Assembly (NCBI RefSeq): GCF_024296685.1
Contig: NZ_CP100763.1
Coordinates: 2,852,001 to 2,916,000 of the forward strand
Length of the DNA stretch: 64,000 nucleotides
Origin: Natrinema marinum
Lineage (GTDB): Archaea > Halobacteriota > Halobacteria > Halobacteriales > Natrialbaceae
Direction of reading: 5' to 3'
The notes below the pieces were generated by a model. The model was not told the DNA's origin. It searched no databases and worked only from the letters and a program-made list of their open reading frames with translations. Positions 1 through 64,000 of this stretch are shown here, piece after piece (position 1 is the first letter of the stretch; every line of letters begins with the position of its first letter). The position numbers were made by a program, and so were the translations under genes.

Positions 1-1
1 C

Positions 2-352
2 GGTGGCGCTCACGTCTCGATGGACGCGCTGGGCATCGCGACGACCAGCCAGAACTCCGTCTCGAGCCTCGACGCCCGCGGCCAGCACATCCAGGTCGGC
101 CTCACGACCCAGGACGAACAGGGGATGATCTCCCTCCCGTCCGACGCGATGGTGATGCAGGAGATCGAGTTCATCGGCTCGCTGGGGATGCCGCCGACCC
201 GCTACGACGAGATCTTCCGGATGGTCTCGACCGGGAAACTCCACCCCGAGAAGGTGGTCTCCGAGACGATCGCCCTCGAGGACGTCAGCGACAAACTCGA
301 GGCGATGACGGACTTCGAGACCGAAGGCATTCCGGTCATCGACACGTTCTGA
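2..352 (+). CDS. Zinc-type alcohol dehydrogenase, C-terminal part (5' end outside window)
   Basis: This is the last 116 codons of a medium-chain, zinc-dependent alcohol dehydrogenase-like oxidoreductase. The frame is open from base 2, so the gene begins before the window. The segment starts with GGAHVSMDALG, the end of the nucleotide-binding half in this family, and continues through the closing part of the catalytic fold (IEFIGSLGMPPTRYDEI, then a C-terminal helix). The family interconverts alcohols and aldehydes or ketones using NAD(P). The zinc and nucleotide-binding residues lie upstream and cannot be checked. A hairpin repeat begins two bases after the TGA stop. The family is clear; the substrate is not. 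Confidence 0.85.
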   Translation, partial: GGAHVSMDALGIATTSQNSVSSLDARGQHIQVGLTTQDEQGMISLPSDAMVMQEIEFIGSLGMPPTRYDEIFRMVSTGKLHPEKVVSETIALEDVSDKLEAMTDFETEGIPVIDTF

Positions 353-354
353 AC

Positions 355-545
355 CTAAATTTTGCTCTGTCGTTCGGAAGACGCTTCGCGTCTTCCGTGA
401 TGACGAGAGAGCGAAGCTCTCTCGAACCACGGGCGCGGCTTCGCCGCACCCTCGGCAAAATTTAGTACAAAAGCACTCCTCCCTCCGTTCGCTCGCGCTG
501 CTCGCTCACATCAGTCGTCGGCCCGCTCGCTCCCTACGGTCGCTC
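355..545 (-). repeat. Dispersed haloarchaeal hairpin repeat, copy R1 (reverse orientation)
   Basis: This block starts two bases after the dehydrogenase stop. CTAAATTTTGC (355-365) pairs perfectly with GCAAAATTTAG (455-465). Between them are three smaller hairpins, built on GGAAGACG/CGTCTTCC, GAGAGC/GCTCTC and GTGCGGC/GCCGCGC. Next come AAAAGCACTCCTCCC (469-483) and a 22-base block (511-532) that is the exact reverse complement of bases 32089-32110 and 47918-47939. All three copies keep the order 22-base block, GGAGGAG motif, outer stem. The position after a stop codon suggests a 3' end or terminator-like role, which is inference. Confidence 0.75.
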
Positions 546-589
546 ACGGCTGCTAACGGTGGACTCTCCGCCTGTGGTAAGTGCAAGTG

Positions 590-692
590 GCTGTACCGAG
601 CGCGCCGTCGGCGCGCTCGGCCTTTTTCATCAAAGTTTTTGCGCGGGGTTCGAGCGAGCGAAGCGAGCGAGGACCCCGCGTAAAAAGTTTGG
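590..692 (-). repeat. Hairpin downstream of the convergent DUF5789-like gene
   Basis: Read on the minus strand, this begins at the stop codon of the gene ending at 693. CCAAACTTTTTACGCGGGG pairs nearly perfectly with CCCCGCGCAAAAACTTTG around a CGCTCGCTTCGCTCGCTCG loop. A second hairpin follows (GAGCGCGCC/GGCGCGCTC, about 598-621). It faces R1, so both convergent genes in this interval end in a large hairpin. The architecture resembles R1, but the conserved 22-base block is absent. It is probably a related 3' element or terminator. Confidence 0.55.
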
Positions 693-980
693 TTAGAAGG
701 AAACGGCGTCGGGCGCGTACGGGCTGCCGACCGGGGTCGGGTCGCGGTCGCTGTAGCCGACGCGGCCGACGGCCTTGTCGCTGACGGCGGAGTAGACGGC
801 GAAGCGCGCGTCCTCCGGATTTTCGAAGGTCTCGGACTCGAGGCGGGCGAGTACATCGCCGACCGTTTCGCTTCCGTTGGGGAGCTCGAGGGTGCGGTCC
901 CCGTACTCCTCGATCAGTTCCTCGGTCGTCGCGGGGTACTCGTGGTCGTCGATGACCTCGCCGGTGCCATTGAGCAGCAT
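693..980 (-). CDS. Small acidic haloarchaeal protein, DUF5789-like
   Basis: This is a 95-residue soluble protein of unknown function. It begins MLLNGTGEVIDDHEYPATTE and contains LPNGSETVGDVLARL, with a conserved-looking tail VGRVGYSDRDPTPVGSPYAP. The composition is acidic, as expected for a haloarchaeal cytosolic protein. I recall this pattern as the DUF5789 family, which needs a profile search. In-frame ATGs exist upstream at 1016 and 1049, but the TATA-like ATAATTATAAAC (1003-1014) lies about 27 bases before the ATG at 980, which supports a leaderless transcript from 980. It is convergent with the dehydrogenase. Confidence 0.8.
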   Translation of the reverse strand: MLLNGTGEVIDDHEYPATTEELIEEYGDRTLELPNGSETVGDVLARLESETFENPEDARFAVYSAVSDKAVGRVGYSDRDPTPVGSPYAPDAVSF

Positions 981-1001
981 TACACCCGGTCCTCCGTGAA
1001 C

Positions 1002-1014
1002 GATAATTATAAAC
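1002..1014 (-). promoter_or_regulatory. TATA box for the DUF5789-like gene
   Basis: The plus-strand sequence GATAATTATAAAC reads as an archaeal TATA element on the minus strand. It is centred about 27 bases upstream of the ATG at 980, the spacing expected for leaderless haloarchaeal transcripts. It falls inside any longer version of the protein, which argues against the upstream starts. Confidence 0.6.
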
Positions 1015-1138
1015 ATTGTCCATCTATGTTTCCTAGTCACACTGTACACCTAAAGGTCCTAGTAGCACCCTAGAGATTTCGAAAACCGGGAGCAAGCGCG
1101 GAGAAACGCCTTTAGGAGCGGAACCGTTCGGATAGGGT

Positions 1139-1924
1139 ATGCCATACGCGGACTTACACGTCCACACGACGCGCTCGGACGGGAGCCTCGCGCTCGAGGC
1201 GGTGCCCGAGGTCGCGCGTCGCGACGGGGTCTCCGTCGTCGCGGTGACGGACCACGACCGGGTCCAGCCGTTCGACGGGCCGGTCGTCGAGCGCGACGGC
1301 GTGACGCTGCTCCACGGGATCGAACTGCGGGTCGGGACGGAGGGCGGCCAGCGGATCGATCTGCTGGGGTACGGCCTCGAGCCGAGCGCGGAGCTCGAGG
1401 CGATTCTCGAGAAGATTCAGGAGAACCGGATCGAGCGCGGGGGAGCGATCGTCGACTGCGTGGAATCGCGGCTGGGGATCGAGCTGGACGTGACGATCGA
1501 CGGCGGGTTCGGCCGGCCCCACATCGCGCGAGCGATCGAGGCCCATCCCGAGGCAGAGTACGACTATCAGGGCGCGTTTGACCACCTCATCGGCTCCGAC
1601 TGCCCGTGTTACGTGCCTCGAGAGGTCCCGTCGTTCGAGCGAGGCCACGGAGCGCTGACCGAGTCGTGCCGGCTCGTCTCGCTGGCTCATCCGCTGCGCT
1701 ACCGCGACCCCGAGAGCGCGCTCGCGCTGGCGGCCGACCTCGACGCCGTCGAACTGCGGTATCCCTACGGTCGCGAAGTCGACCGCGGACCGATCGAGCG
1801 AGCGATCGAACGTCACGACCTGCTCGCGACCGGCGGGAGCGACGCCCACGACGAGCGCCTCGGCGTCGACGGGCTCTCCCGAGGGGCCTACGAGCGACTC
1901 GACCTCCCGACGGGGGCTCCCTGA
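1139..1924 (+). CDS. PHP-domain metal-dependent phosphoesterase
   Basis: This 261-residue protein is probably a metal-dependent phosphoesterase of the PHP superfamily, in the group that includes 3',5'-nucleotide phosphatases and RNase AM. Metal ligand motifs are visible: DLHVHTTRSDGS at the N-terminus, VTDHDRV near residue 40, HGIELRV near residue 60, SLAHPLRYRD near 185 and GGSDAHDERLG near 235. This is a complete PHP metal site at the usual family length. A CCTTTAGG stretch about 26 bases upstream could serve as a weak TATA box. The substrate cannot be read from sequence. A second PHP protein lies at 23928-24683. Confidence 0.85.
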   Translation: MPYADLHVHTTRSDGSLALEAVPEVARRDGVSVVAVTDHDRVQPFDGPVVERDGVTLLHGIELRVGTEGGQRIDLLGYGLEPSAELEAILEKIQENRIERGGAIVDCVESRLGIELDVTIDGGFGRPHIARAIEAHPEAEYDYQGAFDHLIGSDCPCYVPREVPSFERGHGALTESCRLVSLAHPLRYRDPESALALAADLDAVELRYPYGREVDRGPIERAIERHDLLATGGSDAHDERLGVDGLSRGAYERLDLPTGAP

Positions 1925-1975
1925 ACGCTCGCCGATAGCGGAGGGTTCAATGCGTCGTGGTCCTTACGGCTGGGT

Positions 1976-2140
1976 ATGAACTGTCACTACTGTGACCGCG
2001 AGGCCGCCTTCGCTGCAGAGTCCGACGGGCTCAGAGTCGGCCTCTGTGAAGAACACTTCCGCGAGCGATTACAGGAGCTCGCCGAAGCTGACGGCCTCGA
2101 GAACCTAAAGGAGAAAGTCGACGTCGACCGCGCCGAGTAA
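1976..2140 (+). CDS. 54-residue zinc-finger-like protein
   Basis: This short gene encodes MNCHYCDREAAFAAESDGLR and ends in DVDRAE. The CHYC pair near the start plus LCEEHF near residue 30 gives Cys, Cys, Cys and His residues suited to binding one zinc ion. The acidic C-terminus and G/C-rich third positions match real genes nearby. It resembles the small zinc-binding proteins common in haloarchaea (I recall DUF6757, unverified). Its role is unknown. It converges on the ferredoxin gene with two bases between the stop codons. Confidence 0.75.
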   Translation: MNCHYCDREAAFAAESDGLRVGLCEEHFRERLQELAEADGLENLKEKVDVDRAE

Positions 2141-2142
2141 TT

Positions 2143-2736
<594 letters not shown>

Positions 2737-3525
2737 TCAGCGATCCTCGTCCCCGTTGGAGAGACGGGTATCGAGTAGTTCGCGGATCCAGACGGCGAAG
2801 CCGTGATCGCGGCCGTAGGTCCAGACTGCCATCTCGTCGACCACGTCCGGCAGGTCGCTCTCTTTGATGCCGGCCGCGACGATCCCTCGCTGATCGATCA
2901 TCACTAACTGCGCCGGCCACTCGTCGTAAACGTCGTTCGTCGTCTCGAGGTCCGAGGCGAGCGTGACGGTCGCACTCGGAACAGAGTCGACGAACTCCGC
3001 GCGGTCGTCGTCGGTCGGCACTTCGACGAAGACGTCGACGCCGCGGTCGGCGGCGGACTCGAGCGCCGCGAGAATGTCGCGGTCCGAGACCTCGGTCGCC
3101 GGAACGAGATAGTGGACCGTCTCCTCGGCTTCCTCGAGGAAGCGGACGATGCGCTCGGGGACGTGTTCGCGCTGGTTGATCGCCCACATCCCTTCGTCGT
3201 CCGGCGAGTCCGGTTCCTCGAGCTGGCCGAGGGCGTTTTCGGCGGCGTTGATCCGGGAGTCGTAGTCCTCGCGGATCCGTCGACAGGCCGTCTCGACCGG
3301 GACGGCCTTGTGCTCGCGGGGCTCGGTCTCCTGGACGCTGACCAGCCCCTTGCGGTCGAGTCGCTCGATGGTGTCGTACACCCGCGAGCGAGGGATGTCC
3401 GCGACCTGGCTGATCTCCTTGGCCGTCCCCTTCGAAATGCGCGTGAGCGCCACGAAGCAACGGGCCTCGTACTCGGTCAGGCCCAACTCCTCGAGCGCAC
3501 CGACGGCTTCCTCGGCGTCGGACAT
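2737..3525 (-). CDS. TrmB-family transcriptional regulator
   Basis: This 262-residue regulator has an N-terminal winged-helix domain (about 5-70: LEELGLTEYEARCFVAL, then IPRSRVYDTIERLDRKGLV) typical of the TrmB family. The C-terminal half contains a PLD-like or TrmB sensor region (VHYLVPATEV, DRGVDVFVEVPTDD, then QLVMIDQRGIVAAG). The family senses sugars or other metabolites and controls transcription of metabolic genes. The start at 3525 begins at the conserved domain; a frame extending to 3660 runs through part of the left 38-bp repeat and is rejected. Its ligand and targets are unknown. Confidence 0.85.
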   Translation of the reverse strand: MSDAEEAVGALEELGLTEYEARCFVALTRISKGTAKEISQVADIPRSRVYDTIERLDRKGLVSVQETEPREHKAVPVETACRRIREDYDSRINAAENALGQLEEPDSPDDEGMWAINQREHVPERIVRFLEEAEETVHYLVPATEVSDRDILAALESAADRGVDVFVEVPTDDDRAEFVDSVPSATVTLASDLETTNDVYDEWPAQLVMIDQRGIVAAGIKESDLPDVVDEMAVWTYGRDHGFAVWIRELLDTRLSNGDEDR

Positions 3526-3617
3526 AGCGAATATATGACTAATCTTCGAGGAAAGGGCGCTGCCTTCCCGCGCCACGCCATTATAAGTGGAGTGTCGTCG
3601 ATCGTCAGCTATTCGAA

Positions 3618-3655
3618 CGGCCGAAACGACGTTCCGCCGCAGGGACAGCCGTCGG
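3618..3655 (-). repeat. Left 38-bp direct repeat (attL-like)
   Basis: This is identical to 5224-5261 over 38 bases. Read on the minus strand it encodes the end of the zinc-finger protein, DGCPCGGTSFRP, followed by F-E-stop instead of L-G-stop. Sequence to the right of this copy (3656 onward) does not match the intact gene, so homology ends at the repeat boundary. Confidence 0.8.
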
Positions 3656-3825
3656 TACACCTGATTACCCCGCTACAATCCAGGAGCCATATTGCGGCTT
3701 CAATAGTCAAAAAGAAAACATCACGGATGCCGAGAACGTCGGAAAAGTGTCACCGACGGACAGAGAACGGTCCGTAGGATCACAAATGAATCTTTCAGGG
3801 GCGTTTGGATGGACAAGCCTAGTGT

Positions 3826-4017
3826 CTATCTCCGTAAACTATCGGCTGATACGTTCAGTGCGACTACGATGCTCAGGAGAAATCCGACATAGACTCCTAC
3901 GAAGGCTGTCGAACGATATAGTTGCGCATTTCGTCCGGATGTGCCAAGTATGACCACAGACAATTGAAATGATAATAAACATAGTAGCAGTATTATTAAT
4001 CTATCTTCTCGACCCAT
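3826..4017 (-). CDS. 63-residue two-helix membrane protein, partner of the Tat-exported protein (locus A)
   Basis: This small protein has two hydrophobic segments, about residues 8-26 (LIILLLCLLSFQLSVVILG) and 37-55 (TAFVGVYVGFLLSIVVALN), joined by a polar turn (TSGRNAQLYR). It has basic residues at both ends. No known family is recognised. It begins eight bases after the stop of the exported-protein gene and could be co-transcribed with it. A TATA-like ACATAAAAC just upstream could also give it its own start. A gene of the same size and topology sits in the same relative position at 59305-59493. The sequences of the two small proteins are not obviously alike. An immunity, anchoring or export role is speculation. 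Confidence 0.65.
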   Translation of the reverse strand: MGREDRLIILLLCLLSFQLSVVILGTSGRNAQLYRSTAFVGVYVGFLLSIVVALNVSADSLRR

Positions 4018-4025
4018 TTTCCTAT

Positions 4026-4850
4026 CTATAGTTTTATGTATCTGTCACTTGGATCTTTCGGAATGGTCCATTTGTCGTTCCTTCCCAGTGGTAAAGTCAG
4101 ACCAATTCCAATTCCGTTCTTTGCACCGGTGAATGAGACTCCGTTCTGACCCAGTCCGAAAGTCCAGGTATGCGTATACTTTCCTCCAATAGTTGCTTCA
4201 GAATTTCTTTCCTTCGTTAATTCTACCTCTAGACTACCACGCATCTTGGTATCTCCTCTTGTTACACTATCGGCTTCACCATCCCCCACGCGTGCGCCAA
4301 TTGCGTTAGTCGGTGCATCAAACAAAGGTCGGTTCTGTATCGATGCAGTTGCCGAGTTTGTAGTTCCATCGCCAAACTCGTTTAGAACTATTAATGTAGG
4401 AGAATCCGGCTCAAAGCTCCATGTGCTATCCTCCCATCCTATCATTGCACCGTCCCATGGAATCGCTGCGTCTACGTCGTTAGACCGCCCATCAAGAGTC
4501 CAAGCAAGAGTGGCATGGTATAGATTATCCGATACATTCCACGCGGTAAATGTGGCGCGTGCTTCATCTCGAATCCAGACATCACTTGTCGATACTCCAC
4601 CCTTGCCATGATAACCCTCGAATGCTGATTTGTATACGTCTGACGTAGAAGCGTAGTTAATACTGTGCTTCTCGAGGAGGGAGTGAGCTACTTCCTCTTT
4701 TCCGTTTCTTAGTAGTTCTTGAACTCGTTTGTCAATCCCTATTTCCCGCGCTGCAGGAGTTGGGTCGTTCTGAGTTGCGCCTGCTGGGATAACGCTGAAT
4801 CCCGTAATTGATGCAAGTGATGCAACCGTCTGGCGTCGTGAGATCCTCAT
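4026..4850 (-). CDS. Tat-exported protein of unknown function (locus A)
   Basis: This is a 274-residue precursor. The N-terminus, MRISRRQTVASLASITGFSV followed by IPAGATQ, is a twin-arginine signal with a hydrophobic stretch and an A-x-A-like site. A helical segment follows (VQELLRNGKEEVAHSLLEKH), then a region likely rich in beta strands ending in KYTHTW, GAKNGIGIGL and IPKDPSD. The protein at 58447 shares this helix pattern, a central D(G)A-x-(I/V)G-x4-W stretch, YTHT(W/F), G-x-KNG-(I/L)G and P-x-DP-x-D, so the two are homologous. There is no cysteine in the mature part. Codon use is A/T-rich, unlike neighbours, suggesting transfer. The function is unknown; a halocin-like secreted effector is a hypothesis only. 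Confidence 0.75.
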   Translation of the reverse strand: MRISRRQTVASLASITGFSVIPAGATQNDPTPAAREIGIDKRVQELLRNGKEEVAHSLLEKHSINYASTSDVYKSAFEGYHGKGGVSTSDVWIRDEARATFTAWNVSDNLYHATLAWTLDGRSNDVDAAIPWDGAMIGWEDSTWSFEPDSPTLIVLNEFGDGTTNSATASIQNRPLFDAPTNAIGARVGDGEADSVTRGDTKMRGSLEVELTKERNSEATIGGKYTHTWTFGLGQNGVSFTGAKNGIGIGLTLPLGRNDKWTIPKDPSDRYIKL

Positions 4851-4854
4851 TGAG

Positions 4855-4880
4855 ACCTATTATTAGGTATCTTCTTATAA
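4855..4880 (-). promoter_or_regulatory. TATA box and operator-like palindrome of the locus A exported-protein gene
   Basis: On the minus strand the TATA element TTTATAAG (about 4873-4880) lies 26 bases before the ATG at 4850, predicting a leaderless transcript. Between it and the start codon is the palindrome ACCTA-TTAT-TAGGT (4855-4868). A protein bound there would block transcription, so it may be an operator. No regulator gene lies in the island. Confidence 0.5.
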
Positions 4881-4884
4881 ATAT

Positions 4885-5214
4885 TTAACTATTTTATATA
4901 TTGTATGCTAATATAAGATGTCTGAATTAATATAGCAATATAACTATGAGACCGTTCACTACAGAATTAATAAATTCCATGGCGAGGGGAATAGCGTCAT
5001 AACCGCTATAAGCAGTGTGAATATTCCTCCTAAGCACACACTGATAATCACACCTCTGATCTCATTGAGGGAACGTACTTACAGTTAAATAGCAACAGAC
5101 GGACACACCTCGGTCTGCGATTTCAACAGCTAATTAAGAGGCGCTGCGATCACTTCCTTGGAGTCAAACAGAGCAATCGGTGTCCTCTCATGTCGTAGTA
5201 TTAACTTCTGCTGG
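4885..5214. other. Gene-less AT-rich end of the island
   Basis: About 330 bases upstream of the exported-protein gene contain no supportable reading frame. The DNA is rich in A and T (for example ATTTTATATATTGTATGCTA near 4891). The composition contrast with the zinc-finger gene to its right is sharp and fits the right edge of acquired DNA. Confidence 0.5.
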
Positions 5215-5364
5215 CTAGCCGAGCGGCCGAAACGACGTTCCGCCGCAGGGACAGCCGTCGGCACTTCCAATCGGCCGAATCTCGTCCGACGAGAACCAGA
5301 CCGCCAGCGCTCTGCCGCAGTCCGTACACCGCGCCGCGCCCTTCCGCCGTGACTGTGCTGCCAT
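5215..5364 (-). CDS. 49-residue zinc-finger protein; its 3' end is duplicated at 3618
   Basis: This short protein, MAAQSRRKGAARCTDCGRAL to the end GGTSFRPLG, has a CTDC pair and a CPC pair suited to one zinc ion. It belongs by pattern to the many small zinc-finger proteins of haloarchaea. The start at 5364 is favoured by CTTATGAG about 25 bases upstream (leaderless). Its last 12 codons lie in the 38-bp direct repeat that borders the AT-rich island, so this gene appears to be the reconstituted target gene if the island was integrated. The cellular role is unknown. Confidence 0.7.
   Translation of the reverse strand: MAAQSRRKGAARCTDCGRALAVWFSSDEIRPIGSADGCPCGGTSFRPLG
5224..5261 (-). repeat. Right 38-bp direct repeat (attR-like, inside the zinc-finger gene)
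   Basis: This matches 3618-3655 perfectly. It covers the coding region DGCPCGGTSFRP of the zinc-finger gene, leaving that gene with a complete reading frame. The neighbouring codons differ (L-G-stop here, F-E-stop in the left copy). Confidence 0.8.
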
Positions 5365-5568
5365 GAAATTCCGTTTCCCGCCAGGACTCATAAGCCGGTC
5401 GTGAGTGAGCACGGAGTAGACTGGCGTGTACTCCAGCCGTAACAACGGGGTCCTGCTTCCAACCGGGCAGCGAACGGTCGCGAGAACCTGTTTGCAGACG
5501 AGAACGAAAGAAGGGGCCCTCCGCGATGCAAAAGCGTATGGGTGCGAGTACGAACGATGTGAGTAGCC

Positions 5569-7194
5569 ATGGTACTCGAGACCGAATCACGCACAGACGT
5601 CCTCGCGGCGACGAGCGTCTCCGCGGATCGGCTCGCGACGCTGGCCGATCGGGTCGACGCCGACGGCACCGACACGATCGACGTACGAGCGCCGGCGACG
5701 GACGCCGAGATCGGAGAGATTCCCGACTGCGCCGGGTCCGACGTCGAACGGGCTGTCGACCGCGCTCGAGCAGCCCAGTCGACGTGGACCGAGACGTCGA
5801 TCGACGAGCGACGCGAGATCCTCGATCGGTTCGGCGATCTCGTGCTGCAACATCGGGCGGAACTGCTCGACATTCTCCAACTCGAGACGGGGAAATCCCG
5901 TCGCCACGCCGTCGAGGAGGTCCTCGACGTCGCGATGACCTGCTCGTACTACGCCGACCGCGGCGACGCGGCGCTCGGGGAGGATCGACGGCGGGGCGTC
6001 TTCCCGCACGCGACGACGGCCCGCGTGACCTACGAGCCCGTCGGCGTCGTCGTCGCGATCTCACCGTGGAACTACCCGCTCACGCTCTCGCTGACCGACG
6101 TGCTCCCCGCGCTGATCGCGGGTAATACGGTCGTCCTCAAACCCGACGAGAAGACGCCGTACACCGCGCTCGCGCTGGCGGACCTGCTCGAGCGCGCGGG
6201 GCTTCCCGAGGGCTGTTTCGAGATCGTCACCGGCCGCGGCGCGACCGTCGGGCCGGCGCTAATCGACCGCGTCGACTACGTCTCCTTTACCGGCAGTACC
6301 GAGACGGGCCAGCTCGTCGCCGAACAGGCGGGCCGGAACCTGATCGGCTGCTCGCTCGAACTCGGCGGCAAGAACCCGCTGATCGTCCTCGATGACGCCG
6401 ATATCGAGGAGGCCGCTCGCGGCGCGGTCCAGGCCTGTTTCGCGAACGCCGGTCAGTTGTGTCTCGCCGCCGAGCGGATCTACGTCGCCGACGCGATCGC
6501 CGACGAGTTCGTCGAGGCGTTCGTCGCGGCGACGGAGGAGCTCACGCTCGGGACCGGCTTCGACTTCGCGGACGACGTGGGCTCGCTGATCGACGGCGAC
6601 CAACTCGAGCGCGTCGAGCGCCACGTCGAGGACGCTCGCGAGCGGGGCGCGACGGTGCTGACCGGCGGCGAGCGCCGGCCCGACGCGGGGCCGTTTTGCT
6701 ACGAGCCGACGATCCTGACGGACCTCGAGCCCGAGGCGACGGCCGCCTGCGAAGAGACCTTTGGCCCGGTCGTCGCGGTCGAGTCGGTCCCGACCGTCGC
6801 GACGGCGATTCGGAAGGCCAACGACTCCGAGTACGGCCTGAACGCGAGCGTCTGGACCGGAAACCCAAAACGCGGCGTCGCCGTCGCCCGCGAGATCGAC
6901 TGCGGCACCGTCTGCGTCAACGACGCCTACATCTCCGGCTGGGCGGCCGTCGACGCGCCGATGGGCGGCTTCGGCGACTCCGGGCTCGGCCGCCGCCACG
7001 GCCCCGAGGGGATCGAGCGCTACCTCGAGCCCAGAACGATCGCGACCTCCCGGATCGGCCCGCTAGACGCCCCACCGAGCGTGCCGACCGCGTGGTACGC
7101 CCGCGGCATGTTCGCGCTGACGCGGCTGCAACACCGGTTGCCGACCGTCTCGAGCGTCAAGCGCCGGCTCCGGGAGGCTGCGTCCGGCGACTGA
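5569..7194 (+). CDS. NAD(P)-dependent aldehyde dehydrogenase, succinate-semialdehyde type
   Basis: This 541-residue enzyme oxidises an aldehyde to a carboxylic acid with NAD(P). Family landmarks are SPWNYP (165-170), KPDEKTP (191-197), FTGSTETG (240-247), the general base Glu264 in LELGGKNP, nucleophile Cys298 in GQLCLA, and EETFGPVV. The overall match resembles GabD2-like succinate-semialdehyde dehydrogenases, but substrate assignment is inference. The C-terminus carries about 40 extra residues after RYLEPRTIATSR, a basic tail ending LRRLREAASGD-like (SVKRRLREAASGD). The ATG at 5569 precedes a short acidic N-terminal extension. It is followed 45 bases later by hemB in the same direction. Confidence 0.88.
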   Translation: MVLETESRTDVLAATSVSADRLATLADRVDADGTDTIDVRAPATDAEIGEIPDCAGSDVERAVDRARAAQSTWTETSIDERREILDRFGDLVLQHRAELLDILQLETGKSRRHAVEEVLDVAMTCSYYADRGDAALGEDRRRGVFPHATTARVTYEPVGVVVAISPWNYPLTLSLTDVLPALIAGNTVVLKPDEKTPYTALALADLLERAGLPEGCFEIVTGRGATVGPALIDRVDYVSFTGSTETGQLVAEQAGRNLIGCSLELGGKNPLIVLDDADIEEAARGAVQACFANAGQLCLAAERIYVADAIADEFVEAFVAATEELTLGTGFDFADDVGSLIDGDQLERVERHVEDARERGATVLTGGERRPDAGPFCYEPTILTDLEPEATAACEETFGPVVAVESVPTVATAIRKANDSEYGLNASVWTGNPKRGVAVAREIDCGTVCVNDAYISGWAAVDAPMGGFGDSGLGRRHGPEGIERYLEPRTIATSRIGPLDAPPSVPTAWYARGMFALTRLQHRLPTVSSVKRRLREAASGD

Positions 7195-7239
7195 ATCCGC
7201 GAACGAGGCGCTTTTGCGGCTCCCCTCGAATACCCGCGT

Positions 7240-8274
7240 ATGGATCTCACACATCGCCCTCGGCGGCTCCGTCAGGACCGGGTCCGCGGGCTCGTCAGCG
7301 AAACGAGCCTCGAGCCCGCCGATCTCATCGCTCCGGTGTTCGTCGACGCGACGGCCGACGAGCGGGTCCCGATCGAGTCGATGCCCGGCCACGAGCGGGT
7401 CCCGATCGACGACTCGGTTGCCCGCGTGGAGGAAGTCCTCGAGACCGGCGTCGAAGCGGTCATGCTCTTTGGTATCCCGGAATCGAAAGACTCCGAGGGG
7501 AGCCGCGCCTGGGCCGAAGACGGCGTCATCCAGGAGGCGCTGCGCCGGATCACGAGCGAGACCGATGCCTACGTCATCACCGACGTCTGTCTCTGTGAGT
7601 ACACCGACCACGGTCACTGCGGGCCCCTCGAGGAGGAATTGCGAGCCGAGGAGGAGGTCGTCGAATCGGACGGACCGACCTGCGAGCCGACGCTGACCGT
7701 CGACAACGACGCGACGCTCGAGGCCTTGGAGAAGATCAGCACTTCGCACGCTCGCGCAGGCGCGGACATGATCGCTCCCAGCGGGATGATGGACGGGATG
7801 GTCGGCGCTATCCGCGACGCCCTGGACCGCGACGGGTTCGAGCACGTCCCGATCATGAGCTACGCGGTCAAGTACGAGAGCGCCTTCTACGGCCCGTTCC
7901 GGGACGCCGCCGACGGCGCACCGGCCTTCGGCAATCGGCGACACTATCAGATGGACCCCGCGAACGCCCGGGAAGCGCTCCGGGAGGCCCGCCTCGACGC
8001 CGAGCAGGGCGCGGACGTGATGATGGTCAAACCCGCGCTGCCGTATCTCGACATCGTCAGCGCCGTCCGCCGGGAGTTCGACCGTCCCGTCGCCGCCTAC
8101 AACGTCTCCGGCGAGTACGCCATGCTGCAGGCCGCCGCCGAAAAGGGGTGGCTCGAACTGGATGACGTGGCACTCGAGTCGCTGCTCTCGATCAAACGTG
8201 CAGGTGCGGACCTGATTCTGACGTACTTCGCGGAGGATGTCGCGGAGCACCTCGCTGCGGACCGACGCCGGTAG
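7240..8274 (+). CDS. hemB: Porphobilinogen synthase (5-aminolevulinate dehydratase)
   Basis: This 344-residue cytosolic enzyme condenses two 5-aminolevulinate molecules into porphobilinogen, the first pyrrole of heme, siroheme and cobamides. It has a zinc-type cysteine site, [13 protein letters not shown] (Cys117, Cys119, Cys127), and both Schiff-base lysines, Lys211 in [14 protein letters not shown] and Lys264 in [11 protein letters not shown]. The length is normal for the family. Together with hemL at 10815 and hemC-cobA-hemD at 16486-19188, most of the path from glutamate semialdehyde to uroporphyrinogen III is present in this window; glutamyl-tRNA reductase is not. Confidence 0.95.
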
Positions 8275-8693
8275 ACGGCAACCATTCGTTCTCGCGGTCA
8301 CTGCGGACTTGAGTCCTCTTCGCGCTCTCGTCGCAGTCGGCGCTGGCAGCGCGATGTAATTCGGAACCCATTCGGACGAACGTCCATCCATCTGCGCTCA
8401 AAGCCAAACGAGTGGCAACATCTGCCGCGCGCGAGCCGCATCTGCCACTCGGAGGCGCTATTTCGCCCTTCTACGAACCGATCCGTCTCTCGCCCGGGTT
8501 TTCCCAGCTTTACAAAGAGAGAATATATAACCAGAGCTCGAAAAATCCGTAAGATCGAATTGCCTTATACACATTAAACCTCCTCTAGATTTGTTCGCTT
8601 GTCCCTATTACCCAGACTATTTTAGCCAATTGTCAACGCTAACCCTTATATGAAGCTAGTCCATCGGGTTCAGACGTGATTCAGAATACAACC
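8275..8693. other. Intergenic region with Amt-PII promoter
   Basis: No gene is supportable in these roughly 420 bases. The right part is A/T-rich (GAGAGAATATATAACC near 8516, TTGCCTTATACACATTAAAC near 8560, CCCTTATATGAAG at 8643-8655). The last is the best TATA candidate for the ammonium transporter transcript and would place the transcript start near 8673, just before the upstream ORF at 8694. Nitrogen-control sites may lie here, but none could be identified by eye. Confidence 0.45.
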
Positions 8694-8771
8694 ATGAGGT
8701 CGAGCGGTTCAGGCGTGGACAAACGTCTACAACACAGTAGCGATACAGACCACACGGGGGTGTGGGACTGA
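8694..8771 (+). CDS. Upstream ORF of 25 codons overlapping the Amt-PII start
   Basis: ATG at 8694 opens a frame encoding [20 protein letters not shown] then TGVWD. Its TGA (8769-8771) overlaps the transporter ATG at 8771 in the arrangement TGATG. It lies downstream of the TATA box near 8647. Such an overlap permits re-initiation, so translation of this leader could control transporter synthesis. No homologue is recognised; whether it is translated is unknown. An alternative reading is that the transporter starts at the in-frame GTG at 8762. Confidence 0.35.
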
Positions 8772-10447
8772 TGGAGCCGATGCCCTTGCAGGTCGACCCA
8801 CAGGTTATCGTCGACGGCGTGAACCTCATGTGGGTGCTCGTCGTCAGCTTCCTGATCTTCTTCATGCACGCCGGCTTCGCCATGCTCGAGGCGGGTCAGG
8901 TGCGCTCGAAGAACGTCGCGAACCAGCTGACGAAGAACCTGCTGACCTGGTCGGTCGGTGTGACAGTGTTCTTCCTCATCGGCGTCGGCGTCGATGGGCT
9001 CGTCGCTGGTAGCGGGTTCGTACCCGGATTCGATGTCGCAGCCGTCAACGACTGGGTCGGCTGGTTGTTCGGCGCCGTCTTCGCGATGACGGCCGCGACG
9101 ATCGTCTCCGGAGCAGTCGCCGGTCGCGCGAAGCTTCGCGCGTACGTCACGTACACCTTCCTGCTGGCCGCGGTGATCTACCCCGTCGTCACCGGTCTCA
9201 CGTGGTCGGGCGAACTGCTCTCGTACAACGGCGTGCTGTTCGACGACTTCGCCGGCGGGATGATCGTCCACGGGATGGGCGGCATCGCCGGACTCACCGC
9301 CGCTTGGATGCTCGGACCGCGCCTCGACCGCTACAACGAGGACGGCTCCGCGAACGTTATCCCCGGCCACTCGCTGACCTTCGCCGTGCTCGGGACGCTG
9401 ATCCTGGCCTTCGGCTGGTACGGCTTCAACGTCGGGACCGCTGCGACGGTGTTCACCGTCACCGACGGCGAACTGGCGCTCGGTGCCTTCGCGACCGTCG
9501 GCCGCGTCGCCATGACGACGACGATCGCGATGGCCTGCGGCGCGATGGGTGCCGGGCTCGTCGCCTGGCTCAAAACCGGAAAAGTCGACACCCTCTACGT
9601 CGCGAACGGCCTGCTGGCCGGTCTCGTCGGGATCACCGCGATCCCCCACGCGTCGACCTGGTGGGGCGCGTTCCTCGTCGGCGGCCTCGCCGGCGCCCAG
9701 CTCCCCATCGTCTTCGACATCGTCGAGAACTACCTGAAGATCGACGACGTCTGTGCAGTCTTCCCGGTTCACGGTTCGGCCGGCGTCCTCGGGACGCTGA
9801 TGCTCCCGATCGTGGCCGCACCCGAATACATGAGCGGCATCAGCGGTAGCCGCGTGGACATGTTCATCGCACAGTTCCTCGGCGTCGTCGTCATCGCCGC
9901 CTGGACGGTCGTCATGACCGCGCTCGTCTGGGGCGTACTCAAATTGATCGGACAGGCCCGTGTCACGCCTGAACACGAGCGCGACGGCCTCGACGTCTCC
10001 GAACACGGCGTCGATACCTACCCCGAGTTCGGCCAGCCCGATGTCGCCACCGACGGTGGCTCCGACGAAATCATCCGCACCGACGGCGGCGAGCCAAACG
10101 ACGGCGAGATCAAGATGGTCACCGCGATCGTCCGCCCCGACCGCCTCGGCCAGATCAAGCAGTCGCTGGCCGAAGCCGGCGCGCCGTCGCTGACCGTCAC
10201 CAACGTCTCCGGTCGCGGCTCACAGCCCGCGAAGAAGGGCCAGTGGCGCGGCGAGGAGTACACGGTCGACCTCCACCAGAAGGTCAAGATCGAGTGCGTC
10301 GTCGCCGACATCCCCGCACAGGAGGTCGTCGACGCCATCCGCACTGCCGCCGAAACCGGCGAACCCGGCGACGGCAAGATCTTCGTCCTTCCCGTCGAGG
10401 ACGCGACACAGGTTCGAACCGGCAAGACCGGCCCTGACGCCGTCTAA
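8771..10447 (+). CDS. amt: Ammonium transporter fused to a C-terminal PII (GlnB/GlnK) domain
   Basis: This 558-residue fusion has an Amt/Mep/Rh ammonium channel in about residues 1-405, with eleven hydrophobic segments and the pore-region motifs [22 protein letters not shown] and [11 protein letters not shown], whose His residues fit the twin-His pore. An acidic linker follows ([20 protein letters not shown]), then a full PII domain from about 450 ([20 protein letters not shown]-loop [11 protein letters not shown], end [19 protein letters not shown]). The T-loop tyrosine, the uridylylation site in bacteria, is present. PII proteins bind ATP, ADP and 2-oxoglutarate and plug the channel, so here the channel and its gate are one polypeptide. 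The start is discussed under the upstream ORF. Confidence 0.93.
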
Positions 10448-10814
10448 GCTCGGCACACGGGGTCGATAGATCGCGGCCGCCCGCCGACGGCCCGCGACGT
10501 GATGCTCACGCGACCCACGTCCCACAGTGTGTTACTGTACTCGGCGAGACGCCGCCCGCGTTCGAACGCGGGTCCCGAACCGGAGCCGACGGACGGTGTG
10601 CTCCGCCGGAGTTTCGATTGTCATCGACACTGCCGCGGCCCTGGTCGGCCGCTTCTCGCTGTTTTCACTCTCCCGAGCGGCAGCGCTCGAGCGAGGGAAC
10701 CCTCCCGAAGCGAGCCGATACCGTCGGACTCGAGGCGGACACGTTCGGTCGCCGGCCGGCGGTTCGCGGACGGACCTCGGTACTACTTTGCCGTCCGAAT
10801 CCGAAAGGCCGCGC
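10448..10814. other. Intergenic region upstream of hemL
   Basis: About 367 bases hold no supportable gene. The hemL frame is open upstream to 10527, but that extension would encode a strongly basic, arginine-rich peptide unlike haloarchaeal proteins and unlike HemL N-termini. The sequence TACTACTTTGCC (about 10783-10794) is a weak TATA candidate about 26 bases before the hemL ATG. Confidence 0.4.
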
Positions 10815-12161
10815 ATGACCGAGGACAACTCACGCGAACTCTACGATCGGGCGCTGTCGGTACTGCCCGGCGGCGTCAACTCCGCGGTCCGCGCGGCGAT
10901 CGAGCCGTATCCGTTCTTCGTCCGCAAGGGCGAGGGCGGCCACGTTATCGATGCCGACGGCAACCGGTACATCGACTGGGTCATGGGTCTGGGACCGCTG
11001 CTGTTGGGCCACGACCTTCCCGAACCCGTCCGAGCGGCCATCCAGCGGACGGCCAGCGAAGGGCCGATGTACGGCACGCCGACGGAAGTCGAGGTCGATC
11101 TCGCGGAGTTCGTCGTTCGCCACGTCCCGAGCGTCGAGAAGATCCGCTTCGTCAACTCGGGGACCGAGGCGACGGTGTCGGCGGTCCGGCTCGCGCGAGG
11201 CTACACCGGCCGGAACAAGATCGTCGTCATGCAAGGCGGCTACCACGGCGCACAGGAGTCGACGCTGGTCGAGGGTGACGCCGAGAACCCGACGCCGTCC
11301 TCCGCGGGCATCCCGCAGTCCTTCGCCGAACACACGCTTCCGGTGCCGTTCAACGACGAGGACGCGATGCGAGAGGTCTTCGAGGAACACGGCGACGACA
11401 TCGCGGCCGTTCTCACCGAGCCCATCCTGGGCAACTACGGCATCGTCTATCCCGAAGACGGCTACCACGAGTTCCTCCGCGAGATCACCGACGAGCACGG
11501 CTCGCTGCTGATCTTCGACGAGGTCATCACCGGCTTCCGGGTCGGCGGCCTCGGCTGCGCACAAAGCGAGTTCGGCGTCACGCCCGATCTGACGACGTTC
11601 GGCAAGATCATCGGCGGCGGCTTCCCCGTCGGCGCGATCGGCGGCCGCGCGGAGATCGTCGAGGGCTTTACCCCCTCCGGCGACGTCTTTCAGGCCGGCA
11701 CCTTCTCCGGCCACCCCGTCACGATGGCCGCCGGCCTCGAGACCCTGCAGTTCGCCGCGGAAAACGACGTCTACGACCACGTCAACGGGCTGGGCGACCG
11801 GCTCCGGAGCGGGCTGACCGACATCATCGCCGATCAGGCCCCCAGCTACACCGTCACCGGCACCGACAGCATGTTCAAGGTGATCTTTACCAGAGGAGGT
11901 CCGGGACCGGACTCGCTCGAGGAGCAGTGCGAGGCCGGCTGCCGGCAGGACCCGACCTGCCCGCGCTACGACTACTGTCCGAAAAACGCCGCGGACGTGA
12001 AAAACGCCGAGACGGAGCGCTGGCGGCGCATCTTCTGGGGGCAGATGAAAGAACAAGATATCTTCCTCTCGCAGAACCAGTTCGAGTGCCAGTTCGTCAG
12101 CTACGGCCACACCGACGACGACGTCGAGGAGACGCTCGAGGCGTACAAGGAAGCGCTGTAG
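10815..12161 (+). CDS. hemL: Glutamate-1-semialdehyde 2,1-aminomutase with a Cys-rich insertion
   Basis: This 448-residue PLP enzyme converts glutamate-1-semialdehyde to 5-aminolevulinate in the C5 pathway. Landmarks are [12 protein letters not shown] at the N-terminus, FVNSGTEAT (112-120), FDEVITGFR (234-242) and the PLP lysine Lys264 in [14 protein letters not shown]. Near the C-terminus, residues about 360-410 contain an insertion with four cysteines, C372-x3-C376-x5-C382-x5-C388, followed by charged residues. Bacterial HemL proteins of about 425-430 residues lack it. The four cysteines could bind zinc or an iron-sulfur cluster. The start at 10815 matches the family N-terminus. Confidence 0.93.
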
Positions 12162-12174
12162 GGGATCGAGCGCG

Positions 12175-13359
12175 CTACGTTACAACGAGCGCCGTCGTCG
12201 ACGACTCCTCGATCGGGTCGGCGGTCCGACCGCTCGAGGCCGTCGGGAGTTCGACCGCGAAGCGACTGCCGTCGGGGCCGGTCTCGACGAGGTCGACGGT
12301 CCCGCCGTAGCGGGCCACGAGTTGAGAGACCAGATACAGTCCCAAGCCGTGCGTTTGCCCGCGGCTTTCGACGCGGTCGAAGAGGACATCGAGCTTCGAG
12401 TTCGGAATACCGGGGCCGTTGTCCGCGATTTCGATTCGAACGGTTTCGGGGCCGGGATCGAGCGTGACCTCGATGCGGGGCGTCGCGGCGTCGTTGTGTT
12501 CGACCGCGTTCGAGAGGAGGTTCCCGAAAACGCGAGCCAGCAGGTCGTCCGCGCGGACGAAGACATCATCGGGGATCGACGCCGCTACCTCGAGGGAGGG
12601 TCGCCGGTTAGATAGTTTGTCGAGTTCGTCGGACAGCACGCGGGACGCGTTGACGGCCTCGGGCTGATAGCTTCCCTCGGTCGTCCGTAATAGCACGCGA
12701 ACGTCGTCGATCACCGTCGACATCTCCTCGGATTCGTCGATGACGATCTCGAGGCGGTGGCGATTTCGATCGCACAAGCCCGACTCCGTCTCCAGAACCG
12801 TCGATGCGTAGCCGTTGATGATCGTCGCGGCGTTTAACACCTCGTGGCGGAGGATGCCGTTGAGGTAGTCGAGGTAATCCCGTTGCTGCTCGACGTGTTC
12901 CGTCCGGAGGACGGCCCGTTCGGCGGTCAAGGCGCGCTCGATGGCGCGGGCTTCGATACAGCCGATGAGCAGCCCGGTCCCGGCACCGAACGCGACGGCC
13001 CATCGAAGCCACGAGAGGATCGCGACCCACGATTCGATCGGGTCGACGGCGATGAGAGCGGCGTTGACGAACAGGAAGGCGCCGAGACCGCTCAGACACC
13101 ACCACCCGATGCGCGGGTATCGCGCCGGCGAAAGGGCGGACGAACGGAGCCAGTAGCCGGCGTACGAGATCCCAACGAGAAACGGAATTGTCGTGATCAC
13201 TCCGACCAGAAACGTCCCGTCAGTGACAAGTGGCGAGCCGACCGCAACGCCGAACGCGACTTCCGCGAGCAACACGAGCGCTAGTCCCGCTCCGAAGCCG
13301 GTCAAATACGTAGGGAGCCGGTCTTCGGGAATGAGGCCGGCATTCTCGAGCCGTTGCAT
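12175..13359 (-). CDS. Membrane-bound sensor histidine kinase
   Basis: This 394-residue signal-transduction kinase has a hydrophobic N-terminal half (about 17-140, roughly five membrane helices) without an obvious extracellular sensor domain, which suggests it senses within the membrane. The kinase core follows: phospho-acceptor region ILRHEVLNAATIINGYA (about 175-191), N box NLLSNAVEHND, DNGPGIP, and a GLGLYLV G2 motif. No response regulator is adjacent, so it is an orphan kinase. It is convergent with hemL (13 bases between stops) and lies downstream of the NO reductase in the same orientation, with 100 bases between. A link to NO or oxygen signalling is only suggested by position. Confidence 0.88.
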   Translation of the reverse strand: MQRLENAGLIPEDRLPTYLTGFGAGLALVLLAEVAFGVAVGSPLVTDGTFLVGVITTIPFLVGISYAGYWLRSSALSPARYPRIGWWCLSGLGAFLFVNAALIAVDPIESWVAILSWLRWAVAFGAGTGLLIGCIEARAIERALTAERAVLRTEHVEQQRDYLDYLNGILRHEVLNAATIINGYASTVLETESGLCDRNRHRLEIVIDESEEMSTVIDDVRVLLRTTEGSYQPEAVNASRVLSDELDKLSNRRPSLEVAASIPDDVFVRADDLLARVFGNLLSNAVEHNDAATPRIEVTLDPGPETVRIEIADNGPGIPNSKLDVLFDRVESRGQTHGLGLYLVSQLVARYGGTVDLVETGPDGSRFAVELPTASSGRTADPIEESSTTALVVT

Positions 13360-13459
13360 GGCCCGCTAATACCCGCCGGCTCGGTTAGTAGTTCCGGCCA
13401 ACACCCTCGAACTGGGCCGTTCGCCGGTCTACACGGTCGAAAGAAAATCAGTGTGCGTC

Positions 13460-15775
13460 TCAGTCGTCGTCGCTGACCGGGTCGACGGAGCCGCGGTCGG
13501 GGATGAGCCGGTCGGCGATAACGTGATCGCTCGTTTCCCCAGCAGTCGCCTTCCGCTGGAAGAGCAGCTTCGCGGCCACGTCCCACGCGAAGCACACCGC
13601 TCCGGCGATCAGCAGGGTGTCGCCGGGCATGCGCAGCCAGAACAGGGTCTGGACGAGTCCCCCGTTGTAGAACTCGAGGGCCCGGGAGGCCGCATAGCCC
13701 TGCGTGAAGCCGACCTCGAGCTGGAGGAAACCGATCGGGAGCAGGGAAAGGAAGATCATCAGAGCGAGCCCGGTGTTACAGCACCAGAACGACCAGCGCA
13801 GGCGTCGGTCGGTCCAGCGGCTCTCGCGGGTGGTCAACCGGAGGATGTAGACGGCCATCCCCATCGCGAGCAGGCCGAACGCGCCGAACATCGCGCCGTG
13901 GGCGTGGGCCACCGTGAGGTAGGTGCCGGTCTCGTAGTAGCTGATGAGCGGGAGATTGATGAAAAAGCCGATCACGCCGGCTCCGAAGAAGTTCCAGACC
14001 GAGGAGGCGACGATGAAGTAGAAGGCCATCCGGTAGGGGAAATCGTTCCCGGCGGTGTCCATCGCGCGGTACTGGCCCAGCGCCTCGTAGAGGATGAACA
14101 GCAGGGGAATGAACTCGAGCGTCGAGAAGACGCTGCCGATGGGGAGCCAGACCTCGGGGAGGCCGGCCCACCAGTAGTGGTGGGAGACGCCGATGATGCC
14201 GCTGCCCATGACGAGGGCGGACTGGAAGATGACGGCCTTCTCGGCGGCCTTTTTCGAGAGGAGGTTCATCGAGACCAGCGTCAGGGCGATGACGACGAGG
14301 ATGAAGAACTCGAAGACGCCCTCGACCCACATGTGGACGACCCACCAGCGCCAGAACTCCGTGACCACGATGTTCGTCTTGGGCGTGTAGAGGAAGCCGG
14401 CCATGAACAACAAGCCGATCGAGCCGCCCGCGTAGACGATCATGTGGGCTAGCCCGTAGCGGGGCTCGCGGTCCAAGAGTGGCTTGAAGCCCCGCGCCAC
14501 GAGGACGGTCCAGCCGAGGAAGCCGACCAGCAGGCCGACCTGCCAGACGCGGCCGATTTCGAGATACTCCAGTCCCTCGTTGCCGAGCAGCCACCACAGT
14601 TGGTCGCCGAAGACGTTGTTCGTCCCCAGCCAGATGCCGACGAGGCCGCCGACGGCGACGACCAGCAGCGCGCCGATCAGGCCCTTGACGTACAGCGCCT
14701 GTTTGGGCGGCTCGCGGCCGGTCAGCAGCGGCGCGAGGAACAGGCCCGCGCCGAGCCACATCGTGGCGATCCAGAGGATGCCCAGATCGACGTGCCAGGT
14801 CCGCGCGATCGACCAGGGCAGCCACTGGAGGATGTCGAAGCCGATCGTCTCGCTGAGGCCGAAGAAGCCGTCGCGCTCGACGTAGTAGTGGGCGAGCAAG
14901 CCGCCGAGGAACGTCTGCGCGACGAACAACAGCGCGCCGATGAGGACGAACCTGGTGCTCAGAAGTTGGCTCGGCGTCAGTTCGATCTCCGACGGGTGGG
15001 GGATCGAGACGCTGCCGGACTCGGGTTCGGGGATCTCGACGGACTGGTAGAGCCAGATTGCGATCCCCGCGCCGCCGACGAGCAACACCATGGCGATGAC
15101 GCTCCAGGTCATGATCGCGCCGCCGGCGGCGTTGCCCGCAGCGGGCGAGTACGGCCAGTCGTTGGTAAAGGAGACCGTCGAGCCGGGGCGGTCGGTGTGG
15201 GAGATCCAGGCGGTCCACAGCGCGAAGTCGGCGAACTGCTCGGCCTCCTCGGCGCTCGGCACCTGTCCCTCGGGAATGCCGTGTTCGCGGTCCCCCTCGT
15301 GGTAGCGCTCGACGTAGTCCGCGCGGACCTGCTCGTGGGCGTAGACCTCGGCCGCGGAGTACCGAACCTGTGAGCCGTACTCGCTCGATTGGAGTTCCTG
15401 CCGGACCCGCTCGTCGATGCCCGCCTGCACCGTGGCGTTCAACGCCGTGTAGTTCTCGCCGTGGCGCTCCTGGGCGTAGTACTCGCGCATGTACTCCGTC
15501 TTCAACTCGAGCGTGTGAGCGGTGTAGTCGGTGTCGTAGTAACTGCCGCGGCCCAGAATCGAGCCCTGATTCATCAGGCCGTTCTCCTGAAACACTCGCT
15601 TGCCGTCTCGGACGTCCTCGTTCGTCACGACCGTCTCGCCGTCGGGTCCGACGATAGTGTCGGGAATATCGGGCGAGTTGGCGTAGGAGAGCCACGCGCC
15701 GCCGCCCATGACGACGAGGTTTACGACGAAGATCGTCGCGAGGAACGTCGCCAGCTGTTTTCGTTTCACTTGCAT
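13460..15775 (-). CDS. norB: Quinol-dependent nitric oxide reductase, single-subunit (qNor)
   Basis: This 771-residue membrane enzyme reduces 2 NO to N2O with electrons from quinol. It has an extended N-terminus with an extracellular domain (about 30-220, containing GSILGRGSYYDTDY) fused to a heme-copper-oxidase-type core of about 12 helices. Candidate heme and FeB ligands are RTWHVDLGILW, WVVHMWVEG, GVSHHYWW and TVAHAHGAMFG; the paired histidines and the glutamate of VEGVFEF fit NO reductases rather than oxygen reductases. The start at 15775 (MQVKRKQLATF) precedes the first helix. The gene sits beside a truncated globin, and both have CGAAC-N2-GTTCG palindromes upstream, consistent with NO detoxification or partial denitrification. 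Confidence 0.93.
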   Translation of the reverse strand: MQVKRKQLATFLATIFVVNLVVMGGGAWLSYANSPDIPDTIVGPDGETVVTNEDVRDGKRVFQENGLMNQGSILGRGSYYDTDYTAHTLELKTEYMREYYAQERHGENYTALNATVQAGIDERVRQELQSSEYGSQVRYSAAEVYAHEQVRADYVERYHEGDREHGIPEGQVPSAEEAEQFADFALWTAWISHTDRPGSTVSFTNDWPYSPAAGNAAGGAIMTWSVIAMVLLVGGAGIAIWLYQSVEIPEPESGSVSIPHPSEIELTPSQLLSTRFVLIGALLFVAQTFLGGLLAHYYVERDGFFGLSETIGFDILQWLPWSIARTWHVDLGILWIATMWLGAGLFLAPLLTGREPPKQALYVKGLIGALLVVAVGGLVGIWLGTNNVFGDQLWWLLGNEGLEYLEIGRVWQVGLLVGFLGWTVLVARGFKPLLDREPRYGLAHMIVYAGGSIGLLFMAGFLYTPKTNIVVTEFWRWWVVHMWVEGVFEFFILVVIALTLVSMNLLSKKAAEKAVIFQSALVMGSGIIGVSHHYWWAGLPEVWLPIGSVFSTLEFIPLLFILYEALGQYRAMDTAGNDFPYRMAFYFIVASSVWNFFGAGVIGFFINLPLISYYETGTYLTVAHAHGAMFGAFGLLAMGMAVYILRLTTRESRWTDRRLRWSFWCCNTGLALMIFLSLLPIGFLQLEVGFTQGYAASRALEFYNGGLVQTLFWLRMPGDTLLIAGAVCFAWDVAAKLLFQRKATAGETSDHVIADRLIPDRGSVDPVSDDD

Positions 15776-15843
15776 GACGGCTACGACTAACGGGAAGACG
15801 ACCGTCAAACGACCCCCCTTTTCCTACCGGCTGGAAGAAGGGG

Positions 15844-15855
15844 CGAACGTGTTCG
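15844..15855. promoter_or_regulatory. CGAAC-N2-GTTCG palindrome upstream of norB
   Basis: CGAACGTGTTCG is a perfect inverted repeat centred about 75 bases upstream of the norB start. The same half-sites with the same two-base spacing occur at 16380-16391 before the globin gene. From memory, haloarchaeal denitrification promoters regulated by the bacterio-opsin-activator-like protein NarO carry CGAAC and GTTCG half-sites upstream of the TATA box; the published spacing should be checked. Confidence 0.5.
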
Positions 15856-15974
15856 CGGCAGCCGTTAGGGGAGCCGACGGGGTAGTTCGTGTTCGACTCG
15901 AGGCGCGTAGCCCAGCGGCTCGACGCCACCTCGTTTTCCCGGATCAATGATCGGCCGAAAGAGGCCGGCAGCTC

Positions 15975-16340
15975 TCAATCGGCCGCCGTAACGATATCGT
16001 CTCGCAGCCCTGCGACCGCCTCGAGGACGGCCTGCCGATCGTCGTCGTCGACATCGAACGACGCCAGCGCCTCGTCCAAGTGGGTCGCAATCGCCTCGAA
16101 ATCGGCCGGGCCGATCTCGAGGTCTGCGTGAGCCGCCGCCATCTCCCGGCCGGAGTAGTCGACCGGACCACCGGTGACCGAACTGATGAACTTGGTCTGA
16201 TGGGCCCGCTGTTCCTGCATGTCGATGTCGTCGAAGTAGTGTGCGACCTGCTCGTCCGCCACGACGCGATCGTAGAACTCGTCGACCACAGCGGCGATCG
16301 CGTCTTCGCCACCGAGTCGTTCGTAGAGTGTTTCACTCAT
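15975..16340 (-). CDS. Group I truncated hemoglobin
   Basis: This 121-residue heme protein is of the 2-on-2 globin family. The start LYERLGGEDAIAAVVDEFYDR (split as LYERLGGEDAIA then AVVDEFYDR), the middle HYFDDIDMQEQRAHQTKF and the proximal histidine His71 in AAAHADLEIG fit group I proteins, which bind O2 and NO and often act as NO dioxygenases. It is transcribed in the same direction as norB, about 200 bases upstream of it, with its own promoter. TTTATGTAT-like sequence near 16360-16372 sits about 26 bases before the ATG (leaderless). Confidence 0.9.
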   Translation of the reverse strand: MSETLYERLGGEDAIAAVVDEFYDRVVADEQVAHYFDDIDMQEQRAHQTKFISSVTGGPVDYSGREMAAAHADLEIGPADFEAIATHLDEALASFDVDDDDRQAVLEAVAGLRDDIVTAAD

Positions 16341-16352
16341 CGTGAGCGTGTA

Positions 16353-16391
16353 CTAAACTTACATACATAAATTCCGGGGCGAACCTGTTCG
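16353..16391 (-). promoter_or_regulatory. Globin promoter: TATA box plus CGAAC-N2-GTTCG palindrome
   Basis: The minus strand carries TATA-like TTTATGTATGTAAG (about 16358-16372) centred about 26 bases before the start at 16340. Immediately upstream is CGAACCTGTTCG (16380-16391), a palindrome with the same half-sites and spacing as the one before norB. A position just upstream of the TATA box is typical of archaeal activator sites. Confidence 0.55.
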
Positions 16392-16485
16392 GTGAGGTCC
16401 GCTCGGTCGCGGTCTCGTCGCGCGATCGGTTTCCGGTCGGCGGGCAAGCGTGCGCTTTTCATACCCCAGGCTCCGACTGACGCCC

Positions 16486-17619
16486 ATGAGAACGCGCGGG
16501 ACGCTGCGACTGGCGACGAGGGGCTCCGCACTCGCTCGGCGGCAAGCCTCACTGGTAAAGGGGGCCTTAGAGGACCGCCGGTACGAGGTCGAACTCGTCA
16601 CCGTCGAGACGACGGGCGACCAGATCAGAGACGAGTTGATCCACCGGCTCGGAAAGACGGGGGCGTTCGTCCGCGAACTGGACGAGCGCGTCCTCGAGGG
16701 GGACCTCGACGGCGCGATTCACTCGATGAAGGACATGCCGACCGAACAGCCCGACGAACTCGTGACCGCCGCGGTCCCCGAGCGAGGTCGGCCGGGTGAC
16801 GTACTCGTCACGCCCGACGGGAAGACCCTCGAGGAGCTGCCGGCCGGCGCGACCGTCGGCACCTCGAGCCTGCGCCGGCGCGCTCAGTTGCTGTCGGAGC
16901 GCGACGATCTCACGGTCGAGCCGCTGCGGGGGAACGTCGACACGCGCCTCGAGAAGTTGCTCGCGCCCGCGCTGCAAGAAGAGCATCAGGAGCGCTCGGA
17001 AGCGGACAAGGAGCGGAAGGGGAACACCGGCAACGAGGACTTCGAGCCCGAGTACGACCGCAACGTCGACGACTGGTTCGACGACCTCCCGGAACTGCAA
17101 AAGCAGGCGCTGGGCCGCGAGGTCGAGACCGAGTACGACGCGATCGTTCTCGCGCGGGCGGGCCTCGAGCGCAGCGGGCTCGAACACCACGTCGACTACC
17201 AGCAGCTTCCGACGAGCGACTTCGTCCCCGCGCCCGGCCAGGGCGCGCTCGCAGTGACCGCCCGGGACGGCGAGACGGCCCGCTCGATCCAGAGCGCGAT
17301 CGACCATCCCCGAAGCCGTGTCGAGACGACCGTCGAGCGGACGATCCTCGCCGAACTGGGCGGCGGCTGTATCGCCCCGATCGGCATCTACGCGGTCGTG
17401 CAGGGTGAGTACGTCCACGCGACCGTCAACGTCTTCGATCGCGACGGCGACGAGTCGGTGACCGCCAGCCGCGACCTCCCGGTCGAGCACCACGCCGAGG
17501 CCGCCAGCGAGTTCGCACGGGACCTCGCCGACCGCGGCGCGGCCGAGTTGATCGAAGAGGCACGCAAAGACACGGACGACGAGGGCGTCTCCGAGGAAGA
17601 TAAGCCCGAGGGGAAGTAG
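16486..17619 (+). CDS. hemC: Hydroxymethylbilane synthase with haloarchaeal insertion
   Basis: This 377-residue enzyme polymerises four porphobilinogens into hydroxymethylbilane. Family landmarks are RLATRGSALARRQ at the N-terminus, GAIHSMKDMP (77-85), GTSSLRRRAQ (125-134) and Cys295 in LGGGCIAPIG, which holds the dipyrromethane cofactor. Residues about 161-212 are a charged, low-complexity insertion (EEHQERSEADKERKGN and DDWFDDLPELQ) that makes the protein longer than the usual 310. The start at 16486 is supported by GCTTTTCATA about 28 bases upstream. It leads a hemC-cobA-hemD operon with 15-base and 3-base gaps. Confidence 0.94.
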   Translation: MRTRGTLRLATRGSALARRQASLVKGALEDRRYEVELVTVETTGDQIRDELIHRLGKTGAFVRELDERVLEGDLDGAIHSMKDMPTEQPDELVTAAVPERGRPGDVLVTPDGKTLEELPAGATVGTSSLRRRAQLLSERDDLTVEPLRGNVDTRLEKLLAPALQEEHQERSEADKERKGNTGNEDFEPEYDRNVDDWFDDLPELQKQALGREVETEYDAIVLARAGLERSGLEHHVDYQQLPTSDFVPAPGQGALAVTARDGETARSIQSAIDHPRSRVETTVERTILAELGGGCIAPIGIYAVVQGEYVHATVNVFDRDGDESVTASRDLPVEHHAEAASEFARDLADRGAAELIEEARKDTDDEGVSEEDKPEGK

Positions 17620-17634
17620 CTAGCGAGTATCGAT

Positions 17635-18447
17635 ATGTCAGGACCCGAGATCGAGGCCGAACCCGGCACCGTCTACCTCGTCGGCAGCGGCCCCGGCGAC
17701 CCCGACCTGTTGACCGTCAAGGCGGCGCGACTGCTCGAGGCCGCCGACGTCGTCCTCCACGACAAGCTCCCCGGCCCAAAGATCATCGACCGGCTGCCGG
17801 AAGCTCGGCGCGAAGACGTCGGCAAGCGCGCCGGCGGCGAGCGCACGCCCCAGTCCGAGATCAACGAGCGGCTGGTCGAACTCGCCCGCGAAGGAAAGTC
17901 GGTCGTCCGACTCAAGGGCGGCGACTCCTTCGTCTTCGGCCGCGGCGGCGAGGAAGCGGAGTATCTGGCGGCCCACGACGTTCCGTTCGAGGTCGTCCCC
18001 GCGGTCACCTCCGCCATCGCCGCGCCCGCGGTCGCCGGCATCCCCGTCACCCACCGCGATCACGCCTCGTCGGTAAGTTTCGTCACGGGCCACGAAGACC
18101 CCACCAAACCGGAGTCGACGGTCGACTGGGAAGCCCTGGCGGCGACCGGCGGCACGATCGTCGTCCTGATGGGCGTCGGCCGCCTGCCGGATTACACCGA
18201 CGCGCTTCTCGACGCCGACATGGCACCGGAAACCCCGGTCGCGCTCGTCGAACGCGGGACCTGGCCCGGCCAGCGGGTCGCGACGGGCACCCTCGAGACG
18301 ATCGTCGACGTCCGTGACGCGGAGGATATCTCGCCGCCCGCGGTGACGGTGATCGGCGACGTGGCGGGCACGCGCGAGTCGGTCGTCGACTTTCTACAGA
18401 ACGAGTACGGCGCGGCCGCAGACGCCGAGCCGGGGGCCGAGGAGTAA
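17635..18447 (+). CDS. cobA: Uroporphyrinogen-III C-methyltransferase
   Basis: This 270-residue S-adenosylmethionine-dependent enzyme methylates uroporphyrinogen III at C2 and C7 to give precorrin-2, the branch point to siroheme, cobamides and, in archaea, heme through the siroheme route. Signature stretches are VYLVGSGPGDPDLLTVKA at the N-terminus, VLHDKL, VRLKGGDSFVFGRGGEEAE (about 85-103), PAVTSAIAAPAVAGIPVTHR and VVLMGVGRL. The length is normal for the stand-alone enzyme. It lies between hemC and hemD, so the product of HemD can be passed to it directly. Confidence 0.94.
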   Translation: MSGPEIEAEPGTVYLVGSGPGDPDLLTVKAARLLEAADVVLHDKLPGPKIIDRLPEARREDVGKRAGGERTPQSEINERLVELAREGKSVVRLKGGDSFVFGRGGEEAEYLAAHDVPFEVVPAVTSAIAAPAVAGIPVTHRDHASSVSFVTGHEDPTKPESTVDWEALAATGGTIVVLMGVGRLPDYTDALLDADMAPETPVALVERGTWPGQRVATGTLETIVDVRDAEDISPPAVTVIGDVAGTRESVVDFLQNEYGAAADAEPGAEE

Positions 18448-18450
18448 CCG

Positions 18451-19188
18451 ATGAGCGGAACGCCCACAGTCGCCGTCTTCCGGCCCGACGACGACCGCCT
18501 CGAGCGCGCCGTCGAACTGCTCGCGGAGCTGGGCGCCGAACCGGCCCCCGACCCGATGCTCGCCGTCGAACCGACCGACGCGACCCCCCGGACCGACGCC
18601 GACTACGTCCTCTTTACGAGCAAGACCGGTGCCGAACTCGTCTCCGAGGCGGGCTGGGAACCCGGCGACGAGACGGTCTGTGCAATCGGCCCCGCGACGG
18701 CCGACGCGCTCCGCGCGGAGGGGTACGCGGTCGACCTCGTCCCCGAGGAGTTCACCTCGAGCGGGCTCGTTGCCGCACTCGAGAGCCGAGTCGACGGCGC
18801 GCGCGTCGAGGTCGCCCGCAGCGACCACGGGAGCGCGGTGTTACTCGAGGGACTCGAGGATGCGGGCGCGTACGTCCACGAGACGATCCTCTACCGGCTG
18901 GTTCGACCCGAAGGGAGCGGCGAGTCGGCCGAGTTGGCCGCCGACGGCGACCTCGACGCGGTCTGTTTCACCTCGTCGCTGACCGTCGAGCACTTCCTCG
19001 CGGCCGCCGCCGAGCGCGGAGTTCAGGAGGCGGCGCTCGAGGGACTCGAAGCGGCGACCGTCGGCGTCATCGGCGAGCCGACGGCCGAGACCGCCGCCGG
19101 GCGCGGCCTCGAGGTCGACGTGGTACCCGACGAGGCGACCTTCGAGGCGCTCGCTCGAGAGACGGTCGCGGCGATCGACGACGAGTGA
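18451..19188 (+). CDS. hemD: Uroporphyrinogen-III synthase
   Basis: This 245-residue enzyme closes hydroxymethylbilane with inversion of ring D to give uroporphyrinogen III. HemD proteins diverge strongly, but the two-domain pattern is visible: VAVFRPDDDRLE at the start, DYVLFTSKTGAEL, CAIGPATADALRAEGY and, in the second half, DAVCFTSSLTVEHFL followed by VGVIGEPTAETAAGRGLE. It begins three bases after the cobA stop and is the last gene of the hemC-cobA-hemD operon. It converges on the yndJ-like gene with 16 bases between stops. Confidence 0.9.
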   Translation: MSGTPTVAVFRPDDDRLERAVELLAELGAEPAPDPMLAVEPTDATPRTDADYVLFTSKTGAELVSEAGWEPGDETVCAIGPATADALRAEGYAVDLVPEEFTSSGLVAALESRVDGARVEVARSDHGSAVLLEGLEDAGAYVHETILYRLVRPEGSGESAELAADGDLDAVCFTSSLTVEHFLAAAAERGVQEAALEGLEAATVGVIGEPTAETAAGRGLEVDVVPDEATFEALARETVAAIDDE

Positions 19189-19204
19189 GGCGACGGTCGA
19201 ACCG

Positions 19205-20239
19205 CTATTTCTCGAGCGACCGAAGCGCGAGTAGCGCCGGCAGCGCGAACCCGAAGGCGTTGACGCTCCCGTGCCAGCGGATCATCTCCGGAATCGATAC
19301 CAGCGACGCAGTGTCGGGAAGCGCCGAGTACGCGAACGCGAGCGCCAGCGCCATCGTCCAGCACAGCGAGATCGCGGCGAGCGCGAACAGCGCCCCCGGA
19401 AGCCGCGGGACTGCCGGGACGACCGTGCGGAAGAGGAGCACCGCGAACCCGACCACGGCGGCCGAGAACGTGACGGCCGCGATCACCTCGAGTAGCGGCG
19501 AGAAGGTGATACCGACCGCGATCAGGAGGATACCGACCGCGATGACGGCCGTCACTGCGGCTGCCGCCCGTCCCGCGGCGGTGGGCGGAAACCCGCCTTC
19601 GCCGGTCGCCACGAGACGGCCGGTGAGGCCGACGACCAGCGGCAGGGCGAACCCGGCGTAGTGGAAGTGGACCCCCGTCAGGAGGACGATGATCGGTGCG
19701 AATCGCAGACTGATCCCGGCCGCGTGCAGACAGAGGAAGACGGCGGCCACCGGCACGTAGAGAAGCGCGGCGTCGATCGCGAGTTCCGGCAGTGGACCGG
19801 GGCCTCGAGCTAGTAATCGTCGGACTCCGGCCAGTGCGATCGCCCCGGTGACGGCGAGCCACGGGGCGACGAGCGCCACTGCAAGTAGCGTGCCCTGCGG
19901 TGCGGCGAGTCCGGCGACGACGGCCAGCGCGGCCGGGAACTGGCCGGCGGCGGCGACTCGATAGGGGGTCGCCGTTCGATCGGGGAGCGAACCCGCGGTG
20001 GCGCTCGTCGACTCGAGCAATCCGAGGCCCAGCGGCACGACGATCAGCGTCGCGAGGGCGACGTATAGTTCGACAGCCGAGAGCGGGACCGGCCCGCCGA
20101 CGGTTCCGATGGCCAGCGCCAGCCAGACCCCACTGCCGAATAGCGTACTCAGATCGGTTACGCGCCGGCCGGCGACGGTCGGGAACGGAGCCGAAGCGGA
20201 GCGACGCGTCCGAGCGGTCGGCGACTCGGGGTCGGTCAC
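19205..20239 (-). CDS. YndJ-like multi-pass membrane protein
   Basis: This 344-residue hydrophobic protein has about nine to ten predicted membrane helices after a polar N-terminus of 30 residues. GVHFHYAGFALP near the middle and IRWHGSVNAFGFALP near the end match the pattern I associate with Bacillus YndJ proteins, whose function is unknown. The histidines in these two motifs could form a metal or substrate site. Its start overlaps the end of the DUF4166-like gene by four bases, so the two are probably translated together, with the SDR gene first in the same operon. Confidence 0.7.
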   Translation of the reverse strand: MTDPESPTARTRRSASAPFPTVAGRRVTDLSTLFGSGVWLALAIGTVGGPVPLSAVELYVALATLIVVPLGLGLLESTSATAGSLPDRTATPYRVAAAGQFPAALAVVAGLAAPQGTLLAVALVAPWLAVTGAIALAGVRRLLARGPGPLPELAIDAALLYVPVAAVFLCLHAAGISLRFAPIIVLLTGVHFHYAGFALPLVVGLTGRLVATGEGGFPPTAAGRAAAAVTAVIAVGILLIAVGITFSPLLEVIAAVTFSAAVVGFAVLLFRTVVPAVPRLPGALFALAAISLCWTMALALAFAYSALPDTASLVSIPEMIRWHGSVNAFGFALPALLALRSLEK

Positions 20240-20919
20240 GCGTTCTCACCCGGCAGGTCGACGCCGTCGAGACCGGATCGAGTCCGAGCCGCCACGTCGC
20301 GGTCGATGGCCCGGAAGTCACTCTCGAACCCGCCCGTATAGCCGAACACGGTCCCGACGAGCGGGTTGGTGAGCTCCGCCGCCACGCGAAACCGGTCGCG
20401 TTCGTCGTCGTACCAGTCGCGGAGCCGGCCGTCGACCGACAGCGGGCCGTGGAGAGCGACGTAGCGTCCACCCGCGCGGAGCCACTGCGTCCCGATCGAG
20501 AGCGCCAGCGCCCCGTCGTCGGCGCGAAGGTGGAGGTCTGCAGCAACGTGGCCCCGGCGGCCGAAGAGGTCGGTGATGCAGCCTCGAGCGGGGTTCCACC
20601 GCAGCGTGTCCACGAACTCCCGCGGCGGGTCGGTCTCGAATGTTCGGTGAAGGGCGAGCGCCTCGTTCCCGGCGTCGTCGACGAACGCCGCCGTGACGAT
20701 GGAGAACGGCACGTCGGTGCCGCCCTCCGGAAAGAGGAAGTCGTCGAGGGTCCCGAGCCAGCGGATCGGCGTCGCGAGCGAATTTCGGTCCAGTTCGTCC
20801 ATCCGGCCGACGCCGATCGCCTCGCGGTCCTCGCCGGCCTCGAGGCCGTAGCGCTCTCGCACGCGGGGATGGAGGGTTTCCCAGCCCTCGCCGACCGCGC
20901 GCTCGAAGAGCCCGGTCAC
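20236..20919 (-). CDS. DUF4166-like protein
   Basis: This 227-residue soluble protein begins MTGLFERAVGEGWETLHPRV, a pattern I associate with DUF4166. It contains the predicted beta-rich stretches PFSIVTAAFVDDAGNEAL and RYVALHGPLSVDGRL. In bacteria this domain is found next to or fused with short-chain dehydrogenase-like proteins and YndJ, as here. The function is unknown. It sits 56 bases after the SDR gene and overlaps the YndJ-like gene by four bases (ATGA type). Confidence 0.7.
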   Translation of the reverse strand: MTGLFERAVGEGWETLHPRVRERYGLEAGEDREAIGVGRMDELDRNSLATPIRWLGTLDDFLFPEGGTDVPFSIVTAAFVDDAGNEALALHRTFETDPPREFVDTLRWNPARGCITDLFGRRGHVAADLHLRADDGALALSIGTQWLRAGGRYVALHGPLSVDGRLRDWYDDERDRFRVAAELTNPLVGTVFGYTGGFESDFRAIDRDVAARTRSGLDGVDLPGENA

Positions 20920-20975
20920 GGTCGACCCTCCGCGACCGGAGCGGATCGACCGACGGTAGCCGAAGTCGAGTTCAT

Positions 20976-21854
20976 CTACCCCTCACCTCGAGTCTCGTCG
21001 ACGTACGCCGACAGCGTCCGAAGCGAGTCCGGATCGACGCCGAAGGCCGCGAGGGCGTCGTCGGTCGTCGTATTGTCCAACCCCATCGCGCGGTACTGAT
21101 CGCGACCGAACGGGGGCCAGGGGAGCGGCTCGACGGCTCGCGCCGCGAGTCCGGCGAGGGCCATCGGGATCGGCACGACGACGCCGCCGCCGCGGATCGT
21201 CGTCACCGTCTCCGCGAGGGTGAGCCGCTCCGGGCCACCGATCTCGTAACACCGGCCCGCGTGGCGGTCGTCCGCGAGTCCGTCGGCGATCAGCGGAGTG
21301 AGATCCTCCACCCAAATCGGCTGGAGTCGCATCCGGCCGCCGCCGGGCAGTGGCGTCACGAGCGGCGGGACCAGCCGCTCGACGAACGGCACGAACGCAC
21401 AGCCGTCGCCGAAGACGACAGACGGGCGGTAGATCACGTGCTCGAGGCTCGCGTCACGGACGACGCGTTCGGCCCGCCGCTTGGCACGGAAGTAGGCCGT
21501 CTTCACGCCGTCGTCGACGCCCAGCCCGCTCAGTTGGACGAACCGCTCGACGCCAGCGGCTTCGCTCGCAGTGACGAGGTGGCGCGTGCCGTCGTAGTGG
21601 ACCGCCTCGTGGCACCGGCCGCGGGGCTGGACGTGGGAGGGGAGCGCCACGAGATTGACGACTGCGTCGTGACCGGCCACGGCGGTCCCGAGATCCGGCT
21701 CGGTCACGTCGAGCGCCGCTGTCTCGACGCTGTCGGGCAGTCCAGTCGCGTCGGGCGTCCGCGAAGCCGCCGTCACGTCGTGTCCGCGGTCGACCAAGAC
21801 GCGACAGAGGGACCGGCCGACGAATCCCGTACCGCCCGCGACCAGGACGTTCAT
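20976..21854 (-). CDS. NAD(P)-binding SDR-family epimerase/reductase (NDUFA9-like)
   Basis: This 292-residue protein has the atypical SDR nucleotide-binding motif VLVAGGTGFVGRSLCRVL at the N-terminus and AALDVTEPDL near residue 48. It continues with FVQLSGLGVDDGVKTAYFRAKRRAE (the Y-x3-K pair within AYFRAKR) and the substrate-side segment VEDLTPLIADGL. This is the complex I NDUFA9 or atypical epimerase group, which acts on unknown NAD(P)-linked substrates. It is the first gene of a three-gene operon with the DUF4166-like and YndJ-like genes. Confidence 0.82.
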   Translation of the reverse strand: MNVLVAGGTGFVGRSLCRVLVDRGHDVTAASRTPDATGLPDSVETAALDVTEPDLGTAVAGHDAVVNLVALPSHVQPRGRCHEAVHYDGTRHLVTASEAAGVERFVQLSGLGVDDGVKTAYFRAKRRAERVVRDASLEHVIYRPSVVFGDGCAFVPFVERLVPPLVTPLPGGGRMRLQPIWVEDLTPLIADGLADDRHAGRCYEIGGPERLTLAETVTTIRGGGVVVPIPMALAGLAARAVEPLPWPPFGRDQYRAMGLDNTTTDDALAAFGVDPDSLRTLSAYVDETRGEG

Positions 21855-22017
21855 ACGGTTTCGTTCGGTCGATGGCTCCTAAAGTTACCGCTGTACTGAC
21901 GTATCACAATCCAATTTAGAACGCTCGAGCGGCGGTAACGGAACACGTCGGACCGACGACGGAACGCGCATCCTGAAGTTTATCCGGAATGGCGACCCAT
22001 CATCGACCGATGCACCG

Positions 22018-23541
22018 ATGACAGGGCCGGTCCCCGAACTCGAGGATCGCGCGAGCGCCTGCGCCGAGCGGTTGTGTGCGGCCGACCGCGTGCTGCTCGC
22101 TTCTCACATCGACGCCGACGGACTCACCAGCGCCGCGATCGCCGCGCAGGCGCTCGAGCGGGCGGAGATTCCGTTCGAGACGGTCTTCGAGAAACAGCTC
22201 GACGAGGCCGCGATCGCGGACATCGCGGCGACGGAGTACGACACCGTCCTGTTTACCGACTTCGGGAGTGGCCAGCTCGATATAATCGGCGAGCACGAGG
22301 ACGCGGGCGACTTCACCCCCGTTATCGCGGACCACCACCAGCCCGCCGACCGGGAGACGGAATACCACCTCAATCCGCTGCTGTTCGGGATCAACGGCGC
22401 GTCGGAGCTGTCGGGAGCGGGCGCGAGCTACGTGCTCGCGCGGGCGCTCGCGGACGTCGCCAGCAGTTCCCGAGGCGCTGCCACCGACGGTGGGGCCGTT
22501 ACCGACCCCGCCAGGGCGACCGGCCGGGCCGACAACCGCGACCTCGCCGCGCTCGCGGTCGTCGGGGCCGTCGGTGACATGCAGGCCTCCGGCGGCGAAC
22601 TCCACGGCGCGAACGCGAAGATCGTCGCCGAGGGCGTCGAGGCCGGCGTCCTCGAGACGGGGAAAGACCTCGCACTCTACGGCAAACAGACCCGGCCGCT
22701 GCCCAAGCTGCTCGAGTACGCCACCGACGTCCACATTCCCGGTATCTCGAACGATGCGAACGGCGCGTTGCGCTTTCTCGACGGGCTCGACCTCGAGTTG
22801 AAACGCGACGGCGAGTGGCGGCGCTGGTCGGGGTTGACGAACGAGGAAAAGCAGACCGTCGCCAGCGCGCTGGTCCGGAAGGCGGTCTCGAGCGGCGTTC
22901 CGGCGTCGAAGATCGATGGCCTCGTCAGCACGGCCTACGTTCTGAGCGAGGAGCCCGTCGGCACCGAACTCCGGGACGCCAGCGAGTTCTCGACGCTGCT
23001 CAACGCGACCGCGCGCTACGAGCGCGCCGACGTGGGCCTCGGGGTTTGTCTTGGGGACCGGGAGGGAGCGCTCGAGCGCGCGCGTCAACTCCTGCGCGAG
23101 CACCGGCGGAACCTCTCGAACGGAATCGAGCTCGTCACCCGCGAGGGGGCGACCCAGGAAGAGCACATCCAGTGGTTCCACGCGGGCGACGAGATCCGGG
23201 AGACCATCGTCGGCATCGTCGCCGGGATGGCGATGGGGAATCAGGGAATCAGCCGCTCGAAGCCGATCATCGCGTTCGCCGAAAAGAGCGCGGAGCGTGG
23301 CTCCGCGAACCGGAACGGCGAAGCCGTGGAGGGCAACGAGGAGGTGAAAGTCTCCGCCAGAGGGACCCACTCGCTCGTTCGCAAGGGACTCGACCTCTCG
23401 GCCGTGATGGGAGAGGCTTCCCGCGCCGTCGACGGCGACGGCGGCGGTCACGACGTCGCAGCCGGCGCGACGGTCCCGAAAGGAAACGAGGAGGCATTTC
23501 TCGAACGGGCCGACGAAATCGTCGGCGAACAGCTCTCCTAG
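22018..23541 (+). CDS. DHH-family phosphoesterase, RecJ-like nuclease
   Basis: This 507-residue protein is of the DHH/DHHA1 superfamily, which includes archaeal RecJ/GAN homologues acting on single-stranded DNA or RNA 5' or 3' ends in replication and repair. Metal motifs include SHIDADGLTSAAI (about 29-41), LFTDFGSGQ, ADHHQPAD (the DHH triad near 103) and VVGAVGDMQA. The DHHA1 region towards the C-terminus has GIVAGMAMGNQG and VKVSARGTHSLV. The start at 22018 is one of two close ATGs (22010 is out of frame); TATA-like AAGTTTATCC lies about 40 bases upstream. It is part of a rich set of replication and repair genes in this window. Confidence 0.88.
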   Translation: MTGPVPELEDRASACAERLCAADRVLLASHIDADGLTSAAIAAQALERAEIPFETVFEKQLDEAAIADIAATEYDTVLFTDFGSGQLDIIGEHEDAGDFTPVIADHHQPADRETEYHLNPLLFGINGASELSGAGASYVLARALADVASSSRGAATDGGAVTDPARATGRADNRDLAALAVVGAVGDMQASGGELHGANAKIVAEGVEAGVLETGKDLALYGKQTRPLPKLLEYATDVHIPGISNDANGALRFLDGLDLELKRDGEWRRWSGLTNEEKQTVASALVRKAVSSGVPASKIDGLVSTAYVLSEEPVGTELRDASEFSTLLNATARYERADVGLGVCLGDREGALERARQLLREHRRNLSNGIELVTREGATQEEHIQWFHAGDEIRETIVGIVAGMAMGNQGISRSKPIIAFAEKSAERGSANRNGEAVEGNEEVKVSARGTHSLVRKGLDLSAVMGEASRAVDGDGGGHDVAAGATVPKGNEEAFLERADEIVGEQLS

Positions 23542-23927
23542 AGCGGTATCTTCGTTCAGACCGCCGGACCGATCCGCGGTGACGCGCGCTGAGTCGCGGT
23601 GAACGAACGCGAGGCGCAAACGGACTGAGCGCCTCGGAAAACGGACGGCGAGCGACGGTGAACCGTGAGTCAGTGAACCGCAGCTCATCCTTGCGCGAGG
23701 TCTTCGCGAGCCTGCGAGCGAACGGCTCGGAAGACGCGGCGCGTCTTCCGGTGGCTGAGCGAGGACGGGAGTCCGAGCGAATCGGGTGGAGAGGATGTGG
23801 AACGTCCCGGTTGCCACGATAGCAGGGCTCGAGCGTCCGGTCACGGACGAATCCACTGCAGACGGAACCCTCGAGCTACGAGACCACCCGAGTCGGACGA
23901 CCGAAGCGACTCGAGATCGTGTCTGAA
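23542..23927. other. Intergenic region with hairpin-rich repeat-like sequence
   Basis: No gene is supportable. Around 23725-23750 is a strong hairpin, GGAAGACGCGGCGCGTCTTCC, and nearby direct and inverted short repeats (GAGCGA, GTGAACCG). The hairpin arm GGAAGACG also appears in repeat R1, but the 22-base block of R1-R3 is absent. It lies between the convergent DHH and PHP genes and probably forms their 3' ends. Confidence 0.45.
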
Positions 23928-24683
23928 TCAGGTCGATCTGTCCATGGAGGCCGGCACCGTCGGCACCAGCGGCGCGCGCGAGGTGAACATGTACGCCGTC
24001 TTGCGCACCGCCCCCTTCCCGTACTGGACGGCGCTCTTGCGGATCGGCGTTCGCTTGCCGTGGATCTGGGTCCGACCCTCGAGGATGGCGTCGACGAGGT
24101 CGTCGCCGTCGATGTCGGCCTTGGTCGGGGTGGCCGTATCGGGCGTGACCAGCACCTCGGTGTAGGCTTTGCCGACGTTCGGCAGGTAGTGAGCGTCGCT
24201 GGCCCCGATCTGGGGGTAGTCGCGTCGCTTCGCGAAGGTCCGAGCGCGGCGATTCCGGTAGCCGGTAAACAGCATCGAGTTGTAGGTCTCGATCGCGTCG
24301 GCGTCGTCGATCCGGCGTTTGCGGACGCCGTGACGACTGCGCTGGAACGGGTGGGGGACGATCGCCACGCCGCCCAGCTCGCGGACGGTCTCGACGGTCT
24401 CCATGAACGGCCGGCCCGGATCGGGGCGTCGTTCGACGCCGATCGCCAACAGGTGGCCATGTTTGGTCGAGACCTCGACGCCGGGGATGCCGATCAGGCC
24501 GTACTCAGGGGCGAGGTCGGCGGCCCGGCGGGACTCGTCGATCTCGTCGTGGTCCGTGATCACCACCCCGTCGAGCCCGATGTCGGCGGCGTGCTCGAGG
24601 ATGAGTTCGATCGGTTCGTGCCCGTCGTAGGACTCGTCGGAGTGGACGTGGAAGTCGATCGCGAACGGAATCTGCGTGGTCAT
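23928..24683 (-). CDS. PHP-domain protein with C-terminal PHP-associated region
   Basis: This 251-residue predicted metal-dependent phosphoesterase has PHP ligands in IDFHVHSDESYDGHE (residues 9-23), VITDHDEID (about 40-48), IPGVEVSTKHGHLLAIG (about 65-81), VAIVPHPF and QIGASDAHYLPNVG (about 157-170). A shorter region follows, with VDAILEGRTQIHGKRTP, the PHP-associated C-terminal domain. Substrate is unknown; related proteins hydrolyse nucleotides or act on nucleic-acid ends. It differs from the PHP protein at 1139, with low similarity outside the metal motifs. Confidence 0.85.
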   Translation of the reverse strand: MTTQIPFAIDFHVHSDESYDGHEPIELILEHAADIGLDGVVITDHDEIDESRRAADLAPEYGLIGIPGVEVSTKHGHLLAIGVERRPDPGRPFMETVETVRELGGVAIVPHPFQRSRHGVRKRRIDDADAIETYNSMLFTGYRNRRARTFAKRRDYPQIGASDAHYLPNVGKAYTEVLVTPDTATPTKADIDGDDLVDAILEGRTQIHGKRTPIRKSAVQYGKGAVRKTAYMFTSRAPLVPTVPASMDRST

Positions 24684-25656
24684 AGGGGGTACCGAATATC
24701 AGGTGTAGCGGAGACGCTACCTCCAATAGCTTGTTGGCGCGCATAAACGCTGTGCTGCCGGCCGGCTTCCCCCACGGAGCAGATTCAATATACTGTTATG
24801 AAGTTTATCGGATCGGGATCGACTGTGGCAAACGGAAACCGGTCGCGGCGCGAGACACGGCTACTCGGCCTACGTTGGACGAAAACAGCGAGAAGGACGA
24901 ACTAGAGAACACGACCCGGCGTACCGCGACCAGTCACGGGTCTGTGAGACAGTGGCCGACCAGTTGGACATGCGGGCGCGACGGACCGACGGATCTGGAG
25001 GTAGCCGTGTTCCCGACTCGCCTCACCGTCGCTGCGCACGGGCCGCCACTCGACGGTCCGACGACGGCCCGGTACGGCCGACAGTGGACCGACGACCCTC
25101 GCCGTCGTGTCGATAGCAGCTGCACCCACCGTTCGCGACCGGTCTCCGAAGGCCTACATCCGTGACAGCGATCAACCTCGAGACGACCGTCGACGCATCG
25201 CCCCGACGGGGCGACGGTTCGCACGTCCTCGAGCGAGCATCACCTCACCTCGCGGTGAGAGTAGCGGCGGCGCGGTAACAACGGGTTACGCTCTCGCGTG
25301 AGCCGTCGATCGACGGCCCCCAGGATGGTCACGGTACTGTCACTCCACGGGGTATACCGGAGCGCTTTGCCGTTCGAACTAACCGGTCACTGGCCGCGGC
25401 CGGTCCGGCCAGCCTCCGCTTGAGGAGGTGGCGATACCGATCCGGTGGGTCCCGGACGAGGCCCGATGGTCGTCGTAGCCGCCGATGACGTCTTGTGAAT
25501 TCCATATCGATATACAAAAGCGGGGCGAGAGCGACTGACGAACGACGGTACCGATACTCCGTAGTGGCGGCCATCGACGATACCGCGCGTGACTCCCCGC
25601 ATCCGGTCGGACCGCTCCGCCCCTCCACGGCTCGGGCGACACGGCGACTCGGATTA
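24684..25656. other. About 970 bases with no supportable gene
   Basis: Open frames exist on both strands here, but their products are arginine- and serine-rich without the acidic bias of the surrounding genes, and none has a recognisable domain. The left edge contains TATA-like sequence near 24788-24805 (TTCAATATACTGTTATGAAG). The interval may be decayed coding DNA. Its right end holds the iron-box-like palindromes described separately. Confidence 0.4.
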
Positions 25657-25707
25657 TTAGGTTGGCCTAAAGTCCGGAGGACTTATGACGTTTTAGGTAT
25701 GCCTAAA
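25657..25707. promoter_or_regulatory. Twin TTAGG-N4-CCTAA palindromes (iron-box-like operators)
   Basis: TTAGGTTGGCCTAA (25657-25670) and TTAGGTATGCCTAA (25693-25706, extended by one matching base on each side) are two palindromes with identical arms and spacing, 36 bases apart, ending 23 bases before the next gene. A TATA-like CTTATGA (about 25682-25688) lies between them, so the second would overlap the transcript start. This matches, as I recall it, the site bound by DtxR/IdeR-type iron or manganese repressors (Idr, SirR) in haloarchaea. It predicts metal-dependent repression of the gene pair at 25730-27456. Confidence 0.65.
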
Positions 25708-25729
25708 GAACGAACGAGACGAGGGACCC

Positions 25730-26659
25730 ATGGTCGGAACGACACTCCGAGAGATTCGCGATCACATCGAGCGTCTGGCCAGCGACGACGGCGCGTTCTC
25801 CGTCGTCGGGGCGCGCTCGGGCGAACGACCCGTCCCGGTCGCCGGCCACCGGTTCGCGACCCGGACGGCCGCAGTCGAAGCCGCTCGAGCGACAGAACAG
25901 TACCGCGCCGCGCTCAGACGCTACGATCCGCAAGTGCCGTTTTACGATCCGATCGTCTGCGAGGAGCGATCGACGGGCGGCGGCGGCGGTGACACAGTCG
26001 ACGCCGAATCGTCCGGTTCGGATCGATCGAATATGACCCGCGACCCGTCCGAACGGGTCAACCACGAGGAGCGAGCGAGAACCGAGAACCCGCTGATCGA
26101 GTTCTGCCACGATGTCTCGGGGGCCGTCTTCGAAGCGCTCTCGACCCGCGATCACGGGGCCGCCGAGCGGGCGATCATGGACGCGTATCTGGCCGCGGCC
26201 GAAGCGCCGACCGACCGGAACACGCTCTGTCTGGTCATGCTCGAGACGATGGCGACGGAACTCGAGCGACAGCTCGACGCGGCCGAGCGGGCGCGGGTGC
26301 TGACGGCGGCAGCGGCGGCCCTGCCGCCGGTCGACCCCGCGTCGGATCCGGTCGAAGCGAGCCTCGAACACCTGAATTCGCTCTCGCTGGTGCGCGAGTA
26401 CGGCGTGAGCCGTGAGTCCGACGAGGAGTCCGGCGAGGCGTGGGCGGTCTCCTTGCGAGGCTACGCCATCGAGTGCGGCGAGCGGCGGTTCCCGACGCTG
26501 CCGATCGGAATCGACATCCTGCGGCGGACGGCGGCGCCGACGGAGGCGTTCGGCGTCTCCGACGTGACCGCCCTCGGCGACGGCGACTGGCGGTTCGTTC
26601 TGACCAGCGGCGGGGACAGAGACGGCGGCCTCGTCTGCACGCGAGGTGAGCACGCGTGA
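25730..26659 (+). CDS. Unknown haloarchaeal protein behind iron-box-like operators
   Basis: This 309-residue soluble, acidic protein has two parts separated by a Gly/Ser/Asp-rich linker (about 85-115, CEERSTGGGGGDTVDAES). The first 80 residues (TLREIRDHIERLASDDGAFS, then PVPVAGHRFATRTAAVEAAR) look like a small domain found alone in other haloarchaeal proteins. The second part has NPLIEFCHDVSGAVFEALS and a C-terminal region ending FVLTSGGDRDGGLVCTRGEH. I recall DUF75xx names for such proteins but cannot confirm them. It overlaps the next gene by four bases. The palindromes upstream suggest a role in metal homeostasis or low-iron adaptation, which is inference. Confidence 0.7.
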   Translation: MVGTTLREIRDHIERLASDDGAFSVVGARSGERPVPVAGHRFATRTAAVEAARATEQYRAALRRYDPQVPFYDPIVCEERSTGGGGGDTVDAESSGSDRSNMTRDPSERVNHEERARTENPLIEFCHDVSGAVFEALSTRDHGAAERAIMDAYLAAAEAPTDRNTLCLVMLETMATELERQLDAAERARVLTAAAAALPPVDPASDPVEASLEHLNSLSLVREYGVSRESDEESGEAWAVSLRGYAIECGERRFPTLPIGIDILRRTAAPTEAFGVSDVTALGDGDWRFVLTSGGDRDGGLVCTRGEHA

Positions 26660-27456
26660 GCGACGCCACGGCCGTCCACCGGGCGCGGAGATGCGTCGCG
26701 GCGGAACGCGAGGCGGTCGCGGATCGGAAAGCGGCGCTCGAGGCGTTCGAAGAGCGCGTTCGGGACGTGCCAGCGACGACGCCCGCGCTCGCGGCAGGCC
26801 AGCAACAGGGGGCGGCGACGACGATGGCGACGGTGGCCGGGCCGTCGGGGTCGGCACCGACGCCGGGTGAGCGCTGCGTCACCGTCCGCGAGGCGTTCGC
26901 CGAGACGATCCGTCCCCACAGCACCGCCGACATCGCGGCCGAGGAGTCCCTCGCGGAAACGATCGCAGCGGAGTTGACCGAGGACATCGCCGTCGCGCTC
27001 GCGGCCGAAACCGGCTGGACGCCGGCGCTCAAGCGCGCCGTCCTCGAGGAGATCGCAGACAGAAAGCGGGAGGCAACGGCGTTTCGGGAGACACTGGACG
27101 ACGAACGGCGGTCGCTCGAGGCGGCGAGCGACGAGATCGACGAGATCGTCGCGTGGCTGCAGGCGACGGCCGACGAGTCGCTCCTGCAGTGTGATTTCGA
27201 CGCGTTGCGGGCGAAACACGACCGCCTCGAGCGCTACCGCGACCGGCTCGAGACGCTCACGAGCGAGCGGCAAGCGCGGCTTACCGACTCGACGAACCGG
27301 TACGGAACCGGGGGCACGAGCCGCCGGTCGGTGGTAGTATCGTTTTACTCCGAGCTCCCCGTTCGCTATCCGCTACTGTCGACCGCGACGCGGCTGTACG
27401 GGATCTGCGAGGACTGCCAGCGAACGATTCGGGCACACCTCGCGCGTCGCGTCTGA
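26656..27456 (+). CDS. Coiled-coil protein of unknown function (DUF7260-like), second gene of the iron-box unit
   Basis: This 266-residue protein starts within the last codons of its neighbour, a coupling overlap (GTGAGC at 26656). It is predominantly helical and charged: HRARRCVAAEREAVADRKAA at the N-terminus, RAVLEEIADRKREATAFRE and LDDERRSLEAASDEIDEIV in the middle suggest long coiled coils. The C-terminal portion has ICEDCQRTIRAHLARR with a CEDC pair. No membrane segment or signal is seen. I recall the family as DUF7260, unverified. Shared promoter control with the preceding gene suggests they function together. Confidence 0.68.
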   Translation: MSDATAVHRARRCVAAEREAVADRKAALEAFEERVRDVPATTPALAAGQQQGAATTMATVAGPSGSAPTPGERCVTVREAFAETIRPHSTADIAAEESLAETIAAELTEDIAVALAAETGWTPALKRAVLEEIADRKREATAFRETLDDERRSLEAASDEIDEIVAWLQATADESLLQCDFDALRAKHDRLERYRDRLETLTSERQARLTDSTNRYGTGGTSRRSVVVSFYSELPVRYPLLSTATRLYGICEDCQRTIRAHLARRV

Positions 27457-27488
27457 AGCGGCCAAGCCACCGGCCGCGGGGGGCTGGC

Positions 27489-27881
27489 CTACTGTTGGGA
27501 GCGCGACAATCCCTCCGGAACGAGGTCACAGAGCGATACGCTATCGAGCACGTCGCCGACCTCGGGCGGGCCGTCGGTCGCCGAGACGGTATCGTGGATC
27601 CGTCGCATACACTCGAGGGCACCGTCGATGGCCGCTCGGCGCGTCGAGACGCGGCCGATCGACTGAGAGATGGCTCGATCGGTCATGAAGTACCGGTACC
27701 GAAGTTCCCAGCACCGACAGAGGCCGAGTCCGGGATGCGACCGATCGGCGATGGTACTGTCCGCGATCAGTTCGATCGGCGGCCGGCTGTGACGGTAGAC
27801 GAATCGATCGCCACAGCACTCTGCGAGCCCCCACCGCGGCGGCAGCGCTTCTCGCGGGATGGGGTCTTGATCAACGGCCAT
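27489..27881 (-). CDS. Unknown haloarchaeal protein, 130 residues
   Basis: The product begins MAVDQDPIPREALPPRWGLA and contains ECCGDRFVYRHSRPPIELIA, then ELRYRYFMTDRAISQSIGRV and ALECMRRIHDTVSA. It looks like a small globular alpha/beta protein; no motif for an enzyme activity is visible. The start at 27881 is preferred because the preceding in-frame residues are basic and atypical. It converges on the coiled-coil gene (32 bases between stops). The function is unknown. Confidence 0.62.
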   Translation of the reverse strand: MAVDQDPIPREALPPRWGLAECCGDRFVYRHSRPPIELIADSTIADRSHPGLGLCRCWELRYRYFMTDRAISQSIGRVSTRRAAIDGALECMRRIHDTVSATDGPPEVGDVLDSVSLCDLVPEGLSRSQQ

Positions 27882-28075
27882 ACAGAGCGCTCTCGCCGAG
27901 GGGAAGGGTGTTCGTTCCGCCTGCAAGCGCGGGCATCTGTATAGGGACCCCCTACAACATCAGCGAGTTGGTGATTTCGAGGCTGCGGTACCGATCGACG
28001 AACGAACGGGGGCGACGCGCCGACGACCGGGGCCGATCGTCCGACTTTTGTCCTCGCTCCCGCGTATTCTAGAGT

Positions 28076-28393
28076 ATGGCTGACTTCGACCCCGAGCAGT
28101 TCGAGGACAAGTACGCCAACTACTTCCCCGAGCTCCAGCAGGCGTACAAGAACGCGTTCAACCGGATGAACGACCGCTACGACTCCCAGCTCGTCCACGC
28201 GATCGACCAGCAGGTGTTGAACGAAAGCGAGCCCTTCTACGAGGGTGACGGCGAGTTCCGCATCGAGCTTCCCGACGATCCCTACGGACGGATTTCCGGG
28301 GTCGTGGTCGACGAGGCGAAGTTCGAGGACGTACTCGAGACCCACGTCGAGGAGATCGAGACCGAACTGCAGCGCATCTTCGGCTTCGCCTGA
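28076..28393 (+). CDS. DUF5783-like acidic protein
   Basis: This 105-residue protein starts MADFDPEQFEDKYANYFPEL and contains AYKNAFNRMNDRYDSQLVHA and LPDDPYGRISGVVVDE. It is strongly acidic, with the composition of a highly expressed haloarchaeal cytosolic protein. I recall this pattern as DUF5783 (unverified); no function is known. It stands in front of the NifU-domain gene with 82 bases between. Confidence 0.78.
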   Translation: MADFDPEQFEDKYANYFPELQQAYKNAFNRMNDRYDSQLVHAIDQQVLNESEPFYEGDGEFRIELPDDPYGRISGVVVDEAKFEDVLETHVEEIETELQRIFGFA

Positions 28394-28475
28394 GGACGGC
28401 CGCGACCGTCGCCGACGCCGGCAGGCGAACATGAAGGACGGAAGGTTTAGGGGGGCTGATACCCAAGGCATTTCT

Positions 28476-28838
28476 ATGAGTACTGAGACCCAGAACGACG
28501 GGGACGACCTCGAGGAGCGCGTCACGAACTTCCTGCGTCGCAACTTCCCGCAGATCCAGATGCACGGCGGCAGCGCCGCGATTCAGGACCTCGACCGCGA
28601 GACCGGCGAGGTCACCATCGCGCTCGGCGGCGCCTGCAGCGGCTGTGGCATCTCGCCGATGACGATCCAGGCGATCAAGAGCCGGATGGTCAAGGAGATT
28701 CCCGAGATCGAGCAGGTCAACGCCCACACCGGCATGGACGGCGGCGACGACATGGGCGGCGGCATGAGTCCCTCCTTCCCCGGCGAGACCGTCGACGACG
28801 ACGGCGAAGCCGACGAAGGGCCGGAAGCACCGTTCTAA
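28476..28838 (+). CDS. NifU C-terminal-domain iron-sulfur scaffold protein
   Basis: This 120-residue protein has the NifU C-terminal (Nfu) fold: ERVTNFLRRNFPQIQMHGGS, then VTIALGGACSGCGISPMTI, whose CSGC pair (two Cys per subunit) binds a shared [4Fe-4S] cluster between two subunits for delivery to apoproteins. The acidic tail (GETVDDDGEADEGPEAPF) is a halophile trait. The ATG at 28476 is chosen because it directly precedes the domain; AAGGTTTAGG about 30 bases upstream may be its TATA region. Ferredoxins and the NO-related genes nearby are potential clients. Confidence 0.9.
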   Translation: MSTETQNDGDDLEERVTNFLRRNFPQIQMHGGSAAIQDLDRETGEVTIALGGACSGCGISPMTIQAIKSRMVKEIPEIEQVNAHTGMDGGDDMGGGMSPSFPGETVDDDGEADEGPEAPF

Positions 28839-28943
28839 CGCGTCGGTCGTCCCGTTCGGTTTCGGCTATACGTTTCGTATTTCGCTCGGCGAGCCACAGC
28901 TCTGCTGGTCGTCGCGTCGTGACAATCGAGTGGCGCGGTCGGC

Positions 28944-29846
28944 TTACCGCAAGCCCCGACCGCGCTCCCAGGTCCTGAGCAGCGTCGTCAGCACTCGATT
29001 CGTCGGAACCTCGAACCCGGCCTCGGCCGCGCGGTCGACGACGTAGCCGTTGATCGCGTCGATTTCGGTGCGCCGGCCGGCCAGTACGTCCTGGCGCATC
29101 GAGGACGTGTTCGCCGCGGTCGCCTCGGCGATGCCCTCGAGCGCGGCTAGCGCCTCGCGATCCGAAAGCGACACGTCACGGGCGCGGGCGACGCGAGCGG
29201 TTTCGCGGGTCGCCGCCCGCGCGAGGTCGCTCGCCGGGTCGGCGAGGATCGCCCCGTTGTCAGTGTCGGAAAGCGCCGTCACGGGGTTGATGCCGGCGTT
29301 GACCGCGAGCTTCTCCCACAGCCGACGGGGCATGTCCTCGACGACGGTCGTCTCGAGCCCGGCGGCGAAGGCCGCGCCGACCCGATCCGCAAGCGACGAG
29401 GAACCGCCGTCTCGAGCGCCGAGGACGACCTCGCCGCGGCCCGTACACTCGACGACTCCCGGCTCCCGCAGGATCGCACCGTAGGTCGCCGTTCCGGCCA
29501 GGATCGGCGTCTCGAGGCGCGATGCGAGCGTCGCTTCGTTTCCCATCCCGTTCTGTAGCGAGAGAACGGCGTCGAACGAGCCCGTCGCGAGCGCGGTCGC
29601 GGCCGCGGCCGTGTCGAACGACTTGACCGTCACGACGGCGAGGTCGGCCTCGAGTCCCGTGCCGTCGGTCACCGCGGCCGGAGAGACGGTCGTCGGGCCG
29701 TCAACGACGCCCTCGAGACGCAGTCCCGACTCACGGACGGCACGGGCGTGGTCCTCGCGCGCGACGAGGGTCACGTCGTGGTCGCGCGCGAGCAGGCCGC
29801 CGACGAGGCTCCCGAGGCTGCCCGCACCGAAGACGACGATGTGCAT
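28944..29846 (-). CDS. panE: 2-dehydropantoate 2-reductase (ketopantoate reductase)
   Basis: This 300-residue NAD(P)H-dependent enzyme reduces ketopantoate to pantoate on the way to coenzyme A. The nucleotide site is VVFGAGSLGSLVGGLL at the N-terminus, followed by VVTVKSFDT and LSLQNGMGNE (the family's N-x-hydrophobic-G pattern). The catalytic lysine and asparagine are in LWEKLAVNAGINPVTAL. The C-terminal helical domain includes SMRQDVLAGRRTEIDAINGY, with the conserved Glu and Ser-Met-x-x-D. The length is normal. It lies near two rubredoxin-like genes with no metabolic link to them. Confidence 0.9.
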   Translation of the reverse strand: MHIVVFGAGSLGSLVGGLLARDHDVTLVAREDHARAVRESGLRLEGVVDGPTTVSPAAVTDGTGLEADLAVVTVKSFDTAAAATALATGSFDAVLSLQNGMGNEATLASRLETPILAGTATYGAILREPGVVECTGRGEVVLGARDGGSSSLADRVGAAFAAGLETTVVEDMPRRLWEKLAVNAGINPVTALSDTDNGAILADPASDLARAATRETARVARARDVSLSDREALAALEGIAEATAANTSSMRQDVLAGRRTEIDAINGYVVDRAAEAGFEVPTNRVLTTLLRTWERGRGLR

Positions 29847-29909
29847 GGCTCGAGGTGGAGCGAGCGCGGTAAAAACGGTTGCCGTCGGCGGCCGTGCGGT
29901 CGCCGCGGC

Positions 29910-30203
29910 TCAGTCTTCGGTCCAGTAGTACAGGTCTTCGCGGTCGGCACCGCAGTTCGGGCACGCGTCGGGCATATCGTCGTCGAGTCGTCCCATTTCG
30001 CCACACTCCCAGCAGCGCCACATCAGTTCGGCCTCCCCGAACTCGTGGCCAGAGCGGACGTGCTCGACGCTCAGCCCCTCGAGTCCGTCCTGAAGGGTGA
30101 CGTAGAGTCCGTTCTCGTCGACGCCGCGGATTCGTCCGATTTCCGTGCCGTCTTCGGTGTAGACCGTCGTTCCGAACGCCAGTCGCGGTTGTTCCTCGGC
30201 CAT
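29910..30203 (-). CDS. Rubredoxin-like zinc-ribbon protein, paralogue 1 (DUF7130-like)
   Basis: This 97-residue protein begins MAEEQPRLAFGTTVYTEDGT, has a small beta domain (IGRIRGVDENGLYVT) and ends in a rubredoxin-like knuckle pair, WRCWECGEMG and ACPNCGADREDLYYWTED. Four cysteines can bind iron or zinc. The start at 30203 removes an unlike upstream extension. Its neighbour at 30299 shares the architecture and end (Y/M-YWTED) and is a tandem paralogue. I recall the family as DUF7130 (unverified). An electron-transfer or metal-sensing role is possible. Confidence 0.78.
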   Translation of the reverse strand: MAEEQPRLAFGTTVYTEDGTEIGRIRGVDENGLYVTLQDGLEGLSVEHVRSGHEFGEAELMWRCWECGEMGRLDDDMPDACPNCGADREDLYYWTED

Positions 30204-30298
30204 GTGGCTCACCGGTGGACGGTACGCCTCGGTCGGCAATAAACCCACAAGTGCTATACGGAATCTGGCTACTGGGGCGACGAGTCGGCCGGCTGGAC

Positions 30299-30637
30299 TC
30301 AGTCCTCGGTCCAGTACATGAGGTTCTCCTTCTCGGTGCCACAGTTCGGACACTCGTCGGGGAGTCCGTCGTCGATATCACCCATCTCGCCACACTCCAT
30401 ACAGCGCCACATCAGTTCGGCCTCCCCGAACTCGTGACCCGCCCGTGCGTGATCGACGCTCAGCGCCTCGGCGCCCTCGCGGGTGGTGACGAAGAACCCG
30501 CTCTGTTCGAAGCCCCGGATGCGACCGAGTTCGTTGCCGTCCTCGTCGTAGACGGTCTGTCCGAAGCTGAGCTTCTGGACCTCCTCGACGGCCTCTTCGT
30601 CGCCCTCTTTCGCCGGTGTCTCGCCAGTGTTGACCAT
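30299..30637 (-). CDS. Rubredoxin-like zinc-ribbon protein, paralogue 2 (DUF7130-like)
   Basis: This 112-residue protein carries an acidic N-terminal segment (MVNTGETPAKEGDEEAVEEV), then LSFGQTVYDEDGNELGRIRG, EFGEAELMWRCMECGEMG and CPNCGTEKENLMYWTED. About two thirds of it aligns with the paralogue at 29910, including EFGEAELMWRC. The two genes lie head to tail with 95 bases between, indicating tandem duplication with divergence of the N-termini. Start at 30637 is chosen because the frame upstream turns arginine-rich. Confidence 0.78.
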   Translation of the reverse strand: MVNTGETPAKEGDEEAVEEVQKLSFGQTVYDEDGNELGRIRGFEQSGFFVTTREGAEALSVDHARAGHEFGEAELMWRCMECGEMGDIDDGLPDECPNCGTEKENLMYWTED

Positions 30638-31038
30638 GACCGGATGCAGGCCGGCGACGCGAATAAAGCCCAAGCGCGCATTGTTCGACCGGCCGCTCGA
30701 GGGCGTCAGCGAGACGAACGCGGGGCACACGCGGCGACGAACTCGTCGTGCGAGGTGTCCACACGATAATAGAAAACAATATACACCCTCCAACAAGAGA
30801 CATGGTTCATGATAGTTCGTCTCACACCACTGTCGGTCGGCGATACCCGTTCGGTCCGGACGCGCCCTCGTGAGGGAGGGGGGCTGGGAACGGCGCCGAT
30901 CAGTGTGGCGAAACGAAAGGGTGGGTGCTCGGTACGAACGGTGGGGACGCCGCTGTCGTCGGCTCGGATACAACCGCTCGGGAGCAATCCAGCCCCGCAG
31001 ACGGTCGCAGGTCATTGTCCTGCTGACGTGATCCGACC
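30638..31038. other. Intergenic region before the hydrolase gene, with a doubtful short frame
   Basis: A TATA-like AATATAC (30778-30784) occurs in an A/T-rich patch. About 28 bases later an ATG (30809) opens a 77-codon frame whose TGA overlaps the hydrolase ATG (ATGA at 31039). The predicted product is basic, with mixed third-position composition, so I do not call it a gene. The TATA may simply drive the hydrolase with a long leader, or a minus-strand promoter for the rubredoxin-like genes may also lie here. Confidence 0.4.
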
Positions 31039-31950
31039 ATGAGCGGGACCGGCGTCGCGACGATCGGCGACTGTCGGATCGCCTACCGACGGGCGGGGAC
31101 GAGCGGACCGCCCGTCGTGCTCTGTCACGGTGCCGGGATCGACGACGCGACCGTCTCGTGGCACCACGCGATCGACGCCCTCGCGGACGACTACCGCGTC
31201 TACGCCATCGACTGGCCGGAGTATGGCAACAGCACGGGCGACGTGACCCACACCGTCGAGACGTACATCGAGGTCCTCGAGGGATTCCTCGAGACGCTAC
31301 CCTTCGAACGCGTCTCGCTGGCCGGCATCTCGATGGGCGGCGGCGTCGCACTCGGCTACACGCTGGCCAATCAGGACCGCGTCGATCGCCTCGCGCTCGT
31401 CGACAGCTACGGCCTCGGCAAGCGACTGCCCAGCGCCCTCCAGTGGAAAGTCCTCTCGCAGGTCCCCGGCATGACTGAGTTCAGCAAGATCGCCGCCAGC
31501 ACCACCACGGCGAGCGTCCGGATGGTCCTCGACAACCTCGTCGCGGACGCCGACGAGTTGCCCGAACCGTTCGTCGACGACGTCCGGCGGAAGCTGATGG
31601 AACCGGGCTCGATCCAGGCGTTCACCGAGTTCCAGGAGAACGAACTCTCCTTTAGCGGCCGCGTCGAGACGAACTACGTCGACGACCTCGAGTCGCTGTC
31701 CGTCCCGACGCTGCTCGTCCACGGGAAACAGGACCCGCTGGTCCCCGTCGAGTGGTCGATCCGCGCGGCGGAACTGATTCCGGATTCGGAACTCGACCTC
31801 GTCGACGACTGCGGCCACTGGACGACGCGCGAGCGACCCGAGCGATTCAACGAGCGTCTCGAGAACTGGCTGCCCGATCCACAATGTGTGCCACAGCTAC
31901 AGTACACGAAGGCGGAGATGCCGGGCGTCACTCGAGTTAGCAGCGATTGA
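31039..31950 (+). CDS. Alpha/beta-fold hydrolase
   Basis: This 303-residue serine hydrolase has the oxyanion-site motif LCHGAGID (about 32-39), the nucleophile elbow GISMGGG (Ser at about 97), an acid in KQDPLVPVEW (about 235) and the catalytic histidine in DDCGHWTTRERPE (about 260). The pattern resembles esterases and epoxide hydrolase-like enzymes; substrate is unknown. The middle helical region (about 140-205) forms the lid. No signal peptide is seen, so it is cytosolic. Confidence 0.87.
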   Translation: MSGTGVATIGDCRIAYRRAGTSGPPVVLCHGAGIDDATVSWHHAIDALADDYRVYAIDWPEYGNSTGDVTHTVETYIEVLEGFLETLPFERVSLAGISMGGGVALGYTLANQDRVDRLALVDSYGLGKRLPSALQWKVLSQVPGMTEFSKIAASTTTASVRMVLDNLVADADELPEPFVDDVRRKLMEPGSIQAFTEFQENELSFSGRVETNYVDDLESLSVPTLLVHGKQDPLVPVEWSIRAAELIPDSELDLVDDCGHWTTRERPERFNERLENWLPDPQCVPQLQYTKAEMPGVTRVSSD

Positions 31951-32073
31951 GTCGGCTATTCGTCCGTTTTCCATCCGTTCTCCGTCCGTTCTCCGTTGGC
32001 CGGGAGTGCGTCTCGAGCAGCCGCGAGAGACGCACGACCCGGGGAAGGGCAGGCCGTTACCCAGGAACTGACC

Positions 32074-32200
32074 GCGAGCGAACGAAGTGAGCGAGCGGGC
32101 CGACGACTGACTCGGAACGAAGTGACGGGAAAGGAGGAGTGCTTTTGATGGAAATTTTGCCGAGGGCGCGCCGTCGGCGCGCCCGCAGAGCAAAATTTCC
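32074..32200 (+). repeat. Dispersed haloarchaeal hairpin repeat, copy R2
   Basis: In plus orientation this copy contains the 22-base block at 32089-32110, GGAAAGGAGGAGTGCTTTTG near 32128-32147, and the outer stem GGAAATTTTGC (32150-32160) paired perfectly with GCAAAATTTCC (32190-32200). The loop carries a GGGCGCGCC/GGCGCGCCC hairpin. The stem ends at the polC stop codon on the minus strand (32200-32202), the same relation to a stop codon seen for R1. Confidence 0.75.
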
Positions 32201-35200
32201 TACATGAAATCCTCGATCCCGCTTTGCTTGTTTTTGTCGTTCTCGAAGATGCTCTCGAGCGACCGTTCTAAGACCTCTAACCGCTGTTTCGTGTAGGGCC
32301 GGCAGTCGTACTCCTCGGCGACCTGAATCGCGGTCTGCATGTACTTGTTCACGGAGCCCTTGTGGACGGTGAGATTGACGCGACCCCCGCATTCGCGACA
32401 GTCGCCGGTCAGGGGCATCCGGCGGAACTTCTCGCCGCAGTCGAGACAGCGAGTCTCCTGGCGGGCGAACGCCCGGAGGTTGCCGATGAGGTCCGGCAGG
32501 AAGTGGTACTCGATGACCCGCTCGGCCACGTCGGTCTCGTCGACCGACTCGAGTTTGCGCGAGAGCTCGAGTTGGGCGTCCATCTTGTCCATCATCGAGC
32601 CGAGCGTCTTGTACGCCGAGAGGTCGGGCCCCATCGCGATGTCGGTGGTGTCGTGGGTGTGCTCGAAGCCGGTGTACTCGAGATCGGTGCCGAGGTTCTC
32701 CTCGGCGATCTCGACATCGACGTCCTCGGGGTCGGCCTGCTCGCGGCTCGCGAGATAGAACTCGCGGGGGTACTGGGAGACGACGTCCATGTTGTGGGCC
32801 TCGTCGTCGATCTCCGAGGGATCGATCCGCGAGGACATGACGAGGGGCGCGTCCATCTTGCCGCCCCGCTGGTCGGGGAGGAACGACTTACTGAAGTTGA
32901 GCAGTCCGTCGAGAAGCAACATGACGCAGTCTTCGTCACCGTCACAATTGCGGCGTTTCGCGGCGTGAAAGTACGGATGAGCGTATCCGACCGCCGCGCT
33001 CGTGAAACCGATCACCCGTCCGACAGTCGCCGCCGACGTGTGCGGAGCCATCCCGAAGACGAGTTCACCGACGAGGTCCTGGCGGTCCTCGAACTCGTGG
33101 AACGGCTCGAGGCCGTAGTACTGCTCCAAGAGATCGTCGATGAAGTCGGCGGTCTGGAGCATGTGTTCTGCCGCGCCGTCCGAGAGGACGATGTCCTGAA
33201 CTTTGAGTTCGACCAGTTGGTCCTCGTGGGTGAGCGGCTCGCCGTGGATGTCTTCTTCGTAGCCAAGGGCCTGCAGTTGGCCGACATCGACGTCGAGTTC
33301 GCTCGCACGGACCGACGTGACCGGCAGGTCGGTCATGTCGTAGCGGACGGTGCCGTCTTTGAACGCCGAGACGTCGTGTTTGGCCCGCAGAATCCCCTTC
33401 TCGATGGGTTCGGGGACCTTGTTCGTCGAGGAGAGCCCCTTGACGCCTTTCAGGATGTCGAAGGCGTTCTCGCGCTCGCCGACCGACTCCAAGGCCGAAC
33501 GGTACTCGTCGTTGATGTCGATTTCGCGGGAGTCGACGCAGGTCGCCTCGCGCTCGCAGCGCGGACACTCGACGCGGCCGGCCTCGTCGGGTTCGACTTG
33601 CACGTCGCAGTCGTAACAGCGGTAGTCCGGCGTCGTCCGGGCGTTGCAGTCCGGACAGCGGTTCTTGAACGTCTCCGTCCCGCACGATTCGCAGCGCTGG
33701 CGGCCGATCTGGAGTTCGACGATGCCGGGCGTATCGGACATCGTCTCGGCGTGTTTGGCCGCGTCGGCGACGTTGCGCTGTGCGCCGCCGGCCTCGCCGA
33801 TAGGAAAGAGCGTGTGAACGGGCGGGCTCAGGTCGCGGCGCTCGGACTTCTCGGGGCGGCCCATCCGATTGCCGATTCGCGTTGGCGCCCGCTCGCGGAC
33901 CCGGAACGGGGCGACCTCGTTGACCGCCTCGATGGCGTTGTCGCCCTCGGTTTCGTGGCCCCACGTTCGCGCGCGCTCGGAGAGGTCATCCGCGTCCCAG
34001 GTGCACTCGAGTTCGATCGTCGACCCGTCTGCCACCCCGTCGGGGTCGATCGCAGCACCGTCGGTGACCGCCTGTCGGGGTTCACAGCCGACCGTGTGGA
34101 CGAACGGTCGCCAGTCGTCGATCTCGATACGGCCTTCGCTCTCGCGCTGGCGGTGTTCGATGACGATCGCCTCGAGCGCATCGCTGACGGTCTCGTCGTA
34201 TGCGAGGACGAGCGTGCTCCCGGCGTCCCCGTCCTCGATCCGGCCGTCGGCCACCGCCGCCGCGAGATCACAGAAGGCGTCGACCGAGAGATCGTGCCAG
34301 AGATATGTGTACTCGGGGTGCAGCGGCGCGTCGTACTCCGTGGCCCACTCGAGGGCATCCTCGGCGTCGGGGAACTCGAGGTCGATGCGGGGGTCGTCCT
34401 CGAGGGCCTGAGTGTCCGCGCCGGCGGCCGCGAGGTCCTGGATCCACCACTCGTAGGTGTAAGAGGCGGGGGCCAGCGGGTGGTTGTTCTCGACGAACTC
34501 GCCGTAGTTGACCAGATACTCACCGAGGTCCAAGATCTTCTCGACGCCGTTTCGGATCTCGAGGGCGTCCTCGGGGTCGTCGATTCGCCGGACGTCGCCG
34601 TTTGCTAGTTTGATCGTCGGCCCCTCGAGGGAGTCGACGGGAACGACGCCCGCCGCCTTGCCGGGGCGTTCGGTCTTGATCTGGGTCCCCGTCGCGAGGA
34701 AGTCGTCGACCAGATGCATCGCAGCAGGGTGGACGCCGGCGGTCGCGAAGCCGTGGTTGCGCGCCCGGCCGTAGCGCAGCCGGAAGCCGCCCTTGGCACA
34801 GGGATGGGAGAAGACCGGGCGACCGGCGATCAGGTCCCGGAGGAACTTCGTAGACTCCTCGACGCGGGGCGGCCCCTCGGGTTCGCCGCCCGCGTCCTCG
34901 TCGGTCTCTTCTGCATCGCCGTCTACCGCTTCCGCCTCGGCATCGCCGTCATCGTCGGCTTCGTCGTCGGTCGCTTCCTCCTCGTCAGCGTCGTCGTAGT
35001 AGGTGCCGTCGATGAGGTCCTGGAGCCACGGCCAGTCGACCTCGTCCAGATTGCGGGTGTAGCGCTGGATCTTCGGCGCTTTCAGCGCGATCCCCTCCGC
35101 GAGGACGAGACACATCCCGCCGCGGGCGCTGTTGGTGTCGACCCGCTCTAGGTCACGAAAGCCGGACACCTCCTCGTCGCCCGTCGCCTCGCCGTCCAGC

Positions 35201-35835
35201 ATGATCGGCATGTGTTTGGCGATGAACTTCGTCTCCTTGTCCTTCGGCGTGTACTGGAGACCGGTCTCCTTGTCGTACAGCGAGATCTCCTCTGCGTAGC
35301 GTTCGACCTCCTCCTGGCGGGCGTCGTACTGTTCCATGCCGACGAGCGCGCGCGTGTAGTCGGCCACGAGCACCGACAGCGCCTGCGCGGTTCCGCCGGC
35401 CGAACGGATCGGGCCGGCGTAGTAGACGTTGACGAACTCCGTCCCGTCGTCGTTCGTGAGGATCTCGACCCGATCGATTCCCTCGATAGGCGCTGCGACG
35501 ACCCCCTCGGTCAGTAGGGCGACCGCGGTCCGAACCGCACCCTCGATCTTGCCCGCTTTCGTCTCGTAATCGCCGACGCGACCCTCGGCGAAGTCCGCCG
35601 CGAGTTCGAGCGCGGCCTCCTCGCGGGACATCTCGCCCTCGAGTTCGCGGACGCGCTCGGCGACGCCGTCGATCCCGAGGATGTTCTCGACCCGGTCGGC
35701 CATGTCCTTGGCGACCGGAATCTCCACCTCGGGTTTCGGATCGCCGCCCCGCTCTTTGGCCCGCTCGGCGACGTCGAAGGCCTCGTCGAGCTGCGATTCG
35801 AGTCGCTCGAAGTAGCGCTCGTCTTCCGCCCGCAT
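32200..35835 (-). CDS. polC: DNA polymerase D large subunit (DP2)
   Basis: This 1211-residue catalytic subunit of the archaeal replicative polymerase D works with DP1 (not in this window). The N-terminal region contains [17 protein letters not shown]. An acidic insertion follows (about 283-330, rich in D and E), a halophile trait. The catalytic double-psi beta-barrel region has [18 protein letters not shown] and [20 protein letters not shown], where the Asp residues of NCDGDED bind magnesium. Zinc fingers are visible as [18 protein letters not shown], CYDC...CPRCERE and CLDCG...CREC. No intein is present (some haloarchaeal copies have one). One base separates it from the upstream PPC-domain gene, so they are co-transcribed. 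Confidence 0.95.
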   Translation of the reverse strand: [1211 protein letters not shown]

Positions 35836-35836
35836 G

Positions 35837-36256
35837 TTAGAGCCAGAGGTCCAGTTCGGTGGTCTCGTCGTACTCGCGCTCGAGGGGGTCCTCGAAGGCG
35901 CGCAGGTTGACCTCGCCGGCCCAGACCGTCGCCTCGTTCAGGTGGCCGGCGACCGTCTCGCCGTCCGGTCCCGAGAGGACCGCGTGCGTGTGGGCGAAGC
36001 GCTCCCCCTCGAGCCACGAGACGTTCCCCGTACAGCTTGCCACCTCGAGCGGCTCGTCGAACTCGATCGGATGGTACTCGCAGTCCTCCTGATCGTAAAA
36101 CCAGAGTTCGGCGTCCTGGACCGCGCCGATCGCGGTGAACCAGGCGGCATCGGCCTCGACCGCGTCCGCGAGCGACTCGATCTCGGCCCGCCAGTCGGCA
36201 CCCGTCTCGAGGCGGGCGACGTACTCCCCGGCGGGGTCGACGGCTCGATAGTTCAT
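35837..36256 (-). CDS. PPC-domain (DUF296) DNA-binding protein
   Basis: This 139-residue protein is of the PPC/DUF296 family, which forms trimers and binds DNA in some bacteria and plants. Visible features are YVARLETGADWRAEIESLA, ASCTGNVSWLEGE, AHTHAVLSGPDG and AGHLNEATVWAGEVNL; the two His residues in HTH and the following GHL fit the family's metal or fold core. The start at 36256 (MNYRAVDPAGEYV) matches the domain start; a nearby upstream ATG at 36265 cannot be excluded. It is first in an operon with polC. Confidence 0.85.
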   Translation of the reverse strand: MNYRAVDPAGEYVARLETGADWRAEIESLADAVEADAAWFTAIGAVQDAELWFYDQEDCEYHPIEFDEPLEVASCTGNVSWLEGERFAHTHAVLSGPDGETVAGHLNEATVWAGEVNLRAFEDPLEREYDETTELDLWL

Positions 36257-36522
36257 ACGACACATCAGTAGCTGCCGATAGAAAAAGTTCTGCGTTCGGT
36301 CAGTGGCAGGCAATTCGATGCTAACGATATGCACGATAGTGGGCAAAGATGACCATAAAGTGCCCCCCATTGGTAATTTCAGCCCAATACTGGACATTAA
36401 TACAGATTGTACACCAGTATCGGGCATAAGGTGACAATTCTAATCCACCACCCCGGTATTATCGACATAAACGATACACACATCAAAAGTTATATAAGGA
36501 AGACTATGGCATATGCGAAAGT
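36257..36522. promoter_or_regulatory. Divergent promoter region between PPC-polC and the dipeptide transporter
   Basis: This A/T-rich interval carries AAAGTTATATAAGGAAG (36484-36500), with TTATATAA centred about 29 bases before the substrate-binding-protein ATG at 36523. That fits a leaderless or nearly leaderless transcript. AGAAAAAGTT (36279-36288) about 26 bases from the PPC start may serve the other direction. Several TAT- and ATAC-rich repeats occur between, but no clear palindrome was found. Confidence 0.55.
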
Positions 36523-38109
36523 ATGTCACATAACGTGGCAAATATCACCAGACGGCGGCTCCTGGGCTCGGGAGCGGCCGTCTCAGCGTCAGTAATCGCA
36601 GGGTGCATCGGTGGCGGCGGTGGGTCCGGAAACAACGACCGGTTCCACTTCACGCAGGAGCAATCACGCGAGGAACAGTTCGATCCCGTCGTCTCGAACG
36701 ACGCCTACAGCTTCCAGGTGATTCAGCTCGTCTTCGACGGCCTCTACGAGTACGGCGAGAACCTCGAGTTACAGCCGAAACTCGCGGCCGGCGAGCCGAC
36801 GGTCGAACGCGAGGGGACGCGGTACATCTTCGAACTCGAGGAGGGCGCGACGTTCCACAACGGCGACGAGGTGACCGCCGAAGACGTCGAACACTCGTTC
36901 GTCGCACCCGTCGAGGAGGAGACGGAGAACGCCGCCGAGTACAACATGATCGAGAACACCGAGGTCATCGACGACTACCAGCTGCAGGTCGACCTCGGAG
37001 ACCAGCCGTACGGTCCGTTCGAACTCGCGACGATGGGCGTCACGGTGGTGTCCAAGAGCGCTCGAACCGAAGACCGGGACGCGTACAACACGAATCCGGT
37101 CGGCTCCGGTCCGTTCACGTTCGCCGAACTTCAGGAGAACGAGTACGTCGACTTAGAGCGCAACGACGACTACTGGGACGACCTCGAGCCGAACCTTCCC
37201 AGCGTCCGCTTCGTGGCCCACGACGACAACGCGGGCCGGGTCTCGGACATCCGCGCGGGGAACACCGACGCCATCGCGGGGATCCCCAACGACGACTGGA
37301 GCGTCCTCGAGAACGAGGAGGGCGTCCAGCTCCACTCGGCCGAGAGCCCGACGTTCATGTACATGGCCTTCAACTGTAACGAAGGTCCGACGACCAACCC
37401 GCAGGTACGGAAGGCCATCGCCCACTCGTTCTCGATGTCGGACTTCATCGAGTCCAACGCGGGGAACGTGACCTCCCCGATGTACAGTCCGATCCCGCCG
37501 GTCGTCAACGAGGTCTGGGAGTTCCCGGAGGACGAGTACCAGAACATGCTACCGTCGTACGACCCCGATCGGGCCCAGTCGCTGCTCGACGAGCACGCGC
37601 CGGACGACTTCACGCCGACGATCATCACGCCCGAGGGGATCCGCGCGCAACTGGCAGAGCGGATCGCCACCCGGCTGGACGAGATCGGATACGGAGCCGA
37701 CGTGCAGAAGCTCGACTTCGCGACGCTCGTCGAGAAGTACACCACCGGGAACGCGAGCGACTACCAGATGTACCTGCTGGGCTGGACCGGTGGCCCCGAC
37801 CCCGACTACTACCTCTACCCGCTCTTCCACGAGAGTCAGGCGGGGACCAACCAGGGCCACTACTACGGCGGGAGCGACGGCTTCCACCAGAACATCGCCG
37901 ACGCCCGGAACTCGGCCGACCAGGAGCAACGGTACGACCTCTACGAACCCGTTATTCGCGAGATCGTCGAACAGTTGCCCGTCATGCCGGCGTTCACTCA
38001 GGACAACACGATGGCCTCGAGAAACTACGTCTCCGGCCTCCAGGCCCACCCCGAGGTGACGAGAAATCCGACGCTCGTCGCGGAGTATACGAACGTCTCG
38101 CTCGAGTGA
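36523..38109 (+). CDS. Tat-exported lipoprotein, dipeptide/oligopeptide ABC substrate-binding protein
   Basis: This 528-residue extracellular solute-binding protein belongs to family 5 (SBP_bac_5). The N-terminus has a twin-arginine signal, ITRRRLLGSGAAVSASVIAG, and lipobox AGC, so Cys about residue 27 is predicted to anchor it by a lipid. The mature part has DPVVSNDAYSFQVIQLVFDG, FELEEGATFHNGDEVTAEDV and NPVGSGPFTF, all typical of peptide- or nickel-binding family members. It heads the five-gene transporter operon to 42830, separated from the first permease by a hairpin. Confidence 0.9.
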   Translation: MSHNVANITRRRLLGSGAAVSASVIAGCIGGGGGSGNNDRFHFTQEQSREEQFDPVVSNDAYSFQVIQLVFDGLYEYGENLELQPKLAAGEPTVEREGTRYIFELEEGATFHNGDEVTAEDVEHSFVAPVEEETENAAEYNMIENTEVIDDYQLQVDLGDQPYGPFELATMGVTVVSKSARTEDRDAYNTNPVGSGPFTFAELQENEYVDLERNDDYWDDLEPNLPSVRFVAHDDNAGRVSDIRAGNTDAIAGIPNDDWSVLENEEGVQLHSAESPTFMYMAFNCNEGPTTNPQVRKAIAHSFSMSDFIESNAGNVTSPMYSPIPPVVNEVWEFPEDEYQNMLPSYDPDRAQSLLDEHAPDDFTPTIITPEGIRAQLAERIATRLDEIGYGADVQKLDFATLVEKYTTGNASDYQMYLLGWTGGPDPDYYLYPLFHESQAGTNQGHYYGGSDGFHQNIADARNSADQEQRYDLYEPVIREIVEQLPVMPAFTQDNTMASRNYVSGLQAHPEVTRNPTLVAEYTNVSLE

Positions 38110-38164
38110 GGACGGCCCGCTCGAGCGACCGCGACCAACCGGCCGCTCGCGCGAACCGCCCGCG

Positions 38165-38188
38165 GTCGGCGGGGACCGCCCTGCCGAC
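38165..38188 (+). terminator. Stem-loop between the binding-protein and permease genes
   Basis: GTCGGCGGGG (38165-38174), a four-base loop ACCG, and CCCTGCCGAC (38179-38188) pair at nine of ten positions. It lies in the 136-base gap after the binding-protein gene. Such a hairpin can slow decay or attenuate read-through so that binding protein exceeds permease, as in bacterial transporter operons. This is inference. Confidence 0.5.
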
Positions 38189-38245
38189 TCGAGGGCGGGG
38201 ACCGAAACCGATGCCGCGACGAGATATTAGACCATTCGCTGATCA

Positions 38246-39292
38246 ATGAAACTGCTAAAGTACGCGATATACAGACTCTTGCAGGCGATTCCGGTCCTGA
38301 TCGGGATCTCCGTCATCACGTTCCTGCTCGCGAATCTGGGACCGGGCGATCCGGTCAGCCTGATGCTGCAGGGCCAGGAACACAGCGAGGAACTGGTCAG
38401 GGCGATCGAACAGAAGTACGGGCTGGACAAACCGTTGCACGAACGCTATCTGACGTACATGGCCGGCCTGCTCCAGGGCGACCTCGGGCAAAGCATCTAC
38501 TACGAACGGCCGGTGACGGGCCTGATGCTGGACCGCATCGGGCCGACGCTCCTGTTGGTCCTGTCGGCGTACGCGTTCGCGCTCGTGACGGCGATTCCCC
38601 TCGGTATCATCGCCGCTGACCGGCGCAACGAGCCGACCGATCACGCCTCGCGCATCACCGCGCTCGTCGGCGTCAGTACCCCGTCGTTCTGGATCGGGAT
38701 CGTCCTGATCCTCATCTTCGCGGTCGAGTTACCCAATTTCCCCTGGCCGCTCTCGCTGCTGACCGCGATACCCGGCCTGCCGTTGCCCTCGAGCGGGCTC
38801 GTCTACCCGTGGCGACCGCCCAGCGCCTACCGTGGGATCAACGGCCACATCGAGCTGTACTATCAGACGATACGACACCTCTTGCTGCCGATGATCGCGC
38901 TGGGGACGCTGCAGATGGCGACGATCATGCGCGTCGAGCGCACGCAGATGATCGAGTCCCTGCAGGGCGAGTACGTCAAGTTAGCGCGGGCCTACGGCGT
39001 GCCCGAGCGGACGATCCTGCGAAAGCACGCGTTCCAGGTGGCCCAGCTGCCGATCATCACCATCGTCGGCCTCAACCTGTCGACGGCGCTGGGCGGGGCG
39101 GTCCTGGTCGAGACGGTGTTCAACATCAACGGCATGGGACAGCTGTTCGTTAGCGCGATTCAGCAGAACGACTATCAACTCGTGATGGGCGTCACGATGA
39201 TGCTCGGCGTCCTGTTCGTGGTCGGCGTCATCATCACTGACATCTCGTACGCGTACGTCGACCCGCGAGTCACCTACGGAGAGCAAGAATAA
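38246..39292 (+). CDS. Dipeptide-type ABC transporter permease (DppB-like)
   Basis: This 348-residue inner-membrane subunit has about six membrane helices. The N-terminus is typical of DppB/OppB proteins (YRLLQAIPVLIGISVITFLL, GPGDPVSLMLQGQ). The EAA-like loop that contacts the ATPase is YVKLARAYGVPERTILRKH. The end (VVGVIITDISYAYVDPRV) is characteristic of this permease class. It is followed one base later by the second permease. Confidence 0.92.
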   Translation: MKLLKYAIYRLLQAIPVLIGISVITFLLANLGPGDPVSLMLQGQEHSEELVRAIEQKYGLDKPLHERYLTYMAGLLQGDLGQSIYYERPVTGLMLDRIGPTLLLVLSAYAFALVTAIPLGIIAADRRNEPTDHASRITALVGVSTPSFWIGIVLILIFAVELPNFPWPLSLLTAIPGLPLPSSGLVYPWRPPSAYRGINGHIELYYQTIRHLLLPMIALGTLQMATIMRVERTQMIESLQGEYVKLARAYGVPERTILRKHAFQVAQLPIITIVGLNLSTALGGAVLVETVFNINGMGQLFVSAIQQNDYQLVMGVTMMLGVLFVVGVIITDISYAYVDPRVTYGEQE

Positions 39293-39293
39293 G

Positions 39294-40334
39294 ATGGCAA
39301 TCGGCGACTCACACTACGACGGCGAACGAGACTCGGCGGCCGGCGAAACGGCCGGAGACGACGTCGAGGCGCGCGTCGGCTGGCGCCACACCTTGGCGCA
39401 GATCAAGCGCGACACCACGGCCCGCTGGGGGCTGTACATCGTCGCGACCGTCCTGTTCGTCGCGGTCTACGCGTTCGTGGACAGCCACCTCTCACTGCTG
39501 ACGTTCGGGCTGCTGTCGGACTTCACGTTCGCGAAGTTCCTCCCGATCTTCGATCACCCGACGCACATTCCGCCGCCGGGTGAGGGAACACAGCACATGC
39601 CGCCGTACTTCCCGCTGGCCGAGCAGTCGTGGAACCCGCTACCTGCCGGCGGCACGCTCGACCATCCGCTCGGGACGGACCACACCGGTCGAGACTACTT
39701 CACCCGGATCGTCTACGGGACACAGGTATCGGTGTTCGTCGGACTGATCTCGACGTTCATCGGGCTCTCCGGCGGGACGATCGTCGGGGCCGTCGCCGGT
39801 TACTACGGCGGCCGCGTCGACGACACGCTGATGCGGCTCGTCGAGATGATCTACGCCATCCCGCCGCTGATCCTCATCATCGTCTTCACCGTCTTCGTCG
39901 GCGGGGCGAACATCTGGTACGCGGTCCTCGGCGTCGGCATCGCGTTCGTACCGGTTTTCGCTCGCATCATTCGGAGCCGGGTCCTGAGCATCCGCGAGAT
40001 GGACTACATCGAGGCGGCCCGCGCCGCCGGCGTGAAAGACCGCCACATTATCATGCGACACGTCGTCCCGAACAGCTTCGCGCCGGTGCTGGTGTACGCG
40101 ACACTCCAGATCGGCGTGACGATCCTCATCGTGGCCGGGCTCTCCTTCCTCGGCTACGGCGCACAGCCGCCGACCCCGGACTGGGGCCAGATGCTCCAGA
40201 CCGCACACGGCTACATGCACTCGAACATCTGGCTCTCGATCTGGCCGGGGCTGGCGATCGTGATCACTATCATGGGCTTCAACCTGTTCGGCGACGGCCT
40301 GCAGGACGCCCTCGACCCGCGAATCGATGACTGA
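39294..40334 (+). CDS. Dipeptide-type ABC transporter permease (DppC-like)
   Basis: This 346-residue second permease has a longer acidic cytoplasmic N-terminus, then a segment HPLGTDHTGRDYFTRIVYG typical of DppC/OppC, about six helices, and the coupling loop IEAARAAGVKDRHIIMRHVV. The C-terminus (GFNLFGDGLQDALDPR) is a DppC hallmark. Between DppB and DppC one base separates stop and start; two bases separate it from the next gene. Confidence 0.92.
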   Translation: MAIGDSHYDGERDSAAGETAGDDVEARVGWRHTLAQIKRDTTARWGLYIVATVLFVAVYAFVDSHLSLLTFGLLSDFTFAKFLPIFDHPTHIPPPGEGTQHMPPYFPLAEQSWNPLPAGGTLDHPLGTDHTGRDYFTRIVYGTQVSVFVGLISTFIGLSGGTIVGAVAGYYGGRVDDTLMRLVEMIYAIPPLILIIVFTVFVGGANIWYAVLGVGIAFVPVFARIIRSRVLSIREMDYIEAARAAGVKDRHIIMRHVVPNSFAPVLVYATLQIGVTILIVAGLSFLGYGAQPPTPDWGQMLQTAHGYMHSNIWLSIWPGLAIVITIMGFNLFGDGLQDALDPRIDD

Positions 40335-40336
40335 CA

Positions 40337-41500
40337 ATGAGTTCGGAACCACTACTTCGCGTCGAGAACCTCAAAACGCAGTTCGATACGGAAGCAGGAA
40401 CAGTACGCGCCGTCGACGGCATCTCCTTCGAAGTCTACGAAGGGGAGATCGTCGGCCTCGTCGGCGAGAGCGGCGCCGGCAAATCGGTCGCCTCGATGAG
40501 CCTGCTACGGCTCGTCGAGAGCCCCGGCGAGATCGTCGCCGGCGAGATCACCTACAAGGGCGAGACGATCGTCGGCATCGAGGAGGGGCCGGACGGCGAG
40601 CCCCGACAGCGCGACGACGCCCTCTCGAGCGAGGAGATTCGGACCCGCATTCGGGGCAACGAGATCGCGGTGATCTTCCAGGATCCGATGGAGTCGCTCA
40701 ACCCCGTCTTCACCGTCGGCGGACAGCTCCGGGAGTTCATCGAACTCAACCGCGGGCTGCCGGAAGACGAGGCGAAAGCCGAGGCGATCGACATGCTCCG
40801 CGAGGTCGGCATCCCCGATCCCGAGCAGCGCTACGAGGAGTACCCCCACCAGTTCTCCGGCGGGATGCGCCAGCGCGTACTCATCGCGATGGCGCTGGCC
40901 TGCGAGCCGAGCCTCATCATCGCCGACGAGCCGACGACGGCTCTGGACGTGACGGTGGAAGGGCAGATCCTCGATCTCGTGGACGACCTCCAGGAGAAGT
41001 ACGGGACCAGCTTCATCTGGGTCACCCACGATCTGGGCGTCGTCGCCGAGATCTGCGACCGGGTGAACGTCATGTACTTAGGCGAGATCGTCGAGCAATC
41101 GCCGGTCGACGAGCTGTTTTACGACACCAAACACCCCTACACCAACGCGCTGCTGAACTCGATTCCCCGCCCCGATCGGACCGTCTCGGACCTCGAGGCG
41201 ATCGAGGGCGTGATGCCCGAGGCGATCAATCCGCCGTCGGGCTGTCGGTTCCACCCGCGCTGTCCCGACGCGCACGAAGTGTGCACGCGGGTCCACCCCG
41301 AACCGAGGGTCGTCGCCGACGCCGACGGCGAACCGCACCGCGCGGCCTGCGTCAAACACGGCGCGTTCGACGCCGACTACGACGGGAGCCCGCCGCTCGA
41401 GGCGGCGGAAGCCGAAGAAAGTCCACAGACGGTCGAGCCGGAATCGGAACTCGCGGCCAATCCGGTCGCGGACGAGAGCGGAGGTGAGGGCGGTGAGTAG
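40337..41500 (+). CDS. Dipeptide-type ABC transporter ATP-binding protein (DppD-like)
   Basis: This 387-residue cytoplasmic ATPase has Walker [10 protein letters not shown] (about 43-51), Q-loop [12 protein letters not shown], signature FSGGMRQRV and Walker [15 protein letters not shown]. The extended C-terminal oligopeptide-transporter domain contains the cysteine-rich segment [15 protein letters not shown], which in this family can bind a [4Fe-4S] cluster. The acidic tail ([16 protein letters not shown]) is extra. Its last codons overlap the start of the DppF-like gene. Confidence 0.92.
41480..41487 (+). promoter_or_regulatory. Shine-Dalgarno sequence that fixes the DppF-like start
   Basis: GGAGGTGA is fully complementary to the 3' end of archaeal 16S rRNA. 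It lies five bases before GTG at 41493, inside the end of the DppD-like gene. It supports GTG 41493 over GTG 41484 (within the motif) and ATG 41511. Confidence 0.65.
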
Positions 41501-42830
41501 CGGGATCCGGATGGACGAGGAGGACAGCTACGACCGAGAGGGACCGCTGCTCGAACTCGAGGGCGTCTCCAAATACTTCGCCCAGGAGTCGGGGCTGCTG
41601 GGGGGCGTCCAGTTCGATTCCAGCCGTTTTCCGCCGGTCAGCGTCGACCGCGGGCGGGTCGAAGCGGTCGACGACATCTCCCTCGAGATCCGGCCGGGCG
41701 AGACGCTCGGGCTCGTCGGCGAGTCCGGCTGCGGCAAGAGCACGCTCGGCCGGACGATCCTGCGCCTGCTCGAGCCCACCGAGGGAGACATCTACTTCAA
41801 AGGAGAGAACTTGGCCGATCTCGGCGGCGAGGAACTGCGCCAGACCAGGTCGGACATGCAGATGATCTTTCAGGACCCGCAGTCGTCGCTCGATCCGCGG
41901 ATGAAGGTCGGCCGGATCATCGAGGAGCCGATGCAGGCCCACGACATGCTCGACGACGAGGGGCGGGAGGCCCGCGCGAAAGAGCTGTTAGAGAAGGTCG
42001 GGCTCGATCCGCGCCACTACAACCGGTACCCCCACGCCTTCTCCGGCGGGCAGCGCCAGCGGATCAACCTGGCGCGGGCGCTGTCGGTCGATCCGGACTT
42101 CGTCGTCTGCGACGAGCCCGTCTCCGCGCTGGACGTCTCCATCCAGGCGCAGGTGCTGAACACGATGGAGGAACTTCAGGAGGAGTTCGGCCTCACCTAC
42201 CTCTTCATCGCCCACGACCTCTCGGTGATCCGCCACATCTCCGACCGCGTGGCGGTGATGTACCTGGGCCACATCGTCGAGCTAGCGGAGAAAGAGGAAC
42301 TGTTCGAGAACCCACAGCACCCCTACACGCGTGCATTGCTCGAGTCGATCCCCGTCCCCGATCCACGGGAGACGGGAACCAGAGGCGTCCTCGAGAGCGA
42401 GGTACCGAGTCCGGCGAATCCGCCCTCCGGCTGTCGGTTCCGGACCCGCTGTCCGCGCCTGATCGCGCCCGACGCGTACGACTGGGGCGACGGCGAGTGG
42501 GAGCGGACGCGGGCGTTCATGCGCGCGGTCAAGCGCCGAACGTTCGAGCCGATGCCGGCCGCGGAGGTCGACGCCGCGTTCTTCGACGGCGACCTGCCGG
42601 ACGGCCAGGCGGGAGATGTCGTCGCCGAAGCCATCGACCTCGTCGCGACCGATCGCGAACCGGACGGCGACCGCGAGGGAGACGGCCCGGTCCGGTGGGA
42701 GGCGGCGACCGACCTGTTGCTCGAGTCCTTCGCCGAACGGAGTATCTGCGCGCGCGAACGGCCGGCGTACGACCTCGAGTCGGCGGACGGAGCGGGCGAG
42801 CGGTTCGCGGCGTGTCACTTACACCGGTGA
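41493..42830 (+). CDS. Dipeptide-type ABC transporter ATP-binding protein (DppF-like), extended C-terminus
   Basis: This 445-residue partner ATPase has Walker [11 protein letters not shown]-loop [12 protein letters not shown], signature FSGGQRQRI, Walker [15 protein letters not shown] and the Cys-rich [11 protein letters not shown] near the C-terminus. A further domain of about 120 residues (from [16 protein letters not shown] to the end [10 protein letters not shown]) is longer than in bacterial DppF and includes another pair, RSICARER and FAACHLH. The start is set at GTG 41493 by the strong Shine-Dalgarno sequence; it overlaps the DppD-like gene by eight bases. Confidence 0.9.
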
Positions 42831-43045
42831 GCAAGCGAGGAGGTCCGCCATCGTGTCCGCTTTCCCTCATTTGTGAGCCGGTCGCGAACCTCGAGACCCG
42901 TCGCCGATGGAACGAACGAATACCGACGATACGTGTCTCAATACCGTCGTGCGTCCGACACCACACGCGTCACTGGCGCCGTCGAACCCACACGATCGTT
43001 CATCTCGAAAACACTTATACAACCGCCACACTTCTTTACTACTGT

Positions 43046-43204
43046 ATGAGTAAACTACTCACCACCGTCACAGCAAGTACGAACCGACTCGCGAAGACCC
43101 GACGCACGATCGCCCACTCCCCCGACTTCGGCGGCGACCGGCCGACCGACGAGAGCGGGCGACCAGCCACGCGCATTCCACCGGGCGGCTTTCTCACCGG
43201 GTGA
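43046..43204 (+). CDS. Small protein of 52 residues, unknown
   Basis: ATG at 43046 opens MSKLLTTVTASTNRLAKTRR and the frame ends PPGGFLTG. ACACTTATACAACC (43011-43024) is a good TATA candidate about 28 bases upstream, so a leaderless transcript is likely. The product is not acidic and has no cysteines, domain or membrane segment. It may be a real haloarchaeal small protein or a short regulatory peptide; no homologue is recalled. Confidence 0.45.
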   Translation: MSKLLTTVTASTNRLAKTRRTIAHSPDFGGDRPTDESGRPATRIPPGGFLTG

Positions 43205-43268
43205 GGACTCGAGTCGATGATCGACCCCCGTGGCCGCGGTCTGCACTTTTCGCTCGATTCGGCGCCGC

Positions 43269-43775
43269 TCAGTCGAACACCGACGACGGCCCCTTGAGGT
43301 ACACGTCCTGTTCGGTCACCCGCTCGTAGACGTCGTAGAGCGCCTCTACTGCCGTTTCATCGGGGTCGAACCGGACGTGGGGCGCGGCGTGATAGCCCCG
43401 ACAACTGAGCAGGAAGAAGTACAGCGTCCGGTGGTGGTCGGGCGTCGCGTCGATGACGCCCATCGAGCGGCCGCCGAGGTCGTCCGAGAAGTCGTTCAGC
43501 AGCGCCGCGATGTCGTCGTGAAGCTGGTCGTCCGGCCGATATCGCGGCACCCCGAACGTCCGCTGCATGTACGTCGTCGCCGCCTCGAGAAACGGGTTCG
43601 AATCGAGCCCCGTCGGATCCACGGCCCGAAACGTCTCGTAGAGATCGAGGATCGAGGAGAGTTCCCCGCGCGTGACCGCGATGGGCATCACGGGGTCGCC
43701 GTTGGGCAACGAGTAGTCCGGAAAGGCGTGCGAACCGGGGTCGGGCAACCGGGCGAACACCTGTTCGAGCGACAT
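43269..43775 (-). CDS. Unknown soluble haloarchaeal protein, 168 residues
   Basis: The product starts MSLEQVFARLPDPGSHAFPD and includes IAVTRGELSSILDLYETFRA, DDIAALLNDFSDDLGGRSMG and RVTEQDVYLKGPSSVFD. It is acidic and G/C-rich at third codon positions, so it is a real gene, but I recognise no family or active site. The start at 43775 is preferred over 43802 because the intervening residues are unlike the rest. It ends near the HxlR regulator and is transcribed in the same direction. Confidence 0.68.
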   Translation of the reverse strand: MSLEQVFARLPDPGSHAFPDYSLPNGDPVMPIAVTRGELSSILDLYETFRAVDPTGLDSNPFLEAATTYMQRTFGVPRYRPDDQLHDDIAALLNDFSDDLGGRSMGVIDATPDHHRTLYFFLLSCRGYHAAPHVRFDPDETAVEALYDVYERVTEQDVYLKGPSSVFD

Positions 43776-43829
43776 GTATTCGCCTATGTCACGAGATCCC
43801 AAACTGTTACCGGTGGCGTCGGCTCGCGG

Positions 43830-44204
43830 CTACGCCTCCCGATCGGCGGCCCACTCGAGCAGCGGCTGGAGCCGACGACAGAGTTCGTCGCCGTCGTCGG
43901 TGAGGTCGTACTCGACGCGCGGTGGTATCTCCGCGTACTGCTCGCGCTCGAGGTAGCCGGCGTCGACGAGATCCTCGAGCCGCGTCGAGAGCGTCGAACT
44001 GCTCACGTCCTCGAACGTCTCCTCGATCTCGCCGTAGCGCGCGGGGCCGATCGCGCCGACGACGCAGATCAGTTGCATCGCGTACCGACGGCTGAGGAGG
44101 TCCATCAGCCCGTCGAGTTGGCAGTAGCAGTCGAGATCGCACGGCGTATCGGATGCATCGGTCGTCTCGGCCGGCTCGAGTCGGTCGTCGTCGGATTCGC
44201 TCAT
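43830..44204 (-). CDS. HxlR-family winged-helix regulator with Cys-rich N-terminus
   Basis: This 124-residue transcription factor has a winged helix matching HxlR/MarR-type proteins (LLSRRYAMQLICVVGAIGPA, RYGEIEETFEDVSSSTLSTR, LEDLVDAGYLEREQYAEIPP). A preceding acidic segment holds three cysteines, Cys22, Cys26 and Cys28, in PCDLDCYCQL. Cysteines in that position could sense a thiophilic metal or oxidant. The gene is divergent from the organomercurial-lyase-like gene, 76 bases away across a set of inverted repeats, and is a likely regulator of it. Confidence 0.85.
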   Translation of the reverse strand: MSESDDDRLEPAETTDASDTPCDLDCYCQLDGLMDLLSRRYAMQLICVVGAIGPARYGEIEETFEDVSSSTLSTRLEDLVDAGYLEREQYAEIPPRVEYDLTDDGDELCRRLQPLLEWAADREA

Positions 44205-44216
44205 GGCTTTCGGTCA

Positions 44217-44275
44217 CCGAAGTTACTCCGTTACTTCGGAGTCGACAGTACAAGTACTTCGCGACTCGAAGTAAC
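44217..44275. promoter_or_regulatory. Multiple inverted-repeat operator between the HxlR and MerB-like genes
   Basis: Four related half-sites of ACTTCG type occur in 59 bases. CCGAAGT (44217-44223) pairs with ACTTCGG (44233-44239). GTTACTTCGGAGTCG (44230-44244) pairs with CGACTCGAAGTAAC (44262-44275) except for one extra G. TACTTCG (44255-44261) pairs with CGAAGTA (44267-44273). This arrangement fits binding of dimeric HxlR proteins at both promoters, hence joint control of the regulator and its neighbour. Confidence 0.65.
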
Positions 44276-44280
44276 GTCGT

Positions 44281-44931
44281 ATGACGGAGCAAACCTGCGA
44301 GTGTTGCGGCACAGTCGAAAGTCGGTCCCCGGAAAAAGACCGAGAGGAAGAAGCGTCGGTCGATCGGTGGGTCGGTGACGGATCGGTCATGGAAACGCCC
44401 CTGCCGGACGACGTTCGGACGGCGATGGACCGGTTCTTCGGCGACGCGTCGATCGCGACGCTCGAGGACTGGGTCACCGAACTCCGGGCACGGACCGGCG
44501 GCGGATCGATCGACGTCGATGATCTCTGTCACGCCGAGGGAGAGACGCCCCACTGGGGCGACCTCGACGGGAGGCGGTACCACTTCCGATGTTTCTACGA
44601 TGCCGTCGCGCTGGCCGAACTGGCCTCGGAGCCAGTCGAGATCCGCACGGAGAGTCCGAGTGGGGCAGTCATCGAGGCTCGAGCGACGGGCGACGGCGAC
44701 CTCAGCGCGACGCCGTCGACGGCGGCCGTCTCGTTCGGGATCGTGACCGACGACTCGGTGACGGACGGAACACCGACGCTCGAGGACGCCTACAGTGCGA
44801 TCTGTCCGGCAGTCAGGGCCTTCCCGACGCGGGAGGCCTACGAACGGTGGGCAGCAGAAACGAACGCGGCGACTATCGGTATGCCGGCATCGGCCGCGAC
44901 AGCGGTCGCAGCCGGACTCGTAGACGAATAG
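44281..44931 (+). CDS. Organomercurial lyase (MerB)-like protein
   Basis: This 216-residue protein contains the alkylmercury-lyase catalytic set. In MerB the active residues are Cys96, Asp99 and Cys159. Here Cys104 and Asp107 lie in HFRCFYDAVALAEL and Cys175 in YSAICPAVRAFPTREAYERW, with the family's IRTESPSGAVIEARATGDG and PSTAAVSFGIV. MerB cleaves carbon-mercury bonds to give Hg(II), normally reduced by MerA, but no merA is in the window. The N-terminus begins MTEQTCECCGTVES, with a possible metal-binding CECC. Activity on mercury compounds is likely but unproved; some MerB-like proteins may have other thiol-metal roles. Confidence 0.8.
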   Translation: MTEQTCECCGTVESRSPEKDREEEASVDRWVGDGSVMETPLPDDVRTAMDRFFGDASIATLEDWVTELRARTGGGSIDVDDLCHAEGETPHWGDLDGRRYHFRCFYDAVALAELASEPVEIRTESPSGAVIEARATGDGDLSATPSTAAVSFGIVTDDSVTDGTPTLEDAYSAICPAVRAFPTREAYERWAAETNAATIGMPASAATAVAAGLVDE

Positions 44932-44951
44932 ATCCCGTTCCCTTTCCCCAG

Positions 44952-45113
44952 TTATCGCCAAGCCGGAAGCGTCGGCGCGTCGTCCGCCTGCATGGAAAGC
45001 CAGGCACCGTCGGCGGAGATGTCTGCGATGACGTACTCGTCGCTCGCGGCCGTCGAATCGATCGAACCGACGATCGTGTCGTCGGACGTCATGGCGTGGG
45101 GGTTCGTCGCCAT
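44952..45113 (-). CDS. Small acidic protein, 53 residues (DUF7556-like)
   Basis: The gene encodes MATNPHAMTSDDTIVGSIDS, then DEYVIADISADGAWLSMQAD and DDAPTLPAWR. The pattern with VIADIS and a W-L-S-motif followed by DAP resembles a small haloarchaeal family I recall as DUF7556 (unverified). TATA-like ACATATAAAC (45133-45142) lies about 25 bases upstream of the ATG, giving a leaderless transcript. The function is unknown. It converges on the MerB-like gene (20 bases between stops). Confidence 0.75.
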   Translation of the reverse strand: MATNPHAMTSDDTIVGSIDSTAASDEYVIADISADGAWLSMQADDAPTLPAWR

Positions 45114-45246
45114 GTGAGAGAGTCACAACCACGTACATATAAACTCATCGAATCGGACTGTCCGTTCACGATACCCATCGGCGATCGGACGAATGCCGGC
45201 CAATGAAACACTGGGTTTATACTCATTTTCGCCGTACCGACGGGAT

Positions 45247-46101
45247 ATGAACGTAGCCGACGCGATGACGCCCCGCGAGGACGTGGTGACCGCCGACCTG
45301 CCGGGTACGCGCTCGGATGTCCTCGAGTATCTCCAAGAACAGTCGTTCTCGTCCGTGCCGGTCGTCAAGCCGACCGACAACGGCCTCGAGTATCGGGGGC
45401 TGATCTCTCGAGAGACGCTCATCGAACAGCCCGACGAGGACCAACTCGTCATGCTGATGGACGAGGACGTGCCGACGACGACCGCCGAGACTGCTCTCGA
45501 GGAGGCCGCGCGGCTGATGGTCGAGACGGGCGCGCGGCGCGTTCCAGTGGTAGACGGCGAGTTCGAGGGGATCATCACGGTGACCGACGTGATCCACGCG
45601 ATCGCGGCGGGCGACCAGGAGACCGACGACGCCGTCGAGTCCTATGTCAGCGAGGACGTGAACACGACCTACGAGGGCACGCCGCTGCCGGTCGCCGAGC
45701 GAGAACTCTCCTACGCGAACGTCCCCTACACCGTCGCGCTGGACGAGGACGGAGAGATGAGCGGCGTCCTCACCGAGGTCGATATCATCGATGTCGCCCG
45801 GATCGTTGAGGGCGAGGAGGCGACCGGCGACAACTTCGGCGATCAGGACGACGAGTGGTCCTGGGAGGGCATCAAGGCCGTCGGGAGCCGCTATCTCCCG
45901 ACTCGAGACATCGAGATCCCGGCGGGCCCGATCCGGGAGTTCATGAGCGACGACGTGGTGACGGTCTCGACGGACACGTCGGTTCAGGAGGCCGCCCAGC
46001 GGATGATCAGCAACGACATCGAGCAGATCCCGCTGGTGACCGGCGAGCAACTGGTCGGCATCGTCCGCGACATCGACCTGCTGGAGGTACTCTATGAGTG
46101 A
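45247..46101 (+). CDS. Four-CBS-domain protein
   Basis: This 284-residue protein is made of four CBS repeats, beginning VADAMTPREDVVTADLPGT, VPTTTAETALEEAARLMVET, SEDVNTTYEGTPLPVAEREL and MSDDVVTVSTDTSVQEAAQR. CBS pairs bind adenine nucleotides or SAM and often regulate enzymes or channels. No catalytic domain is attached. The start at 45247 is supported by TTTATAC (45216-45222) about 28 bases upstream. The gene ends eight bases inside the glycyl-tRNA synthetase start region (overlap 46094-46101), so the pair is probably translated in series. Confidence 0.88.
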   Translation: MNVADAMTPREDVVTADLPGTRSDVLEYLQEQSFSSVPVVKPTDNGLEYRGLISRETLIEQPDEDQLVMLMDEDVPTTTAETALEEAARLMVETGARRVPVVDGEFEGIITVTDVIHAIAAGDQETDDAVESYVSEDVNTTYEGTPLPVAERELSYANVPYTVALDEDGEMSGVLTEVDIIDVARIVEGEEATGDNFGDQDDEWSWEGIKAVGSRYLPTRDIEIPAGPIREFMSDDVVTVSTDTSVQEAAQRMISNDIEQIPLVTGEQLVGIVRDIDLLEVLYE

Positions 46102-47854
46102 GCAAGCGCACGCGGCGGAACCGACGAGCGAGAAACTGGTCGAACTGGCCAAGCGGCGGGGGTACTTCTTCCAGTCCTCGGGCGCGTACGGCGGCGTCGG
46201 CGGCTTCTACACGTTCGGCCCGCAGGGTGCAGCGCTGAAAGGCAACGTCGAGGACGCCTGGCGCGATCGCTTCGCGGTCGCGGAGGGCAACATGGAGATC
46301 GACGCACCGACGATCATGCCCGAACCCGTCTTCGAGGCTTCGGGCCACTTAGACGGCTTCGACGACATGCTCGTCGAGTGTCCCGAATGCGGCGAGAGCC
46401 ACCGCGCAGACCACGTCGTCGAAGACAACACGGAGTACGAGGACGCCGAGAGCCTCCCCATCCCGGAGGTCGAAGATGTCATCGCGGAGTACGAACTCGT
46501 CTGTCCGAACTGCGGCGCTGGACTGGCGGGCCAGGCCGTCGAGGCCTTCAACCTCATGTTCGCGACGAACATCGGCCCCGGCGACTCCCAGCCGGGCTAC
46601 CTGCGACCCGAGACGGCACAGGGCATCTTCGTCGAGTTCCCCCGGCTCAAGGAGTACGCGCGCAACCAGCTCCCCTTCGGCGTCACCCAGATCGGCCGCG
46701 CGTACCGCAACGAGATCAGCCCCCGGCGCTCGATCATCCGCACGCGGGAGTTCACGCAGGCTGAACTCGAGTACTTCGTCGATCCCGAAACCGACGAGCC
46801 CGATCTCTCCGACGTAGAAGACGTCGAGGTGACGCTGTACCCGGCCAGCGAACAGAACGCCGAGGACGGGGAGGAACTCGAGACGACCATCGGCGACGCC
46901 GTCGAGGACGGGATCATCACCGACCAGTGGGTCGCCTACTTCCTCGGCGTCGCGAAGCCGTGGTACGACGCGGTCGGCGTCGACATGGACCGGTTTCGCT
47001 ACCGCCAGCACCTCTCGGGCGAGCGGGCCCACTACGCCAGCGACTGCTGGGACGCCGAGAGCGAAATCGACGGCAACTGGATCGAGATGGCCGGCTTCGC
47101 CCACCGCGGAAACTACGACCTCTCGAAACACGCCGAACACTCCGGCGACCGCTTTACCGTCTTCCGGCAGTACGACGAGCCCAAGACCGTCGAGCGCGCC
47201 ACGGTCGACCCCGATATGAGCTATCTGGGGCCGGAGTTCGGCGGCGACGCACAGGCAGTAGTCGGGAAACTCGAGGATCTGGCCGCGCGCGACCGCGACG
47301 CATTCGACGGAGAGACCGTCGAGATCGACCTCGAGGGCGAGAGCCACGCGCTCCCCGTCGAGAAGACCGGCTTCGCGGTCGAAGAGCAGACCGAGGCCGG
47401 CGAGCACGTCACGCCCCACGTCGTCGAGCCTTCCTTCGGGGTGGACCGGTTGGTCTACACCGTCTTGCACCACGCCTACCGCGAGGACGAAGTCGACGGC
47501 GAGGAGCGCACCTTCCTCGAGCTCGAGCCGGAGGTCGCGCCGACCTTCGTCGGCGTCTTCCCGCTGCAAAGCGACGATGAACTCGAGACCGAAGCAACGG
47601 AGATCGCCGCGGACCTGCGCGAGGCGGGGCTGTCGGTCACCTACGACGACTCGGGCAACATCGGCCGGCGCTATCGCCGTCAGGACGAGGTCGGCACGCC
47701 GTTTTGCGTGACCGTCGACTACGAGAGCCTCGAGGACGGGGCCGTGACGGTCCGCGAGCGGGACACGACCGCACAGAAACGCCTGCCGATCGACGAGCTC
47801 CCCGAGACGCTGTCGGCGATCCGGGCCGGCGACCTCGAGTTCGAGGAACTGTAG
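46094..47854 (+). CDS. glyS: Glycyl-tRNA synthetase (class II)
   Basis: This 586-residue enzyme charges tRNA-Gly with glycine. Class II motifs are seen: RRGYFFQSSGAYGGVGGFYT near the start, LRPETAQGIFVEFPRLKEYA, the motif 2 region FGVTQIGRAYRNEISPRRSI (within IGRAYRNEISPR), and motif 3 FGVDRLVYTVLHHAY. A zinc-binding pair is present, VECPECGESHRADH and VCPNCGAGL. The C-terminal anticodon-binding domain starts near 480 (VAPTFVGVFPLQSDDELETE). Start overlaps the CBS gene by eight bases. Confidence 0.95.
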   Translation: MSEQAHAAEPTSEKLVELAKRRGYFFQSSGAYGGVGGFYTFGPQGAALKGNVEDAWRDRFAVAEGNMEIDAPTIMPEPVFEASGHLDGFDDMLVECPECGESHRADHVVEDNTEYEDAESLPIPEVEDVIAEYELVCPNCGAGLAGQAVEAFNLMFATNIGPGDSQPGYLRPETAQGIFVEFPRLKEYARNQLPFGVTQIGRAYRNEISPRRSIIRTREFTQAELEYFVDPETDEPDLSDVEDVEVTLYPASEQNAEDGEELETTIGDAVEDGIITDQWVAYFLGVAKPWYDAVGVDMDRFRYRQHLSGERAHYASDCWDAESEIDGNWIEMAGFAHRGNYDLSKHAEHSGDRFTVFRQYDEPKTVERATVDPDMSYLGPEFGGDAQAVVGKLEDLAARDRDAFDGETVEIDLEGESHALPVEKTGFAVEEQTEAGEHVTPHVVEPSFGVDRLVYTVLHHAYREDEVDGEERTFLELEPEVAPTFVGVFPLQSDDELETEATEIAADLREAGLSVTYDDSGNIGRRYRRQDEVGTPFCVTVDYESLEDGAVTVRERDTTAQKRLPIDELPETLSAIRAGDLEFEEL

Positions 47855-47891
47855 CGGACGTGTTGCCAGTATCGGCGGCGGCCACTGCTGT

Positions 47892-48105
47892 TGCACCCGC
47901 GAGCGAACCCGAAGGGTGAGCGAGCGGGCCGACGACTGACCCAGAAGCCGCGCGACGCGCGGCTGGCGGGGAAGGAGGAGACTTTTGATCAACCGTTTAC
48001 CGAGCGAACGAGCGAAGCGAGTGAGCGTCGTTCGAGACGGCTTCGCCGTCTCGTGATCACGAAAGGCGCTTTGCGCCTTTCGAACGACAGCGTAAAAGGT
48101 TGGAG
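47892..48105 (+). repeat. Dispersed haloarchaeal hairpin repeat, copy R3
   Basis: The 22-base block is at 47918-47939. It is followed by a GCCGCGCGACGCGCGGC hairpin, GGGGAAGGAGGAGACTTTTG (47970-47989), and an outer stem CAACCGTTTAC (47992-48002) pairing with GTAAAAGGTTG (about 48091-48101) with one mismatch. The interior has ACGAGACGG/CCGTCTCGT and GAAAGGCGC/GCGCCTTTC hairpins. It shows the same order as R1 and R2, with divergence in the stem sequence that preserves pairing (covariation), which suggests selection on structure. Confidence 0.72.
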
Positions 48106-48148
48106 TTGATCGACGGACTGAAGGTCACCTCACTCGAGGCTCAATACG

Positions 48149-48733
48149 ATGGCCGACGAACTGAAGCGGCGGCTCGTCCACGCCAGCGGCTCGGGACTGG
48201 TCGCGCTCTATCTGCTCGCCGGCGCACTCGAGCTGGGACTGACGTGGCCCCGGTTCAAGCTCCTCATGGTTACCCTCGCGGCCGGCGCACTCGTCCTCGA
48301 GTTCCTTCGGCTGCAGGTCGGACTCGACTGGCGGCTCTACGACGTGCTTACGCGCGAGTACGAGCAGGACAACCCGGCCGCGTACGCCCTCTACCTGATC
48401 AGCATGGCCGCCGTCGTGGTGGCCTTCGATCCGGACATCGCCCTCCCCGCCATGTTGATGCTCTCGCTGGGCGACCCGATCAGCGGCGCGGTCTCGGACA
48501 ACAGCCTCCAGCGAATCAAGCCGCCGAAGGTGCTCGGAACGATGTTTCTCGTCTCGACGCTCGTCGCGATCCCGTTTCTCCCGCTGCCCGTCGCGGTGGT
48601 CGCCGCGATCGGCGCGACGATCGCCGACGGCGTGACCCTCGAGATCCGGACCTACATCATCGACGACAACCTGACGATCCCGATCTACGCCGCCTGTCTG
48701 GCGTTCGTCGCGATGAAGGTCGTCGCCGCGTGA
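48149..48733 (+). CDS. Dolichol/polyprenol kinase-like membrane protein
   Basis: This 194-residue integral membrane protein has about six to seven helices, of the diacylglycerol/polyprenol kinase (CTP-dependent dolichol kinase-like) family. Visible motifs include RLVHASGSGLVALYLLAGAL at the start, ALPAMLMLSLGDPISGAVSD with the GDP, and KPPKVLGTMFLVSTLVAIPF with a K-x-x-G-T pattern. Archaeal members are expected to phosphorylate dolichol or a related isoprenoid for lipid or glycan synthesis; the donor is unverified. It starts 45 bases after repeat R3. Confidence 0.75.
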   Translation: MADELKRRLVHASGSGLVALYLLAGALELGLTWPRFKLLMVTLAAGALVLEFLRLQVGLDWRLYDVLTREYEQDNPAAYALYLISMAAVVVAFDPDIALPAMLMLSLGDPISGAVSDNSLQRIKPPKVLGTMFLVSTLVAIPFLPLPVAVVAAIGATIADGVTLEIRTYIIDDNLTIPIYAACLAFVAMKVVAA

Positions 48734-48863
48734 GCCGCCGTCGCAGCACCGCTCGGGCTCGTGCCGACGCCGTTCCGGGCGGCGAACGGCCGGTTCCGAA
48801 ATCGGCAAGCCCGTACCGTTCTGGAGCTATCAAGACGCTCGCCGCCAAACGAGAGCACCTACC

Positions 48864-50075
48864 GTGTCACAGCCGGGAGCGAGCGAGCGACTGTCGAGCG
48901 TGCGGGCCTTCTTCGCGGACGGCCGCGGCTCGATCCTCGTCGCCGTCGCCGCCGGCTGGTTCCTCTCGATCGGCGTCCGGCTCGCCTATCCGGTGTTGCT
49001 TCCATACCTCCGGGAAACCTTCGGGCTCGACCTGACGACCGCCGGACTGCTGTTGACTGCCCTCTGGCTCTGCTACGCACTGGGACAGCTCCCCGGCGGC
49101 CTGCTCGCCGACCGGTTCGGCGAGGGGAACGTCCTCGTCGCGAGCACCGTGATCTCGGCGGTAACGCTCGGGTTCGTCGCCGTCGCCGGCTCCGCGCCGG
49201 TGGTCTACGTCGCCACGGCGGCGTTCGGCTTCGGGACGGCGCTGTACGGCGTCGCCCGCTTTACGACGCTGTCGGACACCTACCCCGACAACGACGGCAC
49301 CGCGATCGGGATCACGATGGCTGCGGGTCAGGCCGGCAACACCCTCCTGCCGCTCGCGGCCGGCGGCATCGCGTCGGCGTTCGCCTGGCAGTACGGCTTC
49401 GGCCTCGTCGTCCCAGCGTTCGCGCTCGTCGCGATCGGGCTCCGGTTCGTCGTCCCCGCGCGCACCTCGGGCTCGACCAGCGCCGTCGACAGCGTTTCGC
49501 TCGAGACGGTTCGCTACGTCGGTGCGCAACTGCGCCGGCCGGAGATCCTCACCGTCGCGGCGATCCAGATCCTCACCTACTGTGTCTGGCAGGGATTTAC
49601 GGGCTTTTATCCGACCTACCTGATCCAGATCAAGGGCTTCTCCGAGGCCACCGCGACCGGACTCTTCAGCGCCTTCTTCGCGGCTGGGATCGTCGTCCAG
49701 CCGCTGACGGGCCGGCTCTACGACCGGTTCGGCATCCGGAAATCGCTGCCGCCGGTGCTCGGGATCGTCGTCCTGTCGTTGATCGCGCTCCCCTTCCTCG
49801 AGGGCTTTTGGCCCCTCGTCGTCGGGACCGTCGTCCTCTCGAGCATCCTCGGCTACGGGACGATCACCCTCCCGTACATGACCTCGGCGTTTCCCTCGGA
49901 CATGCAGGGGACGGGACTGGGCTTCCTGCGGACCGTCTACATGACCGTCGGCGCGCTGAGCCCGGTCATGGTCGGCGCGCTGGCCGACCGGGGGTACTTC
50001 GACGAGGCGTACTTCGTGCTGGCGGGGTTCGTTGCCGTTGCGATCGGTTTCACGTGGTGGTTGCCGGAACAGTGA
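48864..50075 (+). CDS. MFS transporter
   Basis: This 403-residue carrier has 12 predicted membrane helices and the family motif GGLLADRFGEGNVLV between helices 2 and 3. The second half has FTGFYPTYLIQIKGF and GRLYDRFGIRKSLPPVLG (the repeat of the motif). The start codon is GTG at 48864, preceding SQPGASERLSSVRAF. Substrate is unknown; it resembles anion or sugar-phosphate-like carriers in general layout only. It converges on the TspO gene. Confidence 0.88.
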   Translation: MSQPGASERLSSVRAFFADGRGSILVAVAAGWFLSIGVRLAYPVLLPYLRETFGLDLTTAGLLLTALWLCYALGQLPGGLLADRFGEGNVLVASTVISAVTLGFVAVAGSAPVVYVATAAFGFGTALYGVARFTTLSDTYPDNDGTAIGITMAAGQAGNTLLPLAAGGIASAFAWQYGFGLVVPAFALVAIGLRFVVPARTSGSTSAVDSVSLETVRYVGAQLRRPEILTVAAIQILTYCVWQGFTGFYPTYLIQIKGFSEATATGLFSAFFAAGIVVQPLTGRLYDRFGIRKSLPPVLGIVVLSLIALPFLEGFWPLVVGTVVLSSILGYGTITLPYMTSAFPSDMQGTGLGFLRTVYMTVGALSPVMVGALADRGYFDEAYFVLAGFVAVAIGFTWWLPEQ

Positions 50076-50098
50076 CTCGGCTCGGGAAGCCGCTACGG

Positions 50099-50599
50099 CT
50101 ACGCGTTCAGCCGCCAGAGTTCGTAGTTGAGCACGGCCGCGAACGTCACCCACGCGAGGTACGGGACGAGCAGCGCCGCCGCGCGCCGGTCGACCCGGCG
50201 GAAGGCGAGGATCGTCGCGGCGACGAGCGCCCAGAGGACGACGATGACGACGAACGCGGCGAACAGCGCCTCGAGAGTGAAAAACGTCGGCGTCCAGACG
50301 ACGTTGACCAGCATCTGTGCGGCGAACAGCCCCAGCGCGAGCCGCCGGCCGTCGGCGTCGCTACGCCAGACGAGCCAGAGCGCGACGCCGAGCAGCGTGA
50401 AGAGCGCCGTCCAGACGACCGGGAAGGCGATCGTCGGCGGGTAGAACCACGGCTTCGCGAGGCTGCGGAACCAGGCGCTGTCCGGCGACGAGAGGACGCC
50501 CGGCAAGCCGCCGACGACGTTCACTAGGAGGACGAACCCGGCTGCCCGAAGCAGCGAACCGGGATCGGGAGCGGAAAACGAGGGCGTTCGGGTTTCCAT
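50099..50599 (-). CDS. tspO: TspO/MBR-family membrane protein
   Basis: This 166-residue protein has five membrane helices. The family's aromatic motif is present as SLAKPWFYPPTIAFPVVW (about 46-63), and the Trp-rich positions continue in TPTFFTLEALFAA and VPYLAWVTFAAVLNYELWRLN. TspO proteins bind porphyrins and cholesterol-like ligands and are linked to tetrapyrrole metabolism and stress. Heme genes lie elsewhere in the window, but not adjacent. Start at 50599 is the first ATG of the domain-bearing frame. Confidence 0.88.
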   Translation of the reverse strand: METRTPSFSAPDPGSLLRAAGFVLLVNVVGGLPGVLSSPDSAWFRSLAKPWFYPPTIAFPVVWTALFTLLGVALWLVWRSDADGRRLALGLFAAQMLVNVVWTPTFFTLEALFAAFVVIVVLWALVAATILAFRRVDRRAAALLVPYLAWVTFAAVLNYELWRLNA

Positions 50600-51117
50600 A
50601 CGTTCGCTACGTCGCGAGCGCGCTTATACCGATGGCCGACCACCCACTCGGGAGATCGAACTGGCGCCACGAGGCGGCGTTCTGTCGCCCGCTCGAGCGA
50701 GGGACTACTTTCACCGCGGGACGGGAACCCTTCTTCGGGGCGGCGGTGAGCGACCGACAATGGCAGCGACGGACGAGGATACGACGGTGCCGCTGCTCGA
50801 GCCGCGGCGACAGCGTGTCGAACCTCGTATGAAATCGACGCCGATAACGTCGGTGCTCATCGAAACGTCGACATCGGAGTCGGACCGACGAGTCGTTCGT
50901 CGATCCGGATTACTAGTTCACCGTATCTCGTAATCGTAGCGTTGCGTTTCAGGACCCCAAACTGTTCAAACGATAGACTGACCAATTGTATCGTTAGATG
51001 CCCTCATCGTTATAGGACGAGATGGGAGTTAGCAAGGAATTTGATTATAACGTTCACCTGCCAGTCTAAGGAACAGACCATCAGAAGATTTTTCATCTGA
51101 CATGAAAGAAAAGAACC
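50600..51117. other. Intergenic region with a possible gene remnant and AT-rich right half
   Basis: No intact gene is supported in this interval. From 50760 a short frame encodes MAATDEDTTVPLLEPRRQRV and changes character midway; a different frame from 50825 reads acidic and haloarchaeal (SYEIDADNVGAHRNVDIGVG). A frameshifted remnant is therefore possible. From about 50930 the DNA becomes A/T-richer (GGAATTTGATTATAACG near 51040), as in the membrane-protein gene that follows. Confidence 0.35.
50760..50933 (+). pseudogene. Possible frameshifted remnant of a small acidic protein gene
   Basis: An ATG at 50760 opens a plausible acidic N-terminus (MAATDEDTTVPLLEP). After about 20 codons the frame becomes basic, while the frame starting at 50825 looks genuine (YEIDADNVGAHRNVDIGVG). 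A single frameshift near 50815-50827 would join them. No family is recognised. This is a weak call based on composition. Confidence 0.25.
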
Positions 51118-51438
51118 ATGGATAGCAGGGATGTAACCCGTCGCGATAGGTGGCGCGATTCTGTCCTTTTTTCATTGTTAACGGTAGTATCGGGCGTCGT
51201 CTGTTTTGTGCAGGGATTCTCTATAAGTTGGGTGGTCATTCTCGTCAGCATCGGGGTGGGGGGAGTATTGAGTACTGCTCTCGGAGTCGTGAAAGGGCGT
51301 CCGCTGTTCGAGCTTCCGTTGGCGCTAGTGTGGGTGGCCGCATTACCAATTGCCTTTATGCAAGAGTCGCTACGACCCGGTGCCGTCGCCTTGCACGCAA
51401 CCGGGGCTATACTCATATTGTACGAGATTTATAAGTAG
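51118..51438 (+). CDS. Four-helix membrane protein, lower GC
   Basis: This 106-residue hydrophobic protein begins MDSRDVTRRDRWRDSVLFSL. It has four predicted membrane segments, including SLLTVVSGVVCFVQGFSISW and WVVILVSIGVGGVLSTALG, and ends ILILYEIYK. The polar N-terminus with several Arg residues should stay in the cytoplasm. A/T content of the gene and its flanks is higher than average, so it may be acquired. No family is recognised. It is not similar to the small membrane proteins at 3826 and 59305, which have two helices. Confidence 0.55.
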   Translation: MDSRDVTRRDRWRDSVLFSLLTVVSGVVCFVQGFSISWVVILVSIGVGGVLSTALGVVKGRPLFELPLALVWVAALPIAFMQESLRPGAVALHATGAILILYEIYK

Positions 51439-51819
51439 TCAGAGAAACAGAAGTGCTGCTCAGTTCTCGTGCCGAAATAGATGCAGCCCGATGGGCACAC
51501 GGTCGTTCTCGAACGATACGACGTACTAACGGGTGCGGTAGATCCTCAAGGCCTTCGTTTCGTTCAGTCGTCGATAAGTGCGTGTCGAAGAATCGATCGG
51601 CGGCTCGGTAGAGGCGTCCGGAACCACCAGTCGACGGCACAGTATCGCTCTCGGCCCGGACCCTTGTGTGGGTTCGGACGGTTCCTGCGGCAGAGACGAG
51701 CGTATCGTAGAACGTCACCCACACCCCACTGGGGAAGCCAATCACAATGCAACACACGGGAGTTACACTTTCACCGTGCTTTCTCAACGCTTAACCGGGC
51801 CCGTATCGAATCGACGCCA
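51439..51819. other. Intergenic region upstream of hef
   Basis: The hef frame stays open upstream to 51481, but the extra 113 residues are largely basic and not part of Hef proteins. No other gene is supportable. TTCTCAACGCTTAACCGG (51781-51798) contains the likely TATA region (CGCTTAAC) about 28 bases before the ATG at 51820. Confidence 0.4.
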
Positions 51820-54246
51820 ATGGCTACGGCAGACGAGGAACCGGCTTCTATCGAGCACCCGCTCCTCGAACCAAATTTCCTCGAGCGCCGACTCTACCAG
51901 TTGAAACTTGCCGGCACGGCCGCGAACCACCACACCCTCGTCTGTCTCCCCACGGGGCTGGGGAAGACGACAGTGAGCCTGCTGGTGACCGCTCGACGGC
52001 TCGAGGAGGTTGGCGGAAAGTCCCTGATGCTCGCCCCCACCAAGCCCCTCGTCCAACAGCACGCGGACTTCTATCGCGAGGCCCTGCAGATTCCGGACGA
52101 CGAAATCGTCGTCTTCACCGGCGACGTGAGCCCCGACGACCGCGCCGCGATGTGGGAGTCGGCGACGGTCGTGATGGCGACCCCGCAGGTGATCGAGAAC
52201 GATCTGGTCGGGAGCCGCATCTCGCTTGCGGACGTGACCCACGTTACCTTCGACGAGTGCCACCGGGCGACCGGCGACTACGCCTACAACTACATCGCCG
52301 AGCGCTACCACGCCGACGCCCGCGAACCGCTCGTGACGGGCATGTCGGCCTCGCCCGGCGGCGACGAGGAGGCCATCCTCGAGGTCTGTGAGAACCTCGG
52401 CCTCCAGGAGGTCGAGGTGATGACCGAGGAGGACGCCGACGTCGACGAGTTCACCCACGACACCGACGTCGAATGGGAGCGGATCGACCTCCCCGAGGAG
52501 GTCATAGCGATCCGGGACGCACTGAACGAAGTCATCAAAGAACGACTCGAGAAGTTAAAGGAACTCGGCGTCGCGAAATCGACCCAGCCCGATCAGTCTC
52601 AGAAGGATCTCAACCGGATGCGGGCCGAACTCCAGCAGTTGATCAACAACGACCAGTCGGAGGGGTTCGAAGGGATGTCGGTCCACGCCGAGGTGATGAA
52701 GTTACGGCAGGCCGTCACGCTCGTGGAGACCCAGAGCGTCGAGGCGCTACGCCGGTACTTCGAGCGCCAGCGCAACCAGGCCCGCTCGTCGGGCGCGTCG
52801 AAGGCGAGCCAGCGGATGGTCTCCGACCCCCGCGTTCGCGAGGCGATGCGGAAAGCTGAGAACTTCGACGAGATCCACCCCAAGTACAGCAAAGCGCGGA
52901 TGCTACTCGCCGAGACGTTAGGGCTCGAGGGCGGCGAGCGCGTCATCGTCTTCACCGAGTCCCGCGATACGGCCGAGGCGCTGACGGACTTCCTCTCGGA
53001 GAGCTTCGACGCCAAGCGGTTCGTCGGCCAGGGCGACCGCGAGGGCTCCGACGGGATGACCCAAAAGCAACAGCAAGAGGTGTTAGACGAGTTCCGGGCC
53101 GGTGAGTTCGAGGTGCTGGTCTCGACCTCCGTCGCCGAGGAGGGGCTGGACGTACCGGAGGTCGACCTCGTGCTCTTCTACGAGCCCGTCCCGACCGCGA
53201 TCCGCTCGATCCAGCGGAAGGGCCGGACTGGCCGCCAGTCCGAGGGTCGCGTCGTCGTCCTCATGGCCGAGGACACCCGCGACGAGGCCTACTTCTGGAT
53301 CTCGCGGCGCCGCGAGAAGGAGATGGAGTCCGAACTGCGCGACCTGAAAGGGATGGCCGACGACCTCGAGGACGAACTCGACGACTCACAGCAGTCGTTG
53401 GCCGACTTCGAGGACGGCGGAGAGAGCGGAGCGAAAGTGAACGACAACGGCGGGAATCCCGACGCAGTCGGCGATTCTTCCAGCGGAAGCGGAGGGGTTG
53501 CGGACCAACCGGGATTACAGGAGTTTGCCGACGGAGCCGACGCCGCGGACCCGGACGACGACATCGAAACGCACGAGCCACACGCGGAGGGCGAGACCGT
53601 CGAACTCGTCGCCGACCAGCGCGAGATGGACGCCAACATCGCCCGCGACCTCTCGCGACGCGAGGAGATCGACGTGCGCCTCGAGACGCTCGAGGTCGGT
53701 GACTACGTGCTCTCCGATCGGGTCGTCGTCGAGCGCAAGTCCGTCGCGGACTTCGTCGACTCGCTGGTCGGCGGCGACCGCTCGGTCTTCGAGCAGGTCG
53801 GCGCGATGGCCCGCCACTACTCGCGGCCGGTCGTCGTCGTCGAGGGCGCGGGGCTGTACGAACAGCGCGACGTGCACCCGAACGCGGTCCGGGGCGCGCT
53901 CTCGAGTCTCGCCGTCGACTTCGGCGCGAGCGTCCTGCGGACCGAAAGCGAAGACGACACGACCGAACTGCTCGCCGTGATCGCCGGCCGCGAACAGGCA
54001 ACCGCCGACCGCGAGGTGTCGGTCCACGGCGAGAAGGGCACCAAGACCCTGAGCGAGCAACAGGAGTACGTCGTCGCCTCCATCGCCGAGATCGGCCCCG
54101 TCACGGCCCGGTCGCTGCTCTCCGAGTTCGGCACCGTCGAGGGCGTGATGATCGCGACCGAAGACGAGTTGCAGGCAGCCGACGGCGTGGGGAAAGTGAC
54201 CGCCGAGCGGATTCGTGAAGTCGTCGGGAGCGATTATTCGGGATAA
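51820..54246 (+). CDS. hef: Hef: ERCC4-type helicase-nuclease
   Basis: This 808-residue protein acts on stalled replication forks and branched DNA in archaea. The N-terminal superfamily 2 helicase has Walker A LPTGLGKTTVS (about 43-53), motif II DECHRATG and motif VI QRKGRTGRQSEG. An acidic, low-complexity linker (about 520-580) leads to an XPF-type nuclease with intact motif GDYVLSDRVVVERKSVAD (GD-xn-ERK-x3-D). A C-terminal helix-hairpin-helix pair follows (IGPVTARSLLSEFGTVEGVM, ADGVGKVTAERIREV). Both activities therefore look functional. The ATG at 51820 starts just before the helicase (MATADEEPASIEHPLLEPNF). Confidence 0.95.
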   Translation: MATADEEPASIEHPLLEPNFLERRLYQLKLAGTAANHHTLVCLPTGLGKTTVSLLVTARRLEEVGGKSLMLAPTKPLVQQHADFYREALQIPDDEIVVFTGDVSPDDRAAMWESATVVMATPQVIENDLVGSRISLADVTHVTFDECHRATGDYAYNYIAERYHADAREPLVTGMSASPGGDEEAILEVCENLGLQEVEVMTEEDADVDEFTHDTDVEWERIDLPEEVIAIRDALNEVIKERLEKLKELGVAKSTQPDQSQKDLNRMRAELQQLINNDQSEGFEGMSVHAEVMKLRQAVTLVETQSVEALRRYFERQRNQARSSGASKASQRMVSDPRVREAMRKAENFDEIHPKYSKARMLLAETLGLEGGERVIVFTESRDTAEALTDFLSESFDAKRFVGQGDREGSDGMTQKQQQEVLDEFRAGEFEVLVSTSVAEEGLDVPEVDLVLFYEPVPTAIRSIQRKGRTGRQSEGRVVVLMAEDTRDEAYFWISRRREKEMESELRDLKGMADDLEDELDDSQQSLADFEDGGESGAKVNDNGGNPDAVGDSSSGSGGVADQPGLQEFADGADAADPDDDIETHEPHAEGETVELVADQREMDANIARDLSRREEIDVRLETLEVGDYVLSDRVVVERKSVADFVDSLVGGDRSVFEQVGAMARHYSRPVVVVEGAGLYEQRDVHPNAVRGALSSLAVDFGASVLRTESEDDTTELLAVIAGREQATADREVSVHGEKGTKTLSEQQEYVVASIAEIGPVTARSLLSEFGTVEGVMIATEDELQAADGVGKVTAERIREVVGSDYSG

Positions 54247-54282
54247 GAAGTCGAGACCGACGGCACGGCAACCGCGTGGATA

Positions 54283-55143
54283 TCAGTCGTCGGACTCCGA
54301 GGCGATTCCGTCCGTCGCCTCGTCTATCGTTGGCGTCGGGTCGGCCCCGCCCTCCGCCCGGCCGACGATCCGTTCGGCCGCGAACACGCTGCCGACGGCG
54401 AGGAGGATGCCCGCGATCACGTCGATCAGCCAGTGAATTCCCAGGTACATCGTCGAGAAGACGACGCAGGCCGTCACGAACGAGGCGATCGGGAACCAGC
54501 GCGGGTACTCCTCGCGCGACCGCCAGGCGAGTAGCATCACGACGACCGCCAGCGAGGTGTGCAGCGACGGGAAGACGTTCGTGTTGGCCGATACGGCTGC
54601 CGTCAGGTCCTGTGTCTGCGGGTAAAACGAGTACATCAGACCCGAGACGGACGAGAGGTGATTGCGCGGGCCGTAGACGACGAACAGCGTGTAGCACAGC
54701 GAGCCGATCACGTAGTTGAACACGTACGCGACGAGGAGTTCCTTCAGGTGGCGCTGGTTCGGCAACATGAAGTAGAGGATCGGCGCGGTCACCAGCAAGA
54801 ACGGGAACCCGAACATGTACATCGCCGAGAAGAACTCGAGCGTGACCGCTTGCGGGACGACGTCCTGCAGGACCGCGACGAACTCGCCTTCGATGGCGTA
54901 GATTGCCGCGGTGAGATCCCAGTCGAGTTGTTTCGAGATCCGCAGACTGAGTCCGTGTGTCGCTCGTTTTGCCAGGAAGAACAGCGCCGCGACGCCGAGA
55001 TACGGCGCGATTTCGAGAAGCCGATCGTCGAGTTCGGCCGCGGTTCGGCGGAGACTGGTTCGGTCGAGACAGAGCGTGCCAGTCCCGACGAGGCCGGTGC
55101 AAACGACGAGTACCGTGAGTAGTACGACGAATCCGAGTGCCAT
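54283..55143 (-). CDS. PAP2-superfamily membrane phosphatase
   Basis: This 286-residue membrane protein has about six helices. The PAP2 motifs are VYGPRNHLSS (motif 1 region), VFPSLHTSLAV (motif 2 PS-x-H) and TMYLGIHWLIDVIAG (motif 3 with catalytic His and Asp). The family hydrolyses lipid phosphates such as polyprenyl diphosphates or phosphatidate, outside the membrane face. The acidic C-terminal tail (GGADPTPTIDEATDG) is cytoplasmic or extracellular by uncertain topology. It converges on hef (36 bases between stops). Confidence 0.85.
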   Translation of the reverse strand: MALGFVVLLTVLVVCTGLVGTGTLCLDRTSLRRTAAELDDRLLEIAPYLGVAALFFLAKRATHGLSLRISKQLDWDLTAAIYAIEGEFVAVLQDVVPQAVTLEFFSAMYMFGFPFLLVTAPILYFMLPNQRHLKELLVAYVFNYVIGSLCYTLFVVYGPRNHLSSVSGLMYSFYPQTQDLTAAVSANTNVFPSLHTSLAVVVMLLAWRSREEYPRWFPIASFVTACVVFSTMYLGIHWLIDVIAGILLAVGSVFAAERIVGRAEGGADPTPTIDEATDGIASESDD

Positions 55144-55386
55144 CTTAGGTATGGTGTGGGTTACGTGACCGGAGACCGGTCGCGACGAGCGCGCCGGCGA
55201 CTGTGGAGGGCGAGCGGCGGTCGGTACCCGACTGCCGGCGTCCCGACCGGCCGAACGCGATTTGTCGAACGATCATATATTTTTGCTAAACTTATATCTA
55301 TTGGTATATGTTTGCCGTCAGGGTCGATCGACACGGCATCGTCCGGACCCGGGGAAAGCGGACGCGTCCCGCCGTATCGGACTCCA

Positions 55387-56106
55387 TCAGCGAAGCGTCG
55401 ACAGCGTCTCGCTGGCCTCGCGGGCCGCCTCGAGGCAGTCACGCGCGTATCGGGGATCGTCGGTCGCGGCGGCCTCCGCGGCGAACTTCTCGAGGGCGCG
55501 GACGAGGTCGTCGCGGGCGGCCTCGAGGTCGTCGTCGACCGCGGCGGGGCCGCGACGGGACGGGGCGGCGTTGGACTGAGTGGGCGACTGGCGGTCCCGC
55601 GACGAGGTCGACGACTGCGGTGCTGGGTCGGTGCTCGCGGCGGCCGCCTCGGATCGAGAGTCGCGGGGGTCGTCGGCGCGGCGCTCGTGACGGACGGTGG
55701 TCGATTCCGTACCGGCGTCGGTCGTCGAGTCGGCCGCGGCGTCGACGGCCTCCGGCGTGGGTGCGTTCGTCGCGTCAGCACCCGTTTCGTCGGCGCGTCC
55801 AGCGTCGGCCGTCGCTTGCCCGGCAGCCTGTCCCGCGCCAGCGTCGTCCGTCGGCTGGCCCTCGGCCGGTCGGGCCTCGAGGTCGGTCCCCTCGACGGCG
55901 TCAGGGTTGCCGTGACAGCTGGGGCAGAAGGTGGTCTCGTTCTGCTGGAAGAGGGGATCGCCGCAGGTGCCACAGTGGGCGTTGGTCATCGTCGCACCCT
56001 TGAGCAGGAGGTCGCTCATGCGCTGGGTCGCCTCGCGCTCTTTCTGGTCGCGCTCGTACTTCTCGCGAAGCTTCTCGCGCTCGGCTTCCTTGTCGAAGTC
56101 GCTCAT
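55387..56106 (-). CDS. Sjogren's syndrome/scleroderma autoantigen 1 (p27)-like zinc-ribbon protein
   Basis: This 239-residue protein has a helical charged N-terminus (MSDFDKEAEREKLREKYERD), then MSDLLLKGATMTNAHCGTCG and TTFCPSCHGNP, a four-cysteine zinc ribbon. A long acidic disordered middle (about 85-170, rich in A, D and T) precedes a C-terminal helical segment (LEAARDDLVRALEKFAAEAA, ARDCLEAAREASETLSTL). This is the archaeal p27-like family; the molecular role is unknown. The start at 56106 gives the full N-terminal domain. Confidence 0.82.
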   Translation of the reverse strand: MSDFDKEAEREKLREKYERDQKEREATQRMSDLLLKGATMTNAHCGTCGDPLFQQNETTFCPSCHGNPDAVEGTDLEARPAEGQPTDDAGAGQAAGQATADAGRADETGADATNAPTPEAVDAAADSTTDAGTESTTVRHERRADDPRDSRSEAAAASTDPAPQSSTSSRDRQSPTQSNAAPSRRGPAAVDDDLEAARDDLVRALEKFAAEAAATDDPRYARDCLEAAREASETLSTLR

Positions 56107-56177
56107 ATCCGTTGAGACGTGTCCAAGCGTCGAAAAAGCTGCGACAACCGACAGTCAGCGCGACGCGACGGGTCCGA

Positions 56178-56636
56178 TTACTGTTCAACGGCAGCTTCGG
56201 CCGCGTCGACGGCGGCCACCGGCGTCTCGACGGCCTCGAGGTCGATCTCGAGCCCCGAGAGGTCGTGCGTCCCGAGGCCGACGACGGGTCGGTCGTAGAC
56301 GCCGGCCAAGCCGATCTCGGAGAGCGTGCCGACGCCGCCCGCGAGCGCGATGACGGCGTCGCCGTTCAGCGGGACGAGGGCGTTTCTGGCGTGGCCGAGC
56401 CCGGTGGCGATGGCGATGTCGACGTAGTCGTTCGCCCGCTCGCGGTGCTCGCCCGGCAGGATGCCGATCGTCGTCCCACCTTCGGTTTTCGCCCCGCGAC
56501 AGACCGCTTCCATCGTCCCGCCCCGCCCCCCGCAGACAACCGTGTGCCCGCGGGCGGCGAGTTCGCGTCCCACCGTGTTTGCTCGAGTCGTCTGTTCGTC
56601 CGTGATCGTGCCACCGCCGATGACGCTGACGCGCAT
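56178..56636 (-). CDS. LOG/TIGR00725-family Rossmann protein
   Basis: This 152-residue protein begins MRVSVIGGGTITDEQTTRAN and contains VVCGGRGGTMEAVCRGAK and ALAGGVGTLSEIGLA. The GG-x-G-T-x-x-E signature marks the lysine decarboxylase-like / LOG fold, which binds nucleoside monophosphate-type substrates; TIGR00725 members are of unknown activity. The start at 56636 is preferred over a long upstream extension because it matches the start of the Rossmann motif. Confidence 0.82.
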   Translation of the reverse strand: MRVSVIGGGTITDEQTTRANTVGRELAARGHTVVCGGRGGTMEAVCRGAKTEGGTTIGILPGEHRERANDYVDIAIATGLGHARNALVPLNGDAVIALAGGVGTLSEIGLAGVYDRPVVGLGTHDLSGLEIDLEAVETPVAAVDAAEAAVEQ

Positions 56637-56820
56637 ACCGGGCTGACAGACGTGAGCGCGGGGTTTGGTCGGTTCGGTCTCGAGGGGGCCGGAGATCCGA
56701 CCGTGAGACGCGAGGTGGCGATCACCGGATTCGACGGCTGTCGTAATATACATCGTCGAACTGTCGGAAGTCGTGGGTTTCGACGGATTTAACGCGGAGG
56801 CAGGTGGAGGGTTACGTGGT

Positions 56821-57735
56821 ATGACGAAAGTTAGCGTGGTCGGCGCGGCCGGCACCGTCGGGGCCGCCGCAGGCTACAACATCGCGCTTCGGGACATCGC
56901 GGACGAACTCGTCTTCGTCGACATTCCGGACAAGGAAGACGACACGATCGGACAGGCGGCCGACGCCAACCACGGCGCGGCCTACGACTCGAACACGACG
57001 ATCCGGCAGGGCGGCTACGAGGACACCGCCGGCTCGGACGTCGTCGTCATCACGGCAGGGATTCCGCGCCAGCCGGGCCAGACCCGGATCGATCTGGCGG
57101 GCGACAACGCGCCGATCATGGAGGACATCGGCTCCTCGCTGGCCGAGCACAACGACGACTTCATCACCGTCACCACGTCGAACCCGGTCGACCTCCTGAA
57201 CCGGCACCTCTACGAGACCGGCGACCGCGCCCGCGAGAAGGTAATCGGCTTCGGCGGCCGGCTCGACTCCGCCCGCTTTCGCTACGTGATCTCCCAGCGC
57301 TTCGACGCCCCCGTCCGGAACGTCGAGGCGACCATCCTCGGCGAGCACGGCGACGCCCAGGTCCCCGTCTTCTCCAAGGTGCGGGTCAACGGACGGGACC
57401 CCGCGTTCGACGAGGACGAGAAAGAAGACCTCCTCGAGGAACTCCAGACTTCGGCGATGAACGTCATCGAGAAGAAGGGCGCGACCCAGTGGGGCCCAGC
57501 GACCGGCGTCGGCCACATGGTCGAAGCCATCCTGCGCGATACCGGCGAGGTGCTGCCAGGCAGCGTCAAGCTCGAGGGCGAGTTCGGCCACGAGGACACC
57601 GCCTTCGGCGTCCCGGTCAAGCTGGGCGCCGACGGCGTCGAGGAGGTCGTCGAGTGGGACCTCACGGAGTACGAGCGCAACCAGCTCGGCGAGGCCGCCG
57701 AGAAGCTCTCGGAACAGTACGACAAGATCAACTAA
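56821..57735 (+). CDS. mdh: Malate dehydrogenase (LDH-like, halophilic type)
   Basis: This 304-residue enzyme interconverts malate and oxaloacetate with NAD in the citric acid cycle. It matches the well-known haloarchaeal malate dehydrogenase in length and features: nucleotide motif [60 protein letters not shown] with the substrate Arg, and catalytic His in [15 protein letters not shown]. The acidic surface is typical. TATA-like GATTTAACGC lies about 30 bases upstream of ATG 56821; the frame extends upstream but begins at the conserved MTKVSVVG. Confidence 0.96.
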
Positions 57736-57858
57736 GTCCGACAAGCGGCGGTGACGGCCACGCTGTATCGTCGCGACGACGTTCCGCTGGCGGACAGCAA
57801 TGGTCGTTCAGTATCAGCAAAGAGAAACGAACGTAGGTGAGTTCGCGCGAGCCACCGG

Positions 57859-58104
57859 TCAGGGGATCAGCTGCTCGCCGTCGTCATCGTAGATCCGAAT
57901 CGCGTCGACGGGACAGGTTCGGGCGGCGAACTTCGCGTCGAGTTCGGCGTCTTCGGGCACCTCGCGGACGAAAACCCCGTCCGCTGTCTCCTCGCTCCCC
58001 TCGAGGACGGCCTTCCCTTTCGATTTGTCCTTCTCGAAGGCGTCCCACTCGGCGACGCACTGGAACATCCCGATACAGGTGTCCTCGTCGTACTCGACCT
58101 TCAT
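57859..58104 (-). CDS. Small ferredoxin, [3Fe-4S]-like pattern
   Basis: This 81-residue protein begins MKVEYDEDTCIGMFQCVAEW and ends FAARTCPVDAIRIYDDDGEQ plus LIP. Cysteines lie at C-x5-C (CIGMFQC) and in TCPVDAI. A four-Cys [4Fe-4S] motif would need a third cysteine in the first group; it is absent, so a [3Fe-4S] cluster is likely, as in some P450-linked ferredoxins. It probably transfers electrons to an unidentified enzyme. It converges on malate dehydrogenase, about 120 bases away. Confidence 0.85.
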   Translation of the reverse strand: MKVEYDEDTCIGMFQCVAEWDAFEKDKSKGKAVLEGSEETADGVFVREVPEDAELDAKFAARTCPVDAIRIYDDDGEQLIP

Positions 58105-58446
58105 GCGCGAGGGTTGGGTCGATCCCCGTAAATCGTTAGCGGTCGTTCGTCATCTTGACTGCCACTGGACGGGAGAACGCGGTGAACGTTCCTCGAGTTA
58201 CGATTGTCGTATGGACACTACCGATACGGATGTCGGACCCGGGGTCGAAAAGTATCAGTCGATCTCGGTAACAAAAAGGATTCGATCACGAGCCGCCATC
58301 ATCCGATATCGGGACGGTCTGCGGTTGGTGTACCGAGCGCCCCAAATTTCGGTTTGTTCTACACATATAATATCCATATTACGGTTTTCAGATTGTGAAT
58401 ATACTGACAGGGAATTAACTATAGCTGCGAGCAATAACCAGATGGA
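58105..58446. other. Transition from GC-rich DNA to AT-rich locus B
   Basis: The left part is G/C-rich and holds the ferredoxin promoter region. From about 58340 the DNA becomes A/T-rich (CTACACATATAATATCCATA, then GTGAATATACTGACAGGGAA), with several TATA-like sequences. The promoter of the exported-protein gene probably lies at AATTAACTATAG (about 58413-58424), some 27 bases before its ATG. Unlike locus A, I see no duplicated flank here. Confidence 0.45.
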
Positions 58447-59262
58447 ATGCGAGGGCGAAGAAAATTCCTGTTATCTGCAGGGTCACTGGCGACGATTAGT
58501 ACGATTGGAACAGTAAGTGCAAGTAAGCGAGATACGGAACTTTCGACTGAGAAAGTTAACAGAGAGTTCCTTTCAGGCATCACTGAAAACGGAGCACGAG
58601 GGGCAAAGCAAGCATTGGAGGATCTTGGATTGGATCCAACTGTTGAAGAAAGCAAACTGGCCAACCGTGACGTATCTGAAGACGATCAACAGGTTAGTCC
58701 GCAGTACGTCTACGGCGATCCGGAGGATACTGATTCCTCACTCGTCGTTTCTTCAAGTCCAGCGATAGGTAGCGACCCCGAAGTGTGGATGAGTGTTAGT
58801 ATGTTCCTCGAGGATCCCAAGTACACGCTTAGAAACTCGTGGTGGTGTCCCGACGCCATCGGTGTCGGGTACAATGCCAATGATTGGGCTGCTGTGGGAG
58901 AACCATCTGTCCGCGCGACTCATGACCATACAGCAAAATACACGGCTGAAGACGTCGCCGATGATGCACTTGCTGGCACCGTAGAATTGAAAGACCACTC
59001 CGACAAGCAATACGGTAGTGGCGCGAGTGACAGGCTCCCAGATGCTACCGTAGGCTTAACTGGAAAGTTCAAATTGAGAGAGGATAAGGTGCCAACCACA
59101 CTCTGGGGATCCTACACGCATACCTTCTCTCCGGATCCCACCGGGTCGATCAAGAATATCTCGGGTGGAAAAAATGGACTTGGGGTGGAAGTCAGCCTTT
59201 CTGCCGCAAAGGCGTGGAGTAAGGCTCTTCCCACGGATCCCAAGGATGACCTCCCAGACTGA
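58447..59262 (+). CDS. Tat-exported protein of unknown function (locus B), homologous to locus A
   Basis: This 271-residue precursor starts MRGRRKFLLSAGSLATISTI then GTVSASK, a twin-arginine signal (RRKFLL) with a likely cleavage after SAS. The mature part begins with a helical region (VNREFLSGITENGARGAKQA) matching the corresponding helix of the locus A protein. It continues through DAIGVGYNANDW (locus A: DGAMIGWEDSTW), GLTGKFKLRED, WGSYTHTFS, SGGKNGLGVEV and LPTDPKDDLPD. All these motifs have counterparts in the same order at locus A. One cysteine is present (WWCPDAIG). Function is unknown. Codon use is A/T-rich relative to neighbours, suggesting transfer. Confidence 0.75.
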   Translation: MRGRRKFLLSAGSLATISTIGTVSASKRDTELSTEKVNREFLSGITENGARGAKQALEDLGLDPTVEESKLANRDVSEDDQQVSPQYVYGDPEDTDSSLVVSSSPAIGSDPEVWMSVSMFLEDPKYTLRNSWWCPDAIGVGYNANDWAAVGEPSVRATHDHTAKYTAEDVADDALAGTVELKDHSDKQYGSGASDRLPDATVGLTGKFKLREDKVPTTLWGSYTHTFSPDPTGSIKNISGGKNGLGVEVSLSAAKAWSKALPTDPKDDLPD

Positions 59263-59270
59263 ATAGGCGA

Positions 59271-59283
59271 TAATATTTATACC
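59271..59283 (+). promoter_or_regulatory. TATA box for the locus B small membrane protein
   Basis: TAATATTTATACC lies nine bases after the exported-protein stop and is centred about 28 bases before the ATG at 59305. It predicts a separate, leaderless transcript for the membrane protein, so that gene could be expressed without the exported protein. Confidence 0.5.
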
Positions 59284-59304
59284 GGTCTGAATATTATTTA
59301 CGAC

Positions 59305-59493
59305 ATGGTTAACGACAGTGAATTATCCAGCAAAGCACATCTCCGTGCAATTCGTTCTACTATAGCTGCCCTAGCACTTGCAGTTCTAGCAGCCGCGCTC
59401 ATTCTTCATGATGAGCCCCTTGCCTTTCCGTTTTTGATCGCTACGATAGTTGTTCTCATCTATTCATTTCTTCCAACACTCTTGCATTCATAG
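59305..59493 (+). CDS. 62-residue two-helix membrane protein, partner of the exported protein (locus B)
   Basis: The product begins MVNDSELSSKAHLRAIRSTI and has two hydrophobic helices, about 17-35 (RSTIAALALAVLAAALILH) and 40-60 (AFPFLIATIVVLIYSFLPTL). Size, two-helix topology and position 42 bases after the exported-protein gene parallel the 63-residue protein at 3826-4017, though sequence identity is not obvious. It has its own TATA box, as expected if it must be present independently. No family is recognised. Confidence 0.62.
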   Translation: MVNDSELSSKAHLRAIRSTIAALALAVLAAALILHDEPLAFPFLIATIVVLIYSFLPTLLHS

Positions 59494-59608
59494 CACACTT
59501 TCTTTGAAAGTGAAATAATACCGCTAAGAAAATTTATCGTGCGCCCTGCGAGGACAGAAACCATAGATAAATCAATTTTTTATTATCGGTTGTCCTCTCG
59601 ACTCAAGC

Positions 59609-60403
59609 ATGGAAGAGAACGGTCCCAAATCTGCCGGATTGCGACCGGCGGACCCACTGGGACGAGCGATGCTCGCCCACCACCGCGACACGCCGGGCCG
59701 GCTGACCTATCGTGACGGCGCGGACGTACAGGACGGTTCCGTCGCCGAGTTCTACTTCTCGAGTGCGGAGTCGTGGGATCGGGAAACGATCGACCTCCTC
59801 GAGCGATTGACCGACCACGAACCGGTACTCGACGTCGGCTGTGGCGCGGGAAAGCACCTCCTGTGGTGGGCCAACCGCGGCGTCGAAGCAGTCGGCGTCG
59901 ACGTGAGTCCGAACGCCGTGCGCACGGCCCGCGAACGCGGACTCGAGGGCGTCTTCGTCGGCGACATGTTCGACCTGCCGGTCGCGACGGGCGCGTTCGG
60001 AGCGGTTCACGCCGTCGGGACGCAGATCGGGCTCGGCCGGTCGCTGGCCGGCATCCGCGCTCTGCTCGCCGAGTTCGCTCGCGTCACCGACATCGACGGG
60101 GTCGCCGTCGTCGACAACTACGACCCGACGCGGCTGGACGCGGACTTCTTCGGCTACCGCTCGGACCCCCGCGAGGGGATCGCCCATCGGTGTTTCCACC
60201 TCGAGTTCAAGCACGAGACCGCCGACGGCGAGCAGCGGCGGGAGATCGGGCGGACGCTGCAGTTCCTGCTGTGCTCGCCCGCCCGACTCCGGGAGGCGAC
60301 GATCGGAACGCCGTGGGGCGTTCGCGACGTGCTTCGAGACGACGCAAACCGAACGGACGAGGAGGCGGCTCACTACAGCACGGTGCTCGAGAAGACCAAC
60401 TGA
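59609..60403 (+). CDS. Class I SAM-dependent methyltransferase
   Basis: This 264-residue enzyme has the SAM-binding motif I VLDVGCGAGKHLLWWANRG (about 73-91), motif II VGVDVSPNAV and FGAVHAVGTQIGLG (motif IV region). The remainder (SLAGIRALLAEFARVTDIDG, then VVDNYDPTRLDADFFGYRSD) gives no clear substrate. The N-terminus includes GRAMLAHHRDTPGRL. A/T-rich CAATTTTTTATTATCGG just upstream provides a TATA box about 28 bases before the ATG. It is next to locus B but its own composition is G/C-rich. Confidence 0.86.
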   Translation: MEENGPKSAGLRPADPLGRAMLAHHRDTPGRLTYRDGADVQDGSVAEFYFSSAESWDRETIDLLERLTDHEPVLDVGCGAGKHLLWWANRGVEAVGVDVSPNAVRTARERGLEGVFVGDMFDLPVATGAFGAVHAVGTQIGLGRSLAGIRALLAEFARVTDIDGVAVVDNYDPTRLDADFFGYRSDPREGIAHRCFHLEFKHETADGEQRREIGRTLQFLLCSPARLREATIGTPWGVRDVLRDDANRTDEEAAHYSTVLEKTN

Positions 60404-60496
60404 GAGGAGCGACTGAATCGCGACGAACGGGCGACCGACACGATACCGAGGGAACGCTTTTCCAGTCGGTCGTGGAACGACGAGGTACGAGACCGA

Positions 60497-61702
60497 ATGG
60501 TCGCACTATCTTTCGCCGTCCTCGTCGGGACCGCGATTCTCACCTGTCTGTTCATGGCGTGGGTACTCGGGGCGAACAGCAACTCGCCACCCTTCGCGCC
60601 CGCGATCGGCGCGAACGCGATCTCGACGATGCGAGCGGCGTTCGTCATCGGACTGCTCGCCGCCGCGGGGGCGCTGATGCAAGGCGGGAGCATCTCCGAA
60701 ACCATCGGAGCGGACCTGATCAACGGCGTCACGATCACGCCGCTTGCAGCCACCGCGGGCCTGCTGACGGCGGCGACGTTCATGGCGGTCGGGATCTACA
60801 CGCGGTATCCGATTCCAGCGGCGTTCGCGACGACGGGCGCGATGATCGGTGTCGGGCTCTCGCTGGGCGGCGACCCGGCGATGGCCACCTACCGGCGGCT
60901 CGGGATCTTCTGGGCGCTGGTGCCGATCATGTCCGGCGGGCTGGCGTACGCGACGGCGACGATCCTGCGGCGCGACGACGTTCCCGAAACGGTCGGGGTC
61001 CCGCTGCTGGCCGGCATCGTCGGCGCGATCGTCGCCAACGTTCGGCTGGGCGTCATCCCCGATCCGACGGCCGCACAGGGCACCCTCGCCGGCTTCGTCG
61101 CCCGACAGTTCGGCGGCGGTCCGACGCTCGCCGCGGGCATCGATCTCGGAACCGTCCTCGTGACGATCGCGGTCGGTGCCCTCGCGTTCGTGTGGGTTCG
61201 CGCTCGCGTTCGTGTCTCCGTCGAGGACGGCATCCGCTCGTTCCTGCTGGTCCTCGGCGGCATCGTCGCCTTCTCGTCGGGCGGCTCCCAGGTCGGGCTC
61301 GCGACCGGCCCCCTCGAGAACCTCTTTCGCGCCGAACTCGGTCTGCCGGGGATCGTCCTGCTCGCGATCGGTGCGGCCGGCATCCTCGCCGGCGCGTGGA
61401 TGGGCGCGCCGCGATTGCTGCAGGCGACTTCGCGAGAGTACGCCCAACTCGGCGTCCGGCGCTCGATCGCGGCGCTGGTGCCGGGCTTTATCATCGCCCA
61501 GATCGCGATCGCGCTCGGCATCCCCATCTCGCTGAACAACATCGTCCTCTCGGGCGTGATCGGCGGCGGACTCGCCGGCGGCTCCGCGGGCGTCTCGCGG
61601 CGCAAGATCGGCGTCACGATCGCCTTCTGGCTACTGACGCTCGGGAGTTCCGTCGTCGTCGGCTACGGGCTCTACCAGGCGTTCGCGATGGTCATCGGGT
61701 GA
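60497..61702 (+). CDS. Inorganic phosphate transporter, PiT family
   Basis: This 401-residue membrane carrier has about ten helices and the PiT pattern: an N-terminal half with GANSNSPPFAPAIGANAIST and a repeat in the second half with SSGGSQVGLATGPLENLF. The first motif resembles the family's GANDVANAFGT signature, with the Asn residues retained but spacing altered. PiT proteins import phosphate, usually with a cation such as Na+ in halophiles. It is followed by a universal stress protein on the other strand (stops 21 bases apart). Confidence 0.85.
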   Translation: MVALSFAVLVGTAILTCLFMAWVLGANSNSPPFAPAIGANAISTMRAAFVIGLLAAAGALMQGGSISETIGADLINGVTITPLAATAGLLTAATFMAVGIYTRYPIPAAFATTGAMIGVGLSLGGDPAMATYRRLGIFWALVPIMSGGLAYATATILRRDDVPETVGVPLLAGIVGAIVANVRLGVIPDPTAAQGTLAGFVARQFGGGPTLAAGIDLGTVLVTIAVGALAFVWVRARVRVSVEDGIRSFLLVLGGIVAFSSGGSQVGLATGPLENLFRAELGLPGIVLLAIGAAGILAGAWMGAPRLLQATSREYAQLGVRRSIAALVPGFIIAQIAIALGIPISLNNIVLSGVIGGGLAGGSAGVSRRKIGVTIAFWLLTLGSSVVVGYGLYQAFAMVIG

Positions 61703-61723
61703 GCCGCGAACGCCGCCGCCCGC

Positions 61724-62155
61724 TCACTCGAGGACGGTCACCGGCTCCGCCGTCCGTTCGACCACCGTCGCGGCGATCCCGCGGCCAAGAAACCGCCTGA
61801 GGAAGCCGTCCGCGCCGCCGCCGGAGCCGGCCATCACGACGTGGTCGATCCCTTCCTCGGACGCGTAGCGGGGGACGACGTTCGCGGGTCGCCCCTCGGC
61901 CGTCTCGATCCGGACGCGGTCGGTCGCGTCGGGAGCGACCGACTCGAGCAGGTCCGTCGCGCTGGCTCGTGCCTCTGCAGAGCGTTCCTCGTCTCGCTCG
62001 AGGACGCCGCCCTCGCTGAGCGGGGCGCCAAGCGGCGTGACGACGGCGAGTAGTGTGATCTCGGCGTCGGGGAACGTCTCTATGGCGTAGGCGAGCGCCT
62101 CGTCGGCTCGTGGGCGGCCGAGCGTGGGAACGAGAACGCGGTCAGGATCGACCAT
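61724..62155 (-). CDS. Universal stress protein (UspA family)
   Basis: This 143-residue protein begins [20 protein letters not shown], has [14 protein letters not shown], and ends with [20 protein letters not shown] and [16 protein letters not shown]. The G-x2-G-x9-G-S/T nucleotide motif of UspA is recognisable as [17 protein letters not shown], so ATP binding is possible though the residue after the last Gly departs from Ser. It often accompanies transporter genes in haloarchaea. An upstream in-frame start at 62182 adds nine residues and cannot be excluded. Confidence 0.82.
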
Positions 62156-62490
62156 GGACAGGGGTTCGGTCGCCGGTCCCATCGATCTGTCGCCCCTTCT
62201 ATCGTGTTTGTCAGGTAAACGTCGAGGGAAGGGTGGGAAGGAAGCGTCCTGCTATCGCGCCAATATGGCGTCGCCACGCCCTCCCCAGCCGATTCGCTCA
62301 CTTCATTCGCTCATCCCTCGCACGGAGATTGTCGGCCGCCCTCACTGACGTTCGATCGGTCGACAGCGCGCGCCACCGCATGCCGCTCGATCGGTTCGAG
62401 GTACTCCATCCGTTCATCGAACGCTCGAGAGGGCGTGCCCGCGGTCGGCGAGACGACAGTTTAAACCACGGGACGCGCCAAGGACGGACA
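62156..62490. other. Intergenic region before hel308 with a repeat-like segment
   Basis: The interval contains GCCCTCCCCAGCCGATTCGC (about 62279-62298) followed by TCACTTCATTCGCTCATCCC, a composition seen in many haloarchaeal intergenic repeats, although no second copy is evident in this window. CAGTTTAAACCACG (62457-62470) is the TATA candidate about 27 bases before the hel308 ATG. No gene is supportable here. Confidence 0.4.
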
Positions 62491-64000
62491 ATGAATATCG
62501 AGGAGCTGTCGGGGCTCCCGCCCGGTGCGACCCGTCACTTCCGGGAGGAGGGCATCGAGGAGCTCTACCCGCCCCAGGCCGAGGCGGTCGAGGCCGGCGC
62601 GACCGACGGCGAGAGCCTCGTGGCCGCCGTCCCCACCGCCAGCGGGAAGACGATGATCGCCGCCCTGTCGATGCTGTCAGCGATCGAACGCGGCGGGAAG
62701 GCGCTCTATATCGTCCCGCTGCGGGCGCTCGCCAGCGAGAAAAAGGAGGAGTTCGAGGCCTACGGAGAGTTCGGCGTCACGGTCGGCGTGACGACCGGCA
62801 ACTACGAGAGCACCAGCGACTGGCTCGCGACGAAAGACATCATCGTGGCGACCAGCGAGAAGGTCGACTCGCTCGTGCGCAACGGCGCGGACTGGCTCTC
62901 CGAGCTGACCTGCGTCGTCAGCGACGAGGTCCACCTGATCGACGACCGGAATCGCGGCCCGACGCTCGAGGTGACCCTTGCCAAACTCCGGCAGCTCAAC
63001 CCGCGCATGCAGGTGGTCGCCCTCTCGGCGACGGTCGGCAACGCCGACGAGATCGCCGACTGGCTCGACGCCGCGCTGGTCGACACCGACTGGCGGCCGA
63101 TCGACCTGCAGATGGGGGTCCACTACGGCAACGCCTTGAACTTCGACGACGGCTCGACCAGAGAGGTCCCCGTGGAGGGGAGCGAGAAGCAGGAGGCCGC
63201 GCTGGTCCGCGACATCCTCCAAGAGGGGGGCTCCTCGCTCGTCTTCGTCAACTCGCGGCGCAACGCCGAGGCGGCCGCGCGGCGGCTCGGCGGGGTCTCG
63301 AAAAACGAACTGACCGCCGAAGAGCGAACCGAACTCGCCGAGTTGGCCGACGAAATTAGAGACGACAGCGACACCGAGACCAGCAGGGACCTGGCCGACT
63401 GCGTCGAGCGCGGCGCAGCCTTCCACCACGCCGGCCTCTCGAGCACCCAGCGGAGCCTCGTCGAGGAAGCCTTTCGCGATCGGCTGCTGAAGGTCATCTC
63501 GGCGACACCGACGCTCGCGGCCGGGGTCAACACGCCGGCTCGGCGCGTGATCGTCCGCGACTGGCGGCGCTTCGACCCGAGCGCCGGCGGGATGGCTCCC
63601 TTAGACGTCCTCGAGGTCCACCAGATGATGGGCCGAGCGGGCCGTCCGGGCCTCGATCCCTACGGCGAGGCCGTCCTCCTCGCGAAAAGCCACGACGAGA
63701 GCGAGGAGCTGTTCGACCGCTACATCTGGGCCGATCCCGAGCCCGTCCGCTCGAAGCTGGCGGCCGAGCCCGCACTCAGAACGCACGTGCTCGCGACCAT
63801 CGCCTCCGGCTTCGCCCGCACACGTGAGGGACTCCTCGAGTTCCTCGAGGCCACCCTCTACGCGAGCCAGTCGAGCGAAGCCGGCCGGCTCGAGACGGTG
63901 ACCGACACGGTCTTACAGTACCTCGAGTCGAACGACTTCATCGAACGCGAGGCGCGTAGCGCCTCGGAATCCTCGAGCGGTTCACCGCGAGAGCGCGAGG
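62491..64000 (+). CDS. hel308: ATP-dependent DNA helicase Hel308 (3' end outside window)
   Basis: The frame is open from ATG 62491 to the window end, giving 503 codons of a roughly 750-residue protein. It is a superfamily 2 helicase that unwinds lagging-strand forks in archaea (PolQ/Mus308 helicase family). Walker A is [13 protein letters not shown] (about 45-57), motif [12 protein letters not shown] (about 146-155), motif [16 protein letters not shown], motif [15 protein letters not shown] and motif [15 protein letters not shown]. The C-terminal ratchet and HhH domains lie beyond the window apart from the start of the winged helix ([20 protein letters not shown]). TATA-like TTTAAACC gives a leaderless start. 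Confidence 0.94.

Follow-up and report, generated by a model that had tools for sequence, protein, structure and literature searches.

The window (the whole 64-kb stretch of Natrinema marinum DNA that was analyzed) contains a merB-like gene and an HxlR-family regulator gene that point away from each other across a 76-base gap (Table 1). Both proteins exceed the gathering cut-offs of their Pfam families: the 216-amino-acid (aa) enzyme scores 54 bits against MerB (PF03243; cut-off, 27) and the 124-aa regulator 62 bits against HxlR (PF01638; cut-off, 20.8). An initial annotation of the locus had proposed this divergent pair, which both scores bear out and which recurs across the order.

Table 1. 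Features of the merB-HxlR locus in window coordinates
Feature	Position	Strand	Basis and remarks
Two-gene module, approximate extent	43815..44932	.	Flank alignments; the whole unit is lacking from this site in relatives
HxlR-family regulator gene	43830..44204	-	124 aa; Cys22, Cys26, Cys28, Cys47; Pfam HxlR, subfamily profile
Cys47 codon	44064..44066	-	Regulator alignment; conserved as the third Cys when merB is the linked gene, replaced by Ser when merA is
Cys28 codon	44121..44123	-	Alignment to 7bzd/7bze; counterpart of the Cys11 sensor of Bacillus HxlR
Cys26 codon	44127..44129	-	Regulator alignment; part of CxC motif
ACTTCG half-site 1	44218..44223	-	Exact hexamer count, alignment; outer, less conserved
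Operator-like element, 42 bp, TACTTYGGASTYGACAGTAYAANNACTTCG-N5-YRAAGTA	44232..44273	+	Alignment, matrix scans; between merB and HxlR genes
ACTTCG half-site 2	44233..44238	+	Exact hexamer count, alignment
TATA-like TACAA	44249..44253	+	Intergenic alignment; TATAA in most relatives; ~30 bases before merB ATG
ACTTCG half-site 3	44256..44261	+	Exact hexamer count, alignment
ACTTCG half-site 4	44267..44272	-	Hexamer count, alignment; inverted relative to half-site 3, 5 bases between
merB-like gene	44281..44931	+	216 aa; C104/D107/C175 within an alkylmercury lyase fold; Pfam MerB, structure match
Catalytic Cys104 codon (bacterial C96)	44590..44592	+	Profile alignment; frame conservation
Catalytic Asp107 codon (bacterial D99)	44599..44601	+	Profile alignment; frame conservation
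Catalytic Cys175 codon (bacterial C159)	44803..44805	+	Profile alignment; frame conservation

The enzyme is an expected though divergent MerB, for which organomercurial cleavage is predicted. A profile of 34 haloarchaeal relatives matches solved bacterial MerB (four distinct sequences) with E values of 2.1e-4 to 8.1e-3, and in this alignment Cys104, Asp107, and Cys175, the three lyase residues named in the initial annotation, fall on C96, D99, and C159, given as the catalytic positions of bacterial MerB in a passage of PMC8261052. Of 81 MerB frames from haloarchaea (80 fetched loci plus the window), 79 have the triad intact; one of the two exceptions has Gly/Val/Cys (L106), and the other is a fragment (L107). 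The AlphaFold model (pLDDT, 86.2) has MerB chains as its top Foldseek match (E = 6.5e-8), and the overlay on MerB that had been suggested earlier gives a Z score of 15.2 against the bacterial R831b structure 3f0o, with an rmsd of 2.7 over 145 residues; the next family, the copper chaperone NosL, reaches a Z of 5.0.

Fold and catalytic Cys-Asp-Cys are thus shared with bacterial MerB, but the window protein is only ~17% identical to it and differs in its N-terminal part. Scores against the NCBIfam MerB equivalogs NF009710 and NF033555 are 26.5 and 26.1 bits, so far under the cut-offs of 193 and 200 that we regard the protein as divergent; PGAP nevertheless names its relatives merB, the nearest named ones being from Natrinema species (69 to 72% identity). 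Near-invariant Cys83 and His91 (window 44527-44553; 93% and 95% of the 81 frames), extra relative to bacterial MerB, could form an additional metal ligand pair near the active site. About half of the relatives also carry a CxCC tail at the N terminus (window 44296-44307), which might bind or relay mercury. As a mark of linkage to HxlR, an N-terminal C..C tail performed weakly, occurring in 25 of 47 linked and 12 of 34 unlinked proteins.

Consistently with the initial annotation, no merA accompanies this merB: the best MerA match in the genome scores 351.6 bits, below the model cut-off of 454.45, in an assembly of one 3.77-Mb contig from which a plasmid may be missing. Across 392 genomes of the order, MerB is present in 68 and MerA over the cut-off in 51, and the 9 genomes that have both are what chance predicts (hypergeometric P = 0.54), which led us to reject the idea that merB follows merA. 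For the most part merA and merB are found at different loci, and each has a regulator copy to itself. According to PMC8261052, MerA is missing from about half of the genomes that encode MerB, and 11 archaeal genomes encode MerB; a MerB in a haloarchaeon is also noted in part of PMC3600143.

We found the merB-HxlR pair to be a conserved haloarchaeal module. After dropping four second-piece MerB rows, which repeat the frame of a listed row, a regulator of this HxlR subfamily lies within 1.5 kb of 47 of 82 merB places and 43 of 53 merA places; the latter 43 are all divergent, each with its own copy, and the other 10 merA places have no such regulator nearby. Relative to the 81 MerB frames, the regulator is divergent and upstream in 40 cases, downstream and convergent in 6, and downstream on the same strand in 1, while 34 frames have none within 1.2 kb. 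The subfamily profile, which the window regulator matches with 183.5 bits, recognizes 128 places in 117 genomes (47 near merB, 43 near merA, 38 near neither). Only four HxlR genes, one of them a subfamily copy at E ≤ 1e-25, are present in the genome of the window, and the pair recurs with the same spacing throughout the order; chance adjacency is therefore negligible, and we rejected it.

Within the genus, the module behaves as a cassette. At six loci in five genomes it is missing entirely and the flanks are joined; at the same site in other relatives, two loci are left with just the 3' end of merB and another with part of the regulator, and two retain the module. Regulator, element, and enzyme thus form a single unit in this respect. 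The remnants suggest loss of the cassette in some lineages. The two merB 3'-end remnants (L300 and L304), which point to decay, are in genomes without the regulator at that chromosomal site.

The initial annotation had counted at least four ACTTCG-type half-sites in the intergenic DNA (44205-44280), and exactly four exact copies are present there, out of 52 in the 64-kb window. In the aligned intergenic DNA of 40 divergent merB loci, half-sites 2 to 4 belong to a core of fixed spacing, TACTTYGGASTYGACAGTATAANNACTTCG-N5-YRAAGTA, at window positions 44232-44273. Judging from its position, the TACAA sequence within this stretch is likely the merB promoter core. A matrix trained on 37 divergent merB loci, with a score above 15 taken as a match, finds the element upstream of 41 of 43 merA-linked regulators and 20 of 21 regulators linked to a small protein (see below), with a maximum of 3.1 over 590 shuffled regions. 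It finds none at the nine HxlR genes without a partner, at the single one near a tandem arsM-like gene, or at the 34 merB frames without the regulator, whose best scores are near or under zero. Where the regulator is displaced from merB (seven loci), all seven loci carry two elements, one before each gene. Together these distributions suggest that the 42-bp element is a putative HxlR operator. In the window's genome, no other copy occurs at up to three mismatches in the first 30 bases, and no further target of the regulator was found on this basis.

When the 392 genomes were scanned with a DNA pattern, 42 matches in 39 genomes were obtained (0 with the reversed control), 11 of them beyond the known merB loci. 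All 11 adjoin the same HxlR, and the divergent genes are one merA (TIGR02053, 503.9 bits; cut-off, 454.45), two arsM fusions (NF008823, 336.4 and 334.7 bits; cut-off, 263), one diverged merB, and seven genes for a small Cys-Cys protein. In both fusions (L199 and L202), the N-terminal domain joined to the arsenite methyltransferase is the same domain as the small protein. The small protein excepted, all recognized targets of the switch are metal(loid) enzymes. The small family with its conserved Cys-Cys (~115 to 145 aa; e.g., L197:6046-6417, L193:5593-6003, and L154:5503-5838) has no Pfam match, and a poor model of it (pLDDT, 70; three sequences) has no PDB match under E = 0.001. Relatives on Adhaeribacter plasmids sit in ars operons, and a Rhodococcus relative lies within a MerR-type regulator adjoining a bile acid:sodium symporter; among haloarchaea, such symporters are found at five of the eight loci that combine merB with the small protein and at 1 of 42 simple merB loci.

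Three cysteines (Cys22, Cys26, and Cys28) precede the winged helix of the window regulator, as was first annotated. A fourth, Cys47, had been missed and is more conserved than Cys22. Cys28 aligns with sensor Cys11 of Bacillus HxlR (7bzd), which places the protein with those HxlR/DUF24 regulators (Bacillus HxlR, HypR, YodB) that carry a sensor Cys where helix 1 begins in the same winged-helix fold. It differs from them in its CxC motif, its third Cys, its linkage to mercury and arsenic genes, and the absence of the Cys11-Lys13 pair that senses formaldehyde: Leu30 stands in the place of Lys13, and Leu is found there in 89% of 47 regulators.

The cysteine sets vary with the target gene. We surveyed 118 fetched regulators, out of the 128 HxlR places, assigned by nearest target. 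All 43 merA-linked regulators, of which 40 face a MerA over the cut-off, two a lower-scoring MerA-like protein (L233 and L235), and one a MerA below it (L262), have Cys26, Cys28, an extra Cys at most eight residues before Cys26, and Ser at position 47. The combination Cys26-Cys28-Cys47 is present in 42 of 44 merB-linked regulators, one exception being at the L107 locus with its broken merB, and in 21 of 21 small-protein-linked ones; Cys47 occurs in three of nine regulators without a recognized target. In the tree, merA-linked regulators form one clade (support, 98/82), and merB- and small-protein-linked ones are intermixed; here supported branches require the merB label to have changed at least four times. 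Targets have therefore been swapped under one switch, and for the same reason the rows of the survey are not independent.

CxC by itself was rejected as a mercury-specific mark. HxlRs with this motif are also found in other orders, where ABC-2 genes are among their neighbors, and Cys47 is present in 2 of 15 that were fetched and inspected by eye. The third Cys tracks metal genes more closely than CxC does, although three of the nine partnerless haloarchaeal regulators have it. Related CxC HxlRs of other orders of the phylum (L276 to L285) include several beside ABC-2 type transporter genes.

We favor, with a probability of roughly 0.6, the reading that the regulator is a thiol-based repressor responsive to mercury or arsenic, which would take the role of MerR and form a self-contained detoxification module with MerB. 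A dimer of the winged-helix protein would bind the 42-bp element and so cover both the merB promoter and its own. As inducer, a thiophilic metal (Hg(II) or an organomercurial R-Hg+ being the most likely) would be held by the thiolates of Cys26 and Cys28 in the first helix and of Cys47, probably in helix 2 of the other subunit. Such a geometry is suggested by Bacillus HxlR, in which, as a portion of PMC7835342 describes, the dimer interface includes Cys11 of helix 1, and Met26, from helix 2 of the other subunit, packs against this site. Cys47 aligns with residue 30, one helical turn past Met26, so it could join Cys26 and Cys28 of the partner in a three-thiolate site. Metal binding would shift the dimer interface, the DNA would be released, and both genes would be turned on. 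MerB would then cut the C-Hg bond by protonolysis through Cys104, Asp107, and Cys175, by analogy with the known family; since the genome has no MerA, the freed Hg(II) would presumably be dealt with by cellular thiols, sulfide, or efflux.

Several findings weigh against this reading: the 34 merB frames without a regulator, the chance-level co-occurrence of merB and merA, the equivalog scores of the enzyme, the nonindependence of the surveyed regulators, and the CxC HxlRs outside the order without mer genes. A further one is the mode of action. Bacillus HxlR, the best-studied relative, activates formaldehyde genes and gains DNA binding after reacting with its ligand (according to part of PMC7835342), and the haloarchaeal protein could likewise be a metal-triggered activator, a variant compatible with the other parts of the proposal. 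We consider this unlikely, because the presumed TATA box falls within the element, which also extends close to the start codon, an arrangement that would suit promoter blocking and thus favors repression.

It is rather unlikely that the regulator is instead a thiol-redox or electrophile sensor like HypR, YodB, and QsrR, with merB and merA as parts of a general thiol-stress response. The alignment of Cys28 with the conserved DUF24 sensor Cys fits such a role, as do the nearest NCBIfam models, the redox regulators RrpA and RrpB (47 and 37 bits, far under the cut-off), and the response of Bacillus subtilis relatives to HOCl, quinones, and diamide reported in a section of PMC6943732. A redox sensor, however, would not readily account for extra cysteines that vary with the target gene or for recognized targets that, the small protein apart, are all metal(loid) enzymes, and the replacement of Lys13 argues against the formaldehyde cross-link. 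The merA that appears in the part of PMC6943732 concerned is a Staphylococcus disulfide reductase under the Rrf2-family HypR.

Because arsM fusions, as well as a small protein with relatives in ars operons, lie opposite this type of regulator and its element, the ligand could also be As(III). The symporters at loci with merB plus the small protein, and the one beside the Rhodococcus MerR-type relative, fit this too. Yet a primarily arsenic-directed response to As(III) or methylarsenite, in which the MerB-fold enzyme would act on organoarsenicals or another organometal, is improbable, since the regulator stands at 43 of 53 haloarchaeal merA places versus two clear arsM fusions, symporters occur at just 1 of 42 simple merB loci like that of the window, and the enzyme retains the full C-Hg lyase triad.

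Beyond the repressor reading itself, a more detailed proposal, to which we give slightly less than an even chance, is that the whole haloarchaeal subfamily is a mercury sensor serving in place of MerR, with an intersubunit three-thiolate site built on the ancestral sensor Cys, a third Cys exchanged between two sites as regulators shifted between merA and merB, and one conserved operator serving merB, merA, arsM fusions, and the small Cys-Cys protein. If so, an archaeal class using a redox- and aldehyde-sensor family would offer a clean case of a metal sensor derived from an electrophile sensor, and the choice between Cys47 and the extra N-terminal Cys would be a built-in natural experiment.

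Most of the known mercury switches are MerR proteins; a few lineages have other types. Like a MerR-controlled mer operon, in which bacterial merB is usually placed, the present system has a regulator adjoining its target, a promoter element between them, and mercury enzymes as targets; unlike it, the regulator is of an unrelated family, and the window merB stands alone with HxlR, accompanied by neither MerR nor an over-cut-off MerA. We found no HxlR control of mer genes in the open-license literature searched; part of a paper on mercury resistance names HxlR only through the title of a reference. GenBank records already name the protein family (PGAP, "organomercurial lyase") but call the regulator only a helix-turn-helix protein, and the operator and the link to merA and arsM are absent from the annotation. 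The arrangement is real and conserved and, as a putative regulatory system, better supported than was first claimed. A stand-alone archaeal merB under HxlR had been put forward as a new arrangement or a new enzyme role: the HxlR link holds up, with its conserved element, third Cys, and subfamily members at merA and arsM; stand-alone merB is not new, judging from the pertinent part of PMC8261052; and a new enzyme role is not needed, because relatives of the same switch precede mercuric reductase. The same source, in a passage on the subject, states that organomercury demethylation in Archaea had not yet been described, and for this process the locus offers a regulator, an operator, and a set of inducers that can be tested. 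The HxlR switch is also a candidate biosensor working in brine.

A few further arrangements of haloarchaeal mer genes were observed. At two loci (L075 and L090; G102:C4 and G181:C3), a different type of MerB is separated from merA by 363 bases, and neither HxlR nor the element is present. Two merB copies of equal score and length near opposite ends of one contig (L076 and L077; G102:C2) are perhaps an assembly repeat. In several genomes, a second, MerA-like oxidoreductase of ~400 bits adjoins the true merA (e.g., G338:C2:82388-83722 and G141:C4:164944-166278).

Follow-up and report, generated by a model that had tools for sequence, protein, structure and literature searches.

The number of known archaeal antagonist genes is small, and in halocin C8, the immunity part belongs to the same polypeptide as the toxin. 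In bacteria, orphan immunity genes of bacteriocins are kept without the toxin. A survey of archaeal toxins was reportedly published by Makarova et al. in 2019 (mBio), and the exported protein family described below may already figure in it. As for gene architecture, a comparable case is the B310/C108 toxin locus of SSV9 (Sulfolobus spindle-shaped viruses), in which protection was conferred by B310 alone but not by C108 (PMC8628083).

The locus analyzed here (locus B, Table 1) is located in the window, that is, the whole stretch of 64,000 nucleotides of Natrinema marinum chromosomal DNA under analysis. It comprises a gene of a putative exported protein and a gene of a small membrane protein. 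The sequence-only reading described locus B as a second copy of a similar gene pair (locus A) located on the opposite strand approximately 54 kb away. The same layout was indeed found at locus A (ORFs 4850–4026 and 4017–3826). The small proteins of the two loci were also said to be strongly different, and no similarity between them was detectable by sequence comparison. BLASTP analysis of the exported proteins A and B showed 25% identity across 83 C-terminal residues (E = 1e-6). GC content is 0.52 for the exported gene B, 0.48 for the exported gene A, 0.44 for the small gene B, and 0.43 for the small gene A; the value for the window is 0.65. The AlphaFold2 model of the small protein B contains two helices, at residues 4–34 and 40–61 (pLDDT 72).

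Table 1. Positions of the features of loci A and B within the window.
Feature	Positions	Strand	Description
Exported protein B	58447..59262	+	271 aa; predicted Tat-type signal, then domain with conserved D, W and C-terminal Y-x-H ... W pattern
Predicted twin-arginine signal peptide of exported protein B	58447..58524	+	Residues 1–26, MRGRRKFLLSAGSLATISTIGTVSAS; putative cleavage site
TATA box of small gene B	59276..59281	+	TTTATA, leaderless position
Small two-helix membrane protein B	59305..59493	+	62 aa; two hydrophobic stretches
Inserted cassette B	58150..59570	.	Approximate extent; between ferredoxin and methyltransferase genes
Ferredoxin-like gene flanking B	57859..58104	-	81 aa
SAM-dependent methyltransferase-like gene flanking B	59609..60403	+	264 aa
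Exported protein A	4026..4850	-	274 aa; remote homologue of B
Small two-helix protein A	3826..4017	-	63 aa; 8 nt downstream of exported A
Direct repeat, far end of cassette A	3608..3658	-	51 bp
Matching repeat	5214..5264	-	92%; 3' end of zinc-ribbon gene, insertion site of cassette A

The junction between the ferredoxin and methyltransferase genes was examined in 18 genomes of the genus, including that of the window (G000). This site is empty in 16 of them; the full pair is present in G000, and in genome G061 the small gene is accompanied by just two dozen codons from the end of the exported gene. As for the A site, 12 of 13 congeners lack cassette A and have the zinc-ribbon gene directly next to the TrmB-like gene. 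In G000, cassette A is bordered by a 51-bp repeat (92%) of the end of the zinc-ribbon gene. Judging by these sites, A and B are separate insertions at positions where most congeners have none. The possibility that B arose by duplication of A was considered and rejected because the two pairs belong to different clades and each insertion has its own separate empty site. For the same reasons, the term "second copy" is too strong, and on this evidence, locus B is related to locus A only remotely and is not its duplicate. The border repeats of cassette A, one copy of which is the 3' end of the zinc-ribbon gene, resemble those of site-specific integration; no integrase was seen between the repeat copies (3608–3658 and 5214–5264). 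At the cassette A site of another genome (L225, G056), approximately 670 bases (1635–2308) with a transposase-like (TnpB-type) ORF, identified by eye, are present instead.

Relatives of the exported proteins were searched for in 392 Halobacteriales genomes with a profile and in 125 genomes of the taxonomic family with single-sequence queries. They were found in 68 of the 392 genomes by the profile search, whereas the single queries detected them in 14 (query B) and 15 (query A) of the 125 genomes. Two N-terminal arginines, D136, W147, Y223, H225, G243, and W257 (numbering of protein B) are invariant or almost so across the relatives. Among the 64 full-length relatives, 61 have the RR pair within their 75 N-terminal residues, and Tat models in the Pfam and NCBIfam scans match several exported members weakly; the exported protein is predicted to carry a Tat-type export signal. 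Apart from these weak matches, comparison of the exported proteins with Pfam, NCBIfam, PADLOC, and PHROGs gave no meaningful E-value, and neither an enzyme nor a known domain was detected. A search for remote homology to solved structures returned chance-level matches only, and AlphaFold2 gave no confident fold for the exported protein B (pLDDT 29 with just A and B as the alignment). The exported proteins were found to lack a hydrophobic stretch that could serve as an anchor. No exported relatives were found in the scanned viral contigs, so a viral origin of the family was rejected; a plasmid origin was rejected as well, the single plasmid match (Haloprofundus halobius) being remote. At one locus (L137, genome G259), an ORF of 269 aa located 11 nt downstream resembles a tandem second exported gene of the same kind.

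The small partner was defined as an ORF encoding two hydrophobic stretches in no more than 110 aa, located on the same strand and starting within 400 nt of the exported gene. Of the 71 exported loci with sufficient flanking sequence, 35 have such a partner downstream, as compared with 2 of 71 in each of two control windows; one of the 35 loci (L024) is probably spurious and was excluded from later counts. Among non-redundant loci, the partner is present in 30 of 60, with 2/60 and 1/60 in the controls. About half of the exported genes have no two-helix partner, and a few of these loci have longer hydrophobic ORFs in its place. Hydrophobic ORFs of 137 aa and 121 aa follow the exported gene at L104 (G288) and L113 (G310), respectively, where no two-helix partner is present. 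Exported genes of the locus-B clade at L089 and L090 (G216 and G272) have a high GC content (0.66); neither a small partner nor a remnant of one lies downstream of them, in contrast to the sister genes of these genomes.

The partners form at least seven two-helix families with no detectable mutual similarity, and partner types recur across archaeal families. The partner families follow the clades of the exported proteins, with 7 changes against a mean of 15.6 and a minimum of 11 after shuffling. Within the locus-B partner family, distances between exported proteins correlate with those between small proteins (Mantel r = 0.59, p = 0.02), although with seven pairs the power is low. This correlation is due to one near-duplicate, L107, without which r falls to 0.01 among the few pairs left. 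Allele-specific pairing had been proposed from the difference between the two small proteins. Judging by the agreement between families and clades, pairing is specific at the family level, while specificity at the allele level is not evident, and co-evolution of individual pairs is unsupported in the locus-B family.

Leaderless transcripts make up 72% of the protein-coding ones in Haloferax volcanii (PMC4983044), so a TATA box is expected at a position of approximately −30 from the start codon. The TTTATAC motif starts 29 nt before the ATG of the small gene B, and TTATAC is retained in G061. A single TATA-like motif in an A/T-rich gap may be a matter of chance. In the 25 pairs with a gap of at least 40 nt, the A/T content has a peak at −29 to −32 (0.78 vs. 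0.66 in shifted controls; 0/5000 reached it); the nine pairs with shorter gaps have no such peak. At locus A, the gap is 8 nt and contains no promoter-like site. Judging by the motif and the peak, the small gene is probably transcribed from a promoter of its own in locus B and other well-spaced pairs, as the sequence-only reading had proposed for B; separate expression does not apply to A. At one locus (L086, G183), the small gene downstream of the exported one encodes a protein resembling the WFLALIAY-type partners and lies on the other strand in convergent orientation; it must therefore be transcribed separately.

In six genomes (G061, G095, G161, G065, G098, and G281), the exported gene is deleted or broken and the small gene is intact. 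In G061, only the last codons of the exported gene are left at the B site, and the small gene shows 79% identity and a dN/dS of 0.34. In G095, the exported gene is absent in comparison with the syntenic G096. In G161, approximately 142 residues of the exported protein are lost in frame in comparison with the syntenic G137, and the small protein is 97% identical. The exported gene contains frameshifts and a stop in G065, a stop in G098, and a frameshift in G281. A broken small gene was sought at 37 loci that have an exported gene and no two-helix partner, and none was recognised. The chance of such one-sided decay (6 to 0) is approximately 0.29, the exported gene being more than four times longer. 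Because of this difference in length, six of six is not significant alone, and the weight lies on continued selection.

The locus-B small family was found in 47 of 392 genomes, in 8 of them beside an exported gene and in 39 alone. The pooled pN/pS of the solitary genes is 0.47 (p = 4e-15), which indicates purifying selection. A common neighbour of the solitary genes was sought and not found. Since the small gene outlasts the exported one and is under purifying selection when alone, it does not need an exported protein encoded next door. The solitary occurrence is consistent with orphan immunity and, to the same degree, with an independent function.

The best explanation, to which we assign even chances, is that locus B encodes a secreted antagonist and an independently made membrane immunity protein. 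Locus B would be an acquired cassette of two genes, a member of a rapidly diverging haloarchaeal family. Its first gene would encode a Tat-exported protein, most likely a halocin-like antagonist that presumably kills related archaea. The second gene would be expressed both from its own leaderless promoter and by read-through, and its product, a two-helix membrane protein, would protect the cell against the cognate exported protein, presumably by blocking it. The support for this explanation is sequence-based and consists of the export-type signal, the two-helix partner, the clade-matched families, the promoter signature, insertion into an empty site, and the small gene outliving the exported one. 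The partnerless half of the exported genes counts against it, as does the mostly solitary occurrence of the locus-B small family, which may have its own job. The disappearance of the within-family correlation once L107 is removed and the low-confidence model of the exported protein also weigh against it. Judged against Pfam, NCBIfam, PADLOC, and PHROGs, such an antagonist/immunity family is probably undescribed.

The solitary occurrence in 39 of 47 genomes, purifying selection, and the lack of a recurrent neighbour would also be expected if the small protein were a stand-alone haloarchaeal membrane protein with its own cellular role, in front of which the exported gene landed in some lineages. 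This is unlikely, since both genes form a single unit at site B and in G161/G137, and chance landing leaves unexplained why at least seven unrelated two-helix families match the exported clades. The small protein could instead be a helper of the exported one, namely, a membrane anchor, a receptor, or an export or maturation factor; the two genes are adjacent, on the same strand, and clade-matched, and some pairs are tightly spaced without the promoter signature. A helper should decay together with the exported gene, yet the small gene is intact where the latter is gone or broken and stands alone in many genomes, and at L086 it is convergent on the other strand, so we regard a helper function as quite improbable. 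The sequence-only reading had left the choice between an immunity and a receptor partner; immunity is favoured by the persistence of the small gene where the exported one has been lost and by selection on solitary genes, and a receptor or anchor fits poorly.

The locus could also function as B310/C108 of SSV9 does, with the exported toxin protecting its own producer and the linked small gene not being an immunity factor. The architecture is shared (a secreted protein of approximately 300 aa and a linked small transmembrane gene), and by analogy, the small gene of SSV9, which failed to protect, warns against the immunity reading. Such self-protection would leave the small gene outliving the exported gene unexplained, and we consider it very improbable. 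The least probable of the readings weighed is that the exported proteins are variable surface or signalling proteins rather than antagonists: neither a toxin domain nor a solved relative was detected, and variable, patchy, low-GC genes also suit surface roles, but the proteins have no hydrophobic anchor stretch, and the pattern of loss favours a pair for attack and protection.

Extending the antagonist and immunity explanation from locus B to the whole family is more tentative, its chances being somewhat below even. The family would represent a widespread group of haloarchaeal secreted toxins with immunity proteins from at least seven unrelated two-helix families, often solitary in genomes from which the toxin has been lost or was always absent. 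If this is true, approximately one in six Halobacteriales genomes would supply testable toxin/immunity pairs, many in all, with a separate and independently transcribed membrane partner, and orphan immunity could be studied in archaea.

Among the known systems, the orphan immunity genes of bacteriocins are similar in that an immunity gene occurs without a toxin, although they are bacterial. Halocin C8 is likewise a haloarchaeal secreted antimicrobial with immunity encoded alongside, but one polypeptide yields both toxin and immunity. The halocin C8 model (TIGR04449) has no match in the genome of the window and is absent from the NCBIfam scans of the exported proteins. Halocin H4 (HFX_5264) and HmHapP (HFX_0892) of Haloferax mediterranei, compared by description only, are also secreted haloarchaeal precursors, antagonistic and activated by halolysin; unlike locus B, no partner gene is described for them in the accessible parts of PMC12893001 and PMC6759562. 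The DNA of halocin H4, sought by primer sequence, was not found in the genomes and plasmids searched. The SSV9 locus, likened here by architecture, likewise encodes a secreted protein and then a small transmembrane one, the type of the latter matching the toxin allele, but it is viral, belongs to Sulfolobales, and both genes are on one transcript (PMC8628083). In the T6SS toxin-immunity pairs of Halogeometricum borinquense, a haloarchaeal toxin is tolerated only with the downstream gene; those toxins are delivered by an injection system, whereas the exported family described here has its own predicted Tat-type signal (PMC11566945).
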